NCBI GenBank assembly: GCA_021295815.1
Contig: JAGWBQ010000001.1
Span: forward strand, 25,165 to 89,164
From: Gemmatimonadota bacterium
GTDB lineage: Bacteria; Gemmatimonadota; Gemmatimonadetes; Longimicrobiales; Gaopeijiaceae
DNA: 64,000 nucleotides
Reading direction: 5' to 3'
The position numbers were made by a program, and so were the translations under genes. Positions within the stretch are counted from its first letter, which is position 1. Each line of letters starts with the position of its first letter. The notes below the pieces were generated by a model. That model did not search any database, was not told where the DNA came from, and saw only the letters and a program-made list of their open reading frames with translations. Below, in pieces: positions 1 through 64,000 of the stretch.

Positions 1-1
1 A

Positions 2-73
2 TTCGCCCTGCTTCAGCGCAACGCCCTCGACGAGGAAGAGGTGAGGCTGTACCGCTATGCCCAGAGCCGGTAG
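2..73 (+). CDS. C-terminal tail of an unknown protein (cut by window edge)
   Basis: Frame 2 is open from the first bases to a TAG at 71-73 and encodes 23 residues ending in RLYRYAQSR. The tail is charged and looks helical (DEEEVRLYRYAQ), unlike the proline/arginine-rich junk frames nearby, so it probably is the end of a gene that starts before the window. Too little remains to name a family. It is convergent with the ankyrin gene, whose stop lies about 200 bases downstream; I see no clear gene or strong hairpin in the 74-270 gap. Confidence 0.45.
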   Translation, partial: FALLQRNALDEEEVRLYRYAQSR

Positions 74-270
74 CCGCCGTTCATCCCACTTCTCCCTGGC
101 CTCCCCGTTCTCCACCTCGGTGCGCGTGCTTTGCCACGCCGGGGTCGCCTCGACGGTTCACAGCTCGGCACCTCCGCGTCGGGCTCAGAGGCCGTTTCCA
201 GACGGTCCCCCACACACATTGCGCGGTAGGTACGGGCCGTATCACCAGCTGCGAGGGGAGGAAGGGTCAC

Positions 271-3200
271 TCATCCGAGCCTCCTGCCCTGATTCGTTTC
301 CTTTTCCTCCATCAACCGGCTTACCTCCTCCATACCCTGCAGCCACAGGTTCTCGACCGCGTAGTCCATGGGGGTCTTGCCCTCCCGGTCGAGCGCGTCG
401 GGATCGGCGCCCAGCTCGAGCAGCTTCGGGAACACGACCGGGTTGCGCAGGGCCGCGATGTGAAGCGGCGTCCGGCCCGCTCCGCTGCGCGCGTTCACAT
501 CCGCCCCGGCCTTTGCGAGCAATTCCAGCACGGTCGCGTCGGGGTTGAGGGCGGCCGCCCAGTACAGGGGCGTGGCGGCTGCGTCATGCATCCAGTCCAC
601 ATCACCGCGCGCGTGGATATCGGCTCCGCCTTCGATCAGCGCCGCGACGACGGCGGGGTTGGCGTTTCCCGCTACTGCTTCATGCAGGGGTGTCCGGTTT
701 CCCATCCTGGGAGGCAGGCCCCATTGCTGGCCCCAGGGGTTGGTATATCCAAAGACATCACTCAGTCCGTTCCACTCCCACACTTCCTGACTTGTGCCCC
801 TGGCATTCACCTCCGCACCCGCCTCCAAGAGCGCTACGACGACGGCGGGGTTCGGGTTCTTGCCGGCAGCTTCGTGGAGCGGGGTCCGACCCGCCGGCAA
901 CTTTGCATGAATATCGGCGCCCCTGCTCACGAGTTCCGCGATCAGCGCCGGGTTCGCGTTCTCGGCAGCCGCCCGGTGGAGTGCCGTCCTGTACCCCTTC
1001 GCCAACGCGTCCATCCGAGCTCCGGCCTCCAGCAACGCGACCGCGACCTCGGGATTCGCATTGCCTGCGGCCTCGTACAGCGGAGTCGCGTCCGTCGACC
1101 ATGCATTGATCCGCGCGCCAGCGGCGACCAGCGCGGCGATCACGGCAGGATTGGTGTTGTCACGGGCGGCGTAGTCCAATGGGGCATGGCCTTCCTCGTT
1201 TCGGGCCCGTACGTCCAACCCGGCACCCGCCAGGAGATTGATAACGGCCGGGTCCCGGGTCCACGTGGCCGCTACATGGAGGGGTGTGGAGCCATTCGGA
1301 TAAGATATCGTCCGACCAGTGCCGGTTCCGAACCACCCAATGTCCCTCATGCCCGTCATCTCCGCCCCCGCTTCCATACACGCGGCTACCTGCGCGGCCG
1401 TAGCCCCGGCGAAGAAAGTCGGTGTCGGCCACAACCGGCAAGCGCCCGGATCGGAAACCCTGCCCCAGTCGTCCACCGCCGTTCGATCGGCCCCGAGTTC
1501 CAGCAGGCGCCGGACGACGGCGGGACTGACCTGCCTCACGGCCCAGTGAAGGGGGGTCTCCCCGTTCTCGTCGCGCGCGTCCACGTCGGCACCGGCATCC
1601 GCCAGGAGCTGGACTACCGCAGGAGAACCCCAGGGCCCGGTAGCCGAATGCAGAGGCGTGGCACCTTTCTCGTAGCGCATCTCCAAGTCCGCCCCTGCCT
1701 CGAGGAGCATCCTGACGCTCTCGGGCCGGTTCGCCTTTGCTGCGTAGTGCAAGGCCGAACCACCACGATCGTCGGGAGCGTTGACATCCGCGCCGCGATC
1801 CAGCAGAGCCGAGACAACGGCGGGTACGCCGACGGCTTGGTGCAGCGGGGTTGCACCCGCCCGGTTCCGTGCGTCCACGTCCTCCCCGGCATCCAGCAGG
1901 GCGGCGATAGCACCCGGGGCGAAGGAACGATTCCAACCCAGAAGCCGCACCAGAGTATGCAGCGGCGTTTCCTCCGCTTCGCTGCGGGCGGTCAGTTCGG
2001 CGCCGGCCTCCAGACAACCCCGAATGCTCGCAGGTGGAGCCACGGCGAACAGATCGAAGCGCTCCCAGTCGCAAACCGGGGCCAACCGGTCCTCCGCCGG
2101 ATCGGTTTCCGGCGCTGCCCCCAGTTCCTGAAGTTTGTCTGCCAGTTGGGCGCTTCCCAACCTCCTGGCCCTCCCCAGCGGGGTCTCGCCACCGCTGTTT
2201 CGCAGTCCAAGGTTCGCCCCGGCACGCACCAACGCAACAGCCAGCGCCGTGTCGCGCTCCAACAGCGCCGTGTCGGCCGTCTCATGCGGGGGTGTCGGCT
2301 GCGGGGGGGCGCGAAAGAAGGGATTGCGACCGTTCACATAGTAGTTGGTGGACCGAACCGATCTGCGGCCGTATGCAACCACGAGATGCAGGGGAGTGTT
2401 GCCATTCTCGTCGCGCTTGTTGGCGTCCGCGCCGGCCTCCAGAAGCAGGCGTACGTTGGCGAGGTGTCTGGCTGCGGCTGCCCGGTGCAGGGGTGTTTCG
2501 TCCCTAGCGTTCAATCCATCGGGATCGGCACCGGCCGCAAGCAGGGCGGAAACTCGCGACGAATCGTCGCTGGCGCCGGATGCCAGGTGCAGAGGTGTGT
2601 CGCCGACACTGGCCGCCCTTTGCGGAAGCGCGGCGCTGGCAAGCAGGGGGAGGGCGCTGGCAGTCGGATACGTGGGGGCGTAGCCCGCCCTGGCGCGCGC
2701 GTTCGGGTCCGCACCCGCATCCAGAAGCGTGGCGATCAAAGGCACGGTGGCCTCGCGGGAACGGGAAAAGGACGCGACGTGAAGGGGAGTCCACCCCCTT
2801 CGGTCGCGTGCGTGCGGATCTGCTCCCAGCTCCAGCAGCCGGTCTACAACGGTGAGGTCGCCCCATTCGGATGCTCCATGCAGCGGAGTGCCTTTGGCAT
2901 TGTTCGGCACATTCGGGTCCGCTCCCACCTCCAGAAGCAGATTCGCGAGGCCCGCATTCCTCATTCGGACCACGTAGTTCAGGGGAGTCTCGTTGATGTA
3001 GTTCCGAACATCGATATCCCAGCCTGACTCCAGGCACGCCTTCAGGGTTTCCGCAGCGAGGGTCTCTTGGAGCCAGTTCTGCCAGTCGTTGCAGTTGTCG
3101 GAATCGGCACCGGGAACTCCGTCGCGATCGATACCGCGAACTCCGCCCGGGACACTGCGGACCTCGCGGGAGCCGGCATCGCGACCCGCGACCGTGCCAC

Positions 3201-4536
3201 GCTGGTTCCGCGCTGTCGAATCGGCTCCCAGTTCCAGCAGCTTCCCCATTACCGAGGGCTGCGGATTGCGGTTGGACCGGGCAGCGTGCAGGGGCGTGTT
3301 CCCCATGGCGTCCCGCGCATTCACGCCGGCACCGGCTGCCACAAGAGTCGCGATTGCCAAGGCCCGCCCGCCCTGCGCCGCCTCGTGCAACGGAGTGCGA
3401 CCCATCAGGTCCATCGCGTCTACGTCCGCACCCGCCGCCAGAAGCATCGCGACTCGGCGAGAGTCGTTCGGGTTCGCATGCAAGGGAGTTCTTCCCCAAA
3501 GATCGACCGCGTTCACATCGGCTCCGGCCGCCAACAGCAAGTTGACGATCTCCTCACGGCTTCCGTACCACACCGGGGTCGCCCCTTTCCAGTCCCGTGC
3601 GTTCACATCCGCCCCGGCCGCCAGCAGCATGGCCACGATGCCGGGGTTCGGCCCCCGCCCGGAGGACGCCCCGTGCAGCGGTGTCGAGCCGCTGTGGGTG
3701 CGCGCGTTGACATCCGCTCCCGCCTCCACCAGCAATGCCACGACGGCCGAGTCCGGCCTCCGATGTGTCCACTCGTGAAGCGGGGTTTCGTTGGCTGCGT
3801 TGGGATCCGCGCCGCGGGACGCATGATGCAAAGGCGTTTCGCCTCGGTCGTTGCGCGCGCCAATGTCAGCGGCCGCATTCAGTAGCACCCGGACGATTGT
3901 CGAGTCGCTGCGTGCAGCGGCGTGCAGCGGCGTCGTGCCCTCCCAGTCTCCCGCGTTGACGTTGGCACCTGCCTCCACCAGCACCCGAACGATGGCTGTA
4001 TCCCCCTCCCGGGCCGCCCGGTGCAGGGGCGTCCTGCCCCATTCGTCCCCGGCGTCGACATCCAGGCCGGCCGCCAGGCACGCGACAAGCGTGGCTTGGG
4101 TGGCTCTCTGGTGGAACGCCGACGTGGTCCAGTTCTCGCAGTTGGAAGGATCAGCCACTTCGCCGCGGTCGTTTTCCGCCATGGGATCCGCCCCGAGCTT
4201 CAGCAGTGTTGCACCCACCTCGGGATTCGAGTTGGACCACGATGCATGCAGGGGCGTGTTTCCGGCGGCGTCCCGGGCATTGGGATCGGCTCCCGCCTCG
4301 ATCAGGGCGACAACCACGTCCGGCTTCCGACTCGAGGCCGCAACTTCGTGCAGCGGAGTCCTTCCATTCGGGGCCCGTGCGTTCGGGTCCGCGCCGGCTT
4401 CGAGACAGCTCGTCACCTGTTCGGCGGTGGCGTTCCGGAAGAAGTTCGGGGAGCCCCAGCCCGTGCAGTCCACCTGGCCGGCGGCAGGCACCGCGAATAG
4501 GAGGAAGATGGATGCAGTCGAAATGAATCGCTTCAT
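271..4536 (-). CDS. Giant secreted ankyrin-repeat protein with five Cys-Trp-headed modules
   Basis: A 1421-residue protein made almost entirely of ~33-residue ankyrin repeats (G-x-TPLH-x-AA ... LLxAGADVNARD). It begins with a clear signal peptide (MKRFISTASIFLLFAVPAAG), so it acts in the periplasm or outside the cell, probably as a protein-binding scaffold. The repeats fall into five modules, each opened by a non-ankyrin header with a Cys, a Trp and a second Cys 19-20 residues later. First cysteines are at about residues 24, 133, 482, 822 and 1033; their partners are at 44, 153, 501, 841 and 1053. These ten are the only cysteines I find. Several modules end in ELGAD-x(2)-A and run into the next header. 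No transmembrane anchor is visible after the signal. The repeats are diverged in DNA, so it is an old array. Partner and function are unknown. Confidence 0.93.
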   Translation of the reverse strand: MKRFISTASIFLLFAVPAAGQVDCTGWGSPNFFRNATAEQVTSCLEAGADPNARAPNGRTPLHEVAASSRKPDVVVALIEAGADPNARDAAGNTPLHASWSNSNPEVGATLLKLGADPMAENDRGEVADPSNCENWTTSAFHQRATQATLVACLAAGLDVDAGDEWGRTPLHRAAREGDTAIVRVLVEAGANVNAGDWEGTTPLHAAARSDSTIVRVLLNAAADIGARNDRGETPLHHASRGADPNAANETPLHEWTHRRPDSAVVALLVEAGADVNARTHSGSTPLHGASSGRGPNPGIVAMLLAAGADVNARDWKGATPVWYGSREEIVNLLLAAGADVNAVDLWGRTPLHANPNDSRRVAMLLAAGADVDAMDLMGRTPLHEAAQGGRALAIATLVAAGAGVNARDAMGNTPLHAARSNRNPQPSVMGKLLELGADSTARNQRGTVAGRDAGSREVRSVPGGVRGIDRDGVPGADSDNCNDWQNWLQETLAAETLKACLESGWDIDVRNYINETPLNYVVRMRNAGLANLLLEVGADPNVPNNAKGTPLHGASEWGDLTVVDRLLELGADPHARDRRGWTPLHVASFSRSREATVPLIATLLDAGADPNARARAGYAPTYPTASALPLLASAALPQRAASVGDTPLHLASGASDDSSRVSALLAAGADPDGLNARDETPLHRAAAARHLANVRLLLEAGADANKRDENGNTPLHLVVAYGRRSVRSTNYYVNGRNPFFRAPPQPTPPHETADTALLERDTALAVALVRAGANLGLRNSGGETPLGRARRLGSAQLADKLQELGAAPETDPAEDRLAPVCDWERFDLFAVAPPASIRGCLEAGAELTARSEAEETPLHTLVRLLGWNRSFAPGAIAALLDAGEDVDARNRAGATPLHQAVGVPAVVSALLDRGADVNAPDDRGGSALHYAAKANRPESVRMLLEAGADLEMRYEKGATPLHSATGPWGSPAVVQLLADAGADVDARDENGETPLHWAVRQVSPAVVRRLLELGADRTAVDDWGRVSDPGACRLWPTPTFFAGATAAQVAACMEAGAEMTGMRDIGWFGTGTGRTISYPNGSTPLHVAATWTRDPAVINLLAGAGLDVRARNEEGHAPLDYAARDNTNPAVIAALVAAGARINAWSTDATPLYEAAGNANPEVAVALLEAGARMDALAKGYRTALHRAAAENANPALIAELVSRGADIHAKLPAGRTPLHEAAGKNPNPAVVVALLEAGAEVNARGTSQEVWEWNGLSDVFGYTNPWGQQWGLPPRMGNRTPLHEAVAGNANPAVVAALIEGGADIHARGDVDWMHDAAATPLYWAAALNPDATVLELLAKAGADVNARSGAGRTPLHIAALRNPVVFPKLLELGADPDALDREGKTPMDYAVENLWLQGMEEVSRLMEEKETNQGRRLG

Positions 4537-4814
4537 GGCTTTGAGGTGGTACTACTTCGTTGGACAGTTCAAGGGTAAGATTAAGATGTATTCCGGCCGG
4601 GTTTGAGAGCCCTCGGGAACCTCCGTTACATCAAAGATATCCCCCGGTAGCCGGGAGAGGAACCCGACCGGCGACCGGGAGCTGCCGGCGAGCGGGGAGC
4701 GCGTGCGGAGCTGGCGGACGGCGCGGCGCACCTCCGTACTGCGGCCTCCTGGTGTGCACTGCGGTGGGCGGGAAAATGTTCGGACCCGTGGACGAACGGA
4801 GCCTGCGGCCGCTC

Positions 4815-5025
4815 TCGCGACGCCGTGGTGTACCTTGGCGAACACCTCCGGCGCGGTGTCGAGCATCTGCCGCTTCCACGGGCTCACCTGGTTCGGACGA
4901 AGCTCATGCCGCGCGGCGATCGCCTGCACGCTGCCGCGCTCCCGGGGCGCCTCCAGCGCCACACGGCCCTTGACTCCGCCGTGAATCTCCGTCTCTTCCT
5001 TGTCTCTCGGTGCCTCCCGTCCCAT
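4815..5025 (-). pseudogene. Remnant of an IS3-family OrfA transposase (N-terminal helix-turn-helix)
   Basis: The reverse frame from the ATG at 5025 reads GRVALEAPRERGSVQAIAA then RHELRPNQVSPWKRQMLD and APEVFA. This is the classic start of IS3/IS911-type OrfA proteins (VALEAL...ELA..Y..HP.QI..WK). OrfA should continue with a leucine-zipper region (E..LY.KIG.L..E..FL), but after EVFA the frame becomes unrelated arginine-rich sequence, and I find no OrfB. The open frame runs on to 4552 by chance. It is therefore a truncated, probably dead fragment, a scar of a mobile element between the ankyrin gene and the next lipoprotein gene. The exact 3' edge is uncertain. Confidence 0.7.
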
Positions 5026-5089
5026 GATACGTTCACTTTAGAGACCGGTGCTAAGAAACCGGGACCACATCGAGACAGGAAGGATCCGG

Positions 5090-6310
5090 ATGATAACCAG
5101 GCGTTTCCCAACCACTCACAGCGCCGCGGCCATTGCCATCGCCGCCGTTGCAGCGTGCGGCGACGGCGTATCCGGCGGCCGCTCCTCGGCCATGGTCACC
5201 GACAGCGCCGGCGTCCAAATCGCCACCAGCGACCCGTGGACCGCAGAGGCTCACTGCGCAATCGGCGAAGAGCCAGTTCTCTCGATCGGCACCCGCGAAG
5301 GGGACGGTCCCCAGATCTTCTTTCAGGTGCGCCATGCCGCCCGCCTGTCGGACGGCTCCGTAGCGGTCGTGGACGGCTCCAGCCGAGAAGTCCGCGTGTT
5401 CGCCGAGACCGGTGCACACCTCGTTTCCATGGGTGGCCGTGGCGAAGGACCCGGTGAATTCGGCGGCCCCTGGCTCCTATGGGTGCTGCCGGGTGACACC
5501 CTCTGGGTAGGCGATTACCTGCCATGGCGCTTCAACGTCTTTTCCGCGGACGGGGTATTCGTCCGTTCGGTAGCTCCAGAGGACTTTTCCCTGCACACCC
5601 TTGTCCCTCCCGGCGGCGTGCTGGACGGCGGCTCCTCCGTGAATGTGACGCAAGCGGCTGGAGGAGGGGGTGATTTCGCCACTCCGGTGAACTTCCTGGT
5701 GATCGCGCATGGCCCCGATGGTGCCGTTCTCGATACGCTTGCGACCCTGCCGGGAAAGCGTCTCGGCTCGTTGCCGGGATTCGCCGGTTTCATCGAGCCA
5801 CTGTTCGAGGCGTCCTCGTTCGTGGCCGCCCGCTCGTCCACCGTCGCGACGACCACCGCGCGGGAACCGGAAGTTCGGATCTTGGACGGAGCGTTCCAGC
5901 TGCGCCGCATCATACGCTGGTCGGATCCGGACAGAGAGGTGACCGGCGCACACGTGCGAGCGGCCCACGAGGACTACATCGCCCGGCACGGCGGTCCCGA
6001 AAGCCCAGGCTGGAGCGCCGGGCACGAGGCTGCCATCAGCGACGATCGACCCGTGGCCGAGGTGTTTCCGACCGCTTCGGATCTCATGGTCGGGAGCGCC
6101 GGGCGCCTGTGGCTGAAACGCTACCCGAGGCCCCGCGAAGAACCGTCTTGGATGGCCTTCCAACCTGGCGGAGACTTCTACTGCCACTTCCGCCCAGGTC
6201 CGCAAATGACGCCGCTCGAATTCGGAGCCGACTACCTGCTCGCCCTGCACCGTGACGACCTGGGTGTGGAACGGGTCATGATGTACGACCTGACCAGGAA
6301 CTCCAGTTGA
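5090..6310 (+). CDS. 6-bladed beta-propeller lipoprotein
   Basis: A 406-residue exported protein. The ATG at 5090 is chosen over an in-frame upstream codon at 5048 because it has a GGAAGG ribosome site 7 nt upstream and begins a signal peptide with a lipobox (IAAVAAC, Cys at about residue 23). The body shows the signature of Gemmatimonadota/Bacteroidota 6-bladed propellers: VVDGSSREVRVF, the GGRGEGPGEFG loop and GDTLWVGDY. Such proteins are outer-membrane or periplasmic lipoproteins of unknown ligand; a paralogue lies at 19109-20323. No catalytic motif is seen. It stands alone between the IS remnant and the M20 peptidase gene. Confidence 0.85.
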   Translation: MITRRFPTTHSAAAIAIAAVAACGDGVSGGRSSAMVTDSAGVQIATSDPWTAEAHCAIGEEPVLSIGTREGDGPQIFFQVRHAARLSDGSVAVVDGSSREVRVFAETGAHLVSMGGRGEGPGEFGGPWLLWVLPGDTLWVGDYLPWRFNVFSADGVFVRSVAPEDFSLHTLVPPGGVLDGGSSVNVTQAAGGGGDFATPVNFLVIAHGPDGAVLDTLATLPGKRLGSLPGFAGFIEPLFEASSFVAARSSTVATTTAREPEVRILDGAFQLRRIIRWSDPDREVTGAHVRAAHEDYIARHGGPESPGWSAGHEAAISDDRPVAEVFPTASDLMVGSAGRLWLKRYPRPREEPSWMAFQPGGDFYCHFRPGPQMTPLEFGADYLLALHRDDLGVERVMMYDLTRNSS

Positions 6311-6536
6311 TCCCGCCGGTCCTCGACGAACGGGGAACGCGCCCCGACCGTACCGTGGCGCTTTCGGCATGGCGGGCAGGGGTGGGGCGGGCCGAAGAAG
6401 CCTGGACGCACATGGATTACCAGCTCCTCCCACCCAACCCGGCCCCGGTACCGTCATGCCTTCCTCCTCCCCCGCCCACCTCGCCCGCGCAAGCCACATG
6501 ACCGGGAAAGCCGGTCGCTCGCTGTGCCCTGGAGCG

Positions 6537-8096
6537 ATGCGCCACCCTTTCCGATGCTTCGCCATCGGCCTGGCCGCGCTGCTTCATACCGCCGCTCCTT
6601 CCGCGGCCCAGCCCGCCGGGGAGATCGCACAGAGCTACCGGCGCGCCCACGAGGCCGAGATTCTGCGCGACTTCGCCGAGCTGCTCACCTATCCCAACCG
6701 GTCGAGCGACACCGAGGACATCATGCGAAACGCACGCTTCATACGTGACCTCCTGAGCGAGGCGGGAGCCGAATCGGAGCTGCTTACCCTCGACGGCGTG
6801 GCACCGCTCGTCTACGGCGAACTCGAGGTCCCGGGCGCGACCCGCACCTTGGGCATCTACGTTCACTACGACGGTCAGCCGGTCGATCCCCGGAACTGGA
6901 CCCATCCCCCGTTCGAACCCACCCTCTATTCGGCCTCGATGGAGGTGGGCGGCGAACCGATCCCGATGCCCGGACCCGGCGATCCGGTCGATCCCGACTG
7001 GCGCATCTATGCCCGTTCGGCCGGCGACGACAAGGCTCCGATCACGGCTGTACTCACGGTTCTGGAGGCTTTTCGCGAGGGCGACGTGAACCTGACCTCG
7101 AACCTGGTCTTCTTCTTCGACGGCGAAGAGGAGACTGGATCGCGCAACCTCGGCCGCTACATGGAGATGCGCGCCGAGGCGTTGGAAGAAATCGACATCT
7201 GGCTGTTCTTCGACGGGCCAGCCCACCAGAGCGGACGTCCGCAGCTCACCTTCGGAGTGCGGGGTTCGATGGGCATGGAAATCACGGTCTACGGCGCCAC
7301 GCGCAATCTTCATTCCGGCCACTACGGCAACTGGACACCCGACACCGGCAGCATCTTGGCACACCTGCTGGCGTCGATGAAGGACCGGGATGGTAGGGTT
7401 CTGGTGGAAGGCTGGTACGACACCGCCGACCCACTCGGCGAGGAGGAGCAGGCGGCTTTGGCGTCGATCCCCGACGTGGACCCGACGTTGCGCAGGGAGC
7501 TGGGGCTCGCATGGACGGAGGGACAGGGAGAATCGATCGCCGAACGCCTTCTCCTGCCCGCCCTCAACGTCCGCGGAATCACTAGCGGAAACACCGGCGC
7601 ACTGGCCCGCAACGTCATACCCAACACCGCCGTCGCCGCCCTCGGCATCCGACTGGTCAAGGGCAACGATCCCGCGCATCTTCGCCGGCTCGTGGTCGAA
7701 CACATCCAGGATCGGGGTTTCCATGTGGTGACCGAGGACCCCGACATGGAGACCAGGCTGCGCCATCCGCGCATTGCCAAGGTGACGGGCGGGGGCGGCT
7801 ATCCGGCTGCGCGGACGAGCATGGCCGACCCCTTTGTGCAACAGGTGATCGGCGCGGCCTCGAACGCGGCCGACCGGGCGTTCGGACCTGGTTCGCTCGT
7901 GCTCGCGCCGGGAATGGGCGGGACGCTGCCGCTCTACCTGTTCACCGATGTCGCGGGTAAGCCGGCGATCGTGGTACCGGTCGCCAACCACGACAACAAT
8001 CAGCACGCTCCGGACGAGAACCTCCGGATCGGGAACCTGTGGTACGCGATCGACCTGTATGCGGAGCTGTTGACCATGCCGCCGGTTGTGTCGTAG
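6537..8096 (+). CDS. Secreted M20-family metallo-dipeptidase
   Basis: About 519 residues from the ATG at 6537, which starts a clean signal peptide (MRHPFRCFAIGLAALLHTAA ... SAAQ). Longer in-frame starts at 6369 or 6498 only add a proline/arginine-rich leader. M20 zinc-peptidase motifs are in order: VHYDGQPVDP (first metal His and Asp), RSAGDDK (bridging Asp), FFFDGEEETGS (catalytic Glu pair), a dimerisation domain with LHSGHYGN, and the C-terminal NHDNNQHAPDE metal His. It should hydrolyse dipeptides or short peptides in the periplasm. Peptide specificity cannot be read from the sequence. The neighbour downstream is convergent. Confidence 0.9.
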   Translation: MRHPFRCFAIGLAALLHTAAPSAAQPAGEIAQSYRRAHEAEILRDFAELLTYPNRSSDTEDIMRNARFIRDLLSEAGAESELLTLDGVAPLVYGELEVPGATRTLGIYVHYDGQPVDPRNWTHPPFEPTLYSASMEVGGEPIPMPGPGDPVDPDWRIYARSAGDDKAPITAVLTVLEAFREGDVNLTSNLVFFFDGEEETGSRNLGRYMEMRAEALEEIDIWLFFDGPAHQSGRPQLTFGVRGSMGMEITVYGATRNLHSGHYGNWTPDTGSILAHLLASMKDRDGRVLVEGWYDTADPLGEEEQAALASIPDVDPTLRRELGLAWTEGQGESIAERLLLPALNVRGITSGNTGALARNVIPNTAVAALGIRLVKGNDPAHLRRLVVEHIQDRGFHVVTEDPDMETRLRHPRIAKVTGGGGYPAARTSMADPFVQQVIGAASNAADRAFGPGSLVLAPGMGGTLPLYLFTDVAGKPAIVVPVANHDNNQHAPDENLRIGNLWYAIDLYAELLTMPPVVS

Positions 8097-8174
8097 GCGC
8101 CGTAGCGGGCGCGCCTGGGGCATTCCCGGCTTGCCGCTCGGTCTCGCGCCTATCCCGGAGGAGGGCTGGGGCGT

Positions 8175-9296
8175 CTACATCCATGCCGCCTTCTTCCTCG
8201 GTTTTCCAGTCCGGCTTGGCCGCGTCCGCGGCCCCGCACCGGCGATCTCGTCGACAACCCAGTCGCCGACCTCGACAGTGCCGGCCGATCCGCCCAGATC
8301 CGGGGTCGTCACGCCCGTCTGGACCGATCGGACCACCGTCTCCTCCAGCAGAGCGGCGGCCTGCGCGTGGCCGAAGTGGTCGAGCATCATGCCCACGCAC
8401 CGGACGGCGCCGAGAGGATTGGCGATGCCGCGCCCGGCTATGTCGGGGGCCGAACCATGGACCGGCTCGAAGAGCGCGTGGCGGCCGGGATGGAGGTTCG
8501 CCGACGCCGCCATCCCGAGACCGCCGGTCACTGCCGCCGCCAGGTCGCTGACGATGTCCCCGAAGAGATTCGAGGTGACGATCACCTCGTAGAGCTCCGG
8601 CCGTCGGACCAGATTCATGGCCGCAGTGTCGATATAGGCGTGATCGGTCTCGATTCCGTCAAACTCGGCCGCCACCTCACCGAAGACCCGGCGATAGAGG
8701 CCGCCGGCCCAAGGCTGGGCGTTGGCCTTGTCCACAAGGGTCACCCGTCCGCGACCGCGCTCGCGGGCGAACTCGAATGCGGCCCGGACGATGCGCTCGA
8801 CTCCCTTGCGGGTGTTCACGTCCTCCTCGATGGCGATTTCGTCGGCGGTCCCGGTCTTGAACGACCCGCCCATGCCGAGGTAGGCTCCCTCGGTGTTCTC
8901 GCGAAAGGTGTCGATCCGGGTCGGCAGCCGTGCCCGTTTCAGAGGAGAGAGCTCGGGCGACACCAGGATGGCCGGACGGTGATTGACGTAGAGGTCGAGC
9001 CGGAAGCGCATGCCGAGAAGAATGTCCCTGGCGTGTTCGTTGCCGGGCACTCGGGGATCGCCCAGAGCTCCGAGCAGAACCGCGTCAAAGTCCTCGGAGA
9101 TGCTCCGAAACTCGTCCTCGGTGACGGTCACGCCCGCCTCCAGATAGCGGTCCGCGCTCAGCGGCAGCTCCGTCATCTCGAAGAGAGAGGTGTCGAACGC
9201 GGCCTCCACCGCCTTCGCGGCGCGGGTAGCCTCCCGGATCACTTCCGGTCCGATGCCGTCGCCCTCGATCACGGCCACCCGGATCTCGGAAGCCAT
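8175..9296 (-). CDS. leuB: Isocitrate/isopropylmalate dehydrogenase family enzyme, probably 3-isopropylmalate dehydrogenase
   Basis: 373 residues, close to normal LeuB length. Hallmarks of beta-decarboxylating dehydrogenases are present: VIEGDGIGPEV at the N-terminus, LDLYVNHRP ... SPLK, RENTEGAY, VDKANAQ (catalytic Lys), the metal-binding NLFGDIVSDLAAAVTGGLG and the NAD-binding HGSAPDIAGRGIANP. The SPLK segment and GLGMAAS favour isopropylmalate dehydrogenase (leucine synthesis, oxidative decarboxylation to 2-oxoisocaproate). The LeuB/TtuC/isocitrate subfamilies overlap, and no leuA, leuC or leuD lies beside it, so a tartrate- or malate-type activity is possible. It starts immediately upstream of the stop of the TPR gene, suggesting cotranscription on the minus strand. 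Confidence 0.82.
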   Translation of the reverse strand: MASEIRVAVIEGDGIGPEVIREATRAAKAVEAAFDTSLFEMTELPLSADRYLEAGVTVTEDEFRSISEDFDAVLLGALGDPRVPGNEHARDILLGMRFRLDLYVNHRPAILVSPELSPLKRARLPTRIDTFRENTEGAYLGMGGSFKTGTADEIAIEEDVNTRKGVERIVRAAFEFARERGRGRVTLVDKANAQPWAGGLYRRVFGEVAAEFDGIETDHAYIDTAAMNLVRRPELYEVIVTSNLFGDIVSDLAAAVTGGLGMAASANLHPGRHALFEPVHGSAPDIAGRGIANPLGAVRCVGMMLDHFGHAQAAALLEETVVRSVQTGVTTPDLGGSAGTVEVGDWVVDEIAGAGPRTRPSRTGKPRKKAAWM

Positions 9297-10070
9297 TCAA
9301 TCGGCTCCGTTTCCGCGCCGCATGAAGAACAGATCGAGCTGGTAGGGATCGGAGTAGCGGCCCATGACTTCTCTGGTCGAGCCCAATTCGGCGAAGAGTC
9401 GCTCGACGGGATCCGCCTTGACGAGCTCGTCGAGACGCTCCTGCCAGGGACGAAGCAGGTCCCGATCGGGCGGCGGTCCTTCCATGGCTCTCAAGCCCTG
9501 AATGACCCGGGACACCGCTACCGGATCCCGGTGGTCGGCGGCAGGCACCTTGATGAACTCCCTGAGAGCGGCTTCGCGGTCGCCGGCGTCGTGAAGGAGG
9601 TGGCCGAGGTTGACTCGCGCGCTATGGCGGTCGGGATCGAGAGCGAGCGCCATGTTCAGGCATCGGCAGGCCCCGTCAGCGTCGCCCAGTCTGTCGCGCG
9701 CGTATCCCAGCGCCTCGATGAGCGCGGCACTGTCCGGGACCCGATGCCATGCCCGAGCCAGGAGGTCGCGGCAGCGCTCGAAGAGACCTTCCTGGTAGAA
9801 GGCTGCCGCCACTTGGAGCGAGTGCTCCGGATCGTCGAGACCCGCCATCGATTCAGCCCTCTCGATGAGGCCGACCGCCTGTTCGTGCGCCCCGAACCGA
9901 AGCAGGACGCGCCCCAGCCCGGCCAGCGCCTCCGTGTTCGCCGCATCGATGGAAAGAGCGAGCTCGAAGGAGTTCCTGGCCCAGGCGTATTCCTCCCGAT
10001 CCAGACGAACGTTTCCAAGCTCGGCGTGCAGCTCCGAAGACCTGGGATGGACGACCAATCCCGCCCTCAC
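9297..10070 (-). CDS. TPR-repeat protein (start uncertain)
   Basis: At least 257 residues of tetratricopeptide repeats (ARNSFELALSIDAANTEALA, CRCLNMALALDPDRHSARVN, ending YSDPYQLDLFFMRRGNGAD). No ATG, GTG or TTG exists in this frame between the upstream gene's stop (10154) and the GTG at 10070, which I use. The upstream in-frame stretch (RQALVEALDAVRAGLVVHP, to about 10150) already looks like a TPR helix, so the real start may be a rare codon further up. The next in-frame ATG (10370) would overlap the glycosylasparaginase gene by over 200 bases and is unlikely. No signal peptide is seen in the chosen version. Function unknown; TPRs mediate protein contacts. Confidence 0.72.
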   Translation of the reverse strand: MRAGLVVHPRSSELHAELGNVRLDREEYAWARNSFELALSIDAANTEALAGLGRVLLRFGAHEQAVGLIERAESMAGLDDPEHSLQVAAAFYQEGLFERCRDLLARAWHRVPDSAALIEALGYARDRLGDADGACRCLNMALALDPDRHSARVNLGHLLHDAGDREAALREFIKVPAADHRDPVAVSRVIQGLRAMEGPPPDRDLLRPWQERLDELVKADPVERLFAELGSTREVMGRYSDPYQLDLFFMRRGNGAD

Positions 10071-10153
10071 CGCATCCAGGGCCTCGACGAGCGCCTGTCG
10101 GGAGCGGAGGTCCCGGCTCCTGCCGAGGCAGTCCTGCTGGTTCGTGACGCCCT

Positions 10154-11254
10154 CTATCGCTGACGCTCGAACAGGTAAGCGGAGTCCTCGTGCCTGGCGC
10201 CGCCCCCGTCGGCCACGGCGAAGCGGGCGCCGGACCAGATGGCCGCGCCGCCGTAGTCGCCGTTCTTGTTCACCGCGTAGTAGTTGACATTGAAGTTGGG
10301 CCGGCCCTCTTCGTCGCGAAGGCGATCCTCCACGGTGAGGTGTGCGATGCGCCGGAGAGCTTCCAGACACGCGTCGGTGGGTTGCATGCCGTTACGCATC
10401 ATCTCCACGACGGTGTAGCTGCCGCAGGTCTTGATGACCGCCTCGCCGCGGCCCGTGGATCCGGCCGCTCCCACATCGTTGTCGCAGTACTGGCCCGCGC
10501 CGATGATGGGCGAGTCGCCCACGCGTCCCGGAATCTTGTAGGCGAGTCCGGAGGTGGTCGTGACCGAGGAGAGGTCGCCGTCGGCGTCGACGATGTCGCA
10601 GTTTATGGTCCCCTGCGGGCGGTACCCGTCGTGAGAATCCAGGAGCCCGTCGCCGAAATCCTCCGGCGCGCGCATGGAGCCGATCCCCTCGCCGGACTCC
10701 TCCGGCGTCAGGTAGTCGTCGCGGTCGCTCAGGCGGGCTCGCCACTCGATCCAGCGCCGGCGGGAAGACTCGGTGAGGAGATCCTCCATCTTGTGGCCCA
10801 TCGATAGAGCGAAACGCTGCGCCCCTTCGCCCACCAGCAGGTGATGATCGGTGTAGCGCATCACGTCGAGCGCGACCAGGGAAGGCCGCTTGAATCCCTC
10901 CAGGGCGGCAACCGCACCCGCGCCCCGGGTGGGGCCGTGCATCAGCGAGGAGTCGAGCTGAACCATGCCGTCCTCGTTCGGAAGTCCGCCGTAACCGACC
11001 GAGGAGTCGTTCGGGTCCTCCTCGACGAGATTGACCCCGCGGACGATCGCCTCGATCGTGGTGGCGCCGCCCTCGAGCTCCCGAAGCGCGGTCTCGACCG
11101 CTGCCAGTCCGTTGCCTGAGGCGACGCAGGTGGGGGTGACCCGTCGGACGATGACCGCCGGTGCGGTCGCGCCTCGCACGGGGAGGGCTCCGCCGAAAGC
11201 TGCTCCCACACCGGCCCCTGCGGACACTCGAATAAAGTCACGTCTAGTTGCCAT
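10154..11254 (-). CDS. Tat-exported glycosylasparaginase / isoaspartyl peptidase family
   Basis: 366 residues of the Ntn-hydrolase asparaginase family (N4-(beta-N-acetylglucosaminyl)-L-asparaginase, isoaspartyl peptidase/type III asparaginase). The N-terminus carries a twin-arginine motif (ATRRDFIRVSAGAGVGAAFG), so it folds in the cytoplasm and is exported. VGYGGLPNEDGMVQLD and GAVAALEGFKRPSLVALDVM match the alpha chain. The nucleophile is Thr216 in QGTINCDIVDADGDLSS, where autocleavage exposes the beta chain. RVGDSPIIGAGQYCDN and STGRGEAVIK form the substrate loop. It would release aspartate from glycosylated asparagine or from damaged beta-aspartyl peptides outside the cytoplasm. The Gly-Thr cleavage site means the exact substrate is open. 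Confidence 0.9.
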   Translation of the reverse strand: MATRRDFIRVSAGAGVGAAFGGALPVRGATAPAVIVRRVTPTCVASGNGLAAVETALRELEGGATTIEAIVRGVNLVEEDPNDSSVGYGGLPNEDGMVQLDSSLMHGPTRGAGAVAALEGFKRPSLVALDVMRYTDHHLLVGEGAQRFALSMGHKMEDLLTESSRRRWIEWRARLSDRDDYLTPEESGEGIGSMRAPEDFGDGLLDSHDGYRPQGTINCDIVDADGDLSSVTTTSGLAYKIPGRVGDSPIIGAGQYCDNDVGAAGSTGRGEAVIKTCGSYTVVEMMRNGMQPTDACLEALRRIAHLTVEDRLRDEEGRPNFNVNYYAVNKNGDYGGAAIWSGARFAVADGGGARHEDSAYLFERQR

Positions 11255-11326
11255 GTCTGTTTCCCCTCTCTGTCGGAGTCGCGCCGAGCCTGGCGGCGAG
11301 CGGCGCTCCGGCCTCCGTGTGCGGGC

Positions 11327-11554
11327 TTAGCGCAGCGCCGGATGAACGATGGGCGGTTCGCAGAACCTGGTGCCGATCTCGAAGAGCGACGTCAGCTCCT
11401 TCTGGTCGAGCGTTTCGTAGCGTTCGCCGATGTACTCGATGGTCTCTTCCATCCACTTGCCCTGAGCGTCCTGCGCAGCCTCGAGCACGCCGCAGTTGTT
11501 GATGTGGCTGAAGAGCTCGTCGCGAGCCCTGTCGAAGATCTTCTTTCTGTCCAA
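11327..11554 (-). CDS. Small conserved-looking protein, TTG start
   Basis: 75 residues: an acidic helical protein beginning (M)DRKKIFDRARDELFSHI and ending EIGTRFCEPPIVHPALR. A perfect AGGAGG sits 5 nt before a TTG codon at 11554, which decides the start; the longer ATG reading to 11686 would add an unlikely leader. It has two cysteines (residues 21 and 65) and no membrane segment. I do not recognise the family. It lies 72 nt upstream of the glycosylasparaginase gene on the same strand and may be transcribed with it. Confidence 0.72.
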   Translation of the reverse strand: MDRKKIFDRARDELFSHINNCGVLEAAQDAQGKWMEETIEYIGERYETLDQKELTSLFEIGTRFCEPPIVHPALR

Positions 11555-11828
11555 ACCGGCCTCCTGCCGTTGGTTCCGGCCCCGGGCGGGCGTGTCCGCA
11601 ACCGTCGAATCCGGAGTTGATGTCGTCCAAAGATAAGCCCTTGCGTATGGTGCGCCAGTACCGAAGCGAGCCGCACCCCTTCCCATCTTCGTGCTTCGCG
11701 TTCAATTTCATCCGCCGCCCCGACCTCGTTCCCAGGCGAGCGGACGGATCCCGTGAACCCGCCACGAGAGGAACCATGCCCGCCGACACCCGCCCACCGT
11801 CGCCCGCCAACCCAGGCGAGGCGCGGAC

Positions 11829-12236
11829 ATGAGCTGCCGGCTCCGGTTCGCCGCAGTGTGCGACGATGCCCGGGAGACCCCCGCCGGACGCATCGATCTC
11901 CACGGCGTCTTCTACGATCTCGCCGCACCCGGCTTTCCGGCGCAGCAGGATCGGCTCGTGCTGGTCGCCGTCCTCGAGTGGGATCACCACGACCACGGCC
12001 GCTACCGTTTCCGGGCCGATCTCGTCGACGAAGCCGGCGCCGTCTCGCTTACGGTCGAGGGCGAAACGGAGGTGACGCCGTCCCGACAGGGTTATCCGCC
12101 CCCCCGCTCGCGGCTGATCATGCCTCTGGAGAAGGTGATCTTCCCCGGGCCCGGACAGTACGCCTTCCGAATCCGGGTCAAGGGGAGGGAGCTCGAGGGA
12201 CCGGGCATCTTCCTGATGGAGGCGGAGCCGGTCTGA
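11829..12236 (+). CDS. DUF6941-like small protein
   Basis: 135 residues, predicted cytoplasmic and mostly beta-strand: RIDLHGVFYDLAAPGFPAQQ, RLVLVAVLEWDHHDHGRYRF, KVIFPGPGQYAFRI. This layout (two-part beta domain with an HGVF early motif and a PGxYxFRI late strand) resembles the DUF6941 family, whose function is not established. The ATG has GAGG 7 nt upstream. It is convergent with the methyltransferase-like gene. The assignment is by eye and moderate. Confidence 0.75.
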   Translation: MSCRLRFAAVCDDARETPAGRIDLHGVFYDLAAPGFPAQQDRLVLVAVLEWDHHDHGRYRFRADLVDEAGAVSLTVEGETEVTPSRQGYPPPRSRLIMPLEKVIFPGPGQYAFRIRVKGRELEGPGIFLMEAEPV

Positions 12237-12267
12237 CCGGGTTTTCGCGCGGCCGGACGAGAGGGGA

Positions 12268-12885
12268 TCAGTCGGAGCCGCCCAAAGCGACCTTGAGACC
12301 GAGGACGGCAAAGATCCCGGCAGCGCCCAGCGCCACCTGCCACTCCCGATTTCTCAGGTAGCGGGCCATCGCACCCTCTTCCCGAGCCGAAACCGCGCCG
12401 TCGCGGGCCGGAGTTTTCTCCTCCTCGAGCGCCGCCTCGCCGACAGCTTCTTCCGCGACCGCCCTCGCCTCTCCGCCTAACATCCGTCCCGGTCTGGGAA
12501 TCAGCCTCGGGACCGCCTCGCGGTAGCGGAGGAAGTCGTCGCCGAAAATCGCCTCGAGATGGATCTCCTCGACCATGATGGTCGGTCCGTAGACGATCAC
12601 GAAGAAGAGCAGGAAGACCAGAGTCCACACCCAGCTCGCGGACGCCGCGGCGACGCCTGCGCCCAGCAGGAAGGTGCCCGCGTAGAGAGGATGCCTGACG
12701 AAGCGGTACGGACCGGTGACGGCGAGCTCGCGATCCTTCCGAATGACCGAAGCCGCCCCCGCCCTGAGCGCGAGCCCCGCGAAGGTCAGGACGGCTCCCC
12801 AGATCAGGGCCGTCGTCTCCGGACGGGCGAGAAAAAGGAAGGGAAAGAGCAGGACCCAGACGGTGTCTCTGCGCCGGCGGATCAG
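12268..12885 (-). CDS. ICMT/PEMT-like membrane methyltransferase, non-canonical start
   Basis: About 205 residues with several membrane helices (VWVLLFPFLFLARP; TALIWGAVLTFAGLALRAG; WVWTLVFLLFFVIVYGP) and the SAM-binding motif of isoprenylcysteine/phospholipid methyltransferases, TGPYRFVRHPLYAG, followed by EEIHLEAIFGDDFLRYREAVPRLIP. A further C-terminal helix (VALGAAGIFAVLGLKVAL) is attached. The homologous region reaches back to the stop of the upstream gene, yet there is no ATG/GTG/TTG near it. A CTG at 12885 overlaps the TGA of the glycosyltransferase gene (CTGA) and may be used through translational coupling; otherwise the start is lost or there is a frame error. It is the last gene of the envelope operon and probably methylates a lipid or prenyl substrate. 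Confidence 0.7.
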   Translation of the reverse strand: MIRRRRDTVWVLLFPFLFLARPETTALIWGAVLTFAGLALRAGAASVIRKDRELAVTGPYRFVRHPLYAGTFLLGAGVAAASASWVWTLVFLLFFVIVYGPTIMVEEIHLEAIFGDDFLRYREAVPRLIPRPGRMLGGEARAVAEEAVGEAALEEEKTPARDGAVSAREEGAMARYLRNREWQVALGAAGIFAVLGLKVALGGSD

Positions 12886-14507
12886 CTCCCTGAATCGGGG
12901 CGAGCCAAACGGCTTCGGGCCATGGTCCGGGCTCGGGCCTCCGGGTTGAGCGGCAGCCCCGCTCGATGGTCGGTCAGATATAGTTCGAGCGCTCCCGGGA
13001 ATCGCGGTACGTCGGTTCTGAGGTAGACGAGCAGCCGTCGCTCGTCGTCGGAGAGATAGATCTCGGCTTCCATGCCCTCGGCGAACATGCCTTCCACCTG
13101 CACGACGGGCTCGATCACCAGGCAATCGAAGACCCCGGCGTCGACCTCGCGCCGCTCCCGCCTGAGAACGCGAATGATGACGGGATTGCCGTCCTCCTTG
13201 AAGTAGCGGGGCAGCGTATAGGTCTTGCCCACCTCCAGATCCATCTGTCGCAGATAGTATATGAAGGCTATGTCGTCGAGCGGAAGCGACGAACCGAGAG
13301 GGCCGGAGTCCTCCACGTCCTCGCGCCGCCACTCTCCTTCTTCCGGATACATCTCGTAGTGGCGTTCGCCCTGGTAGCCGGTCTGATCGGTCGTCCTCAG
13401 GTAGCGGTGGCTCTGGAGAGTCCGGGTGTCGATGAAAGTGGTGTGGTTCTGCTTGTAGTTGAAGCCGAATCTGCCGCCGTCGATGTTCAGCCCGGCCCGG
13501 TAGGTGGAGTTGCCCCTCACCTCGTCGAGCCCTTCGACGAAGAGTTGACCGTGACCCACGTCGAACCATCCCAGTTCGACCCGGTAGGAGAGCTGTTCGC
13601 CGGGCCCGAAGGATACCTGGGCCGCGGCCGCGTCTTCGGGATAGACTGCGGCGAGGGAGTCGAGGAGGGCGGTGGCGGAGCGTGCGGAGTGGGCCTCAGG
13701 GTCGTCCTGGGCCTGCACGCCGGCCGACGCTGTAAGCAGGAAGGCGAGCACGGCGACAACGACCGGAAGCGCGCGGCGCTTCAGGGCCTTCCGTGCCTGC
13801 AGCAGGCGGCCGAGTTCCCTCAGCGGGCGGTGACGGGTGGGCCGGGTGCGAAGATGGGGCCGGAAAGCGGTGGAGATTTCGACCGAACGACGGGAGAGGC
13901 CGCCGAACAGACCCAGCGCCTCGGCGTTCGCCCCCCAGCCGTCCGACCCGAAGGCCTGGTCCGCAGCCGGGCTCCCGTCGAGCTCGAAGCCGCCCTTAAG
14001 CACCATGACGCGATAGGCGCGCAGGCTCGCGAAGGGATCCCCGGGAAACCCGCTGAGCGGTCCGCGCTCGAAGAAGCGGCTAACGAGTCTAAGCAGCCGA
14101 CCGGAGAGCCCTCGCGGTCGCACCTCCGGTTTCGGGCGCGCCGCGACCAGGTCGGCCCCTCCCTCCAGCGCCTTGACCATGGGCAGCAGATCGGCCGGGT
14201 CCTCGGTCAGATCGGCCTGGAGCAGGACGGCGAAGTCGCGCTTGGGATAGGCCGAGTCGTCCACCACCCAGCGGAGCAGCCGCTCGCTAGCGCAGGCGAA
14301 TCCCTTGCGGTCGTCGGACCGGTGGACGGTGAGCGGAACGTGCCGGCCATAGCGGGCGAGCACCTCGGAGCTTCCGTCGTCGGAAGCGTCGTCGAAGGTC
14401 ACCACACGGAAATCCCGACCCGCGTCGGAGAACACGCGACGCGTCTTCCACAGAACCGGCCCGATGGTAGCGGCCTCGTTGTGGACAGGGATGCAGACGT
14501 AAACCAT
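12882..14507 (-). CDS. Fusion: GT2 glycosyltransferase + signal-like TM helix + DUF3108 domain
   Basis: 541 residues without interruption. Residues 1-240 are a family-2 glycosyltransferase: VYVCIPVHNEAATIGPVL, TFDDASDDGSSEVL (nucleotide-binding Asp pair) and LLQADLTED (metal Asp). Residues 241-268 (KALKRRALPVVVAVLAFLLT then ASAGVQAQ) look exactly like a signal peptide with an AxA-type end, here internal. Residues 270-541 match the exported DUF3108 domain (GEQLSYRVELGWFDVGHGQL ... PRYFKEDGNPVIIRV ... LVIEPVVQVEGMF). The GT would stay in the cytoplasm while DUF3108 lies in the periplasm, unless a second translation start (for example the GTG inside the helix) makes a separate protein. The start is 6 nt after the acyltransferase stop. 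Confidence 0.85.
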   Translation of the reverse strand: MVYVCIPVHNEAATIGPVLWKTRRVFSDAGRDFRVVTFDDASDDGSSEVLARYGRHVPLTVHRSDDRKGFACASERLLRWVVDDSAYPKRDFAVLLQADLTEDPADLLPMVKALEGGADLVAARPKPEVRPRGLSGRLLRLVSRFFERGPLSGFPGDPFASLRAYRVMVLKGGFELDGSPAADQAFGSDGWGANAEALGLFGGLSRRSVEISTAFRPHLRTRPTRHRPLRELGRLLQARKALKRRALPVVVAVLAFLLTASAGVQAQDDPEAHSARSATALLDSLAAVYPEDAAAAQVSFGPGEQLSYRVELGWFDVGHGQLFVEGLDEVRGNSTYRAGLNIDGGRFGFNYKQNHTTFIDTRTLQSHRYLRTTDQTGYQGERHYEMYPEEGEWRREDVEDSGPLGSSLPLDDIAFIYYLRQMDLEVGKTYTLPRYFKEDGNPVIIRVLRRERREVDAGVFDCLVIEPVVQVEGMFAEGMEAEIYLSDDERRLLVYLRTDVPRFPGALELYLTDHRAGLPLNPEARARTMARSRLARPDSGS

Positions 14508-14513
14508 GCGCGG

Positions 14514-15458
14514 TTATACGGGAGAGGTCGGTACCGGTTCCCGGCCTTGGCGGTCCGCAGACGGGGTTCGCCCGTTCGAACCGAGGCTGCGGAGGTGCTC
14601 CGGCGGTCGGGGCTTCCAGCGTCGATGCTGCCAGAAGTACTGCTCGGGCACCCTGCGGATGGCCCGCTCGAGCGCTGCGTGGTAGGACGCCAGCAGGTCC
14701 GTCGGTTCGACGGCGTGCCCCAGGGATTCCACGTGGACGACATACGAGTCGCCCGCGCGGAGGGCGTAGCCGAAGAGGGCGGGAACTCCTAGCCGGGCCG
14801 CGAAGGTCGCAGCGCCGAGAGGAGTGGGCGCGTCCTCGCCGAAGAACGGAACGAGAGCGCCGCCGCGTGCCGGGTTCTGGTCGCTGGGTACGGCGACTAC
14901 CCGTCCTCGCCTCAGAGCCCGGGGCACCTCCCGCACCGCCCGCTCCGCGTCGATGACGCCCCAGCCGATCCGTGCACGGACGCCGGCCAGAACCGCGTCG
15001 AGACGGGGGTTGCGCAGAGGTTTCACCACCGCGTCGAACGGTATCCCTCGCGTGACGAACCCGGCGGTTCCGACCTCCCAGCTTCCCAGGTGAGCCGTGA
15101 AGAGGATCACGCCCTTTCCTTTCGCTCGGGCGTCCCGGAGCAGTTCCATTCCGACGAAGTCCGTACGCCTGCGGAGCTCCTCCTCGGAAGCCCGACTCAG
15201 ACGAAGCGCCGACACCAGCTCGCGTCCGAGATGCCGCCAGCTCGCTCTCGCGATCCCCGCGCGCCAGGCGGCCGAACTTTCGGGGAAAGCTAGGCGCAGG
15301 TTGCAGAGAACGACCCGACGTCGCCCTCGCAGGAGCGCCCCCGCAGCGGCCCCGAAGCTCTCGCCCAGCCGAAATGCGGCGGCCTCGGGGAGACGGCGAG
15401 CCAACCACTCGACGGCGAGGAAGAGGGCGGTCTCCAGTTCCTGCTTGAGCCTCGTCAC
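14514..15458 (-). CDS. Lysophospholipid acyltransferase (LpxL/HtrB family)
   Basis: 314 residues, the usual length of lipid A lauroyl/myristoyl-type acyltransferases. An N-terminal membrane helix is followed by the catalytic HxxxxE motif HLGSWE (His123, Glu128), the Arg-containing VVKPLRNPRLD block and VPSDQNPARGGALVPFFGEDA. The C-terminal IRRVPEQYFWQHRRWK is typical of LpxL/LpxM. It should move an acyl chain onto a lipid A precursor or similar glycolipid at the inner membrane. It starts at a GTG overlapping the TGA of the ABC transporter gene (GTGA), so translation is coupled. The gene supports a diderm envelope. Confidence 0.9.
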   Translation of the reverse strand: MTRLKQELETALFLAVEWLARRLPEAAAFRLGESFGAAAGALLRGRRRVVLCNLRLAFPESSAAWRAGIARASWRHLGRELVSALRLSRASEEELRRRTDFVGMELLRDARAKGKGVILFTAHLGSWEVGTAGFVTRGIPFDAVVKPLRNPRLDAVLAGVRARIGWGVIDAERAVREVPRALRRGRVVAVPSDQNPARGGALVPFFGEDAPTPLGAATFAARLGVPALFGYALRAGDSYVVHVESLGHAVEPTDLLASYHAALERAIRRVPEQYFWQHRRWKPRPPEHLRSLGSNGRTPSADRQGREPVPTSPV

Positions 15459-17329
15459 GAGAGAACCGGCGACTCCCGGCCGGGAGCGGGCGACTCCGGC
15501 GCGAAGAGAGTGGAATAAAGGCCGCCGGTGCGGATCAGTTCCTCGTGATCTCCCGACTCCACCATCCTTCCGCCTTCAAGGACGATCGTCTCGTCGGCGA
15601 TGCGCGCCGTTGCGATCCGGTGGGCGATGAGGATCACGGTCCGCTCTCGGCAGAGCGTTTTCACCGCCCTCACCACCTCGCGCTCCGCGTTCGGGTCGAG
15701 GTCGCTCGTGGCTTCGTCGAGAATCAGGATGGGTCTGTCGGCCAGAAGCGCCCGGGCGATGGCGATGCGTTGACGCTCTCCCGCCGAGAGAGACGCTCCT
15801 CCTTCGCCGACCTGGGCATCGTAGCCCTGCGGAAGCTCAGCGATGAACGCATGAGCCGACGCCGAGCGCGCGGCAGCCTCGATTTCCTGGCGGGTCGCGG
15901 TCGGCCGCCCATATGCGATGTTCGCCCGCACCGTATCGCTGAAGAGGACCCCGCCCTGCGGTACCAGCGCCATGAGCGCGCGAAGCTCGCCGGGGGCGAT
16001 CCGACGCGTGTCGACGCCGTCGACGGTGATCCTGCCTGCGTCCGGAACCATGAACCCGGCCAGCAGGTCCGCGAGCGTGCTCTTCCCCGCACCGCTCGGT
16101 CCGACGATCCCCAGGACCCGCCCCTTGGCGACCGAGAAGGAGAGGTCCCGCAGCCCCCCTCCTCCTTCCGGGTAGGTGAAGCCGACCTTCTCGAAACGGA
16201 TCTCACGCTCGAAGACCGGGGCCGGCCCGCGCGCGGCCTCGTTCTCGGCAGAGCCTTCACGCGGGAGCGCGAGGAACTCGCAGACGCGCTCGGCGGCCAC
16301 GAACCCGGGCATCGCCAGGGCCGGAACGTTCGCGACCGCCTTCACCGGCGAAAAGAGTCGCATCGAGAGCGCGAGAAAGGCGACGAAGCCCGCCCCGGCG
16401 AGGCTCCCGTCCACCACCAGACGAGCACCCAGCCAGAGTATCGCGACCGTGCCTGCGGTCGCCAGCATCTCGGTGGCTGGGCCGACAAGCGCCTTCCACC
16501 CGGCGGCCCGTATCCTGCTCTCGCGCAACCGTTCGGTGAGCGCGTCGAAGCGCTCGCTCTCCCGGCGCTCCGCCGAAGCTCCCTTCACCACCCGGATCAT
16601 CGAAACCGTCTCCAGAACCCGCGCAGCCACGTCCGCCCTCAACCCGGCGGTGACATGTTCGCGACCTCGCAAGCGGGAAACCATGGGACCCCAGAGGAGC
16701 ATGACCGAAGGAACCACGACGGCGGCCGCGAGCGTGAGCCGCCACGAGATGAGCGCCATGGCGGCGACGCAGGCGACGACGAGGCAGAGCGCCGACGCCA
16801 GCCGGGTAAGCTCCCGACCCAGGAAGAGTTTGAGTCGCTCGCACTCCGAGGTCAGACGGGTGACGAGCTCGCCCGCTCTGGCTCTGCCGAAGAACGAAAG
16901 GTCGGTTTGGATAAGGATCTCATAGAGCCGTCGGGAGACGTCTCGGTCGATTCCCTCTTCCAGACGCGCCGCCAGCAAATCCCTGAGGAAACCGAATCCG
17001 TTCTTGAGGGCGAAGAGAACGAAGATGAGGGCGATGACGCCCGTGACCGCGTCGAGGGGATCGCCCTGGAGATCGATCCACCGATAAACGGTCGCGTCGA
17101 GCAGATCCGAGACGGGCTCCCCGACCCCTCTCGGCTCCGCGCCCGCGCCGGCCGGCCCGCTCGCGGCGAAGACGGTCTCCACGAACGGGATGATGAGCAC
17201 CAGCGTGGCGGAATCCAGGAGCGCGAAACCTGCGGCCGCCAGCCACGACGCCGTCAGCGTCCCGAGCCAGGGGCGAATGAACGCCGCCAGGTTTTTCCGA
17301 AGTGACGGCTTCGAGGCCGGTCGCGTCAT
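15455..17329 (-). CDS. MsbA-like lipid-exporting ABC transporter (fused TMD-NBD)
   Basis: 624 residues: six membrane helices in the first ~340 residues, then an ATPase domain with Walker A (GPSGAGKST), Q-loop (VPQGGVLFSD), signature (SLSAGERQRIAIARALL), Walker B (PILILDEATSDLD) and switch His (IAHR). This is the half-transporter layout of MsbA/lipid flippases; the adjacent LpxL-like gene supports lipid A or glycolipid export. The ATG at 17329 overlaps the TGA of the PorX-like gene (ATGA). Longer readings extend through the PorX gene in another frame and are artefacts. Substrate is inferred only from context. Confidence 0.9.
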   Translation of the reverse strand: MTRPASKPSLRKNLAAFIRPWLGTLTASWLAAAGFALLDSATLVLIIPFVETVFAASGPAGAGAEPRGVGEPVSDLLDATVYRWIDLQGDPLDAVTGVIALIFVLFALKNGFGFLRDLLAARLEEGIDRDVSRRLYEILIQTDLSFFGRARAGELVTRLTSECERLKLFLGRELTRLASALCLVVACVAAMALISWRLTLAAAVVVPSVMLLWGPMVSRLRGREHVTAGLRADVAARVLETVSMIRVVKGASAERRESERFDALTERLRESRIRAAGWKALVGPATEMLATAGTVAILWLGARLVVDGSLAGAGFVAFLALSMRLFSPVKAVANVPALAMPGFVAAERVCEFLALPREGSAENEAARGPAPVFEREIRFEKVGFTYPEGGGGLRDLSFSVAKGRVLGIVGPSGAGKSTLADLLAGFMVPDAGRITVDGVDTRRIAPGELRALMALVPQGGVLFSDTVRANIAYGRPTATRQEIEAAARSASAHAFIAELPQGYDAQVGEGGASLSAGERQRIAIARALLADRPILILDEATSDLDPNAEREVVRAVKTLCRERTVILIAHRIATARIADETIVLEGGRMVESGDHEELIRTGGLYSTLFAPESPAPGRESPVLS

Positions 17330-19017
17330 CGCGGAGTGAGATTGGCCACCGGAACGATCATCTCCTCGGGGCTGATGCCGCCGTGCAGGAAGGAGTTGAG
17401 GTACCGGGCCTGGTACTCGCGCAATTTGGTCGGATAGACGAAGAAGTAGCCCTCGCGGGCCAGCAGATAGGTCATGCCCATTCTCGCCGGAGGCATGCGC
17501 AGATCGCGGGAGTCCTGGGTTGAGTAGGCCGTAGAGCCGACCTCGGCGCGCAGATCCTGACCGAACTTGTAGCGAAGCGACGGCGTGGCGTCCCGCCGGG
17601 CCACGACCGTGCTCGGGTGCTGGCAGAGGATGGAGCCGTGATCGGTGGTGAGCACGACGCGGACCCCGGACCTGGCCGCCTCCCTCAGAACTCGGAAGGC
17701 GACCGAGCGCTCGAACCACGCTCTGGTAAGCGAGCGCAGGGCGGCCTCGTCTCGAACGACCTCCATCAGAATGGGGGACTCCGAGCGCCCGTGCGTCATC
17801 AGATCCACGAAGTTGAAGACGAGGGCGATCACAGATCCCGCCCTGCCCAGGGCGGAGACGACCCGCGACCTCACCTGATCCCCACGCCGGTCGGTGAACA
17901 CCTTCTCGTAATGGACGCTGACGTCCCGTCCCGTCAGTCTTCTGAGTTGCTTTCTGAGCAGATCGTCCTCGAAGGCGTTCATGGAGCCCTCCTTGTCGCG
18001 ACCGCCCCACCAGTCCGGGTATCTGCGCGCGATCTCGTCCGGGAACATGCCCGAGAAGAGGGCGTTGCGGGCGAAAGGAGTGGCGGTAGGGAGGATGGCG
18101 AAGTGGTGAGACTCCTCGATTTCGAAGTGCTCGGCGAGGAGCGGCGCCATGACCCGCCACTGGTCGAGACGCATGCAGTCGAGAACCACGAAGCAGACAG
18201 GTGCGTCGCCCACTCGCGGGGCCAGGTGCTTGCGCACCACGTCCACGGAAAGAAGGGGGCGTTCGGACGGCCGCCTCCGTCTGGATTTCCTTTTCCGTCC
18301 CCGGCCGCTTCCACCCGGTCGGTTCCAACTCGGCACGTCGTACCCGGTCGGGACCTGACCGCCGGCGTCGTCGCCGTTCGCATCCGCGGCCAGCCAGGCC
18401 GGGTAGTTGCGCACCACCCAGCCTCCGAAGTCGCGGCGCAGATCCGCCATCAGCGACGAGACGGTGTCCAGGAGGCCGGTCTCGCCAGCTTCGGAAAGGC
18501 TGACGTGCCAGTCGGTCAGTTCCGAGTAGACCGCGGCATAGTCGTCCGCTTCGCCGGCGTCCTTGAGGTCGATCGAGAGCCTGCCGAAACGCGCGGCGAA
18601 GTCCTGGGCCAGACTCTGCTGGCGGATGCTCGGCCCTTCCAGAACGCGCGTCACCGCCGAAAGAAGCTGGAGCGGCGAAACCGGCTTGACGAGGTAGTCC
18701 TCCACGCTCCGGCCTATCGCTCCGGTCATGGTGGCGTCGTCCTGAGACTTCGTCAGCATAACCACGCGCTGCTGCGGCATCTCGCGCCTGAGGACCTCGA
18801 GTAGCTCGAGCCCGGTTCTGCCCGGCATCTGCTCGTCGAGGAGCGCCAGGTCGTAGGTCCGCTCGGCCAGGAGTTCCAGAGCGTCGTCGCCGTTGGACAC
18901 GCCGTCCACCGCATAACCGCGGTCGCGGAGGAACAGCAGGTGGGGACGAAGGAGTTCGACTTCGTCGTCGACCCAGAGGATGCGTCGTTGGAGCCGGGGC
19001 GAGGCGGTGGCGGACAT
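17326..19017 (-). CDS. PorX-like bifunctional response regulator / PglZ phosphatase-fold protein
   Basis: 563 residues. Residues 1-125 are a CheY-like receiver: acidic pocket Asp17/Asp18 (WVDDE), phospho-acceptor Asp61 (LLDEQMPG), Thr89 and Lys111 (LVKPVSP). No DNA-binding domain follows. After a helical region and a very basic linker (RKRKSRRRRPSERP, about 241-254) comes a PglZ/alkaline-phosphatase-fold domain: CFVVLDCMRLDQW (metal Asp280), LPTATPFARNALFSG (nucleophile Thr311 or Thr313), FVDLMTHG and TTDHGSIL. PorX of Porphyromonas controls type IX secretion and has phosphodiesterase activity on cyclic oligonucleotides. No por genes or cognate kinase are seen here; instead it heads an envelope-lipid gene set. 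Confidence 0.9.
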   Translation of the reverse strand: MSATASPRLQRRILWVDDEVELLRPHLLFLRDRGYAVDGVSNGDDALELLAERTYDLALLDEQMPGRTGLELLEVLRREMPQQRVVMLTKSQDDATMTGAIGRSVEDYLVKPVSPLQLLSAVTRVLEGPSIRQQSLAQDFAARFGRLSIDLKDAGEADDYAAVYSELTDWHVSLSEAGETGLLDTVSSLMADLRRDFGGWVVRNYPAWLAADANGDDAGGQVPTGYDVPSWNRPGGSGRGRKRKSRRRRPSERPLLSVDVVRKHLAPRVGDAPVCFVVLDCMRLDQWRVMAPLLAEHFEIEESHHFAILPTATPFARNALFSGMFPDEIARRYPDWWGGRDKEGSMNAFEDDLLRKQLRRLTGRDVSVHYEKVFTDRRGDQVRSRVVSALGRAGSVIALVFNFVDLMTHGRSESPILMEVVRDEAALRSLTRAWFERSVAFRVLREAARSGVRVVLTTDHGSILCQHPSTVVARRDATPSLRYKFGQDLRAEVGSTAYSTQDSRDLRMPPARMGMTYLLAREGYFFVYPTKLREYQARYLNSFLHGGISPEEMIVPVANLTPR

Positions 19018-19108
19018 GCGGGTGGTTACCCCGTTTGCCGGCGCCGGGTTACGGGTCGCGGATCAGGCGCGTCTCGACGGTCCGGGGATGCGGGCCACCG
19101 GACAACGG

Positions 19109-20323
19109 TCAGCCGGCGGGCGTCATTCTCGTTCGAACCACATGGTGCACGTCGAACTCGTCCGTCACGACGAACCAGACGACGTCGCCCTTGACGACCA
19201 GTCCGATTTCGGCCGACGGAGCGATGCCGGGGGCGAGCGCGGCGGTCCCCTGGTGGTCGCCCTGCTCCGAATACACGTCGTAAAGGACACTGCCGTCCGT
19301 CGAAGGGGTGCGAACCCACAAGTTCCCCTCGGGCGACTCGAAGATGCTCTCGACGGCGGGCTTGACCGTGGGAATCCGCGACCAGTCCCACTGGCGACTC
19401 ACGCCCCGGTCCGCAAGCATTTGCCGAAAATCTCCGATCACCGAATCGCGCTCGGCTTCGGGCACCCGGACGGCGGGACGGCGGGTCTCGATCACGAGGG
19501 TCGTATCCCCGCCCGGCTCCACCCGGACGATGCGGTACTGGGGATCGCCGGCGCGAGCGGACCACACCGCGCCTCGCGAATCGATGAAGCTGGGGCCGTA
19601 TGCCCGGTAAGGGATCGCTCGGTACATGAAGGAGCCGTCGTCGAATTCCTGGTAGAACGCATCGGGCGGATCCTCGGGATCGTAGTCCTCTTCGTCCGGA
19701 TGATCGGCGAACAGCGGCAACGAGTCCGCCAACGTCATGGTCAGATCGTACACGCGAACCCAGGCCCGGTCCTGGTCCGGCCGGTGGATGCGACCTCCGC
19801 CCACCATCCGCCCGTTCCAGGCCCAGCCGCTGTACAAGGTGGCGAAATGGAACGCCTCGATGAAGCCATCCTCCGGATCGAAGACCGACATGCGGGCGCC
19901 CCGCGGATCCGGGACCCAGAGACGTCCGAGCGAGTCGAGCATGAGGCCGTTCGGATTAACGAATTCGCCAGGCCCCTGCCCCCTGCGGCCATGGGTCGCG
20001 ACGTGGCCACCGTCGGGGTCGAAGACTCGCACTTCCCGATATTCCGAATCGAGGACGGCGAAGCCTCCTCCGTCAAAGGCCACGAGCCCTTTCAGGAAAG
20101 CGAAAGCGTCCGGTCCGGCGCCTTCGAGAGAGCCGACGCGGAGCTCCTCGGTCAGATCCCAGGTCGGGGAGATGTTCGCCGGAGGGAAATGCGTCACGTG
20201 GACCGTTCCGGATGCCGCCGTGTCGTGCCGGGTGATCCAGTCGCTCCGCGGATCCGGGTCGCCGCAACCGACCAGCGCCACCGTTGCCGCGACGAACAGG
20301 GTCACCCTTGGTTCCAAGTTCAT
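19109..20323 (-). CDS. 6-bladed beta-propeller lipoprotein (second copy)
   Basis: 404 residues with a lipoprotein signal (MNLEPRVTLFVAATVALVGC, Cys20) and propeller signatures GFAVLDSEYREVRVFDPDG, THGRRGQGPGEFVNPNG and GRLWVPDP. It is paralogous to the protein at 5090-6310 (same GxGPGEF loop) but clearly diverged. It lies 91 nt upstream of the PorX-like gene on the same strand, so it could be the first gene of that operon or a separate unit. No enzyme motif is seen; a ligand-binding or sensory surface role is speculation. Confidence 0.85.
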   Translation of the reverse strand: MNLEPRVTLFVAATVALVGCGDPDPRSDWITRHDTAASGTVHVTHFPPANISPTWDLTEELRVGSLEGAGPDAFAFLKGLVAFDGGGFAVLDSEYREVRVFDPDGGHVATHGRRGQGPGEFVNPNGLMLDSLGRLWVPDPRGARMSVFDPEDGFIEAFHFATLYSGWAWNGRMVGGGRIHRPDQDRAWVRVYDLTMTLADSLPLFADHPDEEDYDPEDPPDAFYQEFDDGSFMYRAIPYRAYGPSFIDSRGAVWSARAGDPQYRIVRVEPGGDTTLVIETRRPAVRVPEAERDSVIGDFRQMLADRGVSRQWDWSRIPTVKPAVESIFESPEGNLWVRTPSTDGSVLYDVYSEQGDHQGTAALAPGIAPSAEIGLVVKGDVVWFVVTDEFDVHHVVRTRMTPAG

Positions 20324-20652
20324 GGTACACCTCTTACGAAAGTGGATACGTGTCGCCCCCGGACCGGAAGGGCTCCGAGGGGACTCCGGGCACCAGTGGT
20401 TCCTACAAGACCAACGTATACGCCAGGGGAGCGAGGAGCAAAGGGCTCGGCGGTCGGACTCTGCGGACGTGGATCGACTGTCGGCGGCGCGGTCACGATA
20501 CCGATCAACTGCCAGGGCCTCTGTCGAGACCCGGCCGGCTTCCGGCGCGGGCTGTGCCGGGCACTCGGCTCGTTCTGAGGAAATTCACCTTTAGCGGTCG
20601 AGGTTGACTTCGCCGCTTCGAGACGCTCTCTTGACAAGGCAATGCATCCAAG
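20324..20652. other. Intergenic region between divergent genes
   Basis: These 329 bases separate the minus-strand propeller lipoprotein gene from the plus-strand DUF488 remnant and hydrolase. Both must be driven from here, but I see no convincing -35/-10 pair. A GTGT/ATAC-containing stretch around 20325-20350 precedes the lipoprotein gene. No RNA gene or protein-like frame stands out; the open frames are arginine/proline-rich shadows. Confidence 0.3.
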
Positions 20653-20704
20653 ATGGTCCCGGAAGACGTGACAGCGGAAGGGACGCCGCACCAACATGGG
20701 AGTC

Positions 20705-21042
20705 CGTTTTTGCCCTTCAGCCGCTTCAACCCACAGTTCAATCGCGAGGCCCTTTCCGGAGCTATCAGCGCGGAGGGTTTCCGGTATGTCTTCCCAAGTG
20801 GCGAGCTGGGAGGACGGCCCACCGACCTCGCCCGCGGTCGGGTTTGCTACGAGCGTGCCAAGAGAACGGAATCGTTCAGGCGAGGACTGATCCGTGTCGT
20901 CGATGGAGCCAGGAAGCACCGTATCGCCCTCATGTGCACGGAAAAGGAACCGCTCGACTGCCATCGCTCGCTCAAGGTCGCCGCTCAGGCTGCGGAGGAA
21001 GACCCCGGGTGGATCGGTGCACTGCGCCTCGACCCACTATGA
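20705..21042 (+). pseudogene. DUF488 protein lacking its N-terminus
   Basis: This frame reads PFSRFNPQFNREALSGAI, FVFPSGELGGRPTDLARGRV-like sequence (YVFPSGELGGRPTDLA) and IALMCTEKEPLDCHRS. These are the three diagnostic blocks of DUF488 (SRFNPQFN, LGGRP, ALMCxEkxPxxCHR). The normal beginning (TIGHS and a DVRS block) is missing in all frames I checked; the sequence before SRFN is unrelated. An ATG at 20653 would give a 129-residue product, so a shortened protein is still possible. The stop TGA overlaps the ATG of the metallo-hydrolase gene (ATGA, 21039-21042), so reading through the remnant may still help translate that gene. Confidence 0.7.
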
Positions 21043-22070
21043 AGAGACGAGATTTCCTAGCCGCTTCGTTGCTGGCGCCCCTCGCCACGGGCGGTCCGGC
21101 AACATCCGGAACTGCTGAGCACGACACCCCCCTCGTCGGACCTCCTTTCTCAAACCGCTCGCGCGCGCAGTCGGACCCCTACGCCCTCGTGCTGGGCACG
21201 GCGCAGGACGCCGGCGTGCCGCAGGTCGGCTGCTACACCGAACGATGCGAGCGCGGACGCGAGGCCCACCTCCGGGGCGAAGGCCGCTACGTAGCTTCGC
21301 TGGCGCTGGTCGAACCCGAGCGGGAGAGCTTCTACCTCGTCGACGCCACGCCCGACATTACCCGACAGACGGATCTCATTGTCGAACCCTCCTTCCGAGC
21401 CCGGGCCGCCGTGCGGAGACCATTCGACGGCATCTTCCTCACCCACGCCCACATCGGCCACTACCTGGGGCTGGCTCATCTCGGGAATGAAGGCATGGGC
21501 GTCAGCGAGGTTCCGGTCTACTGCACCGCCTCGATGGCCCGCTTTCTCGACACGAACGAGCCCTGGAGCCACATGATCGGGCAGGGCCGGATCGTCCCGA
21601 CCGCTCTCGACACCGAAGTCTGGCATCGGATCGACGACTGGCTCGAGGTGAAGCTCTGGCAGGTTCCCCACCGCGACGAATTTTCCGACACCGCCGCCTT
21701 CCTCTTTCGCGGCCCGTCGGCCACCCTGCTCTACCTGCCGGACATTGACTCCTGGACGGCGTGGAGCTCCTGGGACGGCGTCAGGCGCGACGTGGCGGAA
21801 GCGGTGACCGAGGCGGACGTGGCGCTTCTCGACGCCTCGTTCTGGTCCGCCGACGAACTTCCAGGACGCGCGGTCGAGGATATCCCGCATCCGCTCGTGC
21901 TCGACTCCATGGACCGGCTCCAGGCGGTGGTGGATTCCGGTGCGGCGCAGGTCGTCTTCACCCACCTCAACAACTCCAACCCGGCCCTCGACGAAGACGG
22001 TCCCGAGCAGGCCGAGATCGTGCGGCGAGGGTTCGCAACGGCCCGCGAAGGCGACCGCTTCCCGCTCTAG
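21039..22070 (+). CDS. Exported MBL-fold metallo-hydrolase (PqqB-like)
   Basis: 343 residues. The N-terminus MKRRDFLAASLLAPLATG is a twin-arginine-type signal. The metallo-beta-lactamase fold is shown by FLTHAHIGHYLGLAH (His136, His138, His141; the usual HxHxDH Asp is replaced by Gly), VPHRDEFSDTAAF and LLYLPDID. VLGTAQDAGVPQVGC at the start is shared with PqqB-type proteins, but no other pqq gene is nearby, so PQQ synthesis is not implied. The start overlaps the stop of the DUF488 remnant. It probably hydrolyses a small ester or lactone in the periplasm; substrate unknown. Confidence 0.87.
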   Translation: MKRRDFLAASLLAPLATGGPATSGTAEHDTPLVGPPFSNRSRAQSDPYALVLGTAQDAGVPQVGCYTERCERGREAHLRGEGRYVASLALVEPERESFYLVDATPDITRQTDLIVEPSFRARAAVRRPFDGIFLTHAHIGHYLGLAHLGNEGMGVSEVPVYCTASMARFLDTNEPWSHMIGQGRIVPTALDTEVWHRIDDWLEVKLWQVPHRDEFSDTAAFLFRGPSATLLYLPDIDSWTAWSSWDGVRRDVAEAVTEADVALLDASFWSADELPGRAVEDIPHPLVLDSMDRLQAVVDSGAAQVVFTHLNNSNPALDEDGPEQAEIVRRGFATAREGDRFPL

Positions 22071-22132
22071 CCGCCGCAGGCCCGCCGAAGTCCGACCGTT
22101 CGCGGCTCCTCGAACCCGATTGGGCGATCGGA

Positions 22133-24001
22133 TTACGAAATCGGCGCCACCGCCCGTGCGTAGGCTTCCCGACCGCCCACCACGGGCAGTGTGAGCGACG
22201 TGTTCCCCAGATCGACGCTGAGCCGGGTCCCGGGGGACGGGTGCAGGGTGAAATCCCGGTCGCTCGAGAAGATCATGAGGCCGATGCGCTGGCCTGCGGG
22301 GATCACCTGGTCGTCGGGTTGCAGGTCGAACTCGAGATCCACGAACTCGCCCGGAACGAGCGGCTCGCCGGTCCTGATCGACTCCGCGTTCTGCGGATCG
22401 GCCCAGCCCCGAGTGATAATCCTGTCGTTGATCGAGCCCTCCGCGTTCCAGGGCAGCGAGACGAGCCAGACCGAAAGGTTGGCCGCCGGGCGGTCGGCCG
22501 CGACCCTGACGCGCACCCTAGCGACGCCGGAGAGGTGCAGGTCGCGATTCAGCTCGGGGCCGGAGTAGAGGAGACGCTCTTCGGCCGCCTCCGCAGAGGC
22601 CAGATCGGCGCCGGAAAGCGAGACGTCGTCGATCAGCGACTCCGGCTCCCTGTCAGGTGCGGGAGCTAGCGCCAGCGATCCGACTCCGTTGCCCGGTCCG
22701 ACCGGATGGAGCGCGACCCCCTCCGACTCGGGATGAGGATAGTCTTCGTAAGGCGTCGGGCTCAGGCGATCGTCACCCTCGCGGGTGATCCAGGCTCCGG
22801 GGTCGTTCTCCACCCCGTTCTCGACATCGTGGAGGTAACGGGTGAACCAGCGGTTCATGAGCTCCAGCGGAGGAGGCCCGCCGTGTCCGCCCTGATGGTA
22901 ATAGACCTGAACGGGAACATCGCGCTCCTTGAGCGCCTGCGAGATGCGGAAGCTGTGCTCGGGCATGACGTTCCAGTCGTTGAAAGCGTGCGCCATGAGA
23001 GTGGCGGCTTCGATGCCGTCCACCTGGGTCAGATAGTCGCGCCCCTCCCAGAAGTCGTTGTAGTCCCCGGTGGTGCGATCCAGCCGGACCCTCATGAGCT
23101 CGTCGCGCACGGTGCGGTTGCAGTATTCGCGTCGGTGTTCGGGTCCGCTGTTGATGAAATCGTAGAGCACGTCGATGTCCTCGCCCGGGTAGCCTCCCGG
23201 CGAGCGGACCAGGCCGTTGGAGCGGTAGTAGTGGTAGTAGGAAGTGTTGGGGGCGATGGGTATGATGGCTTCGAGGCCCTCGACCCCGGTCGTCGCGGCG
23301 GCGATGGGAAGAGTGCCGTTGTAGGATGTCCCGATCATGCCGACCTTTCCCGTGGCCCATTCGGCGCGGACTTCTTCGCCCCCGATCGGTGCGCTGAAAC
23401 CCTGGGCGCGTCCGTTCAGCCAGTCGATCACCGCCTTGGGAGCTAGCGACTCGTTGACGCCCCCCACGGTAGGACATCCCTGCGACTGGCCCGTCCCCGG
23501 CGACTGGGAGTGAACCACCGCGAAGCCTCTCGGCACCCAGGTCCGGACGTGCGAGTTGGAGATGATCGGCTGTTCCACCCGGTGCGGTATCGGAGGCATC
23601 GGCGGACGTCGGGGCGGCGGTGCGCCCACCTCGTGCTCCAGGTCCCAGAAGTACTCGAAGTCGATGCCGGCGGTGCCGGAGTAGTAGGGGCTGGTCTCGT
23701 AGACGACCGGCACGCGCAGGCCTTTCTCGGTCTGCCCGGGCCGGGTCACCGCAACGTGCATCCGGTCGGGACTTCCGTCGCCGTCGGAATCGAACTCGGT
23801 CTCCACCCAGAGGTGCTCCCTTATCCAGGATTCCGGGTCGGTGAACTCGGGCACGGTCTGGGCCTGGCCGTCGCGGAACACCGGCCCGCCCTGCCCTGCA
23901 GAGAGCTGCGGGTGAAGCCCGATCGCGGCCGGCAATGCGAGAAGAATCAGAAGACGGAGGGTCGGCGGGGCGACCCCGACCGAACGAGGGCAAGGTATCA
24001 T
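22133..24001 (-). CDS. X-Pro dipeptidyl-peptidase-type serine hydrolase (S15/CocE family)
   Basis: 622 residues with a signal peptide (PTLRLLILLALPAAIGLHP). The S15 alpha/beta hydrolase domain shows the nucleophile elbow GMIGTSYNG (Ser226), a catalytic-Asp region AHAFNDWNV and the His in YYHQGGHGGPP; the C-terminal jelly-roll domain (LSGVARVRVRVAADRPAANL ... VDLEFDLQPDDQVIPAGQRI) is complete. SYYHYYRSNG is typical of PepX-like members. It should cut X-Pro dipeptides or acyl esters outside the cytoplasm. The ATG at 24001 overlaps the TGA of the TonB-like gene (ATGA), so the two are coupled; longer starts run into that gene. Confidence 0.88.
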   Translation of the reverse strand: MIPCPRSVGVAPPTLRLLILLALPAAIGLHPQLSAGQGGPVFRDGQAQTVPEFTDPESWIREHLWVETEFDSDGDGSPDRMHVAVTRPGQTEKGLRVPVVYETSPYYSGTAGIDFEYFWDLEHEVGAPPPRRPPMPPIPHRVEQPIISNSHVRTWVPRGFAVVHSQSPGTGQSQGCPTVGGVNESLAPKAVIDWLNGRAQGFSAPIGGEEVRAEWATGKVGMIGTSYNGTLPIAAATTGVEGLEAIIPIAPNTSYYHYYRSNGLVRSPGGYPGEDIDVLYDFINSGPEHRREYCNRTVRDELMRVRLDRTTGDYNDFWEGRDYLTQVDGIEAATLMAHAFNDWNVMPEHSFRISQALKERDVPVQVYYHQGGHGGPPPLELMNRWFTRYLHDVENGVENDPGAWITREGDDRLSPTPYEDYPHPESEGVALHPVGPGNGVGSLALAPAPDREPESLIDDVSLSGADLASAEAAEERLLYSGPELNRDLHLSGVARVRVRVAADRPAANLSVWLVSLPWNAEGSINDRIITRGWADPQNAESIRTGEPLVPGEFVDLEFDLQPDDQVIPAGQRIGLMIFSSDRDFTLHPSPGTRLSVDLGNTSLTLPVVGGREAYARAVAPIS

Positions 24002-24714
24002 GAGTGTTCCTGGGGATGGCCCACGGAGACGGAGTAGACGAACCAGGTGGCTATCGCGACGCCGTTTCTCATCGCGGGATGAAATGCCCAATCGGCCGCC
24101 TCCTCGATGACCCTGCGGTTGAAGTCGCGGTCGTCCGTGGGAGGGTTCAGGCGCGTCGAGTCGGCGACCACCTTCCCTTCGTCGTCGACCCAGACGAGCA
24201 CCTCGATCTTGAAGTGGCCGCCGTCGAAATGCGGCAGCAGAAACGCCTGGTAGGGCCGCGGACCGGTGAAGCCGTTGTCGCCCTCCAAGGCATCGCCGCC
24301 GGCCCCTTGGCCTTCGCCGTCTTCGAGACCCGGCCCTTCCGAGCCTCCGTCGCCGTCACCCGGATCGGGCGGGGGCTCGAGCGGCGTGTCCTCGACGAGA
24401 TCGACCGGATCGAACTGCTCTTCCAGCGTCACGACGGGCTTGGCGACCGCTGGAACCGCAGGCGGCGGGACGCTCAGGGTCATCGCCTGCATGGAGCCCT
24501 TGGCGGCTCGGAAGTCGCCGCGTTGAGGACCGGCCGCCACGCCCGGCGACAGATCGAGCGGCACGCGACCCAGACTCCAGAAGAAGAGCAGGTGCAAGAG
24601 AACCGACACCAGCAAGGCGATCCGCCCTCTGTTGCGTTCGGCCCGCTGTCTCTCGCTTCGCCGACTTCCGTTGCTGCGATCGCTTACCACGGCTCTCCTT
24701 GACCAGATCTTCAA
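23998..24714 (-). CDS. TonB-like energy transducer
   Basis: 238 residues: a short basic cytoplasmic tail (RRSERQRAERNRGR), one membrane helix (IALLVSVLLHLLFFWSLG), a proline/acid/glycine-rich spacer (PLEPPPDPGDGDG) and a C-terminal domain with FKIEVLVWVDDEGKVVADST and EEAADWAFHPA, like the beta-alpha-beta TonB C-domain. TonB proteins pass proton-motive energy from ExbB/ExbD to outer-membrane receptors; neither is in the window. Coupled to the S15 peptidase gene, it may serve peptide uptake, but that is inference. Confidence 0.8.
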   Translation of the reverse strand: MKIWSRRAVVSDRSNGSRRSERQRAERNRGRIALLVSVLLHLLFFWSLGRVPLDLSPGVAAGPQRGDFRAAKGSMQAMTLSVPPPAVPAVAKPVVTLEEQFDPVDLVEDTPLEPPPDPGDGDGGSEGPGLEDGEGQGAGGDALEGDNGFTGPRPYQAFLLPHFDGGHFKIEVLVWVDDEGKVVADSTRLNPPTDDRDFNRRVIEEAADWAFHPAMRNGVAIATWFVYSVSVGHPQEHS

Positions 24715-24750
24715 CCCGTAAGTCCGTTATTACGCCGAAGGGCGTCGAGA

Positions 24751-26934
24751 GTGTCTCCGGCGGCGTCGCAGCATCCGGGGAAAGGGATGTTCGGCCGGGG
24801 CCGCTATCTTTCCGTGACCATGCGATCCCCAGCCCCGCAACCCGCGACCGCAGAGCAAGAGGCGTTGACCTTCGGCGCGCGCCTGCGGGCCTTCTATGAG
24901 CTGACCAAGCCCGGTATCGCCTTCTACGTGATGCTCACGGCCGGGTCGAGCGCCTACCTGGGCGGCCTCGGCTCGCCCGACCTGACCTTCATCCTCGGGG
25001 TGATGGCCGGGGTGGGGCTGGCATCGGCGGGCGCGCTGGCGCTGAACCAGTACATTGAACGGCAGGCGGATGCGGTCATGCGACGCACCCGGACCCGCCC
25101 GATCCCGACCGGTCGCGTGAGACCGCGCGAGGGGGCGATCTTCGGCCTCGCGCTCCTCGTTGCCGGGCTCGTTTGGCTGCTGCTCTGGGCCGGGCCGCTG
25201 CCCGCGTCGCTCACGGCGGCGAGCGCCGCCATCTATCACGGCGTCTACCGACCGCTGAAGTCCCATTCCTATCTTGCGACCTTCGCCGGCTCGGTGCCGG
25301 GCGCCCTTCCCATGCTGATCGGCTGGACCGCTTCCACCGCCTCATTCGACTTCCCAGGGGGATCGCTCTTCGCCATCGGCTACCTCTGGCAGCTCCCGCA
25401 CGTTCTCGGTCTGGCGTGGATGCTCCGAGAGGACTATTCTCGGGTCGGGTTCCGGCTCATTCCGCAGGGGGGCGCCAGAACCATAGGAGTTCACATGATC
25501 GTCGCCACCGCTCTGCTGATTCCCGTCTCGCTGCTTCCCTTCTTCGCCGGCGTCACCGGCGGCGTCTATGCCGCGGCTGCGGTCGTCCTGGGCTGCCTCT
25601 TCCTTCTGCGGGCGTCCCGAGCCGGAGCGAGGCTTACCACGGGGGGGGCGCGCAAGGTCTTCCGGACCTCTCTTCTCTACCACCCTCTTCTGCTCCTCTT
25701 CATGGTCCTCGACGCCGCACCCGCACCTGCGGAAGCCTCGGCGCTCTCTCAGGAAGCCCGTCCGCGAGCGCGAGAGATCGGACTCGTGGTGGGCGTGCTG
25801 GAGCCGGGCGCATACAACGCGATAACCGATGTGGCCGGGGTCCGGGTCGGGCACTCCACCCTAGCCGACGGCGAGCGCTTCAACACCGGCGTCACCGCGA
25901 TCATTCCGCACGGCGGCAACCCGTTCGAAAGCCGGGTTCCTGCTGCGATCCATGTCGGAAACGGCTTCGGCAAGCTGCTGGGCGTCACTCAGGTGCGGGA
26001 GCTGGGCGAGCTCGAAACGCCGATCCTCCTGACCTGCACACTATGCGTCTGGAGGGTTGCCGACGCCATGGTGGAGTGGATGCTCGGGCAGGCGGGGATG
26101 GAGGACGTTCGCTCGATCAACCCGGTGGTCGGCGAGACCAACGACGGCGGCCTGAACGACATCCGCGAACGTCCCGTAACCCCCGAGATGGTGGTGGAGG
26201 CGCTGGAGACGGCCTCCGGAGGCGCGGTCGAGGAGGGGGCCGTCGGAGCGGGTGCGGGGACGGTGGCCTTCGGGTGGAAGGGAGGGATCGGCACGAGCAG
26301 CCGCGTTCTGCCCGAGTCGCTGGGCGGATACGCGGTCGGCGCGCTGGTCCAGAGCAACTACGGGGGCGTGCTCTCCATGAACGGCGCTCCGGTGGGGATC
26401 GAGACGGGACGCTACTCGTTCTCGCGAGCGATCGGCTCGTCGACTCCCGGCGAAGATGCCGACCGGGCCGACAACGAGGGCGAGAACCCGCCCGACCGTT
26501 CGAAGGATGCCGGCGGCGCTTCCGCAGTCGAGGCCGGCGACGGCCCGGGCGACGGCTCCGTCATGATCGTCGTCGCCACCGACGCACCGCTCTCGGACCG
26601 CAATCTCGAACGTCTCGCCCGCAGGGCCGTCATGGGGCTCGCGCGCACCGGATCGTTCGCGAGCAACGGCTCCGGCGACTACGTGATCGCCTTCTCGACC
26701 GCGGAAGAGGTGCGCCGCCTGGCCCAGGCAGGGGTGCGCGAGGTCGCGGAGCTCGGCAACGGTGCGACCGGCGCGCTCTTCATGGCCGCCGTGGAGGCGA
26801 CCGAGGAAGCCATCTACAACTCGTTGCTGAAGGCGAGAACGACGAGCACCGACACACGAACGGTGGAAGCGCTCCCGTTGGACGAGACGATCGCGATCCT
26901 TCGCCGATACGGTGCGCTCGGAGGGGAGCGCTGA
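24751..26934 (+). CDS. Fusion: heme O synthase (protoheme IX farnesyltransferase) + P1-family aminopeptidase
   Basis: One 727-residue frame. Residues ~45-320 are a UbiA-type prenyltransferase of the CtaB/CyoE kind: FYELTKPGIAFYVMLTAG, the Asp-rich NQYIERQADAVMRRTRTRP, YRPLKSHSYLATFAGSVPGA and seven to nine membrane helices. The last helix (LLYHPLLLLFMVLD, about 308-321) runs straight into APAPAEASA and then, from ~341, a complete P1/DmpA peptidase: ITDVAGVRVGHSTL, NPVVGETNDGGLNDIRERPV and the autoprocessing nucleophile SNGSGDYVIAFST. The join uses CtaB's final helix as a signal-like segment. Start is uncertain (GTG 24751, ATG 24787 or 24820). An internal ATG at the MVLD codons could also start a free peptidase. 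Confidence 0.85.
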   Translation: MSPAASQHPGKGMFGRGRYLSVTMRSPAPQPATAEQEALTFGARLRAFYELTKPGIAFYVMLTAGSSAYLGGLGSPDLTFILGVMAGVGLASAGALALNQYIERQADAVMRRTRTRPIPTGRVRPREGAIFGLALLVAGLVWLLLWAGPLPASLTAASAAIYHGVYRPLKSHSYLATFAGSVPGALPMLIGWTASTASFDFPGGSLFAIGYLWQLPHVLGLAWMLREDYSRVGFRLIPQGGARTIGVHMIVATALLIPVSLLPFFAGVTGGVYAAAAVVLGCLFLLRASRAGARLTTGGARKVFRTSLLYHPLLLLFMVLDAAPAPAEASALSQEARPRAREIGLVVGVLEPGAYNAITDVAGVRVGHSTLADGERFNTGVTAIIPHGGNPFESRVPAAIHVGNGFGKLLGVTQVRELGELETPILLTCTLCVWRVADAMVEWMLGQAGMEDVRSINPVVGETNDGGLNDIRERPVTPEMVVEALETASGGAVEEGAVGAGAGTVAFGWKGGIGTSSRVLPESLGGYAVGALVQSNYGGVLSMNGAPVGIETGRYSFSRAIGSSTPGEDADRADNEGENPPDRSKDAGGASAVEAGDGPGDGSVMIVVATDAPLSDRNLERLARRAVMGLARTGSFASNGSGDYVIAFSTAEEVRRLAQAGVREVAELGNGATGALFMAAVEATEEAIYNSLLKARTTSTDTRTVEALPLDETIAILRRYGALGGER

Positions 26935-26966
26935 GGAGTCCTGACCTAGAACGGACCGCCCGCAGT

Positions 26967-27584
26967 TCAGGCGTGATGGAAATCGTCCGCTTCGAAGCGG
27001 GTCAGGCCGTCCACCGTGTTCAGGAGCGTGATCTTCGCAAGCTCGTCGAGTTTCTTGGAGATGTCGGGACCCAGCAGCCGACCAAGGAAATGGAGCGGGT
27101 AGTCGAGATCGATGTCGAAGAGCGGCTCGGGAGAGCGGCACAGGTGCTCAAGCAATCTCATCACCAGGTAGGAATCGTCGAGAAGTCCGGCGAGCCCCTG
27201 GGTCATTTCCGGGATGAGGTCCACGGGGTGGAGGTAGTAGGCCTCCGCCGTGGAGAGGACGGGCGCGACCAGATCCGCGATCCCTTTCGTGTCGGCCTCG
27301 CTTCTAGCGTGCAGAATGATGAGCGGAACGGACTCGATGATCTCCCAGGCCAACTCGGCGGCCTCGCTGGCCTCCGACTCGGTCGCCTTCTCGCCCAGAG
27401 CCTCTGCGACGAAGCTGCGAAGTCCCGCCATTCCGTCGCGCGCCCGGGCGCTGGCCAACACCGCGAGCACGTCGGTGATGCTACCTTCCACCGGAGGCGG
27501 TTGGGGAGTCGGCTGCTGATCGGGGGTGAAGCGAGCCAAGGCGTGGATGGCTGGAGGAGGAACCGCAAAGTGAGGAAGTCGCAT
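26967..27584 (-). CDS. YkvA/DUF1232-like protein
   Basis: 205 residues from the ATG at 27584 (MRLPHFAVPPPAIHALARF). The diagnostic part is AEAYYLHPVDLIPEMTQGLA followed by GLLDDSYLVMRLLEHL, which follows the DUF1232 pattern (YLxxPxDLIPDxIPxxGxxDDxxVl). The rest is helical and acidic. Function of the family is unknown. Longer in-frame readings upstream overlap the DUF481 gene on the other strand and are rejected. It is divergent from the DUF481 gene by only ~30 nt. Confidence 0.72.
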   Translation of the reverse strand: MRLPHFAVPPPAIHALARFTPDQQPTPQPPPVEGSITDVLAVLASARARDGMAGLRSFVAEALGEKATESEASEAAELAWEIIESVPLIILHARSEADTKGIADLVAPVLSTAEAYYLHPVDLIPEMTQGLAGLLDDSYLVMRLLEHLCRSPEPLFDIDLDYPLHFLGRLLGPDISKKLDELAKITLLNTVDGLTRFEADDFHHA

Positions 27585-27617
27585 GCCAAGTCCGTCGTGA
27601 CCCGGCCTGTCATCAGA

Positions 27618-28553
27618 ATGGCCCCGCACACCCTTGAGCGCAAGCCCCGACCGGTTTTCGGTTTCGGTGCCGGACGCTCGTCGCGCCCGTCGCGCCTTGC
27701 GCCTGCGGCGTTTCGTCGCTCTCGACGCTCGAGCGGTTTTCCTCACGGACCGCTGGCGGCGTGGACCCTCCTCCTCGCCGGCGTCGCCACGGCGCCGCCC
27801 GAGGTCGCGGCCGTCCAGGGAGGCGATGGCGGAGCCGACGAGGACGCCCCCGAGCAGGCGGTAGCACCTTGGCTCTATGGTCTCGAATTCGGATTGAACG
27901 GCGCGGCGGGCAACGCCTCCTTCCTCACCCTGATCAGCGGATTCGAGATCACCAGACCCAAAGAGAACCGTTACCAGTTCGAGACGCGGGCGACCGCCCG
28001 GTACGGGAGGAACGACTCCGAGACTATCGAGAACCTGCAGCAGCTCACCAGCTCCCTCAAGTGGCGGCGGTGGGGGCGGCTGGCCCCGGTCGCGACCCTC
28101 GCCGCGACCCGCGACGTGCGCCGCAGACTCGATCTGAAGGCGCGCTTCGTCACCGGCCTGGGGGTGCGCGTCTGGAAGGGAGCGAATCCCGGCCTCAGCC
28201 ATCTCGATGTCGAGCTTGGAGCGGCCAGCGAATACGAGAACTTCGCGGAGCCCGACGAGCCCTCGGAGGACTTCGAGTCGGAAAGACGGAGGTTCCGGCT
28301 CGACACGCGGCTGGCGGCCAAGAAGCCCTTCGGCCTGATCGACACCGCCGTCAAGGGTCGCTGGCGGCCTTCGATGGGCGAGAACCCCGACCACAATGTC
28401 GAGGCGGAGGGCCAGGTATCGACCGAACTGCTCTCGAATTGGTCGTTGGTCCTGCGCTACTCGCTCATCTGGGACGAGCGTCCTCCACCCGGCGCCGAAC
28501 CCTACGACCACAAGTTCGGGCTTCTCCTGCGGGTGGCTCTCGGGCAGGGTTGA
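27618..28553 (+). CDS. DUF481-like outer-membrane beta-barrel protein
   Basis: About 311 residues. After a basic N-terminus there is a signal-like helix (LAAWTLLLAGVATAPP) and then amphipathic beta-strands typical of DUF481 barrels: LYGLEFGLNGAAGNASFLT, YQFETRATARYGRNDS, SSLKWRRWGRLAPVATLAAT and the closing strand DHKFGLLLRVALGQG. The ATG at 27618 is the first in frame; the longer frame upstream (from 25173) is an antiphase shadow of the fusion gene. DUF481 proteins are outer-membrane proteins of poorly known role. Confidence 0.8.
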   Translation: MAPHTLERKPRPVFGFGAGRSSRPSRLAPAAFRRSRRSSGFPHGPLAAWTLLLAGVATAPPEVAAVQGGDGGADEDAPEQAVAPWLYGLEFGLNGAAGNASFLTLISGFEITRPKENRYQFETRATARYGRNDSETIENLQQLTSSLKWRRWGRLAPVATLAATRDVRRRLDLKARFVTGLGVRVWKGANPGLSHLDVELGAASEYENFAEPDEPSEDFESERRRFRLDTRLAAKKPFGLIDTAVKGRWRPSMGENPDHNVEAEGQVSTELLSNWSLVLRYSLIWDERPPPGAEPYDHKFGLLLRVALGQG

Positions 28554-28677
28554 TTCCTGGCAGCGTCAATGTGTCAGGAAGCGCTCCTGGCACTGGTGCG
28601 AGTTCCGCCACGAGCTGCCGCACCATGCTTTCAAGCGGCCCGGACCGGCTCCATCGCCCGGGCCGGACTTCCCGAGT

Positions 28678-31005
28678 TCAGCCGTTCGATGGTGATCGCC
28701 GAGCCAGCGCGATTCTCCGCAGCCTGAGGCTGTTCCCCACCACGCATAGGGAACTCATGGCCATCGCACCTGCGGCGAATGCCGGATGGAGCGCTCGCAG
28801 GGCGTCCGGGAGCTGGGTGAGCGGGTGGAGCGCACCCGCCGCGAGAGGGATGAGAGCGACGTTGTAGAGGAAGGCCCAGAAGAGATTTTCGCGGATGACG
28901 CGCACCGTGGCGCGCCCTAGCGCCAACGCCCCGGGCACCGAGCGCAGGTCGTTCCTGACCAAGGTGATGTCGGCGCTTTCGATAGCGATGTCGGCTCCTC
29001 CGCCCATGGCGATCCCGAGATCGGCCGCAGCCAGTGCGGGAGCGTCGTTGATGCCGTCGCCGACCATGGCGACGCTCCGGTGCCGCCGGCGCAGCTCGTT
29101 CACCCTCTCCGCCTTCTCCGTGGGTAGAAGATCCGCCTCCACATCCTCGATCCCTACCTCGAACGCCACTCGCCTGGCTGTCGCCTCCCGGTCGCCGGTA
29201 AGGAGCGTGACATCCACGCCTCGCCGTCTCAGCTCCGACACCGCCTCCTGGGAACCGGGCGCGACCTGGTCGCCGACCGAGGCCATGCCGACAAGCCTTC
29301 CGTCGAGGGCGACGAAAAGAACCCCGTGTCCGTCGGCCTCGGCTGCGGCGCGGGCGTCGTCGAGCATATCCGCCGAAACGCCGTTCTGCGCCAGGAACCG
29401 CACCGATCCGACGAGCGCCCGACCTGGCGGGAGGGTCGCCTCGACGCCCAGCCCCGCGTGAGCCTTGAACCCTTCGGCTTCGACGAGGTCGAGCCCTCGC
29501 TCACGGGCCGCAGTCACGACCGCCCGTGCCAGAGGATGTTCGCTCGACGCCTCGACCGACGCTGCGATCCCGAGCAGGCGGTCCTCGTCGTCGTCCACGG
29601 CGCGCAGCTCCAGCAGCTCGGGCCGGCCCAAGGTCACGGTCCCGGTCTTGTCCATGGCGACATGCCGGATGGCGCGCGTGGTCTCGAGCGCCGCCGCATC
29701 GCGGTAGAGGATGCCCAGGCCGGCCCCTCTTCCGGTGGCGACGGTCACTGCGGTCGGCGTCGCCAGTCCCATGGCGCACGGGCAGGCGACCACGAGCACG
29801 GCGACGCTCCGCACCACCGCCTCGCCGAGCTCCGCCCCGGGCGCCCACCACCAGACCGCGAAGGTGAGCGCGGCCACGACGAGCACTGCCGGAACGAAGA
29901 CTGCGGCGACTCGGTCGACCATCATTTGGATCGGGGGCCTGCTCGCCTGCGCCGCGCGCACGGCGGAGACGACCTGGGAGAGCACGGTGTTCTCGCCCAC
30001 GGCCTCCGCCCGGAAGCGGAGCGCGCCGAAGAGGTTGATCGTTCCGCCCGTCACCCGGTCGCCGGTCGCTTTTTCCGCAGGAAGCGGCTCGCCGGTCACG
30101 GCGCTCTCGTCGATGGAGGAACTCCCGTGCTCGATCAGGCCGTCGGCGGGGATGCGCTCGCCGGGTCGAACCGAGATCAGGTCGCCGACAGCCAGACTCC
30201 CGATCTCCACCTCCCTCTCCTCGCCGTCGGCGTCCACGAGCCTAGCCGTAGGCGGGGTCAGACGGAGCAGCTCCGACACCGCCCGACCGGTCTCTCCTCG
30301 AGCCTTGAGCTCCAAAGTCCTGCCCAGACGGACCAGGACCAGAATCAGAGCGGCGGTCTCGAAATAGACGTGAGTCCCGGCGGCGTTCGAGCCCCCGCTG
30401 ACGGCACCCGCGACCACCACGGAGTAGACGAAGGCCACGGTGGAGCCGATCGCCACGAGAACATCCATATTCGCGGAGCCCCGGCGCAAGGAGCGCCATC
30501 CACCGACGTAGTGCGCTCGCCCTAGCAGGATCTGGACCGGCGCGGCCAGTGCGAAGAGGAGCCAGTTGACCGAGGGCAGGTGGCTCCATGCGCCCAGAAG
30601 AGAGAAATCGCGCCCCATCGAGAGTGCGAAGAGCGGAAGGACGAACGCAGCCGCGATCCGAAGCAGTCTGGTCTCTCTGGAAAGCTCGGCCGAGCGTTCC
30701 TCTTCCTGAGCCCGGTCCCGGGCCGCCTCGTCGAGATCGACCTCGCCCACCACGCCGAATCCCAGCTCTTCGACGATCTTCCTAAGTCCGTCCAGCCTCC
30801 CGGAAACACCCGCGTCTCCGGCTGCCAGCACCAGCTCCGCCCTCTCGGTGGCGAAGCTCACACTGGCTTCAAGCACACCCGGAGCCTCGCTCAGACCGCG
30901 CTCTATGCTCCGCGCGCAAGCGACGCAGTTCATGCCCGTGAGGGAGAGCGCGACGTTCCGGATCGAATCGGGACCAGCGGCTCGCAAGGGATCGATCGTT
31001 TCCAT
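28678..31005 (-). CDS. copA: Copper-translocating P1B-type ATPase
   Basis: 775 residues. One N-terminal heavy-metal domain with GMNCVAC (Cys27, Cys30); eight membrane helices; actuator TGEPLP; ion-binding CPC at 408-410 ([12 protein letters not shown]); phosphorylated Asp452 (DKTGTVTLG); nucleotide-domain SEHPLA; hinge [11 protein letters not shown]; and the Cu+-type end of the last helices, YN and [14 protein letters not shown]. It exports Cu+ from the cytoplasm for detoxification or cuproenzyme supply. The start follows a strong AGGAGGG 3 nt upstream. No copper regulator or chaperone gene adjoins it. It is divergent from pdxH. Confidence 0.95.
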
Positions 31006-31120
31006 AGACCCTCCTACCCGTCCCCGCGCTCGGGGTGTTCCGAACCCCGGGCCCCGGTATCTTTCGGGTCCCACCTTCCGCCGCAAGGCAGCCCACGCCA
31101 CGCAGGTATCGTCGCACCAA

Positions 31121-31765
31121 ATGCCGAGCAACCCACCACCGACCGGCGAACGCCACACGGTTCCTCCCCCGCTCCCCCTTCCGAACGACGACCCGATGGC
31201 CGCCTTCGCCGCCTGGTTCGCGCACGCCGAGGCGAGCGGCGTTCCCCTCCCGGAGGCCGTGGCTCTGGCGACCGCCACCTGGGACGGCCGCCCCTCCGCG
31301 CGCATGGTCCTCCTCAAGGGCGCCGACGCCGACGGCCTCAGCTTCTACACCAATTTCGAGAGCCGCAAGGCTGCCGAGCTCGACGCCAATCCGCGCGCTG
31401 CGTTCTGCTTCCACTGGGCCACGCTGGAACGCCAGGTGCGCTTCGGCGGGACGGTGGAGAGGCTGGGCCCGGAGGCGAGCGCCGCCTACTTCCAAAGCCG
31501 GCCGCGCGGGAGTCGTCTGGGCGCCTGGGCGTCTCTCCAGAGCCGGCCGCTCGCGGCCCGCGGCGAGCTGGAGGAACGGTTGATCGAGATGGAGGCGCGC
31601 TTCCGGGGTCGCAAAGTGCCTCTGCCTCCTTTCTGGGGAGGCTATCGACTGGTCCCGCTGGAGGTCGAGTTCTGGCTCGGTCGCGACGACCGTCTCCACG
31701 ATCGCGTACGCTTCACCCGTCCGGATCCGGCGGACGGCTGGCAGGCCGAACGCCTCTATCCCTAG
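31121..31765 (+). CDS. pdxH: Pyridoxamine/pyridoxine 5'-phosphate oxidase
   Basis: 214 residues, normal length. FMN/PLP-binding signatures are complete: [47 protein letters not shown], the SRLGAWAS loop and the C-terminal [19 protein letters not shown] then VRFTR with a final RLYP. It makes pyridoxal 5'-phosphate, the cofactor of many amino-acid enzymes, in the cytoplasm. The ATG at 31121 is preferred to upstream in-frame codons lying within the copA 5' region. Divergent from copA; shares a ~115-nt promoter region. Confidence 0.95.
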
Positions 31766-31826
31766 CCCCGCCGGACCGCCCGGCGTTATTATTCCAAGCC
31801 CTTGCATCCTGTCCGAAGGAGTCTTC

Positions 31827-34800
31827 ATGCGTCTTTCGTTCCCGCGATCGTTCCCGCCGTTCCCGCGATCCCGCCGTCTGTCGTTCGGGAGCCGTTTCGT
31901 TTTGGGGGTCGCGCTGCTCGCCCCTGCGATCCTCGCTCCGTCTCTGGGGGCCCAGGAGGAGGAGAAGCTCGATCCCGACCGCGGTCTTCCGCTCGAGCCC
32001 GCTCGCTGGGCGCGCTTCACCACCAACGAGGGCACGTGGATCTCGCTCGACGTCGCACCCGACGGCAAGACCGTCGCCTTCGACCTTCTCGGCGACATCT
32101 ACACCCTCCCCATCGAGGGCGGCGAAGCCACCCAGATCACCTCGGGGATGGGCTACGACATCCAGCCGCGCTTCAGCCCGGACGGCGAAACCCTGGTCTT
32201 CGTCTCGGACCGGAGCGGCGACCACAACGTGTGGACGGTGCCGACGGCCGGGGGCGAACCGACGCAGATCAGCAAGGGAGTAGGTTCCCGCTTCGTCTCC
32301 CCCGAGTGGATGCCCGACGGAGACTACATCATAGTCTCGCGCACTTTTAACGGGCTGGAGAAGCTCTGGCTGTACCACACCGACGGCGGCAGCGGGATCG
32401 AGATGGTGGGTGGAACTCCCTTCCAGAGGATGCTGGGTGCGGCGGTCGACGCCGAGGGACGTTACATCTGGTATGCGCAGAGGAACGGTACCTGGAGCTA
32501 CAACGCCATCTTTCCGCAGTACCAGGTGTGGGTCTACGACCGTCGGAGCGGCGTGCGTACGCCTATGACCAACCGTTACGGCTCCGGCTTCCGACCCACG
32601 CTCTCTCCCGACGGCTCGCTCCTCGCCTACGGTTCGCGCGAGGACGCGGACACCGGCATCCGGCTTCGGGAGCTCGACACCGGGGAAGAACGCTGGCTCG
32701 CCTACCCCGTTCAGCGCGACGACCAGGAGTCGACGGCGACCATGGACGTGCTCCCCGGCTACTCCTTCACCCCCGAGTCGGACGCGATCGTCCTCTCATA
32801 CGGCGGGGGCATCTGGCGGGTCCCGATCGACGGCTCGGACCCCACGTCGATCCCCTTCACCGTCGATGCGGAAATCGCCATCGGTCCCGAGGTCGAGTTC
32901 GAGTACCCGATCGAGGACACGCCCTCCTTCACCGTCAAGCAGATCCGCGACGCGACTCCCTCTCCCGACGGGTCGCTCGTAGCTTTCATCGCCCTCGACC
33001 GGCTCCATGTGGCCAACGCCGACGGCACGGGCGTCCGCAGACTGACCTCCGACGAGTTCGGCGAGTTCGAACCTGTGTGGTCCCCCGACGGGAGCTCGGT
33101 GGGCTACGTCACCTGGGACGACGACTCCGGCGAAGGACACATTCGGAGCGTGGACGCGGACGGAAGTCAGGCGCGCGTACTTACCGCCAGCGCCCCGGCC
33201 TACTACCAGCAGCCGGCATGGTCGCCGGACGGCGCTCGCGTCGTCGCCATTCGGTCCGACAGGCGCAACGTCCAAGAGGCCATCGATCCCTTTATCGGCT
33301 TCGGACAGGGCGCCGAGTTCGTCTGGGTTCCCGCGGCAGGGGGAGAGGCGACGGTGATCGGCCCCACCGCCGGGCGCAGCGATCCGCACTTCACGGAGGA
33401 CCCGGATCGCATCTACTACTACGGCTCGGGCCGGACCGCACCCATCCCGGGATCTCCCTCGGGCGGATTCACCTTCGGCTCCCTGCTCTCCACCCGCTGG
33501 GACGGAACCGATCTGCGCTCCCATCTGCGCGTGCTCAGGAAGATCGACATCGACGCCGGATCGACTCCGCCGGGCTACGTGCGCTCGCTCTACTCTGATC
33601 TGGTGATGCCGGAGCGCTTCGACTTGCTGGAGGAGGAACCGCGGGAGCTCGTGCCTCGAACCACCGCCGGCCTGGTGCAGATGGCGCCGACCGGCGACCT
33701 GGCTTTGGCGCAGGTCGGGGACGACATGTACGCCGTGACCGTGCCCGACATCGGCCCGCAGGCGCCTGATATCGACGTGACCAAGCCCGACTCGGCCGGG
33801 ATGCCTTCGTGGAAGCTCAACTCGCTCGGGGGTGAATTCCCCGCTTGGGGAGGCGACGGGCGCACTCTGCACTGGTCGCTCGGCAACTCCTTCTTCACCT
33901 ACGATCTGGACGCCGCCGCCGACCCGGAGTACACGGCCGTCGAGACGCGGATCACGGTCACGGCCGAACGCGACATCCCGCAGGGAATCGTCGTTCTTCG
34001 CGGCGCGCGCGTCATCACCATGAACGACGACGAGATCGTCGAGAACGCCGATCTGACCGTGACCGACAACCGCATCAGCTCGATCCGGTCCGGTCCGGGC
34101 GAGGTACCGGACGGCGCTCGGGTCATCGACGTATCGGGCAAGACCATCGTTCCCGGCTTCGTCGACACTCACGCCCACATGTGGAACCTGTGGGGATTCC
34201 ACTGGGCGCGCCCGTGGATCTACACCGCCAATCTCGCCTACGGGGTCACCACCACCCGCGACCCCCAGACCGCCACGACGGACGTCCTCTCCTACGAGGA
34301 CATGGTGCGGGCGGGGCGCATGGTCGGACCGAGGGTCTACTCGACAGGTCCGGGCGTATTCTCCGGCGACGCCGTGCGCAGCTACGAGCACGCCGTGGAG
34401 GTCCTGCGCAAGTACTCCGACTACTACGACACCAAGACCTTCAAGATGTACATGTCGGGCAACCGCCGCCAACGTCAGTGGCTGATCATGGCTGCGCAGG
34501 AGCTCGAGCTGATGCCCACGACCGAGGGCGGTCTCGACTACCGGCTCAACATGACCCACGCGATCGACGGCTATCCCGGGATCGAGCACTCCATGCCGAT
34601 CGTCCCGGCCTACGGCGACGTGGTCGAGCTCTTCGCCGAATCCGGAACGGTCAACTCTCCGACCTTGCTGGTCTCCTATGGAGGACCTTGGGCGGAGAAC
34701 TACTTCTACACCCGGGAAGACATCTTCGGAGACGAGAAGCTCAACCACTTCACGCCGCGGCGCGAGCTCGACTTCAAGGCGCGCCGGCTCCAGACCACCG

Positions 34801-35264
34801 GCCCGGGTCCGGGCGGCTGGTTCATGGAGGAGGAGTATTCGTTCGACGATCACGCCGCCTGGCTGGCCGATCTGGTGGAGGGCGGCGGCAGGACCGGCGT
34901 AGGCAGCCACGGCCAGTTGCAAGGGCTGGGCTACCACTGGGAGCTCTGGGCTCTCCAAATGGGAGGCATGAGCGAACACGACGCTCTCATCGCGGCGACC
35001 ATCATGGGAGCCGAGGCGATAGGGCTGGGCCGCGATCTCGGTTCGATCGAGGCCGGCAAGCTCGCAGACCTCGTCATCCTCGACGCCGACCCACTTGATG
35101 ACATTCGCAACACGAACACCGTGAGCCAGGTGATGATGAACGGCAGACTTTACGACGGAGACACTCTCGACGAACTGTGGCCGAGGCAGAGGCCCGCGCC
35201 TGCGGAGCCGTGGAGGAACACCGCGCCCGAAGTCAGGGCCGGAATCAGAGGAGGTGGATCATGA
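31827..35264 (+). CDS. Secreted TolB-propeller amidohydrolase (first of tandem pair)
   Basis: 1145 residues. Signal peptide in the first ~45 residues (FVLGVALLAPAILAPSLGAQ). Residues ~70-690 hold repeated TolB/PD40 propeller blades (IQPRFSPDGETLVFVSDRSG; FEPVWSPDGSSVGYVTWD; QQPAWSPDGARVVAI). From ~700 comes a metal-dependent amidohydrolase: GARVITMNDDEIVENADLTV, the HxH motif VDTHAHMW (His782, His784), THAIDGYPGIEHS, GSHGQLQGLGYHWE and GSIEAGKLADLVILDADPL. This architecture is common in Gemmatimonadota/Acidobacteriota and is thought to act on peptides or cyclic amides; the true substrate is not known. It overlaps the next gene by 4 nt (ATGA), its paralogue. Confidence 0.92.
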   Translation: MRLSFPRSFPPFPRSRRLSFGSRFVLGVALLAPAILAPSLGAQEEEKLDPDRGLPLEPARWARFTTNEGTWISLDVAPDGKTVAFDLLGDIYTLPIEGGEATQITSGMGYDIQPRFSPDGETLVFVSDRSGDHNVWTVPTAGGEPTQISKGVGSRFVSPEWMPDGDYIIVSRTFNGLEKLWLYHTDGGSGIEMVGGTPFQRMLGAAVDAEGRYIWYAQRNGTWSYNAIFPQYQVWVYDRRSGVRTPMTNRYGSGFRPTLSPDGSLLAYGSREDADTGIRLRELDTGEERWLAYPVQRDDQESTATMDVLPGYSFTPESDAIVLSYGGGIWRVPIDGSDPTSIPFTVDAEIAIGPEVEFEYPIEDTPSFTVKQIRDATPSPDGSLVAFIALDRLHVANADGTGVRRLTSDEFGEFEPVWSPDGSSVGYVTWDDDSGEGHIRSVDADGSQARVLTASAPAYYQQPAWSPDGARVVAIRSDRRNVQEAIDPFIGFGQGAEFVWVPAAGGEATVIGPTAGRSDPHFTEDPDRIYYYGSGRTAPIPGSPSGGFTFGSLLSTRWDGTDLRSHLRVLRKIDIDAGSTPPGYVRSLYSDLVMPERFDLLEEEPRELVPRTTAGLVQMAPTGDLALAQVGDDMYAVTVPDIGPQAPDIDVTKPDSAGMPSWKLNSLGGEFPAWGGDGRTLHWSLGNSFFTYDLDAAADPEYTAVETRITVTAERDIPQGIVVLRGARVITMNDDEIVENADLTVTDNRISSIRSGPGEVPDGARVIDVSGKTIVPGFVDTHAHMWNLWGFHWARPWIYTANLAYGVTTTRDPQTATTDVLSYEDMVRAGRMVGPRVYSTGPGVFSGDAVRSYEHAVEVLRKYSDYYDTKTFKMYMSGNRRQRQWLIMAAQELELMPTTEGGLDYRLNMTHAIDGYPGIEHSMPIVPAYGDVVELFAESGTVNSPTLLVSYGGPWAENYFYTREDIFGDEKLNHFTPRRELDFKARRLQTTGPGPGGWFMEEEYSFDDHAAWLADLVEGGGRTGVGSHGQLQGLGYHWELWALQMGGMSEHDALIAATIMGAEAIGLGRDLGSIEAGKLADLVILDADPLDDIRNTNTVSQVMMNGRLYDGDTLDELWPRQRPAPAEPWRNTAPEVRAGIRGGGS

Positions 35265-38200
35265 TGCGCGCCGCGATCGTTCTCACGACCGGCCTCTCGT
35301 TGGCAGGGGCCGAGCTCGCGGCTCAGGCGCCCGGCGGCGGTCGACAGAATCCGCTGCCCCTGCGCGGCACACGCACCGTCGAGTACACCGCCACCGAGGG
35401 CACTTGGATATCCCTTGACGTGAGCCCCGACGGCAGCCGGATCGTCTTCGACCTCCTGGGCGATCTCTACCTGCTCCCCATCGAGGGAGGAGAAGCGGTT
35501 CCGCTCCTGCGGGGGATGGCTTACGAGGCGCAGCCCCGCTTCAGCCCGGACGGCGAGTCGGTGGCCTTCGTCTCCGACCGCAGCGGCGGCGACAACCTTT
35601 GGACCATAAGGCTCGACCTCACCGACACCACCCAAGTCACCAGGGGCAACGGCAGCCTCTATCTCTCGCCCGAGTGGGCACCTGACGGCGAGCATATCGC
35701 CGTCTCCCGGTCCGGCGGATTGGGCGGCTCCGCGAGCACCTTCATCGTACACGTGGATCGGGGCTCGCCCATGCCTCTGGGCGGCGGCGCCCCCAAGCGG
35801 GTGGGCGCGGCCTTCAGCCCCGACGGCCGCTACGTCTACTACGCCGGCGCTTTCCAGGACTGGGAGTACAACGCTGTCCTGCCTCTCTATCAGCTCTACC
35901 GCTTCGACAGGGAGAAGGGCACGACCACCACCATCACCAACCGCTACGGATCGGCCTTCAGACCGGCCGTCTCTCCCGACGGCGACTGGCTCGTCTACGG
36001 TACCCGTCACGGACCCGACACCGGGCTGCGGAAGCGCGATCTCGAGACCGGCGACGAGGAGTGGCTGGCTTTCCCGGTTCAGCGCGACGAGCAGGAATCT
36101 CGGGCGCCGCTCGACGTTCTCCCCGGCTACTCGTTCACACCGGACGGCTCGGCGATCGTCGTCTCTTACGGCGGCAAGATCTGGCGCGTGCCCATGGACG
36201 GCGGCGAGGCTTCGGAGATCCCGTTCGAGGCGCCGGTCGAGCTTCCCGTGGGCCCGGAGGTGAAATTCGCCTACACGATCGACACAGCCGAGATGGTGAC
36301 TGCGAGCCAGATCAGGTCGCCGGCAGCCTCTCCCGACGGCGGGATGGTGGCCTTCACCGCCTTCGACCGGCTCTGGGTGAAGGAGCTTCCCGACGGCGAC
36401 GCTCGACGGCTCACCGCCACCGACGTGGGCGAATTCCACCCGCAGTGGTCGCCGGACGGCTCCCAAGTCGCCTACGTCTCGTGGGACGACAGCGAGGGCG
36501 GCCACATCATGAGCGTCCCCACGGCCGGCGGACCGGCGTCGCAGCTCACCGTCGATGCGGCCCTCTACTACAACATCGCCTGGTCGCCCGACGGAGAGCG
36601 CATCGTCGCCTCACGGGGGGCGGCGCGCGAGCTCAAGGAGGCTGCGGACGCATTCTTCGGTCCGATGGGGGCCGAGTTCGTCTGGATCCCGGCCACCGGC
36701 GGCGAGGCCACAGTGATTTCGCCGACCGGCACTCGCGACGTGGCGCACTTCCGCGCCGACGACTCGGAACGCATCTACGCCTACTCGCCGCTGGAGGGGC
36801 TGGTCTCGTTCCGCTGGGACGGCACCGACCTCCGACGACACCTGCGCGTGATGGGATCGCAGGGCGTACGCGGCATCGGAGATCCGCACACGGAGCGGCT
36901 CGTCAACCTGCCGCGGCGGATTTACCCCTGGCGCGCGGAGTCTCCCATGGGCAGGGGCGTGACCGATCCGGCGCTCCGTCCCGAAGGCGGGGCCGGCAAC
37001 TTCGGGGCGGACGCTCCCGGACTCACCGGCACGGCCAACGGCCCCCAGGGCGCGGCCGATCCCGCAGCCGCTCACCCCGAGCCGTACCCGACCGAGGCCG
37101 GAGGTCCCGGTCCGGCAGGGCTCGCCCTGCTCTCGCCGACCGGGGAGCGCGCGCTGGTTCAGATCGGGCGTGACATTCTGGTCGTGGACATCGCCGACGA
37201 GGCCGGGCCCGAGCCTCCTAACATTCTCTTCATCGCGAGCACGGGATCCTCACCGGTTCCGGCGCGCAAGCTGAGCGACGTAGGCGGCGAGTTCCCGTCC
37301 TGGTCGGCGGACGGAGAACGCGTCCACTGGTCGCTCGGCAACGTTCTCTTCACCTACGATCTGGCTCACGTCGAGGCCGAGGAGGCCGAGGAGGAGGAGA
37401 CGGCTCACGAGCTGGCGCTCCACCGGGTGCGAGTGGCCGCAGTCAACGACACTCTCTCCGAAAAGAAGTCCGAGAAGGACAGTCTGGAGAAGGCCGACGA
37501 GGAGGTTCCGGAGGAGCTCGAGGAGGAGATCCGCAGGCTGCGCGCCGACTCGGTTCAGGCCGGAGCCGACGAGCTTATCGCCAGAGCCGACTCCATCCGA
37601 GAGGCCGCCGCGGAAATCGAAGCCAAGGCCGAAGCGGTCCGGGACGGCGACGACGAGGCTCTCGCCGACACCACCGAGTCCTACGAGGCAGTGGAGCGGA
37701 AGATCGAGGTGGATCTGCCGCGAGACATCCCTCGCGGAACTGTCGCTCTTGTGGGCGGTCGCGTGATAACGATGAAGAAGACGCCGCCGCCGCCCGAGGA
37801 CCCGGAAGAGGGCGAGGAGGATGACGAGACCGCCGAGGGCGAAGGGGAGGAAGGAGCCGAAGGGGCCGAGGGAGGCGAGGAAGCCGCCGCCGAGGAGGAC
37901 GAGGCGGACGAACAGGAAGAACAGGAGCCCGAGGACCCGGTGGTCGAGGTCGGCGTTATCGAAGACGGAGTGGTCGTCGTCACCGACAACCGCATCGTCG
38001 CCGTCGGCCCGAGGGACTCGGTCGAGATCCCCGACAGCGCCCGCACGATCGACGTGAGCGGGAAGACGCTCGTGCCCGGTTTCATCGACACCCACTACCA
38101 CGCGCAGTGGCTGGTTCCCGAGGTCCACCCGGAGGAGGTCTGGCAGTACCTCGCCACGCTCGCCTATGGAGTCACCACCACCCGCGATCCCCAGACGGGA

Positions 38201-39193
38201 TCGACCGACATCCTCAGCTACACCGACCGCGTGCTCACCGGAGGGATGACCGGTCCGCGCATCTTCTCCACCGGACCCGGCGTCTTCATCCAGGAGAACA
38301 TCTCCGACGCGGACCACGCCAAGCGAGTGCTGCGCCGGTACGCCGAGTACTGGGACACCAAGACGCTGAAGATGTACATGAGCGGCAACCGACAGCAGCG
38401 TCAGTGGATCATCCAGGCGGCGCGCGAGCTCGAGATCATGCCCACCACCGAGGGCGGACTCGACTACAAGATCGACATAACCCACGCCATCGACGGCTAT
38501 CCCGGGATCGAGCACAACCTGCCCATCACGCCCATCTTCAACGACGTGGTGGAGCTCTTCAAGACCTCGCAGACCACGAACTCACCCACCCTCCTGGTGT
38601 CCTACGGCGGCCCGTTCGGAGAGAACTACTTCTACGCCACGGAGGAGGTGCACGACGATCCCAAGCTCAACGTCTTCGTCCCGTCGGCGAACCTGGACGC
38701 CAGGGCGCGCAGGCGCGGTCCGGGGGGCGGCGGCAGCCCCGGCGGCGCGGGCTGGTTCCTGCCAGAGGAATACGTCTTTCCTGAGCAGGGCGAGTTCGTG
38801 AAAAAGATGCTCGAGGCCGACGCGCGAGTGGGGGTCGGCAGCCACGGTCAGATCCAGGGTGTCGGTTTCCACTGGGAGCTCTGGGCGATGGCGGCCGGCG
38901 GCGGCGCCAATCACGACATGCTCAGGGCGGCCACGATACTGGGCGCGGAGGCGATAGGGCTGGGCGGCGAGATCGGATCGATCGAGAAGGACAAGTACGC
39001 CGACATCGTCATCCTCAACTCCAACCCGCTCGACGACCTGCGCAATACGGTGGACATCGCCTATGTCATGAAGAACGGACGGCTCTACGACGGCATGACG
39101 CTGGACGAGATCCATCCCCGCGAACGCGAGCTGGTACGCGAAAGACCCGCCGAGTCGGGTCCGGCCAACACGGCGGCGGGTATCAGGAGGTAG
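35261..39193 (+). CDS. Secreted TolB-propeller amidohydrolase with acidic insert (second of tandem pair)
   Basis: 1310 residues; paralogue of the preceding gene, same domain order. The ATG at 35261 sits behind AGGAGGTG and overlaps the upstream TGA. Signal peptide (AIVLTTGLSLAGAELAAQ), propeller blades (AQPRFSPDGESVAFVSDRSG), then amidohydrolase with FIDTHYHAQW (His945, His947; second residue Tyr instead of Ala), THAIDGYPGIEHN and GSHGQIQGVGFHWE. Two extra stretches are absent from its partner: a charged helical segment at about 700-810 (EKKSEKDSLEKADEEVPEEL) and a ~55-residue almost purely acidic run at about 842-897, inserted inside the N-terminal beta-sandwich of the amidohydrolase. DNA there is a GAG/GAC-rich low-complexity tract. 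Confidence 0.92.
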   Translation: MMRAAIVLTTGLSLAGAELAAQAPGGGRQNPLPLRGTRTVEYTATEGTWISLDVSPDGSRIVFDLLGDLYLLPIEGGEAVPLLRGMAYEAQPRFSPDGESVAFVSDRSGGDNLWTIRLDLTDTTQVTRGNGSLYLSPEWAPDGEHIAVSRSGGLGGSASTFIVHVDRGSPMPLGGGAPKRVGAAFSPDGRYVYYAGAFQDWEYNAVLPLYQLYRFDREKGTTTTITNRYGSAFRPAVSPDGDWLVYGTRHGPDTGLRKRDLETGDEEWLAFPVQRDEQESRAPLDVLPGYSFTPDGSAIVVSYGGKIWRVPMDGGEASEIPFEAPVELPVGPEVKFAYTIDTAEMVTASQIRSPAASPDGGMVAFTAFDRLWVKELPDGDARRLTATDVGEFHPQWSPDGSQVAYVSWDDSEGGHIMSVPTAGGPASQLTVDAALYYNIAWSPDGERIVASRGAARELKEAADAFFGPMGAEFVWIPATGGEATVISPTGTRDVAHFRADDSERIYAYSPLEGLVSFRWDGTDLRRHLRVMGSQGVRGIGDPHTERLVNLPRRIYPWRAESPMGRGVTDPALRPEGGAGNFGADAPGLTGTANGPQGAADPAAAHPEPYPTEAGGPGPAGLALLSPTGERALVQIGRDILVVDIADEAGPEPPNILFIASTGSSPVPARKLSDVGGEFPSWSADGERVHWSLGNVLFTYDLAHVEAEEAEEEETAHELALHRVRVAAVNDTLSEKKSEKDSLEKADEEVPEELEEEIRRLRADSVQAGADELIARADSIREAAAEIEAKAEAVRDGDDEALADTTESYEAVERKIEVDLPRDIPRGTVALVGGRVITMKKTPPPPEDPEEGEEDDETAEGEGEEGAEGAEGGEEAAAEEDEADEQEEQEPEDPVVEVGVIEDGVVVVTDNRIVAVGPRDSVEIPDSARTIDVSGKTLVPGFIDTHYHAQWLVPEVHPEEVWQYLATLAYGVTTTRDPQTGSTDILSYTDRVLTGGMTGPRIFSTGPGVFIQENISDADHAKRVLRRYAEYWDTKTLKMYMSGNRQQRQWIIQAARELEIMPTTEGGLDYKIDITHAIDGYPGIEHNLPITPIFNDVVELFKTSQTTNSPTLLVSYGGPFGENYFYATEEVHDDPKLNVFVPSANLDARARRRGPGGGGSPGGAGWFLPEEYVFPEQGEFVKKMLEADARVGVGSHGQIQGVGFHWELWAMAAGGGANHDMLRAATILGAEAIGLGGEIGSIEKDKYADIVILNSNPLDDLRNTVDIAYVMKNGRLYDGMTLDEIHPRERELVRERPAESGPANTAAGIRR

Positions 39194-39196
39194 CTG

Positions 39197-39625
39197 GTGT
39201 CGGGCCAACGCTGTCCAATCGATCACAGAGAGATGGAAACCCGCGCGGGCCGGCTGCCCAGGCCGGTCCGCAAGGCCCTCTACCTCGCTCTGGGGTTCGT
39301 CAGCGTGATCATGGGCGTCATCGGCATCGCAATCCCGGTCTGGCCCACCACCTGCTTCCTGCTCCTTGCCGGGTGGTGCTTCGCGCGCTCGTCTCGGAGG
39401 GCCGAGCGCTGGCTCTTCGGGAACCCCATCTTTGGGCGCTACCTGACGGCGTACAAGCTCCGGGGCACGATCTCGTCACGTGTGCGCGGGGCCTCCCTCG
39501 TCGGGCTCTGGGGGTCGATCGCCGCCTCTACGTACTTCGTCTTCGACCAGCTCTGGCTCGTCGCCCTGCTCGTGATCGTGGCGGGTGCCGTCTCGGCGCA
39601 CCTGCTTTCCCTGCGGACCGAATAG
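39197..39625 (+). CDS. YbaN family (DUF454) inner-membrane protein
   Basis: 142 residues from a GTG at 39197, chosen because AGGAGG lies 6 nt upstream, inside the end of the amidohydrolase gene; an ATG at 39233 is the alternative. The family core GFVSVIMGVIGIAIPVWPTT then CFLLLAGWCFARSSRRAERW and NPIFGRYLTAYK is unmistakable DUF454. Three to four membrane helices. Function of YbaN proteins is not settled. Likely cotranscribed with the two amidohydrolases. Confidence 0.88.
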   Translation: MSGQRCPIDHREMETRAGRLPRPVRKALYLALGFVSVIMGVIGIAIPVWPTTCFLLLAGWCFARSSRRAERWLFGNPIFGRYLTAYKLRGTISSRVRGASLVGLWGSIAASTYFVFDQLWLVALLVIVAGAVSAHLLSLRTE

Positions 39626-39643
39626 GGGGCGTCCCCTCTCCAC

Positions 39644-40819
39644 TCACCCGGGGAAGATGGACGACCGGCCCAGCGCGGCGTCCAGCGGTCTGAGCTCGTC
39701 GGGGTCGTACCAGAGGTTCACGTCGACCGAGCGAGCCCCTTCAGCCATGACCTCCAGCGACACCGGTCGGTAGGAACCGTCCCTTAGCGCCACCAGTACC
39801 CCGCTCCTCTTCTCGGCGACCAAATCCATCGCCAGGTGCCCGTAGGCCTGCGGTATGATCGAGTCCATGGCGTCCGGGGCCCCGGAGCGCACCAGGTAGG
39901 TCAGCCGCTGGCTCATCGTGTTGACCCGCCTTCCTTCGTTGAAGGCGGTCGAGTGGAGTTTGATGGCGTTAGCGACGGCGTCGCCGATCCCGCCGAGCTT
40001 CTTGTGTCCGTAGGCGTCCGTCTCCTCGTCGGTGACGCTCATCTCGCTATGACCGGCGAAGGTCGCGCCCTCGGAGACCAGGACCGCAGCGTAGCGGCTC
40101 GGATTCGAGTCTCGGTCGGCCACGAGCAGGCGAACCAGGTGTTCGGCGTCGAACGGATGTTCCGGAATGAGGCAGCGATCCGCAGCTCCGGCCAGCGCGG
40201 GCACAAGGGCCGTGAACCCGGCGTAACGCCCGAAGACCTCGATGACCATGATGCGCTCGTGCGATCCCGCCGGGGTGCGGAGCCGGTGCGCGAGCTCGAT
40301 CGTGCGCGCGACGCAGGTGCTGAATCCGATGCAGTAGTCGGTGCCGGGCACGTCGTTGTCCATCGTCTTGGGAATGGCGACGACCCGGGCGCCCTCCCGG
40401 TGGAGTCGGTGCGCGTAGGAGAGGGTGTCGTCTCCGCCGATCGGAATGAGAGTGTCGACCCCCAGGTGTTCGAGGTTGGTGAGCACCTCGGGTGTCAGGT
40501 CGTTGGTTTCCTCGGCGTAGATCGGGCGCAGGTGCGCCGGTACCCGGTCGCGCGTCGTATGGCTGGGGCGCGTTCGCGAGGTGTGCAGGATGGTGCCGCC
40601 CGTGCGAGCCGACGTTCGAACCACGCCGGGCGTCAGTTCGACCACCGAGTCGGAGTTGTCCGCTCCGGCCTCCCGACTCATCTCGACCAGACCGGCCCAG
40701 CCGCGTCGGATGCCGAGCACGCGCATGCCTTCGGCGGCGGCCCGGAGCGTGATGGCCCTGATGGCCACGTTGAGACCCGGGACGTCGCCGCCGCCGGTAA
40801 GCACCGCGATGGTCTTCAT
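39644..40819 (-). CDS. pfp: 6-phosphofructokinase, PPi-dependent type by key residues
   Basis: 391 residues from the ATG at 40819 (MKTIAVLTGGGDVPGLN). Glycolytic phosphofructokinase fold with GGDDTLS (128-134) and PKTMDND (150-156). ATP-dependent PfkA proteins carry a Gly in place of the second Asp and PGTIDND; an Asp there plus Lys151 is the known signature of pyrophosphate-dependent enzymes, because the side chains block the ATP alpha-phosphate. IEVFGRYAGFTAL is the fructose-6-phosphate loop. The reaction would be reversible and serve both glycolysis and gluconeogenesis. Convergent with ybaN, 18 nt apart. Confidence 0.9.
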   Translation of the reverse strand: MKTIAVLTGGGDVPGLNVAIRAITLRAAAEGMRVLGIRRGWAGLVEMSREAGADNSDSVVELTPGVVRTSARTGGTILHTSRTRPSHTTRDRVPAHLRPIYAEETNDLTPEVLTNLEHLGVDTLIPIGGDDTLSYAHRLHREGARVVAIPKTMDNDVPGTDYCIGFSTCVARTIELAHRLRTPAGSHERIMVIEVFGRYAGFTALVPALAGAADRCLIPEHPFDAEHLVRLLVADRDSNPSRYAAVLVSEGATFAGHSEMSVTDEETDAYGHKKLGGIGDAVANAIKLHSTAFNEGRRVNTMSQRLTYLVRSGAPDAMDSIIPQAYGHLAMDLVAEKRSGVLVALRDGSYRPVSLEVMAEGARSVDVNLWYDPDELRPLDAALGRSSIFPG

Positions 40820-41212
40820 GACATGCTTGAAAATGGTGAGAACGGATTCTGCTCGTAATGGTGAGAACGGACCCAAAGATACTTGCGCGACCGGCTGATA
40901 CGGTCAATCTTGAAGCCGGCGGTCCGGAGCGGCGACCCGGCGGGAAACAGCGCCCTGCACCTCCGCCCCGACCGCCACCGTCCGACCCGGTCAGTCCCGA
41001 TCAAACGAGCGAGAGTGCAATGCGTCCCGTCCCCGCCGCCACAGCAGCCATGATCGCAACCGTGGATCCGGCCAGCCTCGAGCTCTCGACCTTCGAACTC
41101 CCCGAGAACGCCCTGCCGCACCGGCTCGGTGTGACCTCGGACGACATCGTCCAGTTCGGCACCGACACCAACACGGTAGCCGGAGAGTAAGATCGTCAGC
41201 CTGCCCTGACCG
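40820..41212. other. Intergenic region between divergent pfp and yfcC-like genes
   Basis: 393 bases. A GAACGGATT / GAACGGACC near-repeat with AATGGTGAGAAC present twice (40832-40842 and 40857-40867) lies just before the phosphofructokinase start and could be an operator or a small duplication. A frame at 41022-41190 (MRPVPAATAAMIATVDPASL...) is mildly protein-like but has no ribosome site or known motif, so I do not call it. No terminator or RNA gene is seen. Confidence 0.35.
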
Positions 41213-42574
41213 ATGAGCCTGGCCGCGCGCCTGCGGGTACCGCACCCGCTAGTCCTCCTGACCGGCGGGATATTTCTGGCCGCCCTCGCGAGCTGGATCA
41301 TCGTCCCAGGCGAGTACGACCGCCAACTGGACGAGGGGACGGGGCGCGAAGTGATGGTCGCAGGCACCTACGAGGAGCTTTCGGAGCGTTCGACGGTGAA
41401 CGCGTTCGACGCCGTGGTCGCGATCCCGAGAGGGATGCTGCATGTGGGCGACGTGATTTTCCTGGTCTTCCTGATCGGCGGCGCCTTCACGGTTCTGGAT
41501 TCGGCGGGAGTGCTGGCAAGGGGCACCTCCGCGCTGTCGCGGTTCCTCGCCGGACGCACCATCCTCACAATACCGGTGGTCTCGCTCTGCTTCGGCGCGG
41601 CGGGTGTGACCTTCAACATGCAGGAAGAGGTCATCGCCCTCACGCCCGTGATGCTGGTCCTATGCCGCAGAGTGGGGTTCCAGCCGGTGGTGGCCGCAGG
41701 CATGAGTCTGGGATCGGCGATGGTGGGGTCGGCGTTCAGCCCGACCAACCCCTTCCAGGTGGGGATCGCGAAGAGGGTGGCGGATCTCGACCCGGGTACC
41801 GGAACCTGGTTCAGGTCGTCCGTCCTGGCGATCGCGTTAGGCATTTGGATCGTCGCGACCATGCGCTACGCCATTCGCACCCGGGCCGAACCGCAGGTCT
41901 CCGCGGGCGAAGACGCCGATCAGGGTTCGCTCACAGCCTCGGACACGGCGGTCCTCCTGCTGGTGGCGGTCACCTTCGCGGTAGTCACCCTGGGGCTGGT
42001 CCGCCTCGGCTGGGGTTTCGACGAGCTTTCGGCGACCTTCGTCATCATGGGCGTCGCCGTGGGAGCGATCAAGCGCATGGGGCCGACCGGGATCGCCGAG
42101 GCTTTCGTGCGCGGGTTCCGGAACATGGCCTACGCCGCGCTGCTCATAGGATTCGCCCGGGCCATCTACCTCGTGCTCGAGGACGGGCAAGTGCTCGACA
42201 CCATCGTCCACGCCCTCTTCACACCGCTTTCCGACCTTCCTCTCTTCGCATCGGCGGCCGGCATGACGGTGGCGCAAGCCGGTCTTCACATCGTGGTGCC
42301 CAGCGTCAGCAGCCAGGCGGTCCTGACCATGCCCGTAGCCGCTCCGCTCGCAGACCTGCTGGGAATGTCCCGGGAAATCGTAGTGCTCGCCTACCAGTAT
42401 GGCGGCGGACTATGCGATCTGATGACTCCCACGAACGGTGCGCTCATGGCCGTGCTCGCCACCGTCAAGGTACGCTACGAGGAGTGGTTCCGCTTTGCCG
42501 GTCCCACCTACCTGATCCTGCTGGCTTTGGGGATCGCGGCCATCGGAGTCGCTCTCACGATCGGGTTCGGTTGA
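41213..42574 (+). CDS. YfcC/DcuC-type carboxylate or amino-acid carrier
   Basis: 453 residues with about 12 membrane helices. YfcC-family marks: HPLVLLTGGIFLAALASWII then VPGEYDR, VVAIPRGMLHVGDVIFLVFL, FGAAGVTFNMQEEVIALTPV, GSAFSPTNPFQVGIA, HIVVPSVSSQAVLTMPVAAP and YQYGGGLCDLMTPTNGALMA. Family members move short-chain carboxylates, basic amino acids or peptides by proton or ion coupling; the cargo here is unknown. It is 20 nt overlapping, tail to tail, with the RNA methyltransferase gene. Confidence 0.9.
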   Translation: MSLAARLRVPHPLVLLTGGIFLAALASWIIVPGEYDRQLDEGTGREVMVAGTYEELSERSTVNAFDAVVAIPRGMLHVGDVIFLVFLIGGAFTVLDSAGVLARGTSALSRFLAGRTILTIPVVSLCFGAAGVTFNMQEEVIALTPVMLVLCRRVGFQPVVAAGMSLGSAMVGSAFSPTNPFQVGIAKRVADLDPGTGTWFRSSVLAIALGIWIVATMRYAIRTRAEPQVSAGEDADQGSLTASDTAVLLLVAVTFAVVTLGLVRLGWGFDELSATFVIMGVAVGAIKRMGPTGIAEAFVRGFRNMAYAALLIGFARAIYLVLEDGQVLDTIVHALFTPLSDLPLFASAAGMTVAQAGLHIVVPSVSSQAVLTMPVAAPLADLLGMSREIVVLAYQYGGGLCDLMTPTNGALMAVLATVKVRYEEWFRFAGPTYLILLALGIAAIGVALTIGFG

Positions 42575-44027
42575 CCCGCTCGCGGAATCGGCCGACTCGA
42601 AGGAGCTCGCGTGCTCGCACCCGGCTGATTTCCGACCGAAGTCCTTGGCGGGTCGCGGCCACGCGGCCCATCACGTCGCCCCCTACCCTGAGGGCATGGG
42701 GACCGAGGGCGTGCGCCGGGGTCAACGGAAGCGACTCACCTGCGAGAAGCGTGCTAAGTCCGTCTAGATCGGTGTCGACGATCCTCTCCGTGATCTCGCG
42801 GTCGAGCCCGCGCAGGAGGTCGTTGGTGGGGCGAGGGCGGCCGCGCGAATCGAATTCCATGGCCCGAAATCCGATCGCCGCCAGCCTGACGCCGTCCGGA
42901 TGGGAGCCATGGACGCCCGAAGCCGCCTCGTCGCCGAGCCACGACGGCCACTCGCGAAGGGAGTGGAGCCAGAGACGTCCGCCCCGCTCTCTCCAGCGCA
43001 TCTTCTCCAAAACCGGGGCCGCGACCCCGAATCGGCCGGTCATCTCGGCCTCGGCGAGCCCGGCCAGCTCACGCTCCGACTCGGCCCGACCTCCCGGGTC
43101 CACAGGTCCCCAGCCGCGAGCTTCCTCGTTCCCGAGCTTGACCAGCTTGGCCATGTAGAGTCCGCCGGAGTCGAGATGGTGCGGATAGACGCGCGCGGTC
43201 CCGGCCAGCTCGCTGCCGTAGGAAACGCCGTCGAACTCGGTCAGCCCGGGCGCCGAAGGCACGCCGAGCGAGAGCGGGACCACCTCGACCGGTTCACCGG
43301 CGAGAGCGTCCGCGACCACGGCCTCGTTTTCCTCCGGAGCGAAGGTGCACGTAACATAGAGGACCGTACCACCCGGGCGGACCAGTCGGATCGCCTTGGC
43401 CAGAAGTCCGCGCTGCTTGCCGGCGAGATGGCGGGCGAACGACGCGGGCGCGGAACGAATGCGGCCGCCCTTTCGGCGGGCCGTTCCCTCTCCGGAGCAG
43501 GGTACGTCGGCGAGCACTCGATCGAAGGTGGAGGATTCCGGCAAGGCGCGACCGTCTCCCACCGTGACCGCGAAGTTGGCATGCCCCATCCTGTAGATGT
43601 TTCCGAGCAGCCCTCTCGCCCGGAGCTCGTTCACCTCGTTGGCGACCACGCAACCCGCCGGTCCGATCAGATCGGCAAGGTGACCGGCCTTGCCCCCCGG
43701 AGCGGCGCAGAGATCGAGCACGCGCTCGCCGGGAAGGGGAGCGAGAGCTGGGGCTGCGACGCAGGTCGAAGTCCGCTGGATGTAGAAGTCGCCAAGCCAG
43801 TGTTCCACGGTCGCCGAGAGCGGACATGGCCCCCGCTCCACCGTGAGGACGTCTTCAACGCCCTCCGCCGGAACGAGCTCGAAACCCTTGCGGGCAAGAC
43901 GGCGGGCGAGCGTGCGGGCGTCGGTTCGGCTTCTGTTCACGCGCAGAGTTTCGGGCTCCGGCGTCGACAGGGATCGAGTGAAGGCTCCCCAGTCGTCTAT
44001 GAAGCCGCGGTAGCGCTCGATGCTCAA
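42555..44027 (-). CDS. RNA (cytosine-5-)-methyltransferase, RsmB/RsmF/NOP2 family
   Basis: 490 residues. SAM-binding DLCAAPGGKAGHLADLIG; the DVPCSGEGTARRKGGRI motif IV Cys; and the catalytic Cys in motif VI, YVTCTFAPEENEAV. Both cysteines needed for m5C chemistry are present. An extra C-terminal domain (from ~300; WLHSLREWPSWLG, GVRLAAIGFRAMEFDSRGRP) fits RsmF/YebU-type rRNA enzymes better than RsmB, which has an N-terminal NusB domain absent here. Target RNA and position cannot be read. It lies 19 nt downstream of the GroES-like gene on the same strand. Confidence 0.9.
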   Translation of the reverse strand: MSIERYRGFIDDWGAFTRSLSTPEPETLRVNRSRTDARTLARRLARKGFELVPAEGVEDVLTVERGPCPLSATVEHWLGDFYIQRTSTCVAAPALAPLPGERVLDLCAAPGGKAGHLADLIGPAGCVVANEVNELRARGLLGNIYRMGHANFAVTVGDGRALPESSTFDRVLADVPCSGEGTARRKGGRIRSAPASFARHLAGKQRGLLAKAIRLVRPGGTVLYVTCTFAPEENEAVVADALAGEPVEVVPLSLGVPSAPGLTEFDGVSYGSELAGTARVYPHHLDSGGLYMAKLVKLGNEEARGWGPVDPGGRAESERELAGLAEAEMTGRFGVAAPVLEKMRWRERGGRLWLHSLREWPSWLGDEAASGVHGSHPDGVRLAAIGFRAMEFDSRGRPRPTNDLLRGLDREITERIVDTDLDGLSTLLAGESLPLTPAHALGPHALRVGGDVMGRVAATRQGLRSEISRVRARELLRVGRFRERVNRTRS

Positions 44028-44046
44028 CGGCGGCTATCGGCCCCGT

Positions 44047-44433
44047 TCAGTACTCGAGCAGATCCTCCACCTCGTCCTCGTTGCGGACCAGGGCCAGGAT
44101 CGCCGCCTGAGGCACGACCAGATAGCGCGAGCCCTCGAAGGTGATCTCGACCGAGGCCTTGCGGAAGAAGATCGCGTAGTCGTCGGTCCGGGCCTGAAGC
44201 GGAACGTAGCGCGGCTCGGGAGAGGCGTTCTTCCAGGGCTCGTCGTCGAGCTCGGTCGGTGCCGACACCGCGTTGCCGGGCCCGGTGGCCACGACCTTTC
44301 CCCCCTGCACCGCCTGCGAGTCGATGGCGCTCGGGGGCAGGTAGAGCCCGACCTTGGTTCGATCCTCCCCCTCTTCGGGCTGGACCAGAACGCGATCACC
44401 GACGACGATCAGACGTTTCTTGCGATCCGACAT
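44047..44433 (-). CDS. GroES-like co-chaperonin paralogue
   Basis: 128 residues, longer than the ~95 of GroES. RLIVVGDRVLVQPEEGEDRT matches the GroES start, and VQGGKVVATGPG and DYAIFFRKASVEITFEGSRY match the core barrel. The mobile loop that docks on GroEL (usually GGIVL) is replaced by VGLYLPPSAID, and a ~22-residue insert (ELDDEPWKNASPEPRY) interrupts the barrel. No groL gene is adjacent. It may be an alternative co-chaperonin or a structural relative. The ATG at 44433 is 11 nt after the stop of the DinB-family gene, so the two and the methyltransferase likely form an operon. Confidence 0.83.
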   Translation of the reverse strand: MSDRKKRLIVVGDRVLVQPEEGEDRTKVGLYLPPSAIDSQAVQGGKVVATGPGNAVSAPTELDDEPWKNASPEPRYVPLQARTDDYAIFFRKASVEITFEGSRYLVVPQAAILALVRNEDEVEDLLEY

Positions 44434-44444
44434 GGGTCGGCCGC

Positions 44445-44915
44445 TCAACTGTACGGCATCGCCGGGACCCTGCCCAGGAGCCGAGCGTATATGGCCAGCG
44501 ACCCGCGGTGGTGCGCGGTGTGATCCACGATGCTCGGCACGATGCCCGCCCGCGGCATGCCGCCCATGAGCTGGTCGTTCGGGATAGGAGCCTGCAGGGT
44601 TTCTTCGTCGGATTCGGAAATGACCTCGGCCACGCCGTCGAACGCCCGGTCGAGCCAAGCCATCGCCTCCGTGAAAGAGGTGACCGCCTTCGCCTTGGCG
44701 TTGAGGGCTTCGAAATCCATGTCCCAGCCCCGGCCGAACGCTCCCTCCACGAACCAGTCGAGCGTGTCCGCCGCGTGCGCGACTTGAGCGGCCACGGTGA
44801 ACATCTCCTCGGTGGGAGCGAACCCGGAATCCTCCTCCGAAAAGGATGACGCCGTATTCCTGAAGTAACGCTGAGTCTTGCGAAGTTGAGTGGTGAGCTG
44901 TTCCTGCATGGACAT
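44445..44915 (-). CDS. DinB/YfiT-family four-helix-bundle protein
   Basis: 156 residues. The three metal-binding His of DinB-like proteins are recognisable: AAQVAHAADTLDWF and DHTAHHRGSLAIYARLLG, with the final His in the TAHHRG helix. Members are putative metal-dependent thiol transferases or hydrolases; activity here is unknown. Start ATG at 44915 with MSMQEQLTTQLRKTQRYF. It is the first gene of a minus-strand cluster with the GroES-like and RNA methyltransferase genes. Confidence 0.87.
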   Translation of the reverse strand: MSMQEQLTTQLRKTQRYFRNTASSFSEEDSGFAPTEEMFTVAAQVAHAADTLDWFVEGAFGRGWDMDFEALNAKAKAVTSFTEAMAWLDRAFDGVAEVISESDEETLQAPIPNDQLMGGMPRAGIVPSIVDHTAHHRGSLAIYARLLGRVPAMPYS

Positions 44916-45101
44916 GCGGGGGGTTCTCCGAGGTGCGGCGATGGCGAGGCGAGACGAGACTTGGGCGTCTAGAAAGCTACAACGATCGCGGATGGGAATG
45001 ATTGTGGGGTGGGAACGCCGGAAGTCGGCGGGATTCGAGTTGGCGATCGCCGCAGCGTCCTACACCACGAGGGTCGCCCCTTGCGCACACCCGTAAATAT
45101 G

Positions 45102-45113
45102 CCGAATATTCGG
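45102..45113. promoter_or_regulatory. 12-bp perfect palindrome abutting a start codon
   Basis: CCGAATATTCGG is self-complementary and ends one base before the ATG at 45115 of the radical SAM gene. It is AT-rich against a very GC-rich background and follows GTAAATAT. It takes the place where a ribosome site should be, so it could be an operator or a small hairpin limiting translation. There is no second copy that I see in the window. Confidence 0.35.
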
Positions 45114-45114
45114 G

Positions 45115-46176
45115 ATGCGCACGCTTCCGACCATAAGGCAGCCCGGCCGGTTCAGAGGAAGAGGGGTCTCGCGCGATCCTCCCAACCGTTTCGAACGGCT
45201 CCATGTGGAGCTGGAAGAAGGCGCCCTCGACGTAAACCCGCTCACCGAGTACATCGACGACTCCACCCGGTCGATCATCTCCACGAACCGGAGTCCGGAT
45301 CTGGGCTTCGACGCCTCGGTCAACCCCTACCGAGGCTGCGAGCACGGCTGCGTCTATTGCTACGCCCGACCCTCTCACGAGTACCTGGGCTTCTCGTCGG
45401 GCCTGGACTTCGAGAGGAAGATCCTCGTCAAGCGGAACGCGCCCGAGCTGCTCAGGAAGGCCTTGGTGCGACCGTCGTGGGAACCGCAGGTAGTGGCGAT
45501 GTCGGGGGTCACCGACCCGTACCAGCCGGTCGAGCGCAAGCTGGGGATCACGCGCGGATGCCTTAAGGTCCTGCAGGATTTTCTGAACCCTGTGACGATC
45601 GTCACCAAGAACCATCTCGTCACGAGGGACGTGGATATTCTGCGCCCTCTCGCGGAGGCGGATTGCGCGCACGTCACGGTGTCGATCACGACTCTGCGGA
45701 ACGACCTGCAGCGGGTGATGGAGCCGCGAACCACCGTTCCGGCCAGACGGCTGGCGGCAGTGAGCGAACTTGCGGAGGCCGGCATCCCGGTGGGCGTCTT
45801 CGTGGCTCCCGTGATTCCCGGGCTGACCGACGTGGAGATTCCCGCCATACTCACCGAGGCCGCTCGCGCAGGCGCCGGTTGGGCGTCCTTCATCCCGCTG
45901 CGGCTGCCTGGAGCCGTGGCCGAACACTTCGTCGACTGGCTGGAGCTCCACTTCCCGGACCGCCGAAACAAGGTGCTGGCCCGTGTCAGGGAAGCTCGGG
46001 GCGGTAAGCTGAACGATTCCGACTTCCACACCCGGTTTCGGGCGCGGGGCGAGTACGCGGGCCAGATCAGGGCGCTCTTCAATGCCACGGCCAGCCGTTT
46101 GGGCCTCGACGCCCGCCCTCCGAGAATGTCGACCGATAACTTCAGGCGGAGCGTCGGTCAGGGGGAGCTGTTCTGA
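45115..46176 (+). CDS. PA0069-type radical SAM protein (SPL-like)
   Basis: 353 residues. GRFRGRGVSRDPPNRFERL leads into PDLGFDASVNPYRGC and the iron-sulfur motif CEHGCVYCYARPSHEYLG (Cys75, Cys79, Cys82; CxxxCxxC), then MSGVTDPYQPVERKLGITR and PVIPGLTDVEIPAIL. The family (PA0069/Rv2578c) is related to spore photoproduct lyase and has no settled role; DNA repair or tRNA/nucleotide chemistry has been suggested. The start ATG follows a 12-bp palindrome rather than a clear ribosome site. Convergent with the nucleoside transporter gene. Confidence 0.9.
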   Translation: MRTLPTIRQPGRFRGRGVSRDPPNRFERLHVELEEGALDVNPLTEYIDDSTRSIISTNRSPDLGFDASVNPYRGCEHGCVYCYARPSHEYLGFSSGLDFERKILVKRNAPELLRKALVRPSWEPQVVAMSGVTDPYQPVERKLGITRGCLKVLQDFLNPVTIVTKNHLVTRDVDILRPLAEADCAHVTVSITTLRNDLQRVMEPRTTVPARRLAAVSELAEAGIPVGVFVAPVIPGLTDVEIPAILTEAARAGAGWASFIPLRLPGAVAEHFVDWLELHFPDRRNKVLARVREARGGKLNDSDFHTRFRARGEYAGQIRALFNATASRLGLDARPPRMSTDNFRRSVGQGELF

Positions 46177-46263
46177 AGCCCGTGCCGCCTCGGATCGACG
46201 CCGACCTCGCGGTGGCCTCGAGGCGCACCCCGGTCCCGATCGGAGCCGGCCCTCCGACCCGAC

Positions 46264-47697
46264 TCACGCCAGCATCCCGGCGATCGCGGCCGTGAGCATC
46301 GACGCCAGCAGTCCCGCAACCGCCGCACGGAGTCCGAGGCGCGCCAGATCCCCTCTGCGCTTGGGCGCGACCGCACCGATCCCCGCCAACGTCATCGCAA
46401 CCGAGCCGAAGTTCGCGTAGGTCGTCATGGCGTAGACGAGTATGACCAGCGAGCGCTCCCCGATCACCCCGCCCGCGATCCCTCCGCCCGCCCTCAATTC
46501 CTCCTCCAGCTGGATGAAGGCGACGAACTCGTTCAGGACGAAGTCGATGCCGATCATCCGGCCGGCGAACGCCGAGTCCTCCCAAGGTATGCCGAGCGTC
46601 CATGCGGCCGGGGCCAGCAGGAATCCCAGCGTACCTTCGATGCTCGCGCCCGGTGAGCCGACGAACCCGCCCAGCCATCCCACCAATCCGTTCATCACCG
46701 CAACGAGCGCTACGAAGGCGATGATCATCGACCCCACGACGAGGGAGAGCTGAAGCCCTTCCGCCGCACCCCGTGCGGCCGCGTCGACGGCATTGGTAGC
46801 GGAGGTCCCCGACCCGAGCGTCTTCAGGCTCCGCCCCCGAGTCACCGGCGTCTCGGTCTCGGGAACCACAAGCTTGGAAACGACGACGGCGGCCGGAACC
46901 GACATTATGGCGGCCGCGATTATGTGGCCGACGATGTCCGGCGCATGGGGGAGCAGCATGGCCGCGTAGGCGACTAACGTGCCTCCGCTGATGGTCGCCA
47001 TCCCCACCGTCATCACCGTCATCAGCTCCGACTCGGTCATACGGCTCAAGTAGGGCCGCACCGTCAGCGGAGACTCCATGAGGCCGGTGAAGCCGTTCGC
47101 GGCCGCGCACACCGTCTCCGCTCCCGAAGTGCGCATCGACGCCTGCATCACCCGCGCCGCCGTCCGCACCACGATCTGCATTATCCCGAAGTGGTAGAGC
47201 AGCGCCATCAGCGAGGAGACGAAGATGATGTTCGGGAAGATCACGAATGCGAAGAAGGCGCCGGTGCGGGCCACTCTCCCGGTCTCGGGGACGAAGACGC
47301 CCTCGGCCGACCCTGGGGGCGGATGGGTTCCCACCGGAATGTTGTCGGTGATCAGGCTCCCGAAGAGGAACGAGCCTCCCTCGAGCGCGAAAGTGAGGAT
47401 GGCGATGACGACGCCGTTGGCCCACTCGAACGCCGCTACGCCGATGGGCGTGTTGAGCATGAGAAGGGCGAACGCGAACTGAAGGGCCATCCCCCACGCG
47501 ACCGGTCGCCAGGAAATGCGTGATCGGGCTCCCGAAAACAGCCAGGCGACCCCGAGGACGAGAGCGACGCCAAGGATGGATCGAAGTCTGTGCAGGGCCT
47601 CACCGGAAGGCTGGGCGCTGTCCGCGTGCACGAGGCTCGCGGCCTCTGCAGGCGGCGGTCCGATTTCGACGGCTGCGGTCGCCAGCGCTTCGATCAT
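46264..47697 (-). CDS. Concentrative nucleoside transporter (NupC/CNT family)
   Basis: 477 residues with about ten membrane helices. CNT marks: WRPVAWGMALQFAFALLML, FVIFPNIIFVSSLMALLYHF, CAAANGFTGLMESPLTVRPY then LSRMTESELMTVMTVGMATI, MSVPAAVVVSKLVVPETE and RMIGIDFVLNEFVAFIQL. The ESP..VRPY and LNEFVA blocks are substrate and ion sites. It imports nucleosides with Na+ or H+. An insert after the third helix (HPPPGSAEGVFVPETG) is common in this lineage-type of CNT. Confidence 0.92.
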   Translation of the reverse strand: MIEALATAAVEIGPPPAEAASLVHADSAQPSGEALHRLRSILGVALVLGVAWLFSGARSRISWRPVAWGMALQFAFALLMLNTPIGVAAFEWANGVVIAILTFALEGGSFLFGSLITDNIPVGTHPPPGSAEGVFVPETGRVARTGAFFAFVIFPNIIFVSSLMALLYHFGIMQIVVRTAARVMQASMRTSGAETVCAAANGFTGLMESPLTVRPYLSRMTESELMTVMTVGMATISGGTLVAYAAMLLPHAPDIVGHIIAAAIMSVPAAVVVSKLVVPETETPVTRGRSLKTLGSGTSATNAVDAAARGAAEGLQLSLVVGSMIIAFVALVAVMNGLVGWLGGFVGSPGASIEGTLGFLLAPAAWTLGIPWEDSAFAGRMIGIDFVLNEFVAFIQLEEELRAGGGIAGGVIGERSLVILVYAMTTYANFGSVAMTLAGIGAVAPKRRGDLARLGLRAAVAGLLASMLTAAIAGMLA

Positions 47698-48019
47698 GGG
47701 CTAAAGATGGCTAGAAGGCCGCGTCGAGTGGGAGTCGGGCGGGTGTCGGGTGGGCTGCGCGGACCGGAACGCGCGAGCGGTGGGATCTCGGCATGCCGCT
47801 GGACGAGCTTCCGGACGGATTACGTACCCCGAGAACCGGACATTTCCTGTTTGTTACCGACACTCCCCTTGCGCGTCCTCAGGTATTCCCGCATTTTTTT
47901 CCAGTGTCGACCTTCAGCAGCGTTTCGACGGGAGAAAAGCTGGGATCTCCTTCCCATGAAACTCGCATTTCGCGTTTGTTGCAGACCCGAAGTCGGCGGA
48001 TATAGTCGAGGTCTTCACA
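47698..48019. other. Intergenic region between divergent CNT and flavin reductase genes
   Basis: 322 bases. It carries the putative promoter at 47979-48006 described separately. A short T-rich run (CATTTTTTTCC, 47892-47902) stands out in the GC-rich background. No protein-like frame and no RNA gene are evident. Confidence 0.4.
47979..48006 (+). promoter_or_regulatory. Putative sigma-70-like promoter of the flavin reductase gene
   Basis: TTGCAG at 47979-47984 and TATAGT at 48001-48006 are separated by 16 bases. The ATG at 48020 is only 13 bases past the -10 box, so the transcript would be leaderless or nearly so, and the GAGG at about 48008-48011 would then not act as a ribosome site. This conflict keeps the call weak. 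Confidence 0.3.
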
Positions 48020-48514
48020 ATGGCATCGCCCGAACTCTTCCGCGACGCCATGGCCAACTGGGCCGGCTCGGTCACGCTGATCGCCGCCCGCGACGAAGGG
48101 GCCGTCATCTGCACGACGGCGACCTCCTTCATCCCGGTCGCCGCCGACCCTCCCAGCGTGCTGGTCGCCCTCTCGCCGAACGCGCAGGTGCTGCCGTTCG
48201 CGGAAGAAGGATCTCCGCTGGGCGTGACCGTCCTCTCCCAGGAACAGGCGCACTGGGCCTCGGTATTCGCCGACCCCTTCCCCGTTGGCTCACCGGAGTG
48301 GAGCGGCTCGCATGCGCCCGTAATCGCCGGCGCGAGCGTCGGTCTGGAGTGCACGGCTCGGAAGAGCTTCAAGGCGGACGCATCCAAGCTCGTGGTGTGC
48401 CGGGTCGAAATCATCCACGCGGGCTCGGACGAACCTCTTCTATATCACCGCCGCAGGTACGCCGGACTCGCCGACGACGACCGCTCTCGCAGGCGAGGCT
48501 GGAAGAAGCGGTAG
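48020..48514 (+). CDS. Flavin reductase-like FMN-binding protein
   Basis: 164 residues. MASPELFRDAMANWAGSVTL then ICTTATSFIPVAADPPSVLV is the standard opening of the flavin reductase (FMN-binding split-barrel) family, with VLVALSPNAQ and the C-terminal LLYHRRRYAGL. Members supply reduced flavin to a monooxygenase partner; none is in the window. Cytoplasmic, no signal. Confidence 0.88.
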   Translation: MASPELFRDAMANWAGSVTLIAARDEGAVICTTATSFIPVAADPPSVLVALSPNAQVLPFAEEGSPLGVTVLSQEQAHWASVFADPFPVGSPEWSGSHAPVIAGASVGLECTARKSFKADASKLVVCRVEIIHAGSDEPLLYHRRRYAGLADDDRSRRRGWKKR

Positions 48515-48618
48515 GGCCCGGATGCGGCGTCGCGCTGCCGTGAGAGTCTTTGTCCACGGGCTGTAAGGCCTCGTGTCTGTTTAGATTTTACGTCAAGCTC
48601 TCAACCGCACCGGCATCC

Positions 48619-50346
48619 ATGAAAGCCACGCACGCACTCATCCCCAGCCTCCTGCTTATCTCCTTCGTGGCCTGCGCGGACCCCGGAGAGGCTCAGGCCG
48701 TCGGTCAGTCGGGCCGCTCGCAGGCGGGCATGGTCTCGGCGGCGCACCCGCTGGCCGTGGAAGCCGGCGTCAGAGCCTTGGAAGCAGGCGGCAACGCCGC
48801 CGACGCTGCCGTCGCCTCGGCCTTCGCTCTGAGCGTGGTGGAACCCACCATGAGCAGCATCGCGGGACGCATCCAGATTCTGCTCCGTCGCCCGGACGGG
48901 TCCTTCGCAGGCATCGACGGCACCACTCAGGCACCATGGGACTACGACTACGACACCGCCCCGCAGGCGCGCTACGGTTACCCGGTGATAGGCGTCCCGG
49001 GCACCGTCGCGGGGCTCATGCGGCTCCATTCCGAGCACGGATCTCTCCCCCTGAGCACACTCATGGCTCCGGCCATCGACTATGCCGAGAACGGGTTCCG
49101 GGTACTTCCGGGAGCTGCGGCGCGGCAGGCGGCGGGGTTCGTCCAGGCGGTCGAGTTTCCGGGCACGGTGGAGGCGTTCTACCGAGGCGATTCGACGGTG
49201 CACGCACCCGGCGATCTGCTGCGGCAACCCGTATACGCCAACACTCTGCGCAGCATCGCCGAGGGCGGGCGGGAGGTTTTCTACGAGGGGGAAATCGCCC
49301 GCCGGATGGCCGACGACCTGGCCGCGAACGGCAGTGCGCTGACCCTTCAGGCGTTCAAGGACTACGAGGCCCTCGACTCCAAGGTCGTCCGGGGCGGCTA
49401 CCGGGGCTACGAGCTCGTCGGCACCGACATTCCCGCCGCGGGCGTGCTCGCCATCCAGGCGCTCCAGGTGCTGGAACACTTCGATCCCTCTGAAATGACC
49501 GAGGCCGAGTGGTTCGCGCTCGTGGGGCAGGCGCTGGGGATCGCCTCAGGAGAGTTGCGCGCACTCGGGAGCGACACCGCTTCGGCCAGGGCTCTCTCGA
49601 AAGAGTGGGCTCGCGAGGTGGCTCAACGGCTAGCCGCCCCTGCGACCGCCAATATCGAACCCGAGCCCGACGGACTCGCTTCGATCGTGGACGGACTCGT
49701 TCAGCCGGCCAACCGGGTCCCGGCCCCAACCGGCTCCCGGGCTTCCCCTCCTGCGCACGACGGATCCGCGAAGCGACCCGAGTCGATGCACACCACGCAC
49801 CTCTCCACCGCCGACGCCGACGGCATGTTCGTCTCGCTCACCCAGACTCTGGGGCCGAACATGGGATCCAAAGTGGTGACGCCCGGACTCGGCTTCCTCT
49901 ACGCCTCCACACTCGGAGGCTACCTCGGAAGGATGGAGCCCGGACAGCGGGCGCGCTCGAACATCTGCCCCTTCATGGTGGTCAAGGACGGGGAGGTGAT
50001 TCTCGTATTGGGAGCCGCCGGAGGAGGAATGATACCCCCTGCGGTGGTGCATGCGGTGACCCGGGTCATCGACTTCGGCATGCCGCTTCCCCAAGCGTTG
50101 GCCGAGCCCCGGGTGGCCGGTTCCGGCGCAGGCATCTCGGCTGAGACAGCCCCGATCGTCGGCTGGACCGCGAGCGAGCTCGAAGAGATGCGCGCACTCG
50201 GTCTGCAGGTGCTGGAAGTTCAGCGCAGCGGAGCGTACGGACGCGTCCACGGCATCCAGTACGACCCTGCGACCGGCGTATTCGTCGGCGCGGCCGACCC
50301 CGACTGGGAGGGCGCCGCTCGCGGACCTGGCGGGCGCTCGCGCTGA
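48619..50346 (+). CDS. Divergent gamma-glutamyltransferase (exported)
   Basis: 575 residues from ATG 48619; the signal LIPSLLLISFVAC may be a lipobox (Cys16 region). Family marks: GMVSAAHPLAVEAGVRALEA, GGNAADAAVASAFALSVVEP, GYPVIGVPGTVAGLMRLH and the autoprocessing nucleophile Thr392 in SMHTTHLSTADADGMFVSL. Two usual features differ: the gamma-glutamate-binding Arg (E. coli DFREMAP) is replaced in GIDGTTQAP, and the glycine-rich LGSPGG is LGAAGGG. It probably cleaves or transfers an acyl group from a glutathione-like or other amide substrate, but classical GGT activity is doubtful. Precedes an M20D hydrolase by 81 nt on the same strand. Confidence 0.85.
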   Translation: MKATHALIPSLLLISFVACADPGEAQAVGQSGRSQAGMVSAAHPLAVEAGVRALEAGGNAADAAVASAFALSVVEPTMSSIAGRIQILLRRPDGSFAGIDGTTQAPWDYDYDTAPQARYGYPVIGVPGTVAGLMRLHSEHGSLPLSTLMAPAIDYAENGFRVLPGAAARQAAGFVQAVEFPGTVEAFYRGDSTVHAPGDLLRQPVYANTLRSIAEGGREVFYEGEIARRMADDLAANGSALTLQAFKDYEALDSKVVRGGYRGYELVGTDIPAAGVLAIQALQVLEHFDPSEMTEAEWFALVGQALGIASGELRALGSDTASARALSKEWAREVAQRLAAPATANIEPEPDGLASIVDGLVQPANRVPAPTGSRASPPAHDGSAKRPESMHTTHLSTADADGMFVSLTQTLGPNMGSKVVTPGLGFLYASTLGGYLGRMEPGQRARSNICPFMVVKDGEVILVLGAAGGGMIPPAVVHAVTRVIDFGMPLPQALAEPRVAGSGAGISAETAPIVGWTASELEEMRALGLQVLEVQRSGAYGRVHGIQYDPATGVFVGAADPDWEGAARGPGGRSR

Positions 50347-50427
50347 CCAGTGGGAACCGCCCCGCATCGTCCCAACGTTCGATCCTCCATTCTCCACCGA
50401 TCGCCTCCAAGAGAACAAGTAGAGAAA

Positions 50428-51912
50428 ATGACGATACCGAGACCGACCCGCATCGCACCGCTGGCCTCGCTTCTGCTCGTGAGCCTGGCCTCCGCATCTC
50501 TGGCCGCCCTCTCTGCCCAGGACTCCAAGCAAATGGTGGCCGACGAGATCGACGCAAGCGCCGAGGTCTACGGCGAGATCGCTCAGAAGATCTGGGACCT
50601 GGCCGAGCTCGGCTACCTCGAGGTGGAGAGCTCCGCGCTGCTCAGGAACTCCCTCGAAGAAGCCGGATTCGAGATCGAGGAAGGGGTCGCCGGGATACCG
50701 ACCGCCTTTGTCGCCAGCTACCGGAACGGAGACGGCGGACCGGTGGTGGGGATCCTGGCCGAGTACGACGCCCTGCCCGGCATCACCCAGGACCGATCTC
50801 CGGTCCGCGCACCCATCGATGAGAAACAGCGCGGCCACGCCTGCGGACACCACCTATTCGGCACCGGCTCGGTGGCGGCCGGCATCGCCCTGCGCAATTG
50901 GATGGAGGCGAGCGGCCAGCCGGGCGAACTGAGGGTCTACGGAACTCCCGCCGAGGAAGGAGGCGCGGGCAAGGTCTACATGGTTCGCGAGGGGCTATTC
51001 GACGATGTCGACGTGGTACTGCACTGGCATCCGTCTTCCCGGAACGGAGCCGGAGCGAGCTCCACGCTCAGCAACAAGTCGGCCAAGTTCCGCTTTTCGG
51101 GCGTATCCGCGCACGCGGCCGGCGCTCCCGAGCGGGGTCGTTCGGCGCTCGACGGCGTCGAGGCCATGAACCACATGATCAACCTCATGCGCGAGCACGT
51201 GCCCATGGAGGCGCGCATCCATTACGTGATCACCTACGGCGGCGCGGCGCCCAACGTGGTGCCCGATTTTTCCGAGGTCTTCTACTACGTGCGTCATCCC
51301 GATCCCGAGCAGGTAAGGTCTATCTTCGAGCGCGTCGCCGACGCGGCGGAAGGAGCGGCGCTCGGTACCGGGACGACGATGGAGTACGAGGTCATCCACG
51401 GCCTCTACAACATCCTGCCCAACGTCGCGCTCCAGGAGGCCATGCACGCGAACCTGGAAAGGGTGGGCGGCGTCCACTACAACGACGAGGAGTGGCAGTT
51501 CGCCGAACAGATTCACGAGACCTTCCTCCACGAAGTCCCGTCGCTCGAGACGGCGGCCTCCATCCAGCCGTTCTACGTGACCGAGGAGGGATCCGGCGGC
51601 TCCACCGACGTCGCCGACGTAAGCTGGATGGTCCCGACGGCAGGCATGAACGCCGCCACCTGGGTTCCCGGCACATCCGCTCACTCCTGGCAGGCGGTCG
51701 CCGCCGGGGGGACGAGCATCGGCAACAAGGGGATGGTGGTCGCCGCCAAGACGCTCGCGATGACGGCGATCGACCTCTTCACCGATCCCGATCTCGTCGC
51801 GAGGGCGAAGGTCGAGCACCGGTCTCGGATCCCCGAGGACTGGACCTACGAACCGCTGCTCGGCGATCGTCCCCCGCCGCTCGACTATCGCAAGCCCGCG
51901 CGGGGCGGCTGA
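50428..51912 (+). CDS. Exported M20D amidohydrolase (AbgB-like)
   Basis: 494 residues from ATG 50428 after AGAGAAA; signal peptide IAPLASLLLVSLASASLAA. M20D motifs: GILAEYDALPGITQD, HACGHHLFGTGSVAAGIAL (metal Cys/His), YGTPAEEGGAGKVYMV (catalytic Glu), VLHWHPSS and the dimerisation region VSAHAAGAPERGRSALDGVE. This subgroup includes p-aminobenzoyl-glutamate and aminoacyl-amide hydrolases. It acts in the periplasm on an amide-linked amino acid. Together with the preceding GGT it could form an amide-scavenging pair. Confidence 0.9.
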   Translation: MTIPRPTRIAPLASLLLVSLASASLAALSAQDSKQMVADEIDASAEVYGEIAQKIWDLAELGYLEVESSALLRNSLEEAGFEIEEGVAGIPTAFVASYRNGDGGPVVGILAEYDALPGITQDRSPVRAPIDEKQRGHACGHHLFGTGSVAAGIALRNWMEASGQPGELRVYGTPAEEGGAGKVYMVREGLFDDVDVVLHWHPSSRNGAGASSTLSNKSAKFRFSGVSAHAAGAPERGRSALDGVEAMNHMINLMREHVPMEARIHYVITYGGAAPNVVPDFSEVFYYVRHPDPEQVRSIFERVADAAEGAALGTGTTMEYEVIHGLYNILPNVALQEAMHANLERVGGVHYNDEEWQFAEQIHETFLHEVPSLETAASIQPFYVTEEGSGGSTDVADVSWMVPTAGMNAATWVPGTSAHSWQAVAAGGTSIGNKGMVVAAKTLAMTAIDLFTDPDLVARAKVEHRSRIPEDWTYEPLLGDRPPPLDYRKPARGG

Positions 51913-51913
51913 C

Positions 51914-53257
51914 ATGTCCGTCGAGAGCATGACCCGTCGTGGACCCGGACCGGCATCCGCGCGGACACTGGTCGCGTTCGCGTGTGCGGCCCTGGCGGCC
52001 CTTCAGCTCCTTTCGGCCCCGGGTGCGACCGCCCAGGACAGCGCTCAGGTCGCACCGCCGCCGGACACTGTCTTGCCGATGTCGATCCCTTCCGATCTGG
52101 AACGGATCGAACTCGCCCGCTCGCGGGAGTGCGTCAGCACCATCGCCCGCGTGGAAGAGGTCAACGCCGTTCTCCAGCCGATCGGCGCGAGAGCCGAAAG
52201 GGCGCAGGTCCTCATGCAGGCGATCCTCCTCGAAGAGCGCTCGATCATGGCGGAGCTCGACCAGACCGATCCGCTGGAGGCCGAGGTCCATGGCTGGTTC
52301 GTCGCCGACGGCCGGCTGGCCCAGAGCTACGTGGACACCCAGAACGAGGACCTCCAGCGTCAGCGCACCATCGGACGCGAGGCGATCAAAGGCAGGGTGC
52401 AGGCCGTCATTGCGGACGCTCAGGCCGAGGCCGTCTCCACCTTGGAGGAATCGGGCGACCTCAACGAGATGGCGGCGGTATGCGACGGCGCGATTCTGGT
52501 CCGGCCGGAGGTGATCGCGGCCTGCTCGACCCAGGAGAGTCCCGTGTGCGAGAAGGCGACCGTCCCGCCGGACTCCGCCCTGCCTTACCGCTTCGTTGAC
52601 CGGGCTGCGGACATGTGGAGCGTCGAGGAGCTGCGCCCGTGGAGTACGCCGCAGGGTCTGACGATAGGGCCCGACGGCTCGCTCGGCGGCGCGCGCTCGA
52701 CGGTTGTGGCCCGAAAGGGCAACGTCGCGGTCTCGGTGGCGTTCTCGCCCCTCATCCATCAGCGTAACGATCTCGAACCCGATGTCGTCGCGGAGCTTGA
52801 CGCCCTTCTCGACACCCTCGAGGTGGAGTTCGAGCACCCCGAGATCGTCTTCGCCCCGTCCCTGGGAGTGCGGGCGACGCTCCCGCAAGCTCTGGGGAAC
52901 GAGACCCGATACATTCTCCACTTCGGACCGCCGGACACGGCCGACATAGTTTGGATCGGGGAGGCGGAGAGCGGCGCGGTGCTCGAAGACATAGTCGTGG
53001 TGGGGCCGAGCCACATCCAGAGGCTCATCTCCGGAGCGCCGCTCACCCTGACCGCTCTGATCGACCTGCCGGAAGAGGCCGGCGAGGAGGCTGCGGCCGA
53101 AGTCAGCTTCATGATACCTTTCACCAGCGTCAACCAGATCCAGTCCACCGGCGCCCTGATCGGGTACATGATCCAGCAGTTGCCCGGTGAGCTGATGCAG
53201 CTTTTTCCGGTGAACGGGGCGACGGGTTCCGAACGGGTCCCGGCCTCACGGCGGTGA
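51914..53257 (+). CDS. Secreted protein of unknown function
   Basis: 447 residues, starting one base after the M20D stop. A signal peptide (RTLVAFACAALAALQLLSA then PGATAQ) is followed by a helical, charged region (ELARSRECVSTIARVEEVNA, RAERAQVLMQAILLEERSI) and a beta-rich C-terminal half (GNVAVSVAFSPLIHQ, TRYILHFGPPDTADIVWIGE, TALIDLPEEAGEEAAAEVSF). Six or so cysteines are scattered (CVST, VCDG, ACST, VCEK). I do not recognise a family. Position suggests cotranscription with the GGT and M20D genes. Confidence 0.78.
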   Translation: MSVESMTRRGPGPASARTLVAFACAALAALQLLSAPGATAQDSAQVAPPPDTVLPMSIPSDLERIELARSRECVSTIARVEEVNAVLQPIGARAERAQVLMQAILLEERSIMAELDQTDPLEAEVHGWFVADGRLAQSYVDTQNEDLQRQRTIGREAIKGRVQAVIADAQAEAVSTLEESGDLNEMAAVCDGAILVRPEVIAACSTQESPVCEKATVPPDSALPYRFVDRAADMWSVEELRPWSTPQGLTIGPDGSLGGARSTVVARKGNVAVSVAFSPLIHQRNDLEPDVVAELDALLDTLEVEFEHPEIVFAPSLGVRATLPQALGNETRYILHFGPPDTADIVWIGEAESGAVLEDIVVVGPSHIQRLISGAPLTLTALIDLPEEAGEEAAAEVSFMIPFTSVNQIQSTGALIGYMIQQLPGELMQLFPVNGATGSERVPASRR

Positions 53258-53318
53258 GCCGGCCGGCCGCCGGCAAGCGCACCTTGGACTGGAAGCGCGA
53301 AAGGGAGCCGCCACGGAC

Positions 53319-53735
53319 GTGAGTCCTCTCGGCGTGGCGGTGGGCGCGGCTCTCGTCTTCGCCCTGATCGCGGCGCTGGCGCTCAAGGCCTGGCTGGACG
53401 CGCGTCAGAGCCTGCACGACCTGAGGGAGGGGATGCCGGGGGAGTTGGACAAGGCCCGCAAGGACGCCATCGTCCGCAGCCGCGCAGTCACCCGGGGCCA
53501 GACCGTCGAGCAGCTTGCGCCTTTCACCGAATCTTTCGGTTACGATCCGCGCGACGCCCGGTTCCTGGGGAGCCCGATCGACCTGGTGGTCTTCGACGGA
53601 CTCTCCGAAGGCTACGAGGTCGAGGTCGTCTTCGTGGAGGTCAAGACCGGCGCTTCGCGGCTGAACGAGCGGGAGCAGGCCGTGCGGGACGCGGTGGAGG
53701 ACCGTCGGGTAAGCTGGCGAGAGCTCCGGTTGTGA
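53319..53735 (+). CDS. Holliday junction resolvase-related membrane-anchored protein
   Basis: 138 residues from a GTG. One N-terminal membrane helix (GVAVGAALVFALIAALALKA), then ARKDAIVRSRAVTRGQTVEQ, LAPFTESFGYDPRDARFLGS, PIDLVVFDGLSEG and VFVEVKTGASRLNEREQAVR. This is the Endonuc_Holl (Holliday junction resolvase-related) family: a PD-(D/E)xK-like EVKTG core. Despite the name, nuclease activity is unproven. Possibly last gene of the GGT-M20D cluster. Confidence 0.87.
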   Translation: MSPLGVAVGAALVFALIAALALKAWLDARQSLHDLREGMPGELDKARKDAIVRSRAVTRGQTVEQLAPFTESFGYDPRDARFLGSPIDLVVFDGLSEGYEVEVVFVEVKTGASRLNEREQAVRDAVEDRRVSWRELRL

Positions 53736-53771
53736 CGACCTTCAACCAAACGAGGCCTGCGGCGGTCCGGC

Positions 53772-54398
53772 CTACTGCCTGATCTCCGGCCCGCCCCGGC
53801 GGTCGTCCGGCACAAAGCGATCCCGCGCCGGCATCTCGATAGCGGCCAGCGCCTCCGCATCCAGGACGGCGTCTTCTTCAAGGAGGCCGTTCAGGTGGAG
53901 GATGTAGGCTATCACCGCGTAGGTCTCGTCGCTGGAGAGGGTGCCCGGAGTCAGTTGGGGCATCGCCCGCCCGATGTAGTCGAAGAGGGTCGTGGCGTAG
54001 GGCCAGTAGTGGCCGGCGGCCCGCGACTGCGGCCAGTCGTCGCCCGGCGGAGGACCGACCAACGGGTCGTTGGGTCCTTCGGTGCCGGTAGGCCCGTGGC
54101 AGGCGAGGCACTGGAGGTCGTAGACCGTCCGCCCTTCGGCGACGCTCCCGCTACCAGGCGGCAAGCCGACCCCCTCCGGGCCCACGTCGATGTCCCACAT
54201 CGCGATGCGATCCGCGCTCGCCTCACTCCCGAATCCGAATCGCTCCGGCAGCTCCCGTCGCTCCGGCAGCTCCCGGGCTGTGAGCAAGGTCTCGCCGGAA
54301 CGGTCGGCTTCAGCGCAGGCGGCGACGCCCAGAGCCGTCGCTAACGCCAGCGCCGTCGCGAATGTCGCGGCGGCCGCGACCCCCTTCGGCATACGCAT
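53772..54398 (-). CDS. Lipoprotein mono-heme cytochrome c, partner of the sulfite dehydrogenase
   Basis: 208 residues. Lipoprotein signal ending ALGVAAC, one heme site CLACHGPTG and an axial Met candidate in GRAMPQLTPGTLSSDETYAV then IAYILHLNG, as in SoxD/SorB-type cytochromes. The ATG overlaps the TGA of the sulfite dehydrogenase gene (TGATG), so both are made together and the cytochrome should take electrons from the molybdenum enzyme. An 18-bp tandem repeat encodes ELPERR-ELPERF just after the lipid anchor, lengthening the linker. Confidence 0.9.
   Translation of the reverse strand: MRMPKGVAAAATFATALALATALGVAACAEADRSGETLLTARELPERRELPERFGFGSEASADRIAMWDIDVGPEGVGLPPGSGSVAEGRTVYDLQCLACHGPTGTEGPNDPLVGPPPGDDWPQSRAAGHYWPYATTLFDYIGRAMPQLTPGTLSSDETYAVIAYILHLNGLLEEDAVLDAEALAAIEMPARDRFVPDDRRGGPEIRQ
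54241..54276. repeat. 18-bp tandem duplication inside the cytochrome c gene
   Basis: CGCTCCGGCAGCTCCCGT is followed directly by the same 18 bases with only the last base changed to G. It is in frame and gives a doubled six-residue unit (ELPERR/ELPERF) in the linker between lipid anchor and heme domain. The near identity implies a recent slip event. Confidence 0.9.
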
Positions 54399-55729
54399 CA
54401 GATCAGCTCTCCCAAGCCGAACGTGACCCGTCCGTCGTCGTCCACCTTCCAAGCCCGCTGCTGGTTGTGATGGTAGCTGGTCCGCTCGCCCCTCGCCTCC
54501 CAGAGCTGCTGGACCGTCGGCTGCACATAGCCCGTCTCGTCGTGCGCCCGGCTCAACAGCACGGCCTCTTCGCCGTCCCACTCCCAGAGGTGGCGGAAGC
54601 GGACCGTCGATTTGCTCAGGATCGGCTCCTGGAGCTCGGCGGTCGTCCAGTTCTCCCCGCCGTCGGTGCTCACGTCCACGCGGGTGATGCGGCCGCGGCC
54701 GCTCCAGGCGAGTCCCTTGATCTCCCACCAGCCGGCCTCCGGCAGCTCGTACGGATAGGCCGGGAAGGTGATGAGGGATTTCGCGTCCATGACCAGGCTG
54801 AACTGGCGCGCCTTCCCGTCAAGAATCGGATCGGTGTAGCGCGAGGTCTCGTCGCGCGTCATCCCCGGACGGTCGGTGACCTCGATGCGCCGCAGCCACT
54901 TCACGCTGGCGTTGCCCTCCCAGCCCGGCAGCAGCAGACGCAGCGGATAACCCTGCTCGGGTCTGATCGCCTCTCCGTTCTGGCCGTAGGCGAGCATCGC
55001 GTCGTCGAAGGCCTTCTCCATGGGAACGCTCCGGGCCATGATCGCCGCGTCGCCCCCTTCGGCGACGATCCAACTGGCTCCCGACTCCACCCCGACCTCC
55101 CGCAGAACGAGCGGAAGGGACACGCCTGTCCATTCGCTGGTGGAGAGAAGGCCGTCGAGGTGCTGGGGCGTGATCTCCCTCGGCATCCTGTTCCGGTCGT
55201 AGGCACCGCCGCCGTTACCGGAGCACTCCAGGAAGCAGGTCCGCGACTCGCTCGGGTAGCGCTTGAGGTCGGCCATGGAAAAGACGGTCGGGCGCTCGAC
55301 CATGCCGTGGACCAGGAGCTCGTGGTCGTCGATGCGGATGTCGGGGATGCCCGCGTGGTGGCGCTCGAAATGGAGATCGGCAGGCGTGATCGTGCCGCAG
55401 AGATCCTGCAGCGGTGTGCGCGACGAGCTCGACAGAGCAGGAGCGCGGACCAGCCTCCTCGGCTGCTCCTCCGGGGCGCGGCTTCCGAGATCCGAGGTGA
55501 GACGACCGGGAACCTTGGTCGGATCCGCAGGCGGTCCGGCGTCCTGCGCACCCAGCCTTTCCGGTAAGATCTTCAAGGCGTCGGCCTGGGTCTTGAGGAC
55601 GCCTGCGGCGAGAACGCCCGAACCGGCGGCGATGAGAGTCCGACGGGAGATGCGCGGGGAGGCGGTCCCGGAGAGGTTACCGTCGGAGCTGGGAAGCGAG
55701 TTCTTGGAAGACGAGGGGTCGGGGGCCAT
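54398..55729 (-). CDS. Molybdopterin sulfite dehydrogenase (SoxC/SorA-like), Tat-exported
   Basis: 443 residues. Twin-arginine signal ISRRTLIAAGSGVLAAGVLK; Moco domain with IRIDDHELLVHGMVERPTVF, the Mo-ligating Cys169 in CFLECSGNGGGAYDRN, and LRLLLPGWEGNASVKWLRRI; C-terminal dimerisation domain with GLAWSGRGRITRVDVSTDGG. It oxidises sulfite or a related sulfur species in the periplasm and should pass electrons to the overlapping cytochrome c gene product. SoxC in the Sox system works with SoxAX/YZ/B, none of which is here, so an independent sulfite or sulfenyl oxidase role is more likely. Confidence 0.92.
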   Translation of the reverse strand: MAPDPSSSKNSLPSSDGNLSGTASPRISRRTLIAAGSGVLAAGVLKTQADALKILPERLGAQDAGPPADPTKVPGRLTSDLGSRAPEEQPRRLVRAPALSSSSRTPLQDLCGTITPADLHFERHHAGIPDIRIDDHELLVHGMVERPTVFSMADLKRYPSESRTCFLECSGNGGGAYDRNRMPREITPQHLDGLLSTSEWTGVSLPLVLREVGVESGASWIVAEGGDAAIMARSVPMEKAFDDAMLAYGQNGEAIRPEQGYPLRLLLPGWEGNASVKWLRRIEVTDRPGMTRDETSRYTDPILDGKARQFSLVMDAKSLITFPAYPYELPEAGWWEIKGLAWSGRGRITRVDVSTDGGENWTTAELQEPILSKSTVRFRHLWEWDGEEAVLLSRAHDETGYVQPTVQQLWEARGERTSYHHNQQRAWKVDDDGRVTFGLGELI

Positions 55730-55926
55730 GGCGAGACCTGGAGAGTACGGGCGTGCCCGGTGATCTTACGGACCGAGGGCATCCCGGTCAAGCGCAGGGC
55801 CGTCGGGAGATCGCCCCATCGCCTGTTGACCGGCGCATGGTCATGCCGCATACTGTCATGACAGCCCGTGGACGACCTCCTGCGGACTGTCGGCAGACGT
55901 CCCCCTTCAACCATGGGAGTAGAGTC

Positions 55927-57570
55927 GTGCGACGTACCAGACTGGCGCTCTTCGCCTTCGCGGCCGTGCCGCTTGCGACAGGCTTGTCCGCAACCGCCCT
56001 CTCGGCCCAGAATCACGACGGCCACGACGGCGGTCCGACCATGCCGCGCGGGTTCGACGAGCCGATGCCGCTCCACCACGACGGCAAGGGGCTCGGTCCC
56101 TTCACCCGGTCGATCACGACCGATTCCGAGCAGGCGCAACTCTACTTCGATCAGGGTCTGCAATTGCTCTACGCCTTCGACCCCAATCTCGCCGCCCGTT
56201 CGTTCCGAGAGGCATGGAAGTACGATCCGGAATGCGCGATGTGCTACCTCGGCGAGGCCTGGGCCTGGGGTCCGTACCTGAACGGGCCCATGGTTTCCGA
56301 CGACGCCCCGCGCGCCCATCACGCCATCATGCGGGCGATGGAGCTGCGTGACGGTGCCGATCCGGTGGAGCGGGCCCTCATCGAGGCGATGGCGGTCAGG
56401 TACGAGCATACGCACGAGCGGGATCGCCGGCGCGAACTCGACGAGGCCTGGGCCGAGAAGGTCAACGAGCTTTACGAGGCCCATCCGTCCGATCTCGACA
56501 TCGGCTTCCTGGCGGGCGAGTCGCTCATGCTGCTCCAGCCTCGCAGGGAGTGGTGGGAGATCGGCAATCCCGAGATTCGGCGCATTCACACCGTGCTGGA
56601 AAGCGTCCTCGATCAGGACATCACCCACCCCGGGGCCTGTCACCTCTACGTCCACGCCACCGAACGCACCGTCGTGCCCGAGAAGGCGGAGGCCTGCGCC
56701 GAGCACCTGGGCTCCTCCATCCCGGGTGCGAGCCACATTCAGCACATGCCTTCCCACACCTTCAACAGGGTCGGACGCTGGGCGGAATCGGTACGCGGCA
56801 ACCTGGCGGCGTGGCACTCCGATCAGAAGGCTGAACACGGCTTGGGTTTCGCCATCTATCCGTCGCACAACCTGCACATGCTCTTCTTCGCCGCGGCGAA
56901 CGACGCGCAGGCGGGGGTGGCCATTCAGGCGACGCGCGACTACGCCAAGCTCATGGACGACGGCCAGTTCTACACCGCGCTGCTCATGATGCGCTTCGGG
57001 CGCTTTGAAGAGATGCTCGCGATGGAGGACGACACACCCGGCGGAACCATCTTCCGAGGACTGTGGGACGCCGCCATGGGGTACGCCCACCTCAAGACCG
57101 GCAACCCCGGCAAGGCGCGCCGACTCCTGGCCGGGGTCCGTCAGGCGGCCAGGGAGGCCGGTGACTCCCAGAGCTTCCGCCGCCACCCGGGAGAGGACCT
57201 GCTCGGTATCATGGCCGGAATACTGGAAGGCGAGATCGCTCGCAGCGAAGGCGATCACGATTCCGCGATAGCCGCGTTGGAGGCGGCCGTCGAGATCGAG
57301 GACGGCCTCATGTACGACGAACCCGAACCGCTCCCCTTCTCGGCGCGACATTGGCTGGGCGACGTGCTCCACGAAACGGGCCGTCACGAAGAGGCTGCGG
57401 AGGTATTCCGGGCCGAACTCGTCGACCATCCTCACAACGCCTGGTCCCTCTTCGGGCTGGAACGGTCGCTTCGCGCTCTAGGTCGCGAAGCGGAGGCGGA
57501 TGAGGTTCAGGTCGAGTTCGAGGAAGCCAGCGCCAGATCGGATGTCTGGATTCGGGGTCCGATCTTCTAG
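55927..57570 (+). CDS. Secreted TPR-repeat protein
   Basis: 547 residues from a GTG at 55927 with GGGAG 8 nt upstream and a signal peptide (RRTRLALFAFAAVPLATGLS). The body is helical repeats: LYFDQGLQLLYAFDPNLAAR, SFREAWKYDPECAMCYLGEA, MPSHTFNRVGRWAESVRGN and HEEAAEVFRAELVDHPHNAW. The opening YFDQGLxLLYxFxxxxAxRSF and CHLYVHATE-type blocks recur in a widespread family of exported TPR proteins annotated only as TPR; function unknown. HDGHDGGPT after the signal is His-rich. Upstream codons to 55753 add non-homologous sequence. Confidence 0.87.
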   Translation: MRRTRLALFAFAAVPLATGLSATALSAQNHDGHDGGPTMPRGFDEPMPLHHDGKGLGPFTRSITTDSEQAQLYFDQGLQLLYAFDPNLAARSFREAWKYDPECAMCYLGEAWAWGPYLNGPMVSDDAPRAHHAIMRAMELRDGADPVERALIEAMAVRYEHTHERDRRRELDEAWAEKVNELYEAHPSDLDIGFLAGESLMLLQPRREWWEIGNPEIRRIHTVLESVLDQDITHPGACHLYVHATERTVVPEKAEACAEHLGSSIPGASHIQHMPSHTFNRVGRWAESVRGNLAAWHSDQKAEHGLGFAIYPSHNLHMLFFAAANDAQAGVAIQATRDYAKLMDDGQFYTALLMMRFGRFEEMLAMEDDTPGGTIFRGLWDAAMGYAHLKTGNPGKARRLLAGVRQAAREAGDSQSFRRHPGEDLLGIMAGILEGEIARSEGDHDSAIAALEAAVEIEDGLMYDEPEPLPFSARHWLGDVLHETGRHEEAAEVFRAELVDHPHNAWSLFGLERSLRALGREAEADEVQVEFEEASARSDVWIRGPIF

Positions 57571-57589
57571 CGGCATCCTTCGGATCGGA

Positions 57590-58171
57590 GTGAACCACCG
57601 GACGGGCGGGAAGTGTCCGAGCCTACCGGCGGACGGCCGGGATCGCACGCGGACGAGCACCCCAAAACCAGACAGTTCCACGGACTTCCTGAAGGAAATG
57701 GACCGGGCCGGGGTGAGACCCGTCGAGGGCGTCGACCGCGTGGCGGAGGAGGCCGTGATCACCGGCCCGCTCGTTCCGGCGTCCAAGAACGACCGCGACG
57801 GACGCCACCTCGACCCCGACCGCCTCCGTATCGGCGCTGCGGCAGGAGTCAACCGCAGTCAGGCTGATCGGCTGCGCCAAGGCAGGTTGATGATCGAGGC
57901 CCGGCTCGACCTCCACTCCCACTCCCGTCGCGATGCAGGTGCCCGCGTGGCCGGCTTCCTGAATCAGGCCGCCTCCCGGGGCCAGCGCGTGGTGCTGATC
58001 ATAACCGGCCAAAAACGCCGGGATCCGCTGAGCAGGCCGGAGGGCGTCCTTCGCCGGGACCTCGAGAACTGGCTAAACGCACCCGGCACGCGGGATCGCG
58101 TGCTGGCCTGCGAACCGGCGCAGCCCAAGGACGGAGGCAAGGGAGCGTTTTACGTCCTTCTGAAGCGCTAG
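57590..58171 (+). CDS. Smr-domain protein
   Basis: About 193 residues from a GTG at 57590; ATG codons further in are possible. STDFLKEMDRAGVRPVEGVD is the usual linker of small Smr proteins, and the domain itself follows: IEARLDLHSHSRRDAGARVA, VVLIITGQKRRDPLSRPEGV, LRRDLENWL and AFYVLLKR. The LDLHxxxxxxA and (T)GxG/GxLR motifs are those of MutS2/Smr nucleases, though the TGxG is altered to TGQK. Stand-alone Smr proteins are thought to act on RNA or branched DNA. The start is close after the TPR stop. Confidence 0.8.
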   Translation: MNHRTGGKCPSLPADGRDRTRTSTPKPDSSTDFLKEMDRAGVRPVEGVDRVAEEAVITGPLVPASKNDRDGRHLDPDRLRIGAAAGVNRSQADRLRQGRLMIEARLDLHSHSRRDAGARVAGFLNQAASRGQRVVLIITGQKRRDPLSRPEGVLRRDLENWLNAPGTRDRVLACEPAQPKDGGKGAFYVLLKR

Positions 58172-58335
58172 CGACGGCCGGTGCGCTCGCGAGATTTTCC
58201 GCAGGCTGCCGGGGGCCTCATCTCTGGCGAATCGCCCCGCACGTGTGTTATGATGCAATCATGCCCGAAAAACGCGTGTGCAGAACCGGCGGCTCATGAG
58301 AGTCGCACGCGTGTGCCTGTCCGAAAGGAGAGCGC

Positions 58336-58518
58336 ATGTTCGTTTGCGTGGCTGGAAACAGCATCGATGCGTACGACCGACAGAACCTGGAGCTGCTGCG
58401 TACCGTAAGCTTCGATCTAGACATGATCGAAGTCGTGGTCGTACCGCAGGATCCCGCAGAATTGACCGCACCGAAGTCCACCTGTCGCAAACCAACCAAC
58501 CACCGAGATCAGCCATGA
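58336..58518 (+). CDS. Small 60-residue protein coupled to a lipoprotein gene
   Basis: 60 residues, MFVCVAGNSIDAYDRQNLEL then LRTVSFDLDMIEVVVVPQD and a polar tail. AAAGGAGAG sits 4-5 nt before the ATG, one of the best ribosome sites in the window, and the TGA overlaps the ATG of the next gene (ATGA). The strand pattern resembles one blade of a beta-propeller, so it could be a propeller fragment kept for translational coupling. No known family. Confidence 0.55.
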   Translation: MFVCVAGNSIDAYDRQNLELLRTVSFDLDMIEVVVVPQDPAELTAPKSTCRKPTNHRDQP

Positions 58519-58931
58519 ATGCAATCCTGTCGCGCCGCTCCTTCTCGTTCGCCGCCGCAGCCGCCCTGGTTGTTCTGAGCATCGGCTGCTCACCCCCGGT
58601 TCCCGCTGAACCTCCGCCTCCACCGCCTCCGCCTCCGCTCGATCCCACCGGCGTCTTCGACGTCGCTCTTGAACTCCTGGGAGACGTCGTCGAAGGTGTG
58701 ATGACGGTGGAGGGGAGCGCGGAAGAAGGCTACACCGGCCACATGGAAGTCATGGGCGAGGGAGTCGATATCCTCGAGATGTCGGTAAACGACGACGTGG
58801 TCGCGTTCGCCGTCGACGCCCAAGGTATGTACGTGGCCTTCGAGCTGGCCTTCGAGGCGGATGCCAGCGGATTCAGCGGGGTCTTCGACAGCGACATGGG
58901 AGGTGGCACGATAATCGGCACCAGGCGGTGA
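58515..58931 (+). CDS. Small proline-rich lipoprotein
   Basis: 138 residues. Lipoprotein signal SFAAAAALVVLSIGC, then a run of nine prolines (PPPPPPPPP) as a rigid stalk, then a beta-rich domain (GVFDVALELLGDVVEGVMTV, YTGHMEVMGEGVDILEMSV, FEADASGFSGVFDSDMGGG). The beta part resembles small periplasmic domains that report reduced binding surfaces in Gemmatimonadota, but I cannot name it. Start overlaps the preceding 60-residue gene's stop. The CCGCCT tract makes it prone to slippage. Confidence 0.75.
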   Translation: MNAILSRRSFSFAAAAALVVLSIGCSPPVPAEPPPPPPPPPLDPTGVFDVALELLGDVVEGVMTVEGSAEEGYTGHMEVMGEGVDILEMSVNDDVVAFAVDAQGMYVAFELAFEADASGFSGVFDSDMGGGTIIGTRR

Positions 58932-59023
58932 CGCATCCATCGACCCGCACCTCCGACGGGTGCTCTTCAGGATCAAGTACCAGAAAACCACGGGCCAAGG
59001 GAACGACCATTCCGAGACGCGCT

Positions 59024-59314
59024 ATGCGACCCTGCTGGCTGGTCATCTTCGCGGCTCTCCCGCTCTCCGCATGCGAATGCGAATGCAATGGGCCGCCTGA
59101 CGCACCTATTCCCGAATCGCAAGCTCAGGCGAGTAACGAACCGACTATGGACGCGGGACCCCGCCGTCCGTCAGGAGACAGCCTTGCCTATTGCATCGCA
59201 ACGGCTGTCTCCCCTGATCTTGATCGCATAGCGGAACCCGGCCTTTCCGCAGAGGCGATGTTGCAGAGCATGTTTGCCGCTAGGGATTCCTGCGAGGCCG
59301 AGTGGGGTCGGTAA
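59024..59314 (+). CDS. Small lipoprotein
   Basis: 96 residues from ATG 59024. MRPCWLVIFAALPLSACECE carries a clear lipobox (LSAC) followed by two more cysteines (ECEC). The rest is short and polar with YCIATAV and DSCEAEW, giving two further cysteines. No family recognised. A longer reading from 58928 lacks a ribosome site. The 3' end overlaps the end of the convergent TonB-domain gene by 35 bases, which may reflect that gene's lost stop codon. Confidence 0.6.
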   Translation: MRPCWLVIFAALPLSACECECNGPPDAPIPESQAQASNEPTMDAGPRRPSGDSLAYCIATAVSPDLDRIAEPGLSAEAMLQSMFAARDSCEAEWGR

Positions 59315-59846
59315 CGATTACCCGGGAAGCGTCAAGATCAATGACCGCCTGATCCACTTCGACCTGGTGGATTCGACGCTCCTCGCTCTCGTCGAACGCC
59401 GGCAACCGGCACGAAGGATCCCGCAGTGCCGACGCTACACCTCGTCTGGTAGGACGTGAGCGAGTTCTAACGACCGCGAAGGCCAAGGGTATGGCAACCC
59501 CGACCTCGACCGGCTCGCCGTCGAGGAGCGCCGGTGAAAACTCGAAGATCCACGCCACCCTGAGAGCGGCTTCATCCATGGCCTGGTGCCCGGAGCTCTC
59601 GAGTACGGAAGCTCTTATGACCCGCCCCTCCTCGTTGACCTTTAATTCGACCGTGACTGTGCCTTCGATGCAGGCATCCTTCAGAGGTGCCGGATACTCC
59701 GCCGATAGTGCAGCCCGGACTCTGTTGAGGTTCACCAAGAGGGGCGGGACTGTGGTGGCCGGAGCGGTCCCTACCGCCATGTCGTTGGGAGGGCTTGTGG
59801 CGCACCCTAAAGCGAGCGCCGCCACAACGACCGGTGCGAGCCTCAA
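59280..59846 (-). CDS. TonB-domain lipoprotein, degraded copy (lost stop, TTG start)
   Basis: 188 residues; paralogue of the gene at 59928-60338. Lipoprotein signal (MRLAPVVVAALALGC) and a TonB C-terminal-like domain (CIEGTVTVELKVNEEGRVIR, ASVLESSGHQAMDEAALRVA). Its homologue stops right after IPVTFAVR; here a one-base deletion turns GCGGTTCGCTAG into GCGGTCGTTAG, so the frame runs on for ~45 unrelated residues and into the convergent lipoprotein gene. The start codon is TTG where the sister has ATG, and no ribosome site is evident. It looks like a gene beginning to decay. Confidence 0.7.
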   Translation of the reverse strand: MRLAPVVVAALALGCATSPPNDMAVGTAPATTVPPLLVNLNRVRAALSAEYPAPLKDACIEGTVTVELKVNEEGRVIRASVLESSGHQAMDEAALRVAWIFEFSPALLDGEPVEVGVAIPLAFAVVRTRSRPTRRGVASALRDPSCRLPAFDESEERRIHQVEVDQAVIDLDASRVIVTDPTRPRRNP

Positions 59847-60338
59847 GGACGGATCCGGTCAGCTCCGGGGCCGACTTCGCCTGCGGCAGCGGGTCTCTGG
59901 ATCGCTGCGGTCAATCGTCTAGGTCGCCTAGCGAACCGCGAAGGTCACGGGTATGGCAAGCCGGGTACCGACCGGCTCGTCGCCACTGAACGCCGGTGAA
60001 AACTCGTAGATCGGCGCCACCCGGTAAGCGGCTTCGTCAAGGGCTCGGTGGCCGGAACTCTCGAGAAGGCAAACTTCGGCGACACGCCCTTCCGCGTCGA
60101 TCTCGAAACCGACCGTGACCGTGCCGTCGATGCCACGCTCCTTCGCCGACGCCGGAAACTCCCGTGCCAATGCAGTCGCGACTTCGCTTTGGTTCACCAC
60201 ACGGGGCGGAATTTCGACGGCATCGGGAGCCTGCCCCGACTGCGGATACTCGCCCTCGCACGGCGGAGCGCCCGCGCCCTGTGGGGTTGTGGAGCACCCG
60301 AAAGCGAACGCGGCTAGCGCGATCGGTGCCAGCCTCAT
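59469..60338. repeat. Tandem gene duplication of TonB-domain lipoproteins
   Basis: The segments 59469-59846 and about 59935-60338 are direct copies with long near-identical stretches, for example GCCGGTGAAAACTCG present in both (about 59530 and 59992), and matching protein order throughout. The divergence by eye is roughly a quarter of bases, so the duplication is not recent. Confidence 0.75.
59928..60338 (-). CDS. TonB-domain lipoprotein, intact copy
   Basis: 136 residues from ATG 60338 with AGAGG 5 nt upstream (a GTG two codons earlier is an alternative). Lipoprotein signal MRLAPIALAAFAFGC, a short linker with one more Cys (PPCEGEY), then VVNQSEVATALAREFPASAK, GIDGTVTVGFEIDAEGRVAE and AYRVAPIYEFSPAFSGDEPV ending FAVR. 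The fold is the beta-alpha-beta energy-transducer C-domain (TonB_C), here anchored by lipid instead of a membrane helix, so it cannot transduce energy by itself. Role unknown. Confidence 0.8.
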   Translation of the reverse strand: MRLAPIALAAFAFGCSTTPQGAGAPPCEGEYPQSGQAPDAVEIPPRVVNQSEVATALAREFPASAKERGIDGTVTVGFEIDAEGRVAEVCLLESSGHRALDEAAYRVAPIYEFSPAFSGDEPVGTRLAIPVTFAVR

Positions 60339-60524
60339 CGCCACCTCTTGGCACCGTGATACGTGTGCGACGGTGTCATGTCGACCATCCTGTTACTCGA
60401 GTGCGTTACTGGACTCTTCTTCCATTGGGTGGCTCTCAAGGGGAGAGACTCCCTTCAAGAGGTACTCTCCACCACCCGGAACCGTTCCCGACGATCCGCC
60501 GGGAGAGAAACGGACTCGCTACCC

Positions 60525-61298
60525 TCAGTCGTCCAGCACCTGGATCAGTTCGATCTCGAAGACCAGTGTCGCGTTCGGCCCGATACTGCCGCCGCCCGAG
60601 GGGCCGTAAGCGAGCTCCGGCGGCATGACCACCCGGAAGGTGCTCCCAGGGCGCATGAGCTGGAGCGCCTCGCTGAACCCGGGGATCACTCCGCCGAGCG
60701 AGAACTGCGCCGGTGGTCCACCCCGGGAGCTGTCGAACTCGGTCCCGTCGACGAGCGTGCCCGTGTAGTGGATTTCCACACGGTCGTCCGCTGCGGGAGC
60801 GTCCCCCTCCCCTAGGACCAGGACCTCGTACATGAGGCCGCTGGCCGTCGTGGAAACGCCCTCGGAGGCCGCGAAGTCGGCCCGGAAGGCGTCGCCGGTC
60901 TCGACGTTGGCGGCGGATTCCGCATCCCGCTCGGCCCGACGTTCCTCCTCCATCGCGGCGTTCACTACATCCATCGCCGTTTGGAGCTCTTCCTCGGAAA
61001 TCGGAGGCTCGACGCCCTCCACCCCGTCGGTGAGGCCGCGCATCAAAGCCGGATAGTCGATCCGGGAGTCCATCTCGGCGATCTGGGCTCCGATGTTGCG
61101 ACCGATCGAGTAGGAGGCCTTCTGCTCGTCGGTCTCGAGTTCGGCGCCACCCATGTCCCCGGTGCAACCCGAAACGGTCAGGACCGCGGGAAGGGTGAGC
61201 GCGAGAAGGCGAGGAACAGGCCTGGCAAACCGTGGACAAAGCCTCCCACGGCGTTCGAGCGAGTTTCGCCACGGGCTGCTGGAGTCTGGGCGTGTCAT
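60525..61298 (-). CDS. FKBP-type peptidyl-prolyl isomerase lipoprotein (FkpA/Mip-like)
   Basis: 257 residues from ATG 61298 (GGAA upstream). Signal with lipobox (LTLPAVLTVSGC). The FkpA N-domain (DEQKASYSIGRNIGAQIAEM, ISEEELQTAMDVVNAAMEEE) makes the dimer helices; the FKBP domain follows with ASGLMYEVLVLGEG, VEIHYTGTLVDGTEFDSSRG, GVIPGFSEALQLMRPGSTFR and MPPELAYGPSGG then IGPNATLVFEIELI. All active-site residues (Tyr, Phe, Asp, Ile, Tyr) are present. It folds outer-membrane or periplasmic proteins. Confidence 0.93.
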   Translation of the reverse strand: MTRPDSSSPWRNSLERRGRLCPRFARPVPRLLALTLPAVLTVSGCTGDMGGAELETDEQKASYSIGRNIGAQIAEMDSRIDYPALMRGLTDGVEGVEPPISEEELQTAMDVVNAAMEEERRAERDAESAANVETGDAFRADFAASEGVSTTASGLMYEVLVLGEGDAPAADDRVEIHYTGTLVDGTEFDSSRGGPPAQFSLGGVIPGFSEALQLMRPGSTFRVVMPPELAYGPSGGGSIGPNATLVFEIELIQVLDD

Positions 61299-61345
61299 GG
61301 TATTTCCGGAACGAGTGGTGTACGAGTTCGAGGTGAGGACTACGG

Positions 61346-61840
61346 TCAACGGGCGCGCGACCCGGGAGTCGGCGTTCGGGACGCGGTCCGGGCTCCGCCT
61401 CCCATGCCCGACATCTCCGACATGTGGAACTGAACCACCTTCCACGCGCCGTCGACGAGAACACGGGTCTCCGAGTATCGCCAGACCCCCTCGACGACGA
61501 TGCCGCCGGGAAGGGTCACGGAGCCTTCAAGATAAGCCACCGAGACCGCTGCGTCGCCGTGGACTGCTGAGTCGAGGTCGTCGAGTTCGACATCGACACC
61601 CGCCCCGGCCTGAGCCGCTAAGTTGAGTTGCTGAGCGCTGAAGCCGGTGGAGAGCAGGGATCCGCCGTCGAGGAAAAATCCCCGAGCCGAGGGTAGAAAG
61701 TGAGAGAGGAAGTCTTCATACCGCCCCTCGCTCAAGGCCTCGAGCGTGGCTTGCACCGCATCTTCGACTTCGCGCTCCTGCGCATCAAGACCCGGGGTCC
61801 AGATCATCAGCGCGGCCGCAAGTGCCCCAATCCAACGCAT
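61346..61840 (-). CDS. Secreted SnoaL/NTF2-like protein
   Basis: 164 residues from ATG 61840 with GGAGG 6 nt upstream. Signal peptide MRWIGALAAALMIWTPGLDA. The mature part follows the NTF2-like cone fold: VEDAVQATLEALSEGRYEDF then LSHFLPSARGFFLDGG, VAYLEGSVTLPGGIVVEGVW and RYSETRVLVDGAWKVVQFHM, with SEMSG at the end, as in SnoaL_3/DUF4440 proteins. Substrate or ligand unknown. It lies 47 nt upstream of the FKBP gene on the same strand; divergent from the RND gene. Confidence 0.85.
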   Translation of the reverse strand: MRWIGALAAALMIWTPGLDAQEREVEDAVQATLEALSEGRYEDFLSHFLPSARGFFLDGGSLLSTGFSAQQLNLAAQAGAGVDVELDDLDSAVHGDAAVSVAYLEGSVTLPGGIVVEGVWRYSETRVLVDGAWKVVQFHMSEMSGMGGGARTASRTPTPGSRAR

Positions 61841-61947
61841 TTCACCCTCCAGCATCAAGACTATGGTCAAGCGCCACGCGGTGACGCGCATTCGAACAAA
61901 AGATAGCTACATGGCGTTTGGGACGAGGTTCCGGGCCGAGACCGCCT

Positions 61948-64000
61948 ATGGCTAGGGTCGCCCTCGCCTTCTGGGCCGGCCGCCTGGCCGCACCGCTCGT
62001 TCTGGCGGTGGCAGGGGTCGGGGTGATACTCACCTGGAGGGTCGCCGATCTCTCGCCCAGGGTCGAGCCCGAGTTCTTCTTCGCCGAGGACGATCCCCGA
62101 GTGCGGGAGTCGCTGGGAAGATCCGGCCCCAGGGACGGCCTGGGCAGCCAGCCGATAATCGTGCGCGTGGAGGATCTCGGTGGCGACGAAGATGCCTACG
62201 AAGACCGGGTCGAAGCGCTCGCGGAAACGCTCGCGGAGCTCGAGAGCGTCACCGCCGCCTACAGCATCGCCGACCAGGACGTCAGGCGGAGCCCGATGTT
62301 CGCCGCTCTCCTGCTCACGGACGACCCTGCGGCCACGAACGTGGTCCTCGAAACCCGGAACCCCGATCCCGAGTCGTTCGTGGCGGCCCTCGAGGAGGCG
62401 ATGGCGGCGTACAGAGGCAACGAACTCGACATCCAGGCCTCGGGCGTGCCGGTGCTGATGGAGCTGATTCGCCGCAACCTGCTTCGGGACCTCATCGTCT
62501 TCAGTGCAGCCGCGGCGATCATATTCGGACTCCTGATCACCCTTCTCTATCGCGACTTCGCTATCTCCGTCGGCGCTCTGGTCACCTGCGCACTCTCGGT
62601 AAGCGCGACCTTGCTGCTGGTGAACGTCCTCGGGGGAGCGATCGGATTGCTGACCGCCAACATCGTCACCATCACCTTCGTTCTCACGCTCTCCCACGTG
62701 GTCTTCATGACGGCGAACTGGCGACGCGCCCGCCGCGAGACCGACGAGGATGCGGACGATGCCCGTCGAAGCGCCCTCGGGCGCGGGATGCGGAGCACCT
62801 TCGAGGGTTCGTTTTGGGCGATGGCGACCACGGGCGCGGGCTTCCTTTCGCTCCTGTTCGCCTCGGCCCAGCCGCTTCAGGAGCTCGGTGCCGCCGGGGC
62901 GATCGCCGCGGTAACCGCTCTCGCTGTCGCCTACCTCGTCTACCCGGCCTTCCTGGGCAGGTGGGCCGGAGCGGGGCGGACCGACAGGAAGCGGGGTCAG
63001 GCAGGAGCCGGCGGCCCGGCCGGGCGGAGGATGGGCCGGCTTCTAGCCGACCGCGTGCTGGCGAGAGGCGGACGGGCATCACGGCTCCTTCTACCCGCGA
63101 CGGCGGCTGTCACCGTCATCGGTGCGCTCGGACTTCCGAGGCTCGACACCGACCCCGGCCTTCTCGCCTACTTCGACCGCGACGGCCCCATCCGTGCCGG
63201 GCTGGAGCAGATCGACCGCGACGGAGGCAGCAGCACTCTCGACTTCACCGTGAGGAGCGGCGACGGCTCCCGGCTCGACAACGACGAATCCTTCGCGCGG
63301 CTCGGCGCCCTTCAGGAAGCGTTGGAAGCGGACAGCGTGGTAGGAGTCATCCTCTCGCCGGTGACGCTCGTGGGTCACGCGCGCACCTTTCCGCTGGCCG
63401 GCTTCGCTCCTCTCTCCGTCATCATCGATATCTCCCTCGGACCTTTGGCCGGTCGCATCGGCCGGGCCCACTTCAGCGACGACCGCCTGAGCGGCCACTT
63501 CAACCTGCGCATGCGGGAGAGCATGGCGGGGGAGGGTCGCGACCGAGTGATGGAACGGGTGCGCCGCTACGCCGCCGAAACAGGCTTCGACGTCACGCGC
63601 ATGGGCGGCGTCTACCACTTGCAAGCCGAGCTTGGCGGCCTGATACGTGAGAGTCTCGTCAGCGGGATCGCCGCGCTGCTGGCCTTCTTCCTCCTTGTCG
63701 GTGCAGCGGTATCTCGCAACCTTCCGACCATGGTGCGCATGTGGGCCTGCCTCGCGGCGGTGCCGGCGATCGTGCTCGGCGGATTCGGCCATCTGGGCAT
63801 GGCTGTCGACATAATCACCTCGCCCGCAGCCAACGTGGCTCTGGCGATCGGCGTTGACGCCATGATCCACCTGGTGGTGCGCGTGCGCAAGCTCGCTCGC
63901 ACCGAAGAGCTGCCCTGGCGCGAGGCTCTGATCCAGATCGGTCCTCCGGTGATGGGAGCCACCCTGCTGGTGTGCGTCGGCTTCGGCATCTTCGCGCTCT
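61948..64000 (+). CDS. RND/MMPL-family membrane exporter (cut by window edge)
   Basis: At least 684 residues, open to the end of the window. ATG at 61948 gives MARVALAFWAGRLAAPLVLA, the first membrane helix; the periplasmic loop FFFAEDDPRVRESLG and GVPVLMELIRRNLLRDLIVF follow, then a block of helices (ANIVTITFVLTLSHVVFMTA), a second helix bundle after residue ~370 and a repeat of the fold with LALAIGVDAMIHLVVRVRKL near the edge. The twofold SSD-like repeat is typical of MMPL/HpnN-type lipid exporters. It probably moves a hydrophobic lipid with proton energy. Cargo cannot be told. Confidence 0.85.
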   Translation, partial: MARVALAFWAGRLAAPLVLAVAGVGVILTWRVADLSPRVEPEFFFAEDDPRVRESLGRSGPRDGLGSQPIIVRVEDLGGDEDAYEDRVEALAETLAELESVTAAYSIADQDVRRSPMFAALLLTDDPAATNVVLETRNPDPESFVAALEEAMAAYRGNELDIQASGVPVLMELIRRNLLRDLIVFSAAAAIIFGLLITLLYRDFAISVGALVTCALSVSATLLLVNVLGGAIGLLTANIVTITFVLTLSHVVFMTANWRRARRETDEDADDARRSALGRGMRSTFEGSFWAMATTGAGFLSLLFASAQPLQELGAAGAIAAVTALAVAYLVYPAFLGRWAGAGRTDRKRGQAGAGGPAGRRMGRLLADRVLARGGRASRLLLPATAAVTVIGALGLPRLDTDPGLLAYFDRDGPIRAGLEQIDRDGGSSTLDFTVRSGDGSRLDNDESFARLGALQEALEADSVVGVILSPVTLVGHARTFPLAGFAPLSVIIDISLGPLAGRIGRAHFSDDRLSGHFNLRMRESMAGEGRDRVMERVRRYAAETGFDVTRMGGVYHLQAELGGLIRESLVSGIAALLAFFLLVGAAVSRNLPTMVRMWACLAAVPAIVLGGFGHLGMAVDIITSPAANVALAIGVDAMIHLVVRVRKLARTEELPWREALIQIGPPVMGATLLVCVGFGIFAL

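Follow-up and report, generated by a model that had tools for sequence, protein, structure and literature searches.

The Dot/Icm ankyrin effectors of Legionella (AnkY, AnkH, AnkG, and others) are long bacterial ankyrin proteins that are injected. The periplasmic AnkB-type partner of catalase is encoded next to the catalase gene. Secreted ankyrin repeats also occur in ankyphage proteins, which are said to modulate phagocytic uptake (Jahn et al., as described in a passage of PMC7064744). According to PMC8163846, sponge-associated MAGs, those of Gemmatimonadota included, are enriched in repeats of eukaryotic type such as ankyrins, and both marine genomes and genomes associated with sponges or corals are found within the Longimicrobiales (PMC10581226). 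Ankyrin scaffolds are described, in the abstract of PMC3308923, as folding without disulfide bridges.

The window (the whole stretch of 64,000 nucleotides analyzed here) carries on its minus strand an ORF with its ATG at 4536 and its stop ending at 271, which encodes a 1421-residue ankyrin protein containing five cysteine-paired segments, here called headers. The protein resembles the Legionella effectors in being a long bacterial ankyrin protein but, in contrast to these injected proteins, has a putative Sec signal peptide; its best match to a Dot/Icm model was AnkY (335.2 bits versus an NCBIfam equivalog cut-off of 600), and all such models scored far below their cut-offs. No catalase occurs among the recognized neighbors that would mark an AnkB-type catalase partner. 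The protein shares secreted ankyrin repeats with the ankyphage proteins, which are, however, phage-encoded; two scans of viral contigs returned no header relative, phage records gave only generic ankyrin matches with less than 60% identity, and no phage genes were recognized among the neighbors of the gene. Overall, we consider that the locus is best explained as encoding a disulfide-pinned variant of the ankyrin repeat within an exported multi-module scaffold that is likely interaction-directed, and we assign this explanation a probability of roughly 0.7.

Gene layout and predicted fold of the headers

Ankyrin repeats cover most of the protein according to Pfam, with a PF00023 score of 486.6 bits (cut-off 21.1) spread over 14 stretches of tandem repeats of about 33 residues. 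The features of the gene and its product are listed in Table 1. No anchor or sorting domain was seen in the C-terminal region (residues 1380–1421).

Table 1. Features of the ankyrin gene and its surroundings, in window coordinates
Feature	Position	Strand	Basis
Gene for exported ankyrin repeat protein, 1421 aa, five Cys-pair headers	271..4536	-	Pfam Ank PF00023, E 1.8e-152
Putative Sec signal peptide, residues 1–20 (MKRFISTASIFLLFAVPAAG)	4477..4536	-	Read by eye
Header 1, residues 22–52, Cys24/Cys44; N-terminal cap directly after signal peptide	4381..4473	-	Cys positions, alignment, AlphaFold
Header 2, residues 128–161, Cys133/Cys153; in line after GxVADP	4054..4155	-	Cys positions, alignment, AlphaFold
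Non-ankyrin linker preceding header 3, residues 447–481	3094..3198	-	Sequence comparison with L109
Header 3, residues 477–509, Cys482/Cys501	3010..3108	-	Cys positions, alignment
Linker preceding header 4, residues 806–821, partly pLDDT <50 (fragment residues 120–125)	2074..2121	-	AlphaFold
Header 4, residues 817–849, Cys822/Cys841	1990..2088	-	Cys positions, alignment, AlphaFold
Header 5, residues 1028–1061, Cys1033/Cys1053; in line after GRVSDP	1354..1455	-	Cys positions, alignment, AlphaFold
C-terminal cap, long final helix, residues 1380–1421	274..399	-	Sequence, AlphaFold
Transposase TnpA (IS66/IS3 type) N-terminal remnant, directly upstream of ankyrin gene	4798..5025	-	Sequence match

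Two fragments were modeled with AlphaFold: residues 21–285 together with 26 relatives (pLDDT 92.6, pTM 0.83) and residues 692–1421 together with 24 relatives (pLDDT 86.0, pTM 0.78). In header 1, helix A spans fragment residues 10–15 and helix B residues 18–26, with Cys44 at fragment position 24. In header 2, a turn (113–115) precedes helix A (119–124) and helix B (127–135), and Cys133 and Cys153 lie at fragment positions 113 and 133. Headers 4 and 5 share the header 2 pattern, and every modeled internal header has a three-residue helical turn at or just before the first cysteine, then helix A, and then helix B carrying the second cysteine. The predicted secondary structure thus contains the paired antiparallel helices characteristic of PF00023 in headers 1, 2, 4, and 5, which contradicts the view, taken in an earlier sequence-only reading of this DNA, that the headers are not ankyrin repeats.

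The models put about 26 residues into the inter-helix link of the headers, versus 15 in ordinary repeats. As modeled, a header comprises both helices of an ankyrin unit plus an insertion of about 11 residues ahead of helix A, and the headers are, on the same predictions, modified ankyrin repeats. The first cysteine sits in this insertion, and the second takes the place of a conserved core leucine close to the end of helix B, turning the VVxxLLEAGAD of plain repeats into VxxCLEAGAD. No PDB chain matched the Cys-W half of the header; among the matches listed, coverage starts at helix B and includes the generic part only.

The same earlier reading had proposed that each header could act as a rigid cap or hinge that splits the array into independent binding arms; in the form of flexible hinges or true domain boundaries, this appears to hold for some headers only. 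Residues just before header 4 have pLDDT values below 50. A non-ankyrin linker of 35 residues (447–481) precedes header 3, and the closest relative, L109, has this linker too; read in its two other frames, the linker gave no former header disrupted by a frameshift. Headers 2 and 5, on the other hand, continue directly from a full repeat through the short bridges GxVADP and GRVSDP, with high confidence throughout (block pLDDT above 90) and unbroken helix pairs, and the pTM of 0.83 for the two-header fragment argues for a fixed geometry there. A flexible linker therefore precedes header 4 only, and probably header 3.

Foldseek comparisons of the models bear on the same question. The matches listed for the model of residues 21–285 are rich in rigid DARPin fusions; the best of them, kinked DARPin–DARPin fusions, reach TM scores of at most 0.56, and the model of residues 692–1421 matched a 24-repeat ankyrin at 0.37, scores in which a kink and the insertions are not separable as causes. 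These values fit a predicted solenoid that is non-canonical overall. The kinked matches, like the loss of modules as units between relatives (see below), would suit hinges, but weighed against the continuous, confidently modeled joints at headers 2 and 5 they leave the hinge interpretation doubtful as a general description of the headers, although it is still a serious competitor.

Conservation and pairing of the header cysteines

All ten cysteines of the protein fall in the five headers, at exactly the positions given in the sequence-only reading, and the 1421 residues contain no other. The spacings within headers 1 to 5 are 20, 20, 19, 19, and 20 residues; a spacing of 19–20 is thus seen in all five adjacent pairs, compared with a maximum of three in 200,000 random placements of ten cysteines in 1421 residues. 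The C-x(1-2)-W motif, also described earlier, is found in every header (alignments A1 and A2). Header 1 shares 31–44% identity with the other headers of the protein, and the headers are homologous to each other.

The header profile was rebuilt with both cysteine columns masked, to keep the cysteines from driving detection. With this profile, both cysteines were present in 194 of 199 distinct full headers. The five exceptions comprise one plain repeat, two headers in which a cysteine is shifted by one or a few positions, and two (in L064 and L085) that are cut or weak at the second cysteine; at least three of the five are alignment artefacts. A separate cysteine-blind pattern found the first cysteine in 78 of 78 in-line headers, and the apparent losses of the second cysteine that it printed were register shifts still containing that residue. 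These two retention counts mean that relatives keeping only one cysteine of a pair, the outcome that the earlier reading had named as speaking against disulfide-locked headers, did not appear as a trend. The two header cysteines are therefore kept together across relatives, and on these alignments their pairing within headers is supported by conservation.

Cysteines are rare in plain repeats (14 in 1156 matches). Among 62 relatives of at least 600 residues, counted from the first header, the number of cysteines is even in 56 and odd in 6, and 35 have exactly two per header. A binomial value for the even counts would not be a true probability, because these relatives are paralogues and orthologues with common ancestry and not independent trials.

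The homology of the headers would also suit a recent duplication of one header within the protein, from which the cysteine layout would have followed without selection on the pair. This explanation was rejected: both cysteines are kept at only about 30–45% header identity across about 15 genomes, while the tryptophan, the phenylalanine, and other positions vary, and it is contradicted by the conservation data to the point of being very improbable. Conservation of the pair would be as expected if each header formed a disulfide, which we regard as putative. The cysteines might instead be ligands of a metal or a cofactor, or might remain unbonded as free thiols. However, each header offers two cysteines and no third conserved ligand, the other conserved columns being W, F, A, and G; there is no CxxCH; the cysteines are kept pairwise almost perfectly; and the genome of this exported protein encodes VKOR and a DsbA-like protein (see below). 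We consider metal binding or free thiols unlikely.

Export, relatives, and genomic neighborhood

The N terminus (MKRFISTASIFLLFAVPAAGQ) reads by eye as a Sec type I signal peptide, in agreement with what had been noted earlier from the sequence, and by the same inspection the protein carries the type I-like export signal expected of the secreted ankyrin ELPs of sponge symbionts. The N termini of relatives are type I signal peptides or lipoprotein-like. Within the clustered header proteins L057 to L076, some signals are lipoprotein-like (LFATACAGG, LLVAACAGA) and others type I-like, a pattern that, by sequence, would amount to mixed anchoring within one family. An oxidizing pathway is, by gene content, encoded in the same genome: a VKOR gene adjoins a DsbA-like gene on contig C28, and there are two further DsbA-domain matches. 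This genome also encodes three exported-looking ankyrin proteins without headers (L079:3644-5653, L080:4033-6006, and L082:3531-5393) that share a conserved terminal NN-H/R-x-C-x-x-C tail, which holds the sole cysteine pair in two of the three.

A search for the header in other genomes, which had been suggested as a check, showed it to be a genuine feature of a family: it was found about 190 times in related Gemmatimonadota, in large ankyrin proteins that are exported and whose genes mostly form tandem clusters. Several relatives have dozens of header matches (up to about 50 per genome) in tandem clusters of proteins of 1000–2000 residues. The five-header profile matched in 19 of 150 genomes of the phylum (4 of 75 genera), and a broader profile in 31 of 121 genomes of the family (3 of 40 genera). 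Searches covered the phylum Gemmatimonadota, save for one collection scan with a narrow alignment, which reaches only relatives of the ADPTHC form. That scan yielded the named relatives, almost all from Gemmatimonadota MAGs, with one Longimicrobiales chromosome among them; two contigs were binned elsewhere, one as Rhodothermaceae and one as Gammaproteobacteria.

The closest relative, L109 (Gemmatimonadota RHO3_bin_71), matches residues 293–1418 at 63% identity, and in its upstream frame one more header and a long array precede the counterpart of header 2. The reading frame of L109 changes inside the array, past that counterpart, at about positions 1700–2000, and L109 is for this reason taken to be frameshifted or misassembled. 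L104 has six headers versus the five in the 1421-residue protein, which, compared with L109 and L104, appears to have lost one complete module. From the extra header of L109 and the six headers of L104 it follows that whole modules appear to come and go between relatives, a sequence comparison that supports treating the modules as units. In the genome itself, a C-terminal fragment without the rest of the gene (L002, G000:C1:153717-153902), 68% identical to residues 1356–1417, is a probable remnant of a second copy.

The recognized neighbors of the gene are 3HCDH, ribosomal S21, M20 peptidase, and isocitrate/isopropylmalate dehydrogenase genes. No dedicated secretion partner or co-conserved neighbor was found among the flanking ORFs in the window. 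The TnpA remnant listed in Table 1 matches an ORF of the relative G044 with 78% identity across 49 residues. Lipoprotein-like ORFs lie between or beside header-protein genes (L057:1738-2922, L058:3302-4651, L061:7437-8729, L061:16536-17720, and L065:2269-3573), and these five have no Pfam match. A related lipoprotein-like family occurs in the vicinity of clusters in five genomes, one of them being that of the window (14 ORFs), and its tie to the ankyrin genes is putative.

The housekeeping genes next door, and a signal peptide combined with no visible surface anchor or sorting domain, would suit a periplasmic housekeeping role unrelated to hosts, such as that of a chaperone-like scaffold. A patchy family and expansion in tandem clusters are unlike such a scaffold, though, and some relatives are lipoprotein-like, so that we consider a housekeeping role rather improbable, if somewhat less so than metal binding. 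Cluster expansion and patchy distribution suggest an interaction role.

Proposed mechanism and comparison with known systems

In the explanation that we prefer, the gene product would be an exported multi-module ankyrin scaffold in which each header carries about 11 extra residues in the stretch that leads from the hairpin before it into helix A, with the first cysteine located in this insertion, at a short helical turn (C-x-x-W). After Sec export, a DsbA/VKOR pathway would oxidize both header cysteines, and the resulting disulfide would staple the insertion onto the repeat. The staple could make up for hydrophobic stabilization that is missing at N-caps and module joints and could protect the long array once it has left the cytoplasm, while the cysteine-free runs of repeats between headers may provide the binding surfaces. 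The protein would, most plausibly, be a modular binding array aimed at the surface of a host or a neighboring cell; it behaves like such an array in that relatives differ by the gain or loss of complete header modules. In this scheme we infer the covalent S–S bond, its stabilizing role, the final location, and the ligand. Host contact is plausibly the role of the exported ankyrin array.

A broader interpretation, which we put forward tentatively and at somewhat less than even odds, is that these proteins form a family of exported ankyrin proteins that is lineage-specific and expanding, with a disulfide-stapled repeat starting each module. The family could then provide marine Gemmatimonadota, some of them associated with sponges or corals, with a diversified repertoire for recognition outside the cell, and the header could be a natural way to keep very long arrays stable there.

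Exported ankyrin arrays are also described from sponge symbionts, as secreted, eukaryotic-like proteins (Nguyen et al. 2014, cited in PMC6372511 and PMC8163846), but the passages on them in these two papers contain no mention of disulfide headers. Ankyrin arrays in general (PF00023/PF12796, with DARPins as consensus designs) share with this protein the 33-residue helix-turn-helix repeats, the TPLH and GADVNA motifs, and the solenoid. Unlike them, it periodically contains a repeat that is modified by an insertion with C-x(1-2)-W and by a second cysteine in place of the helix B leucine. A recurring, conserved disulfide header would show bacterial adaptation of the ankyrin fold to an oxidizing extracellular setting and would give protein engineers a natural stapled cap. 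It would also single out, in the otherwise little-studied marine Gemmatimonadota, one exported ankyrin family for which a direct search for ligands could be made.
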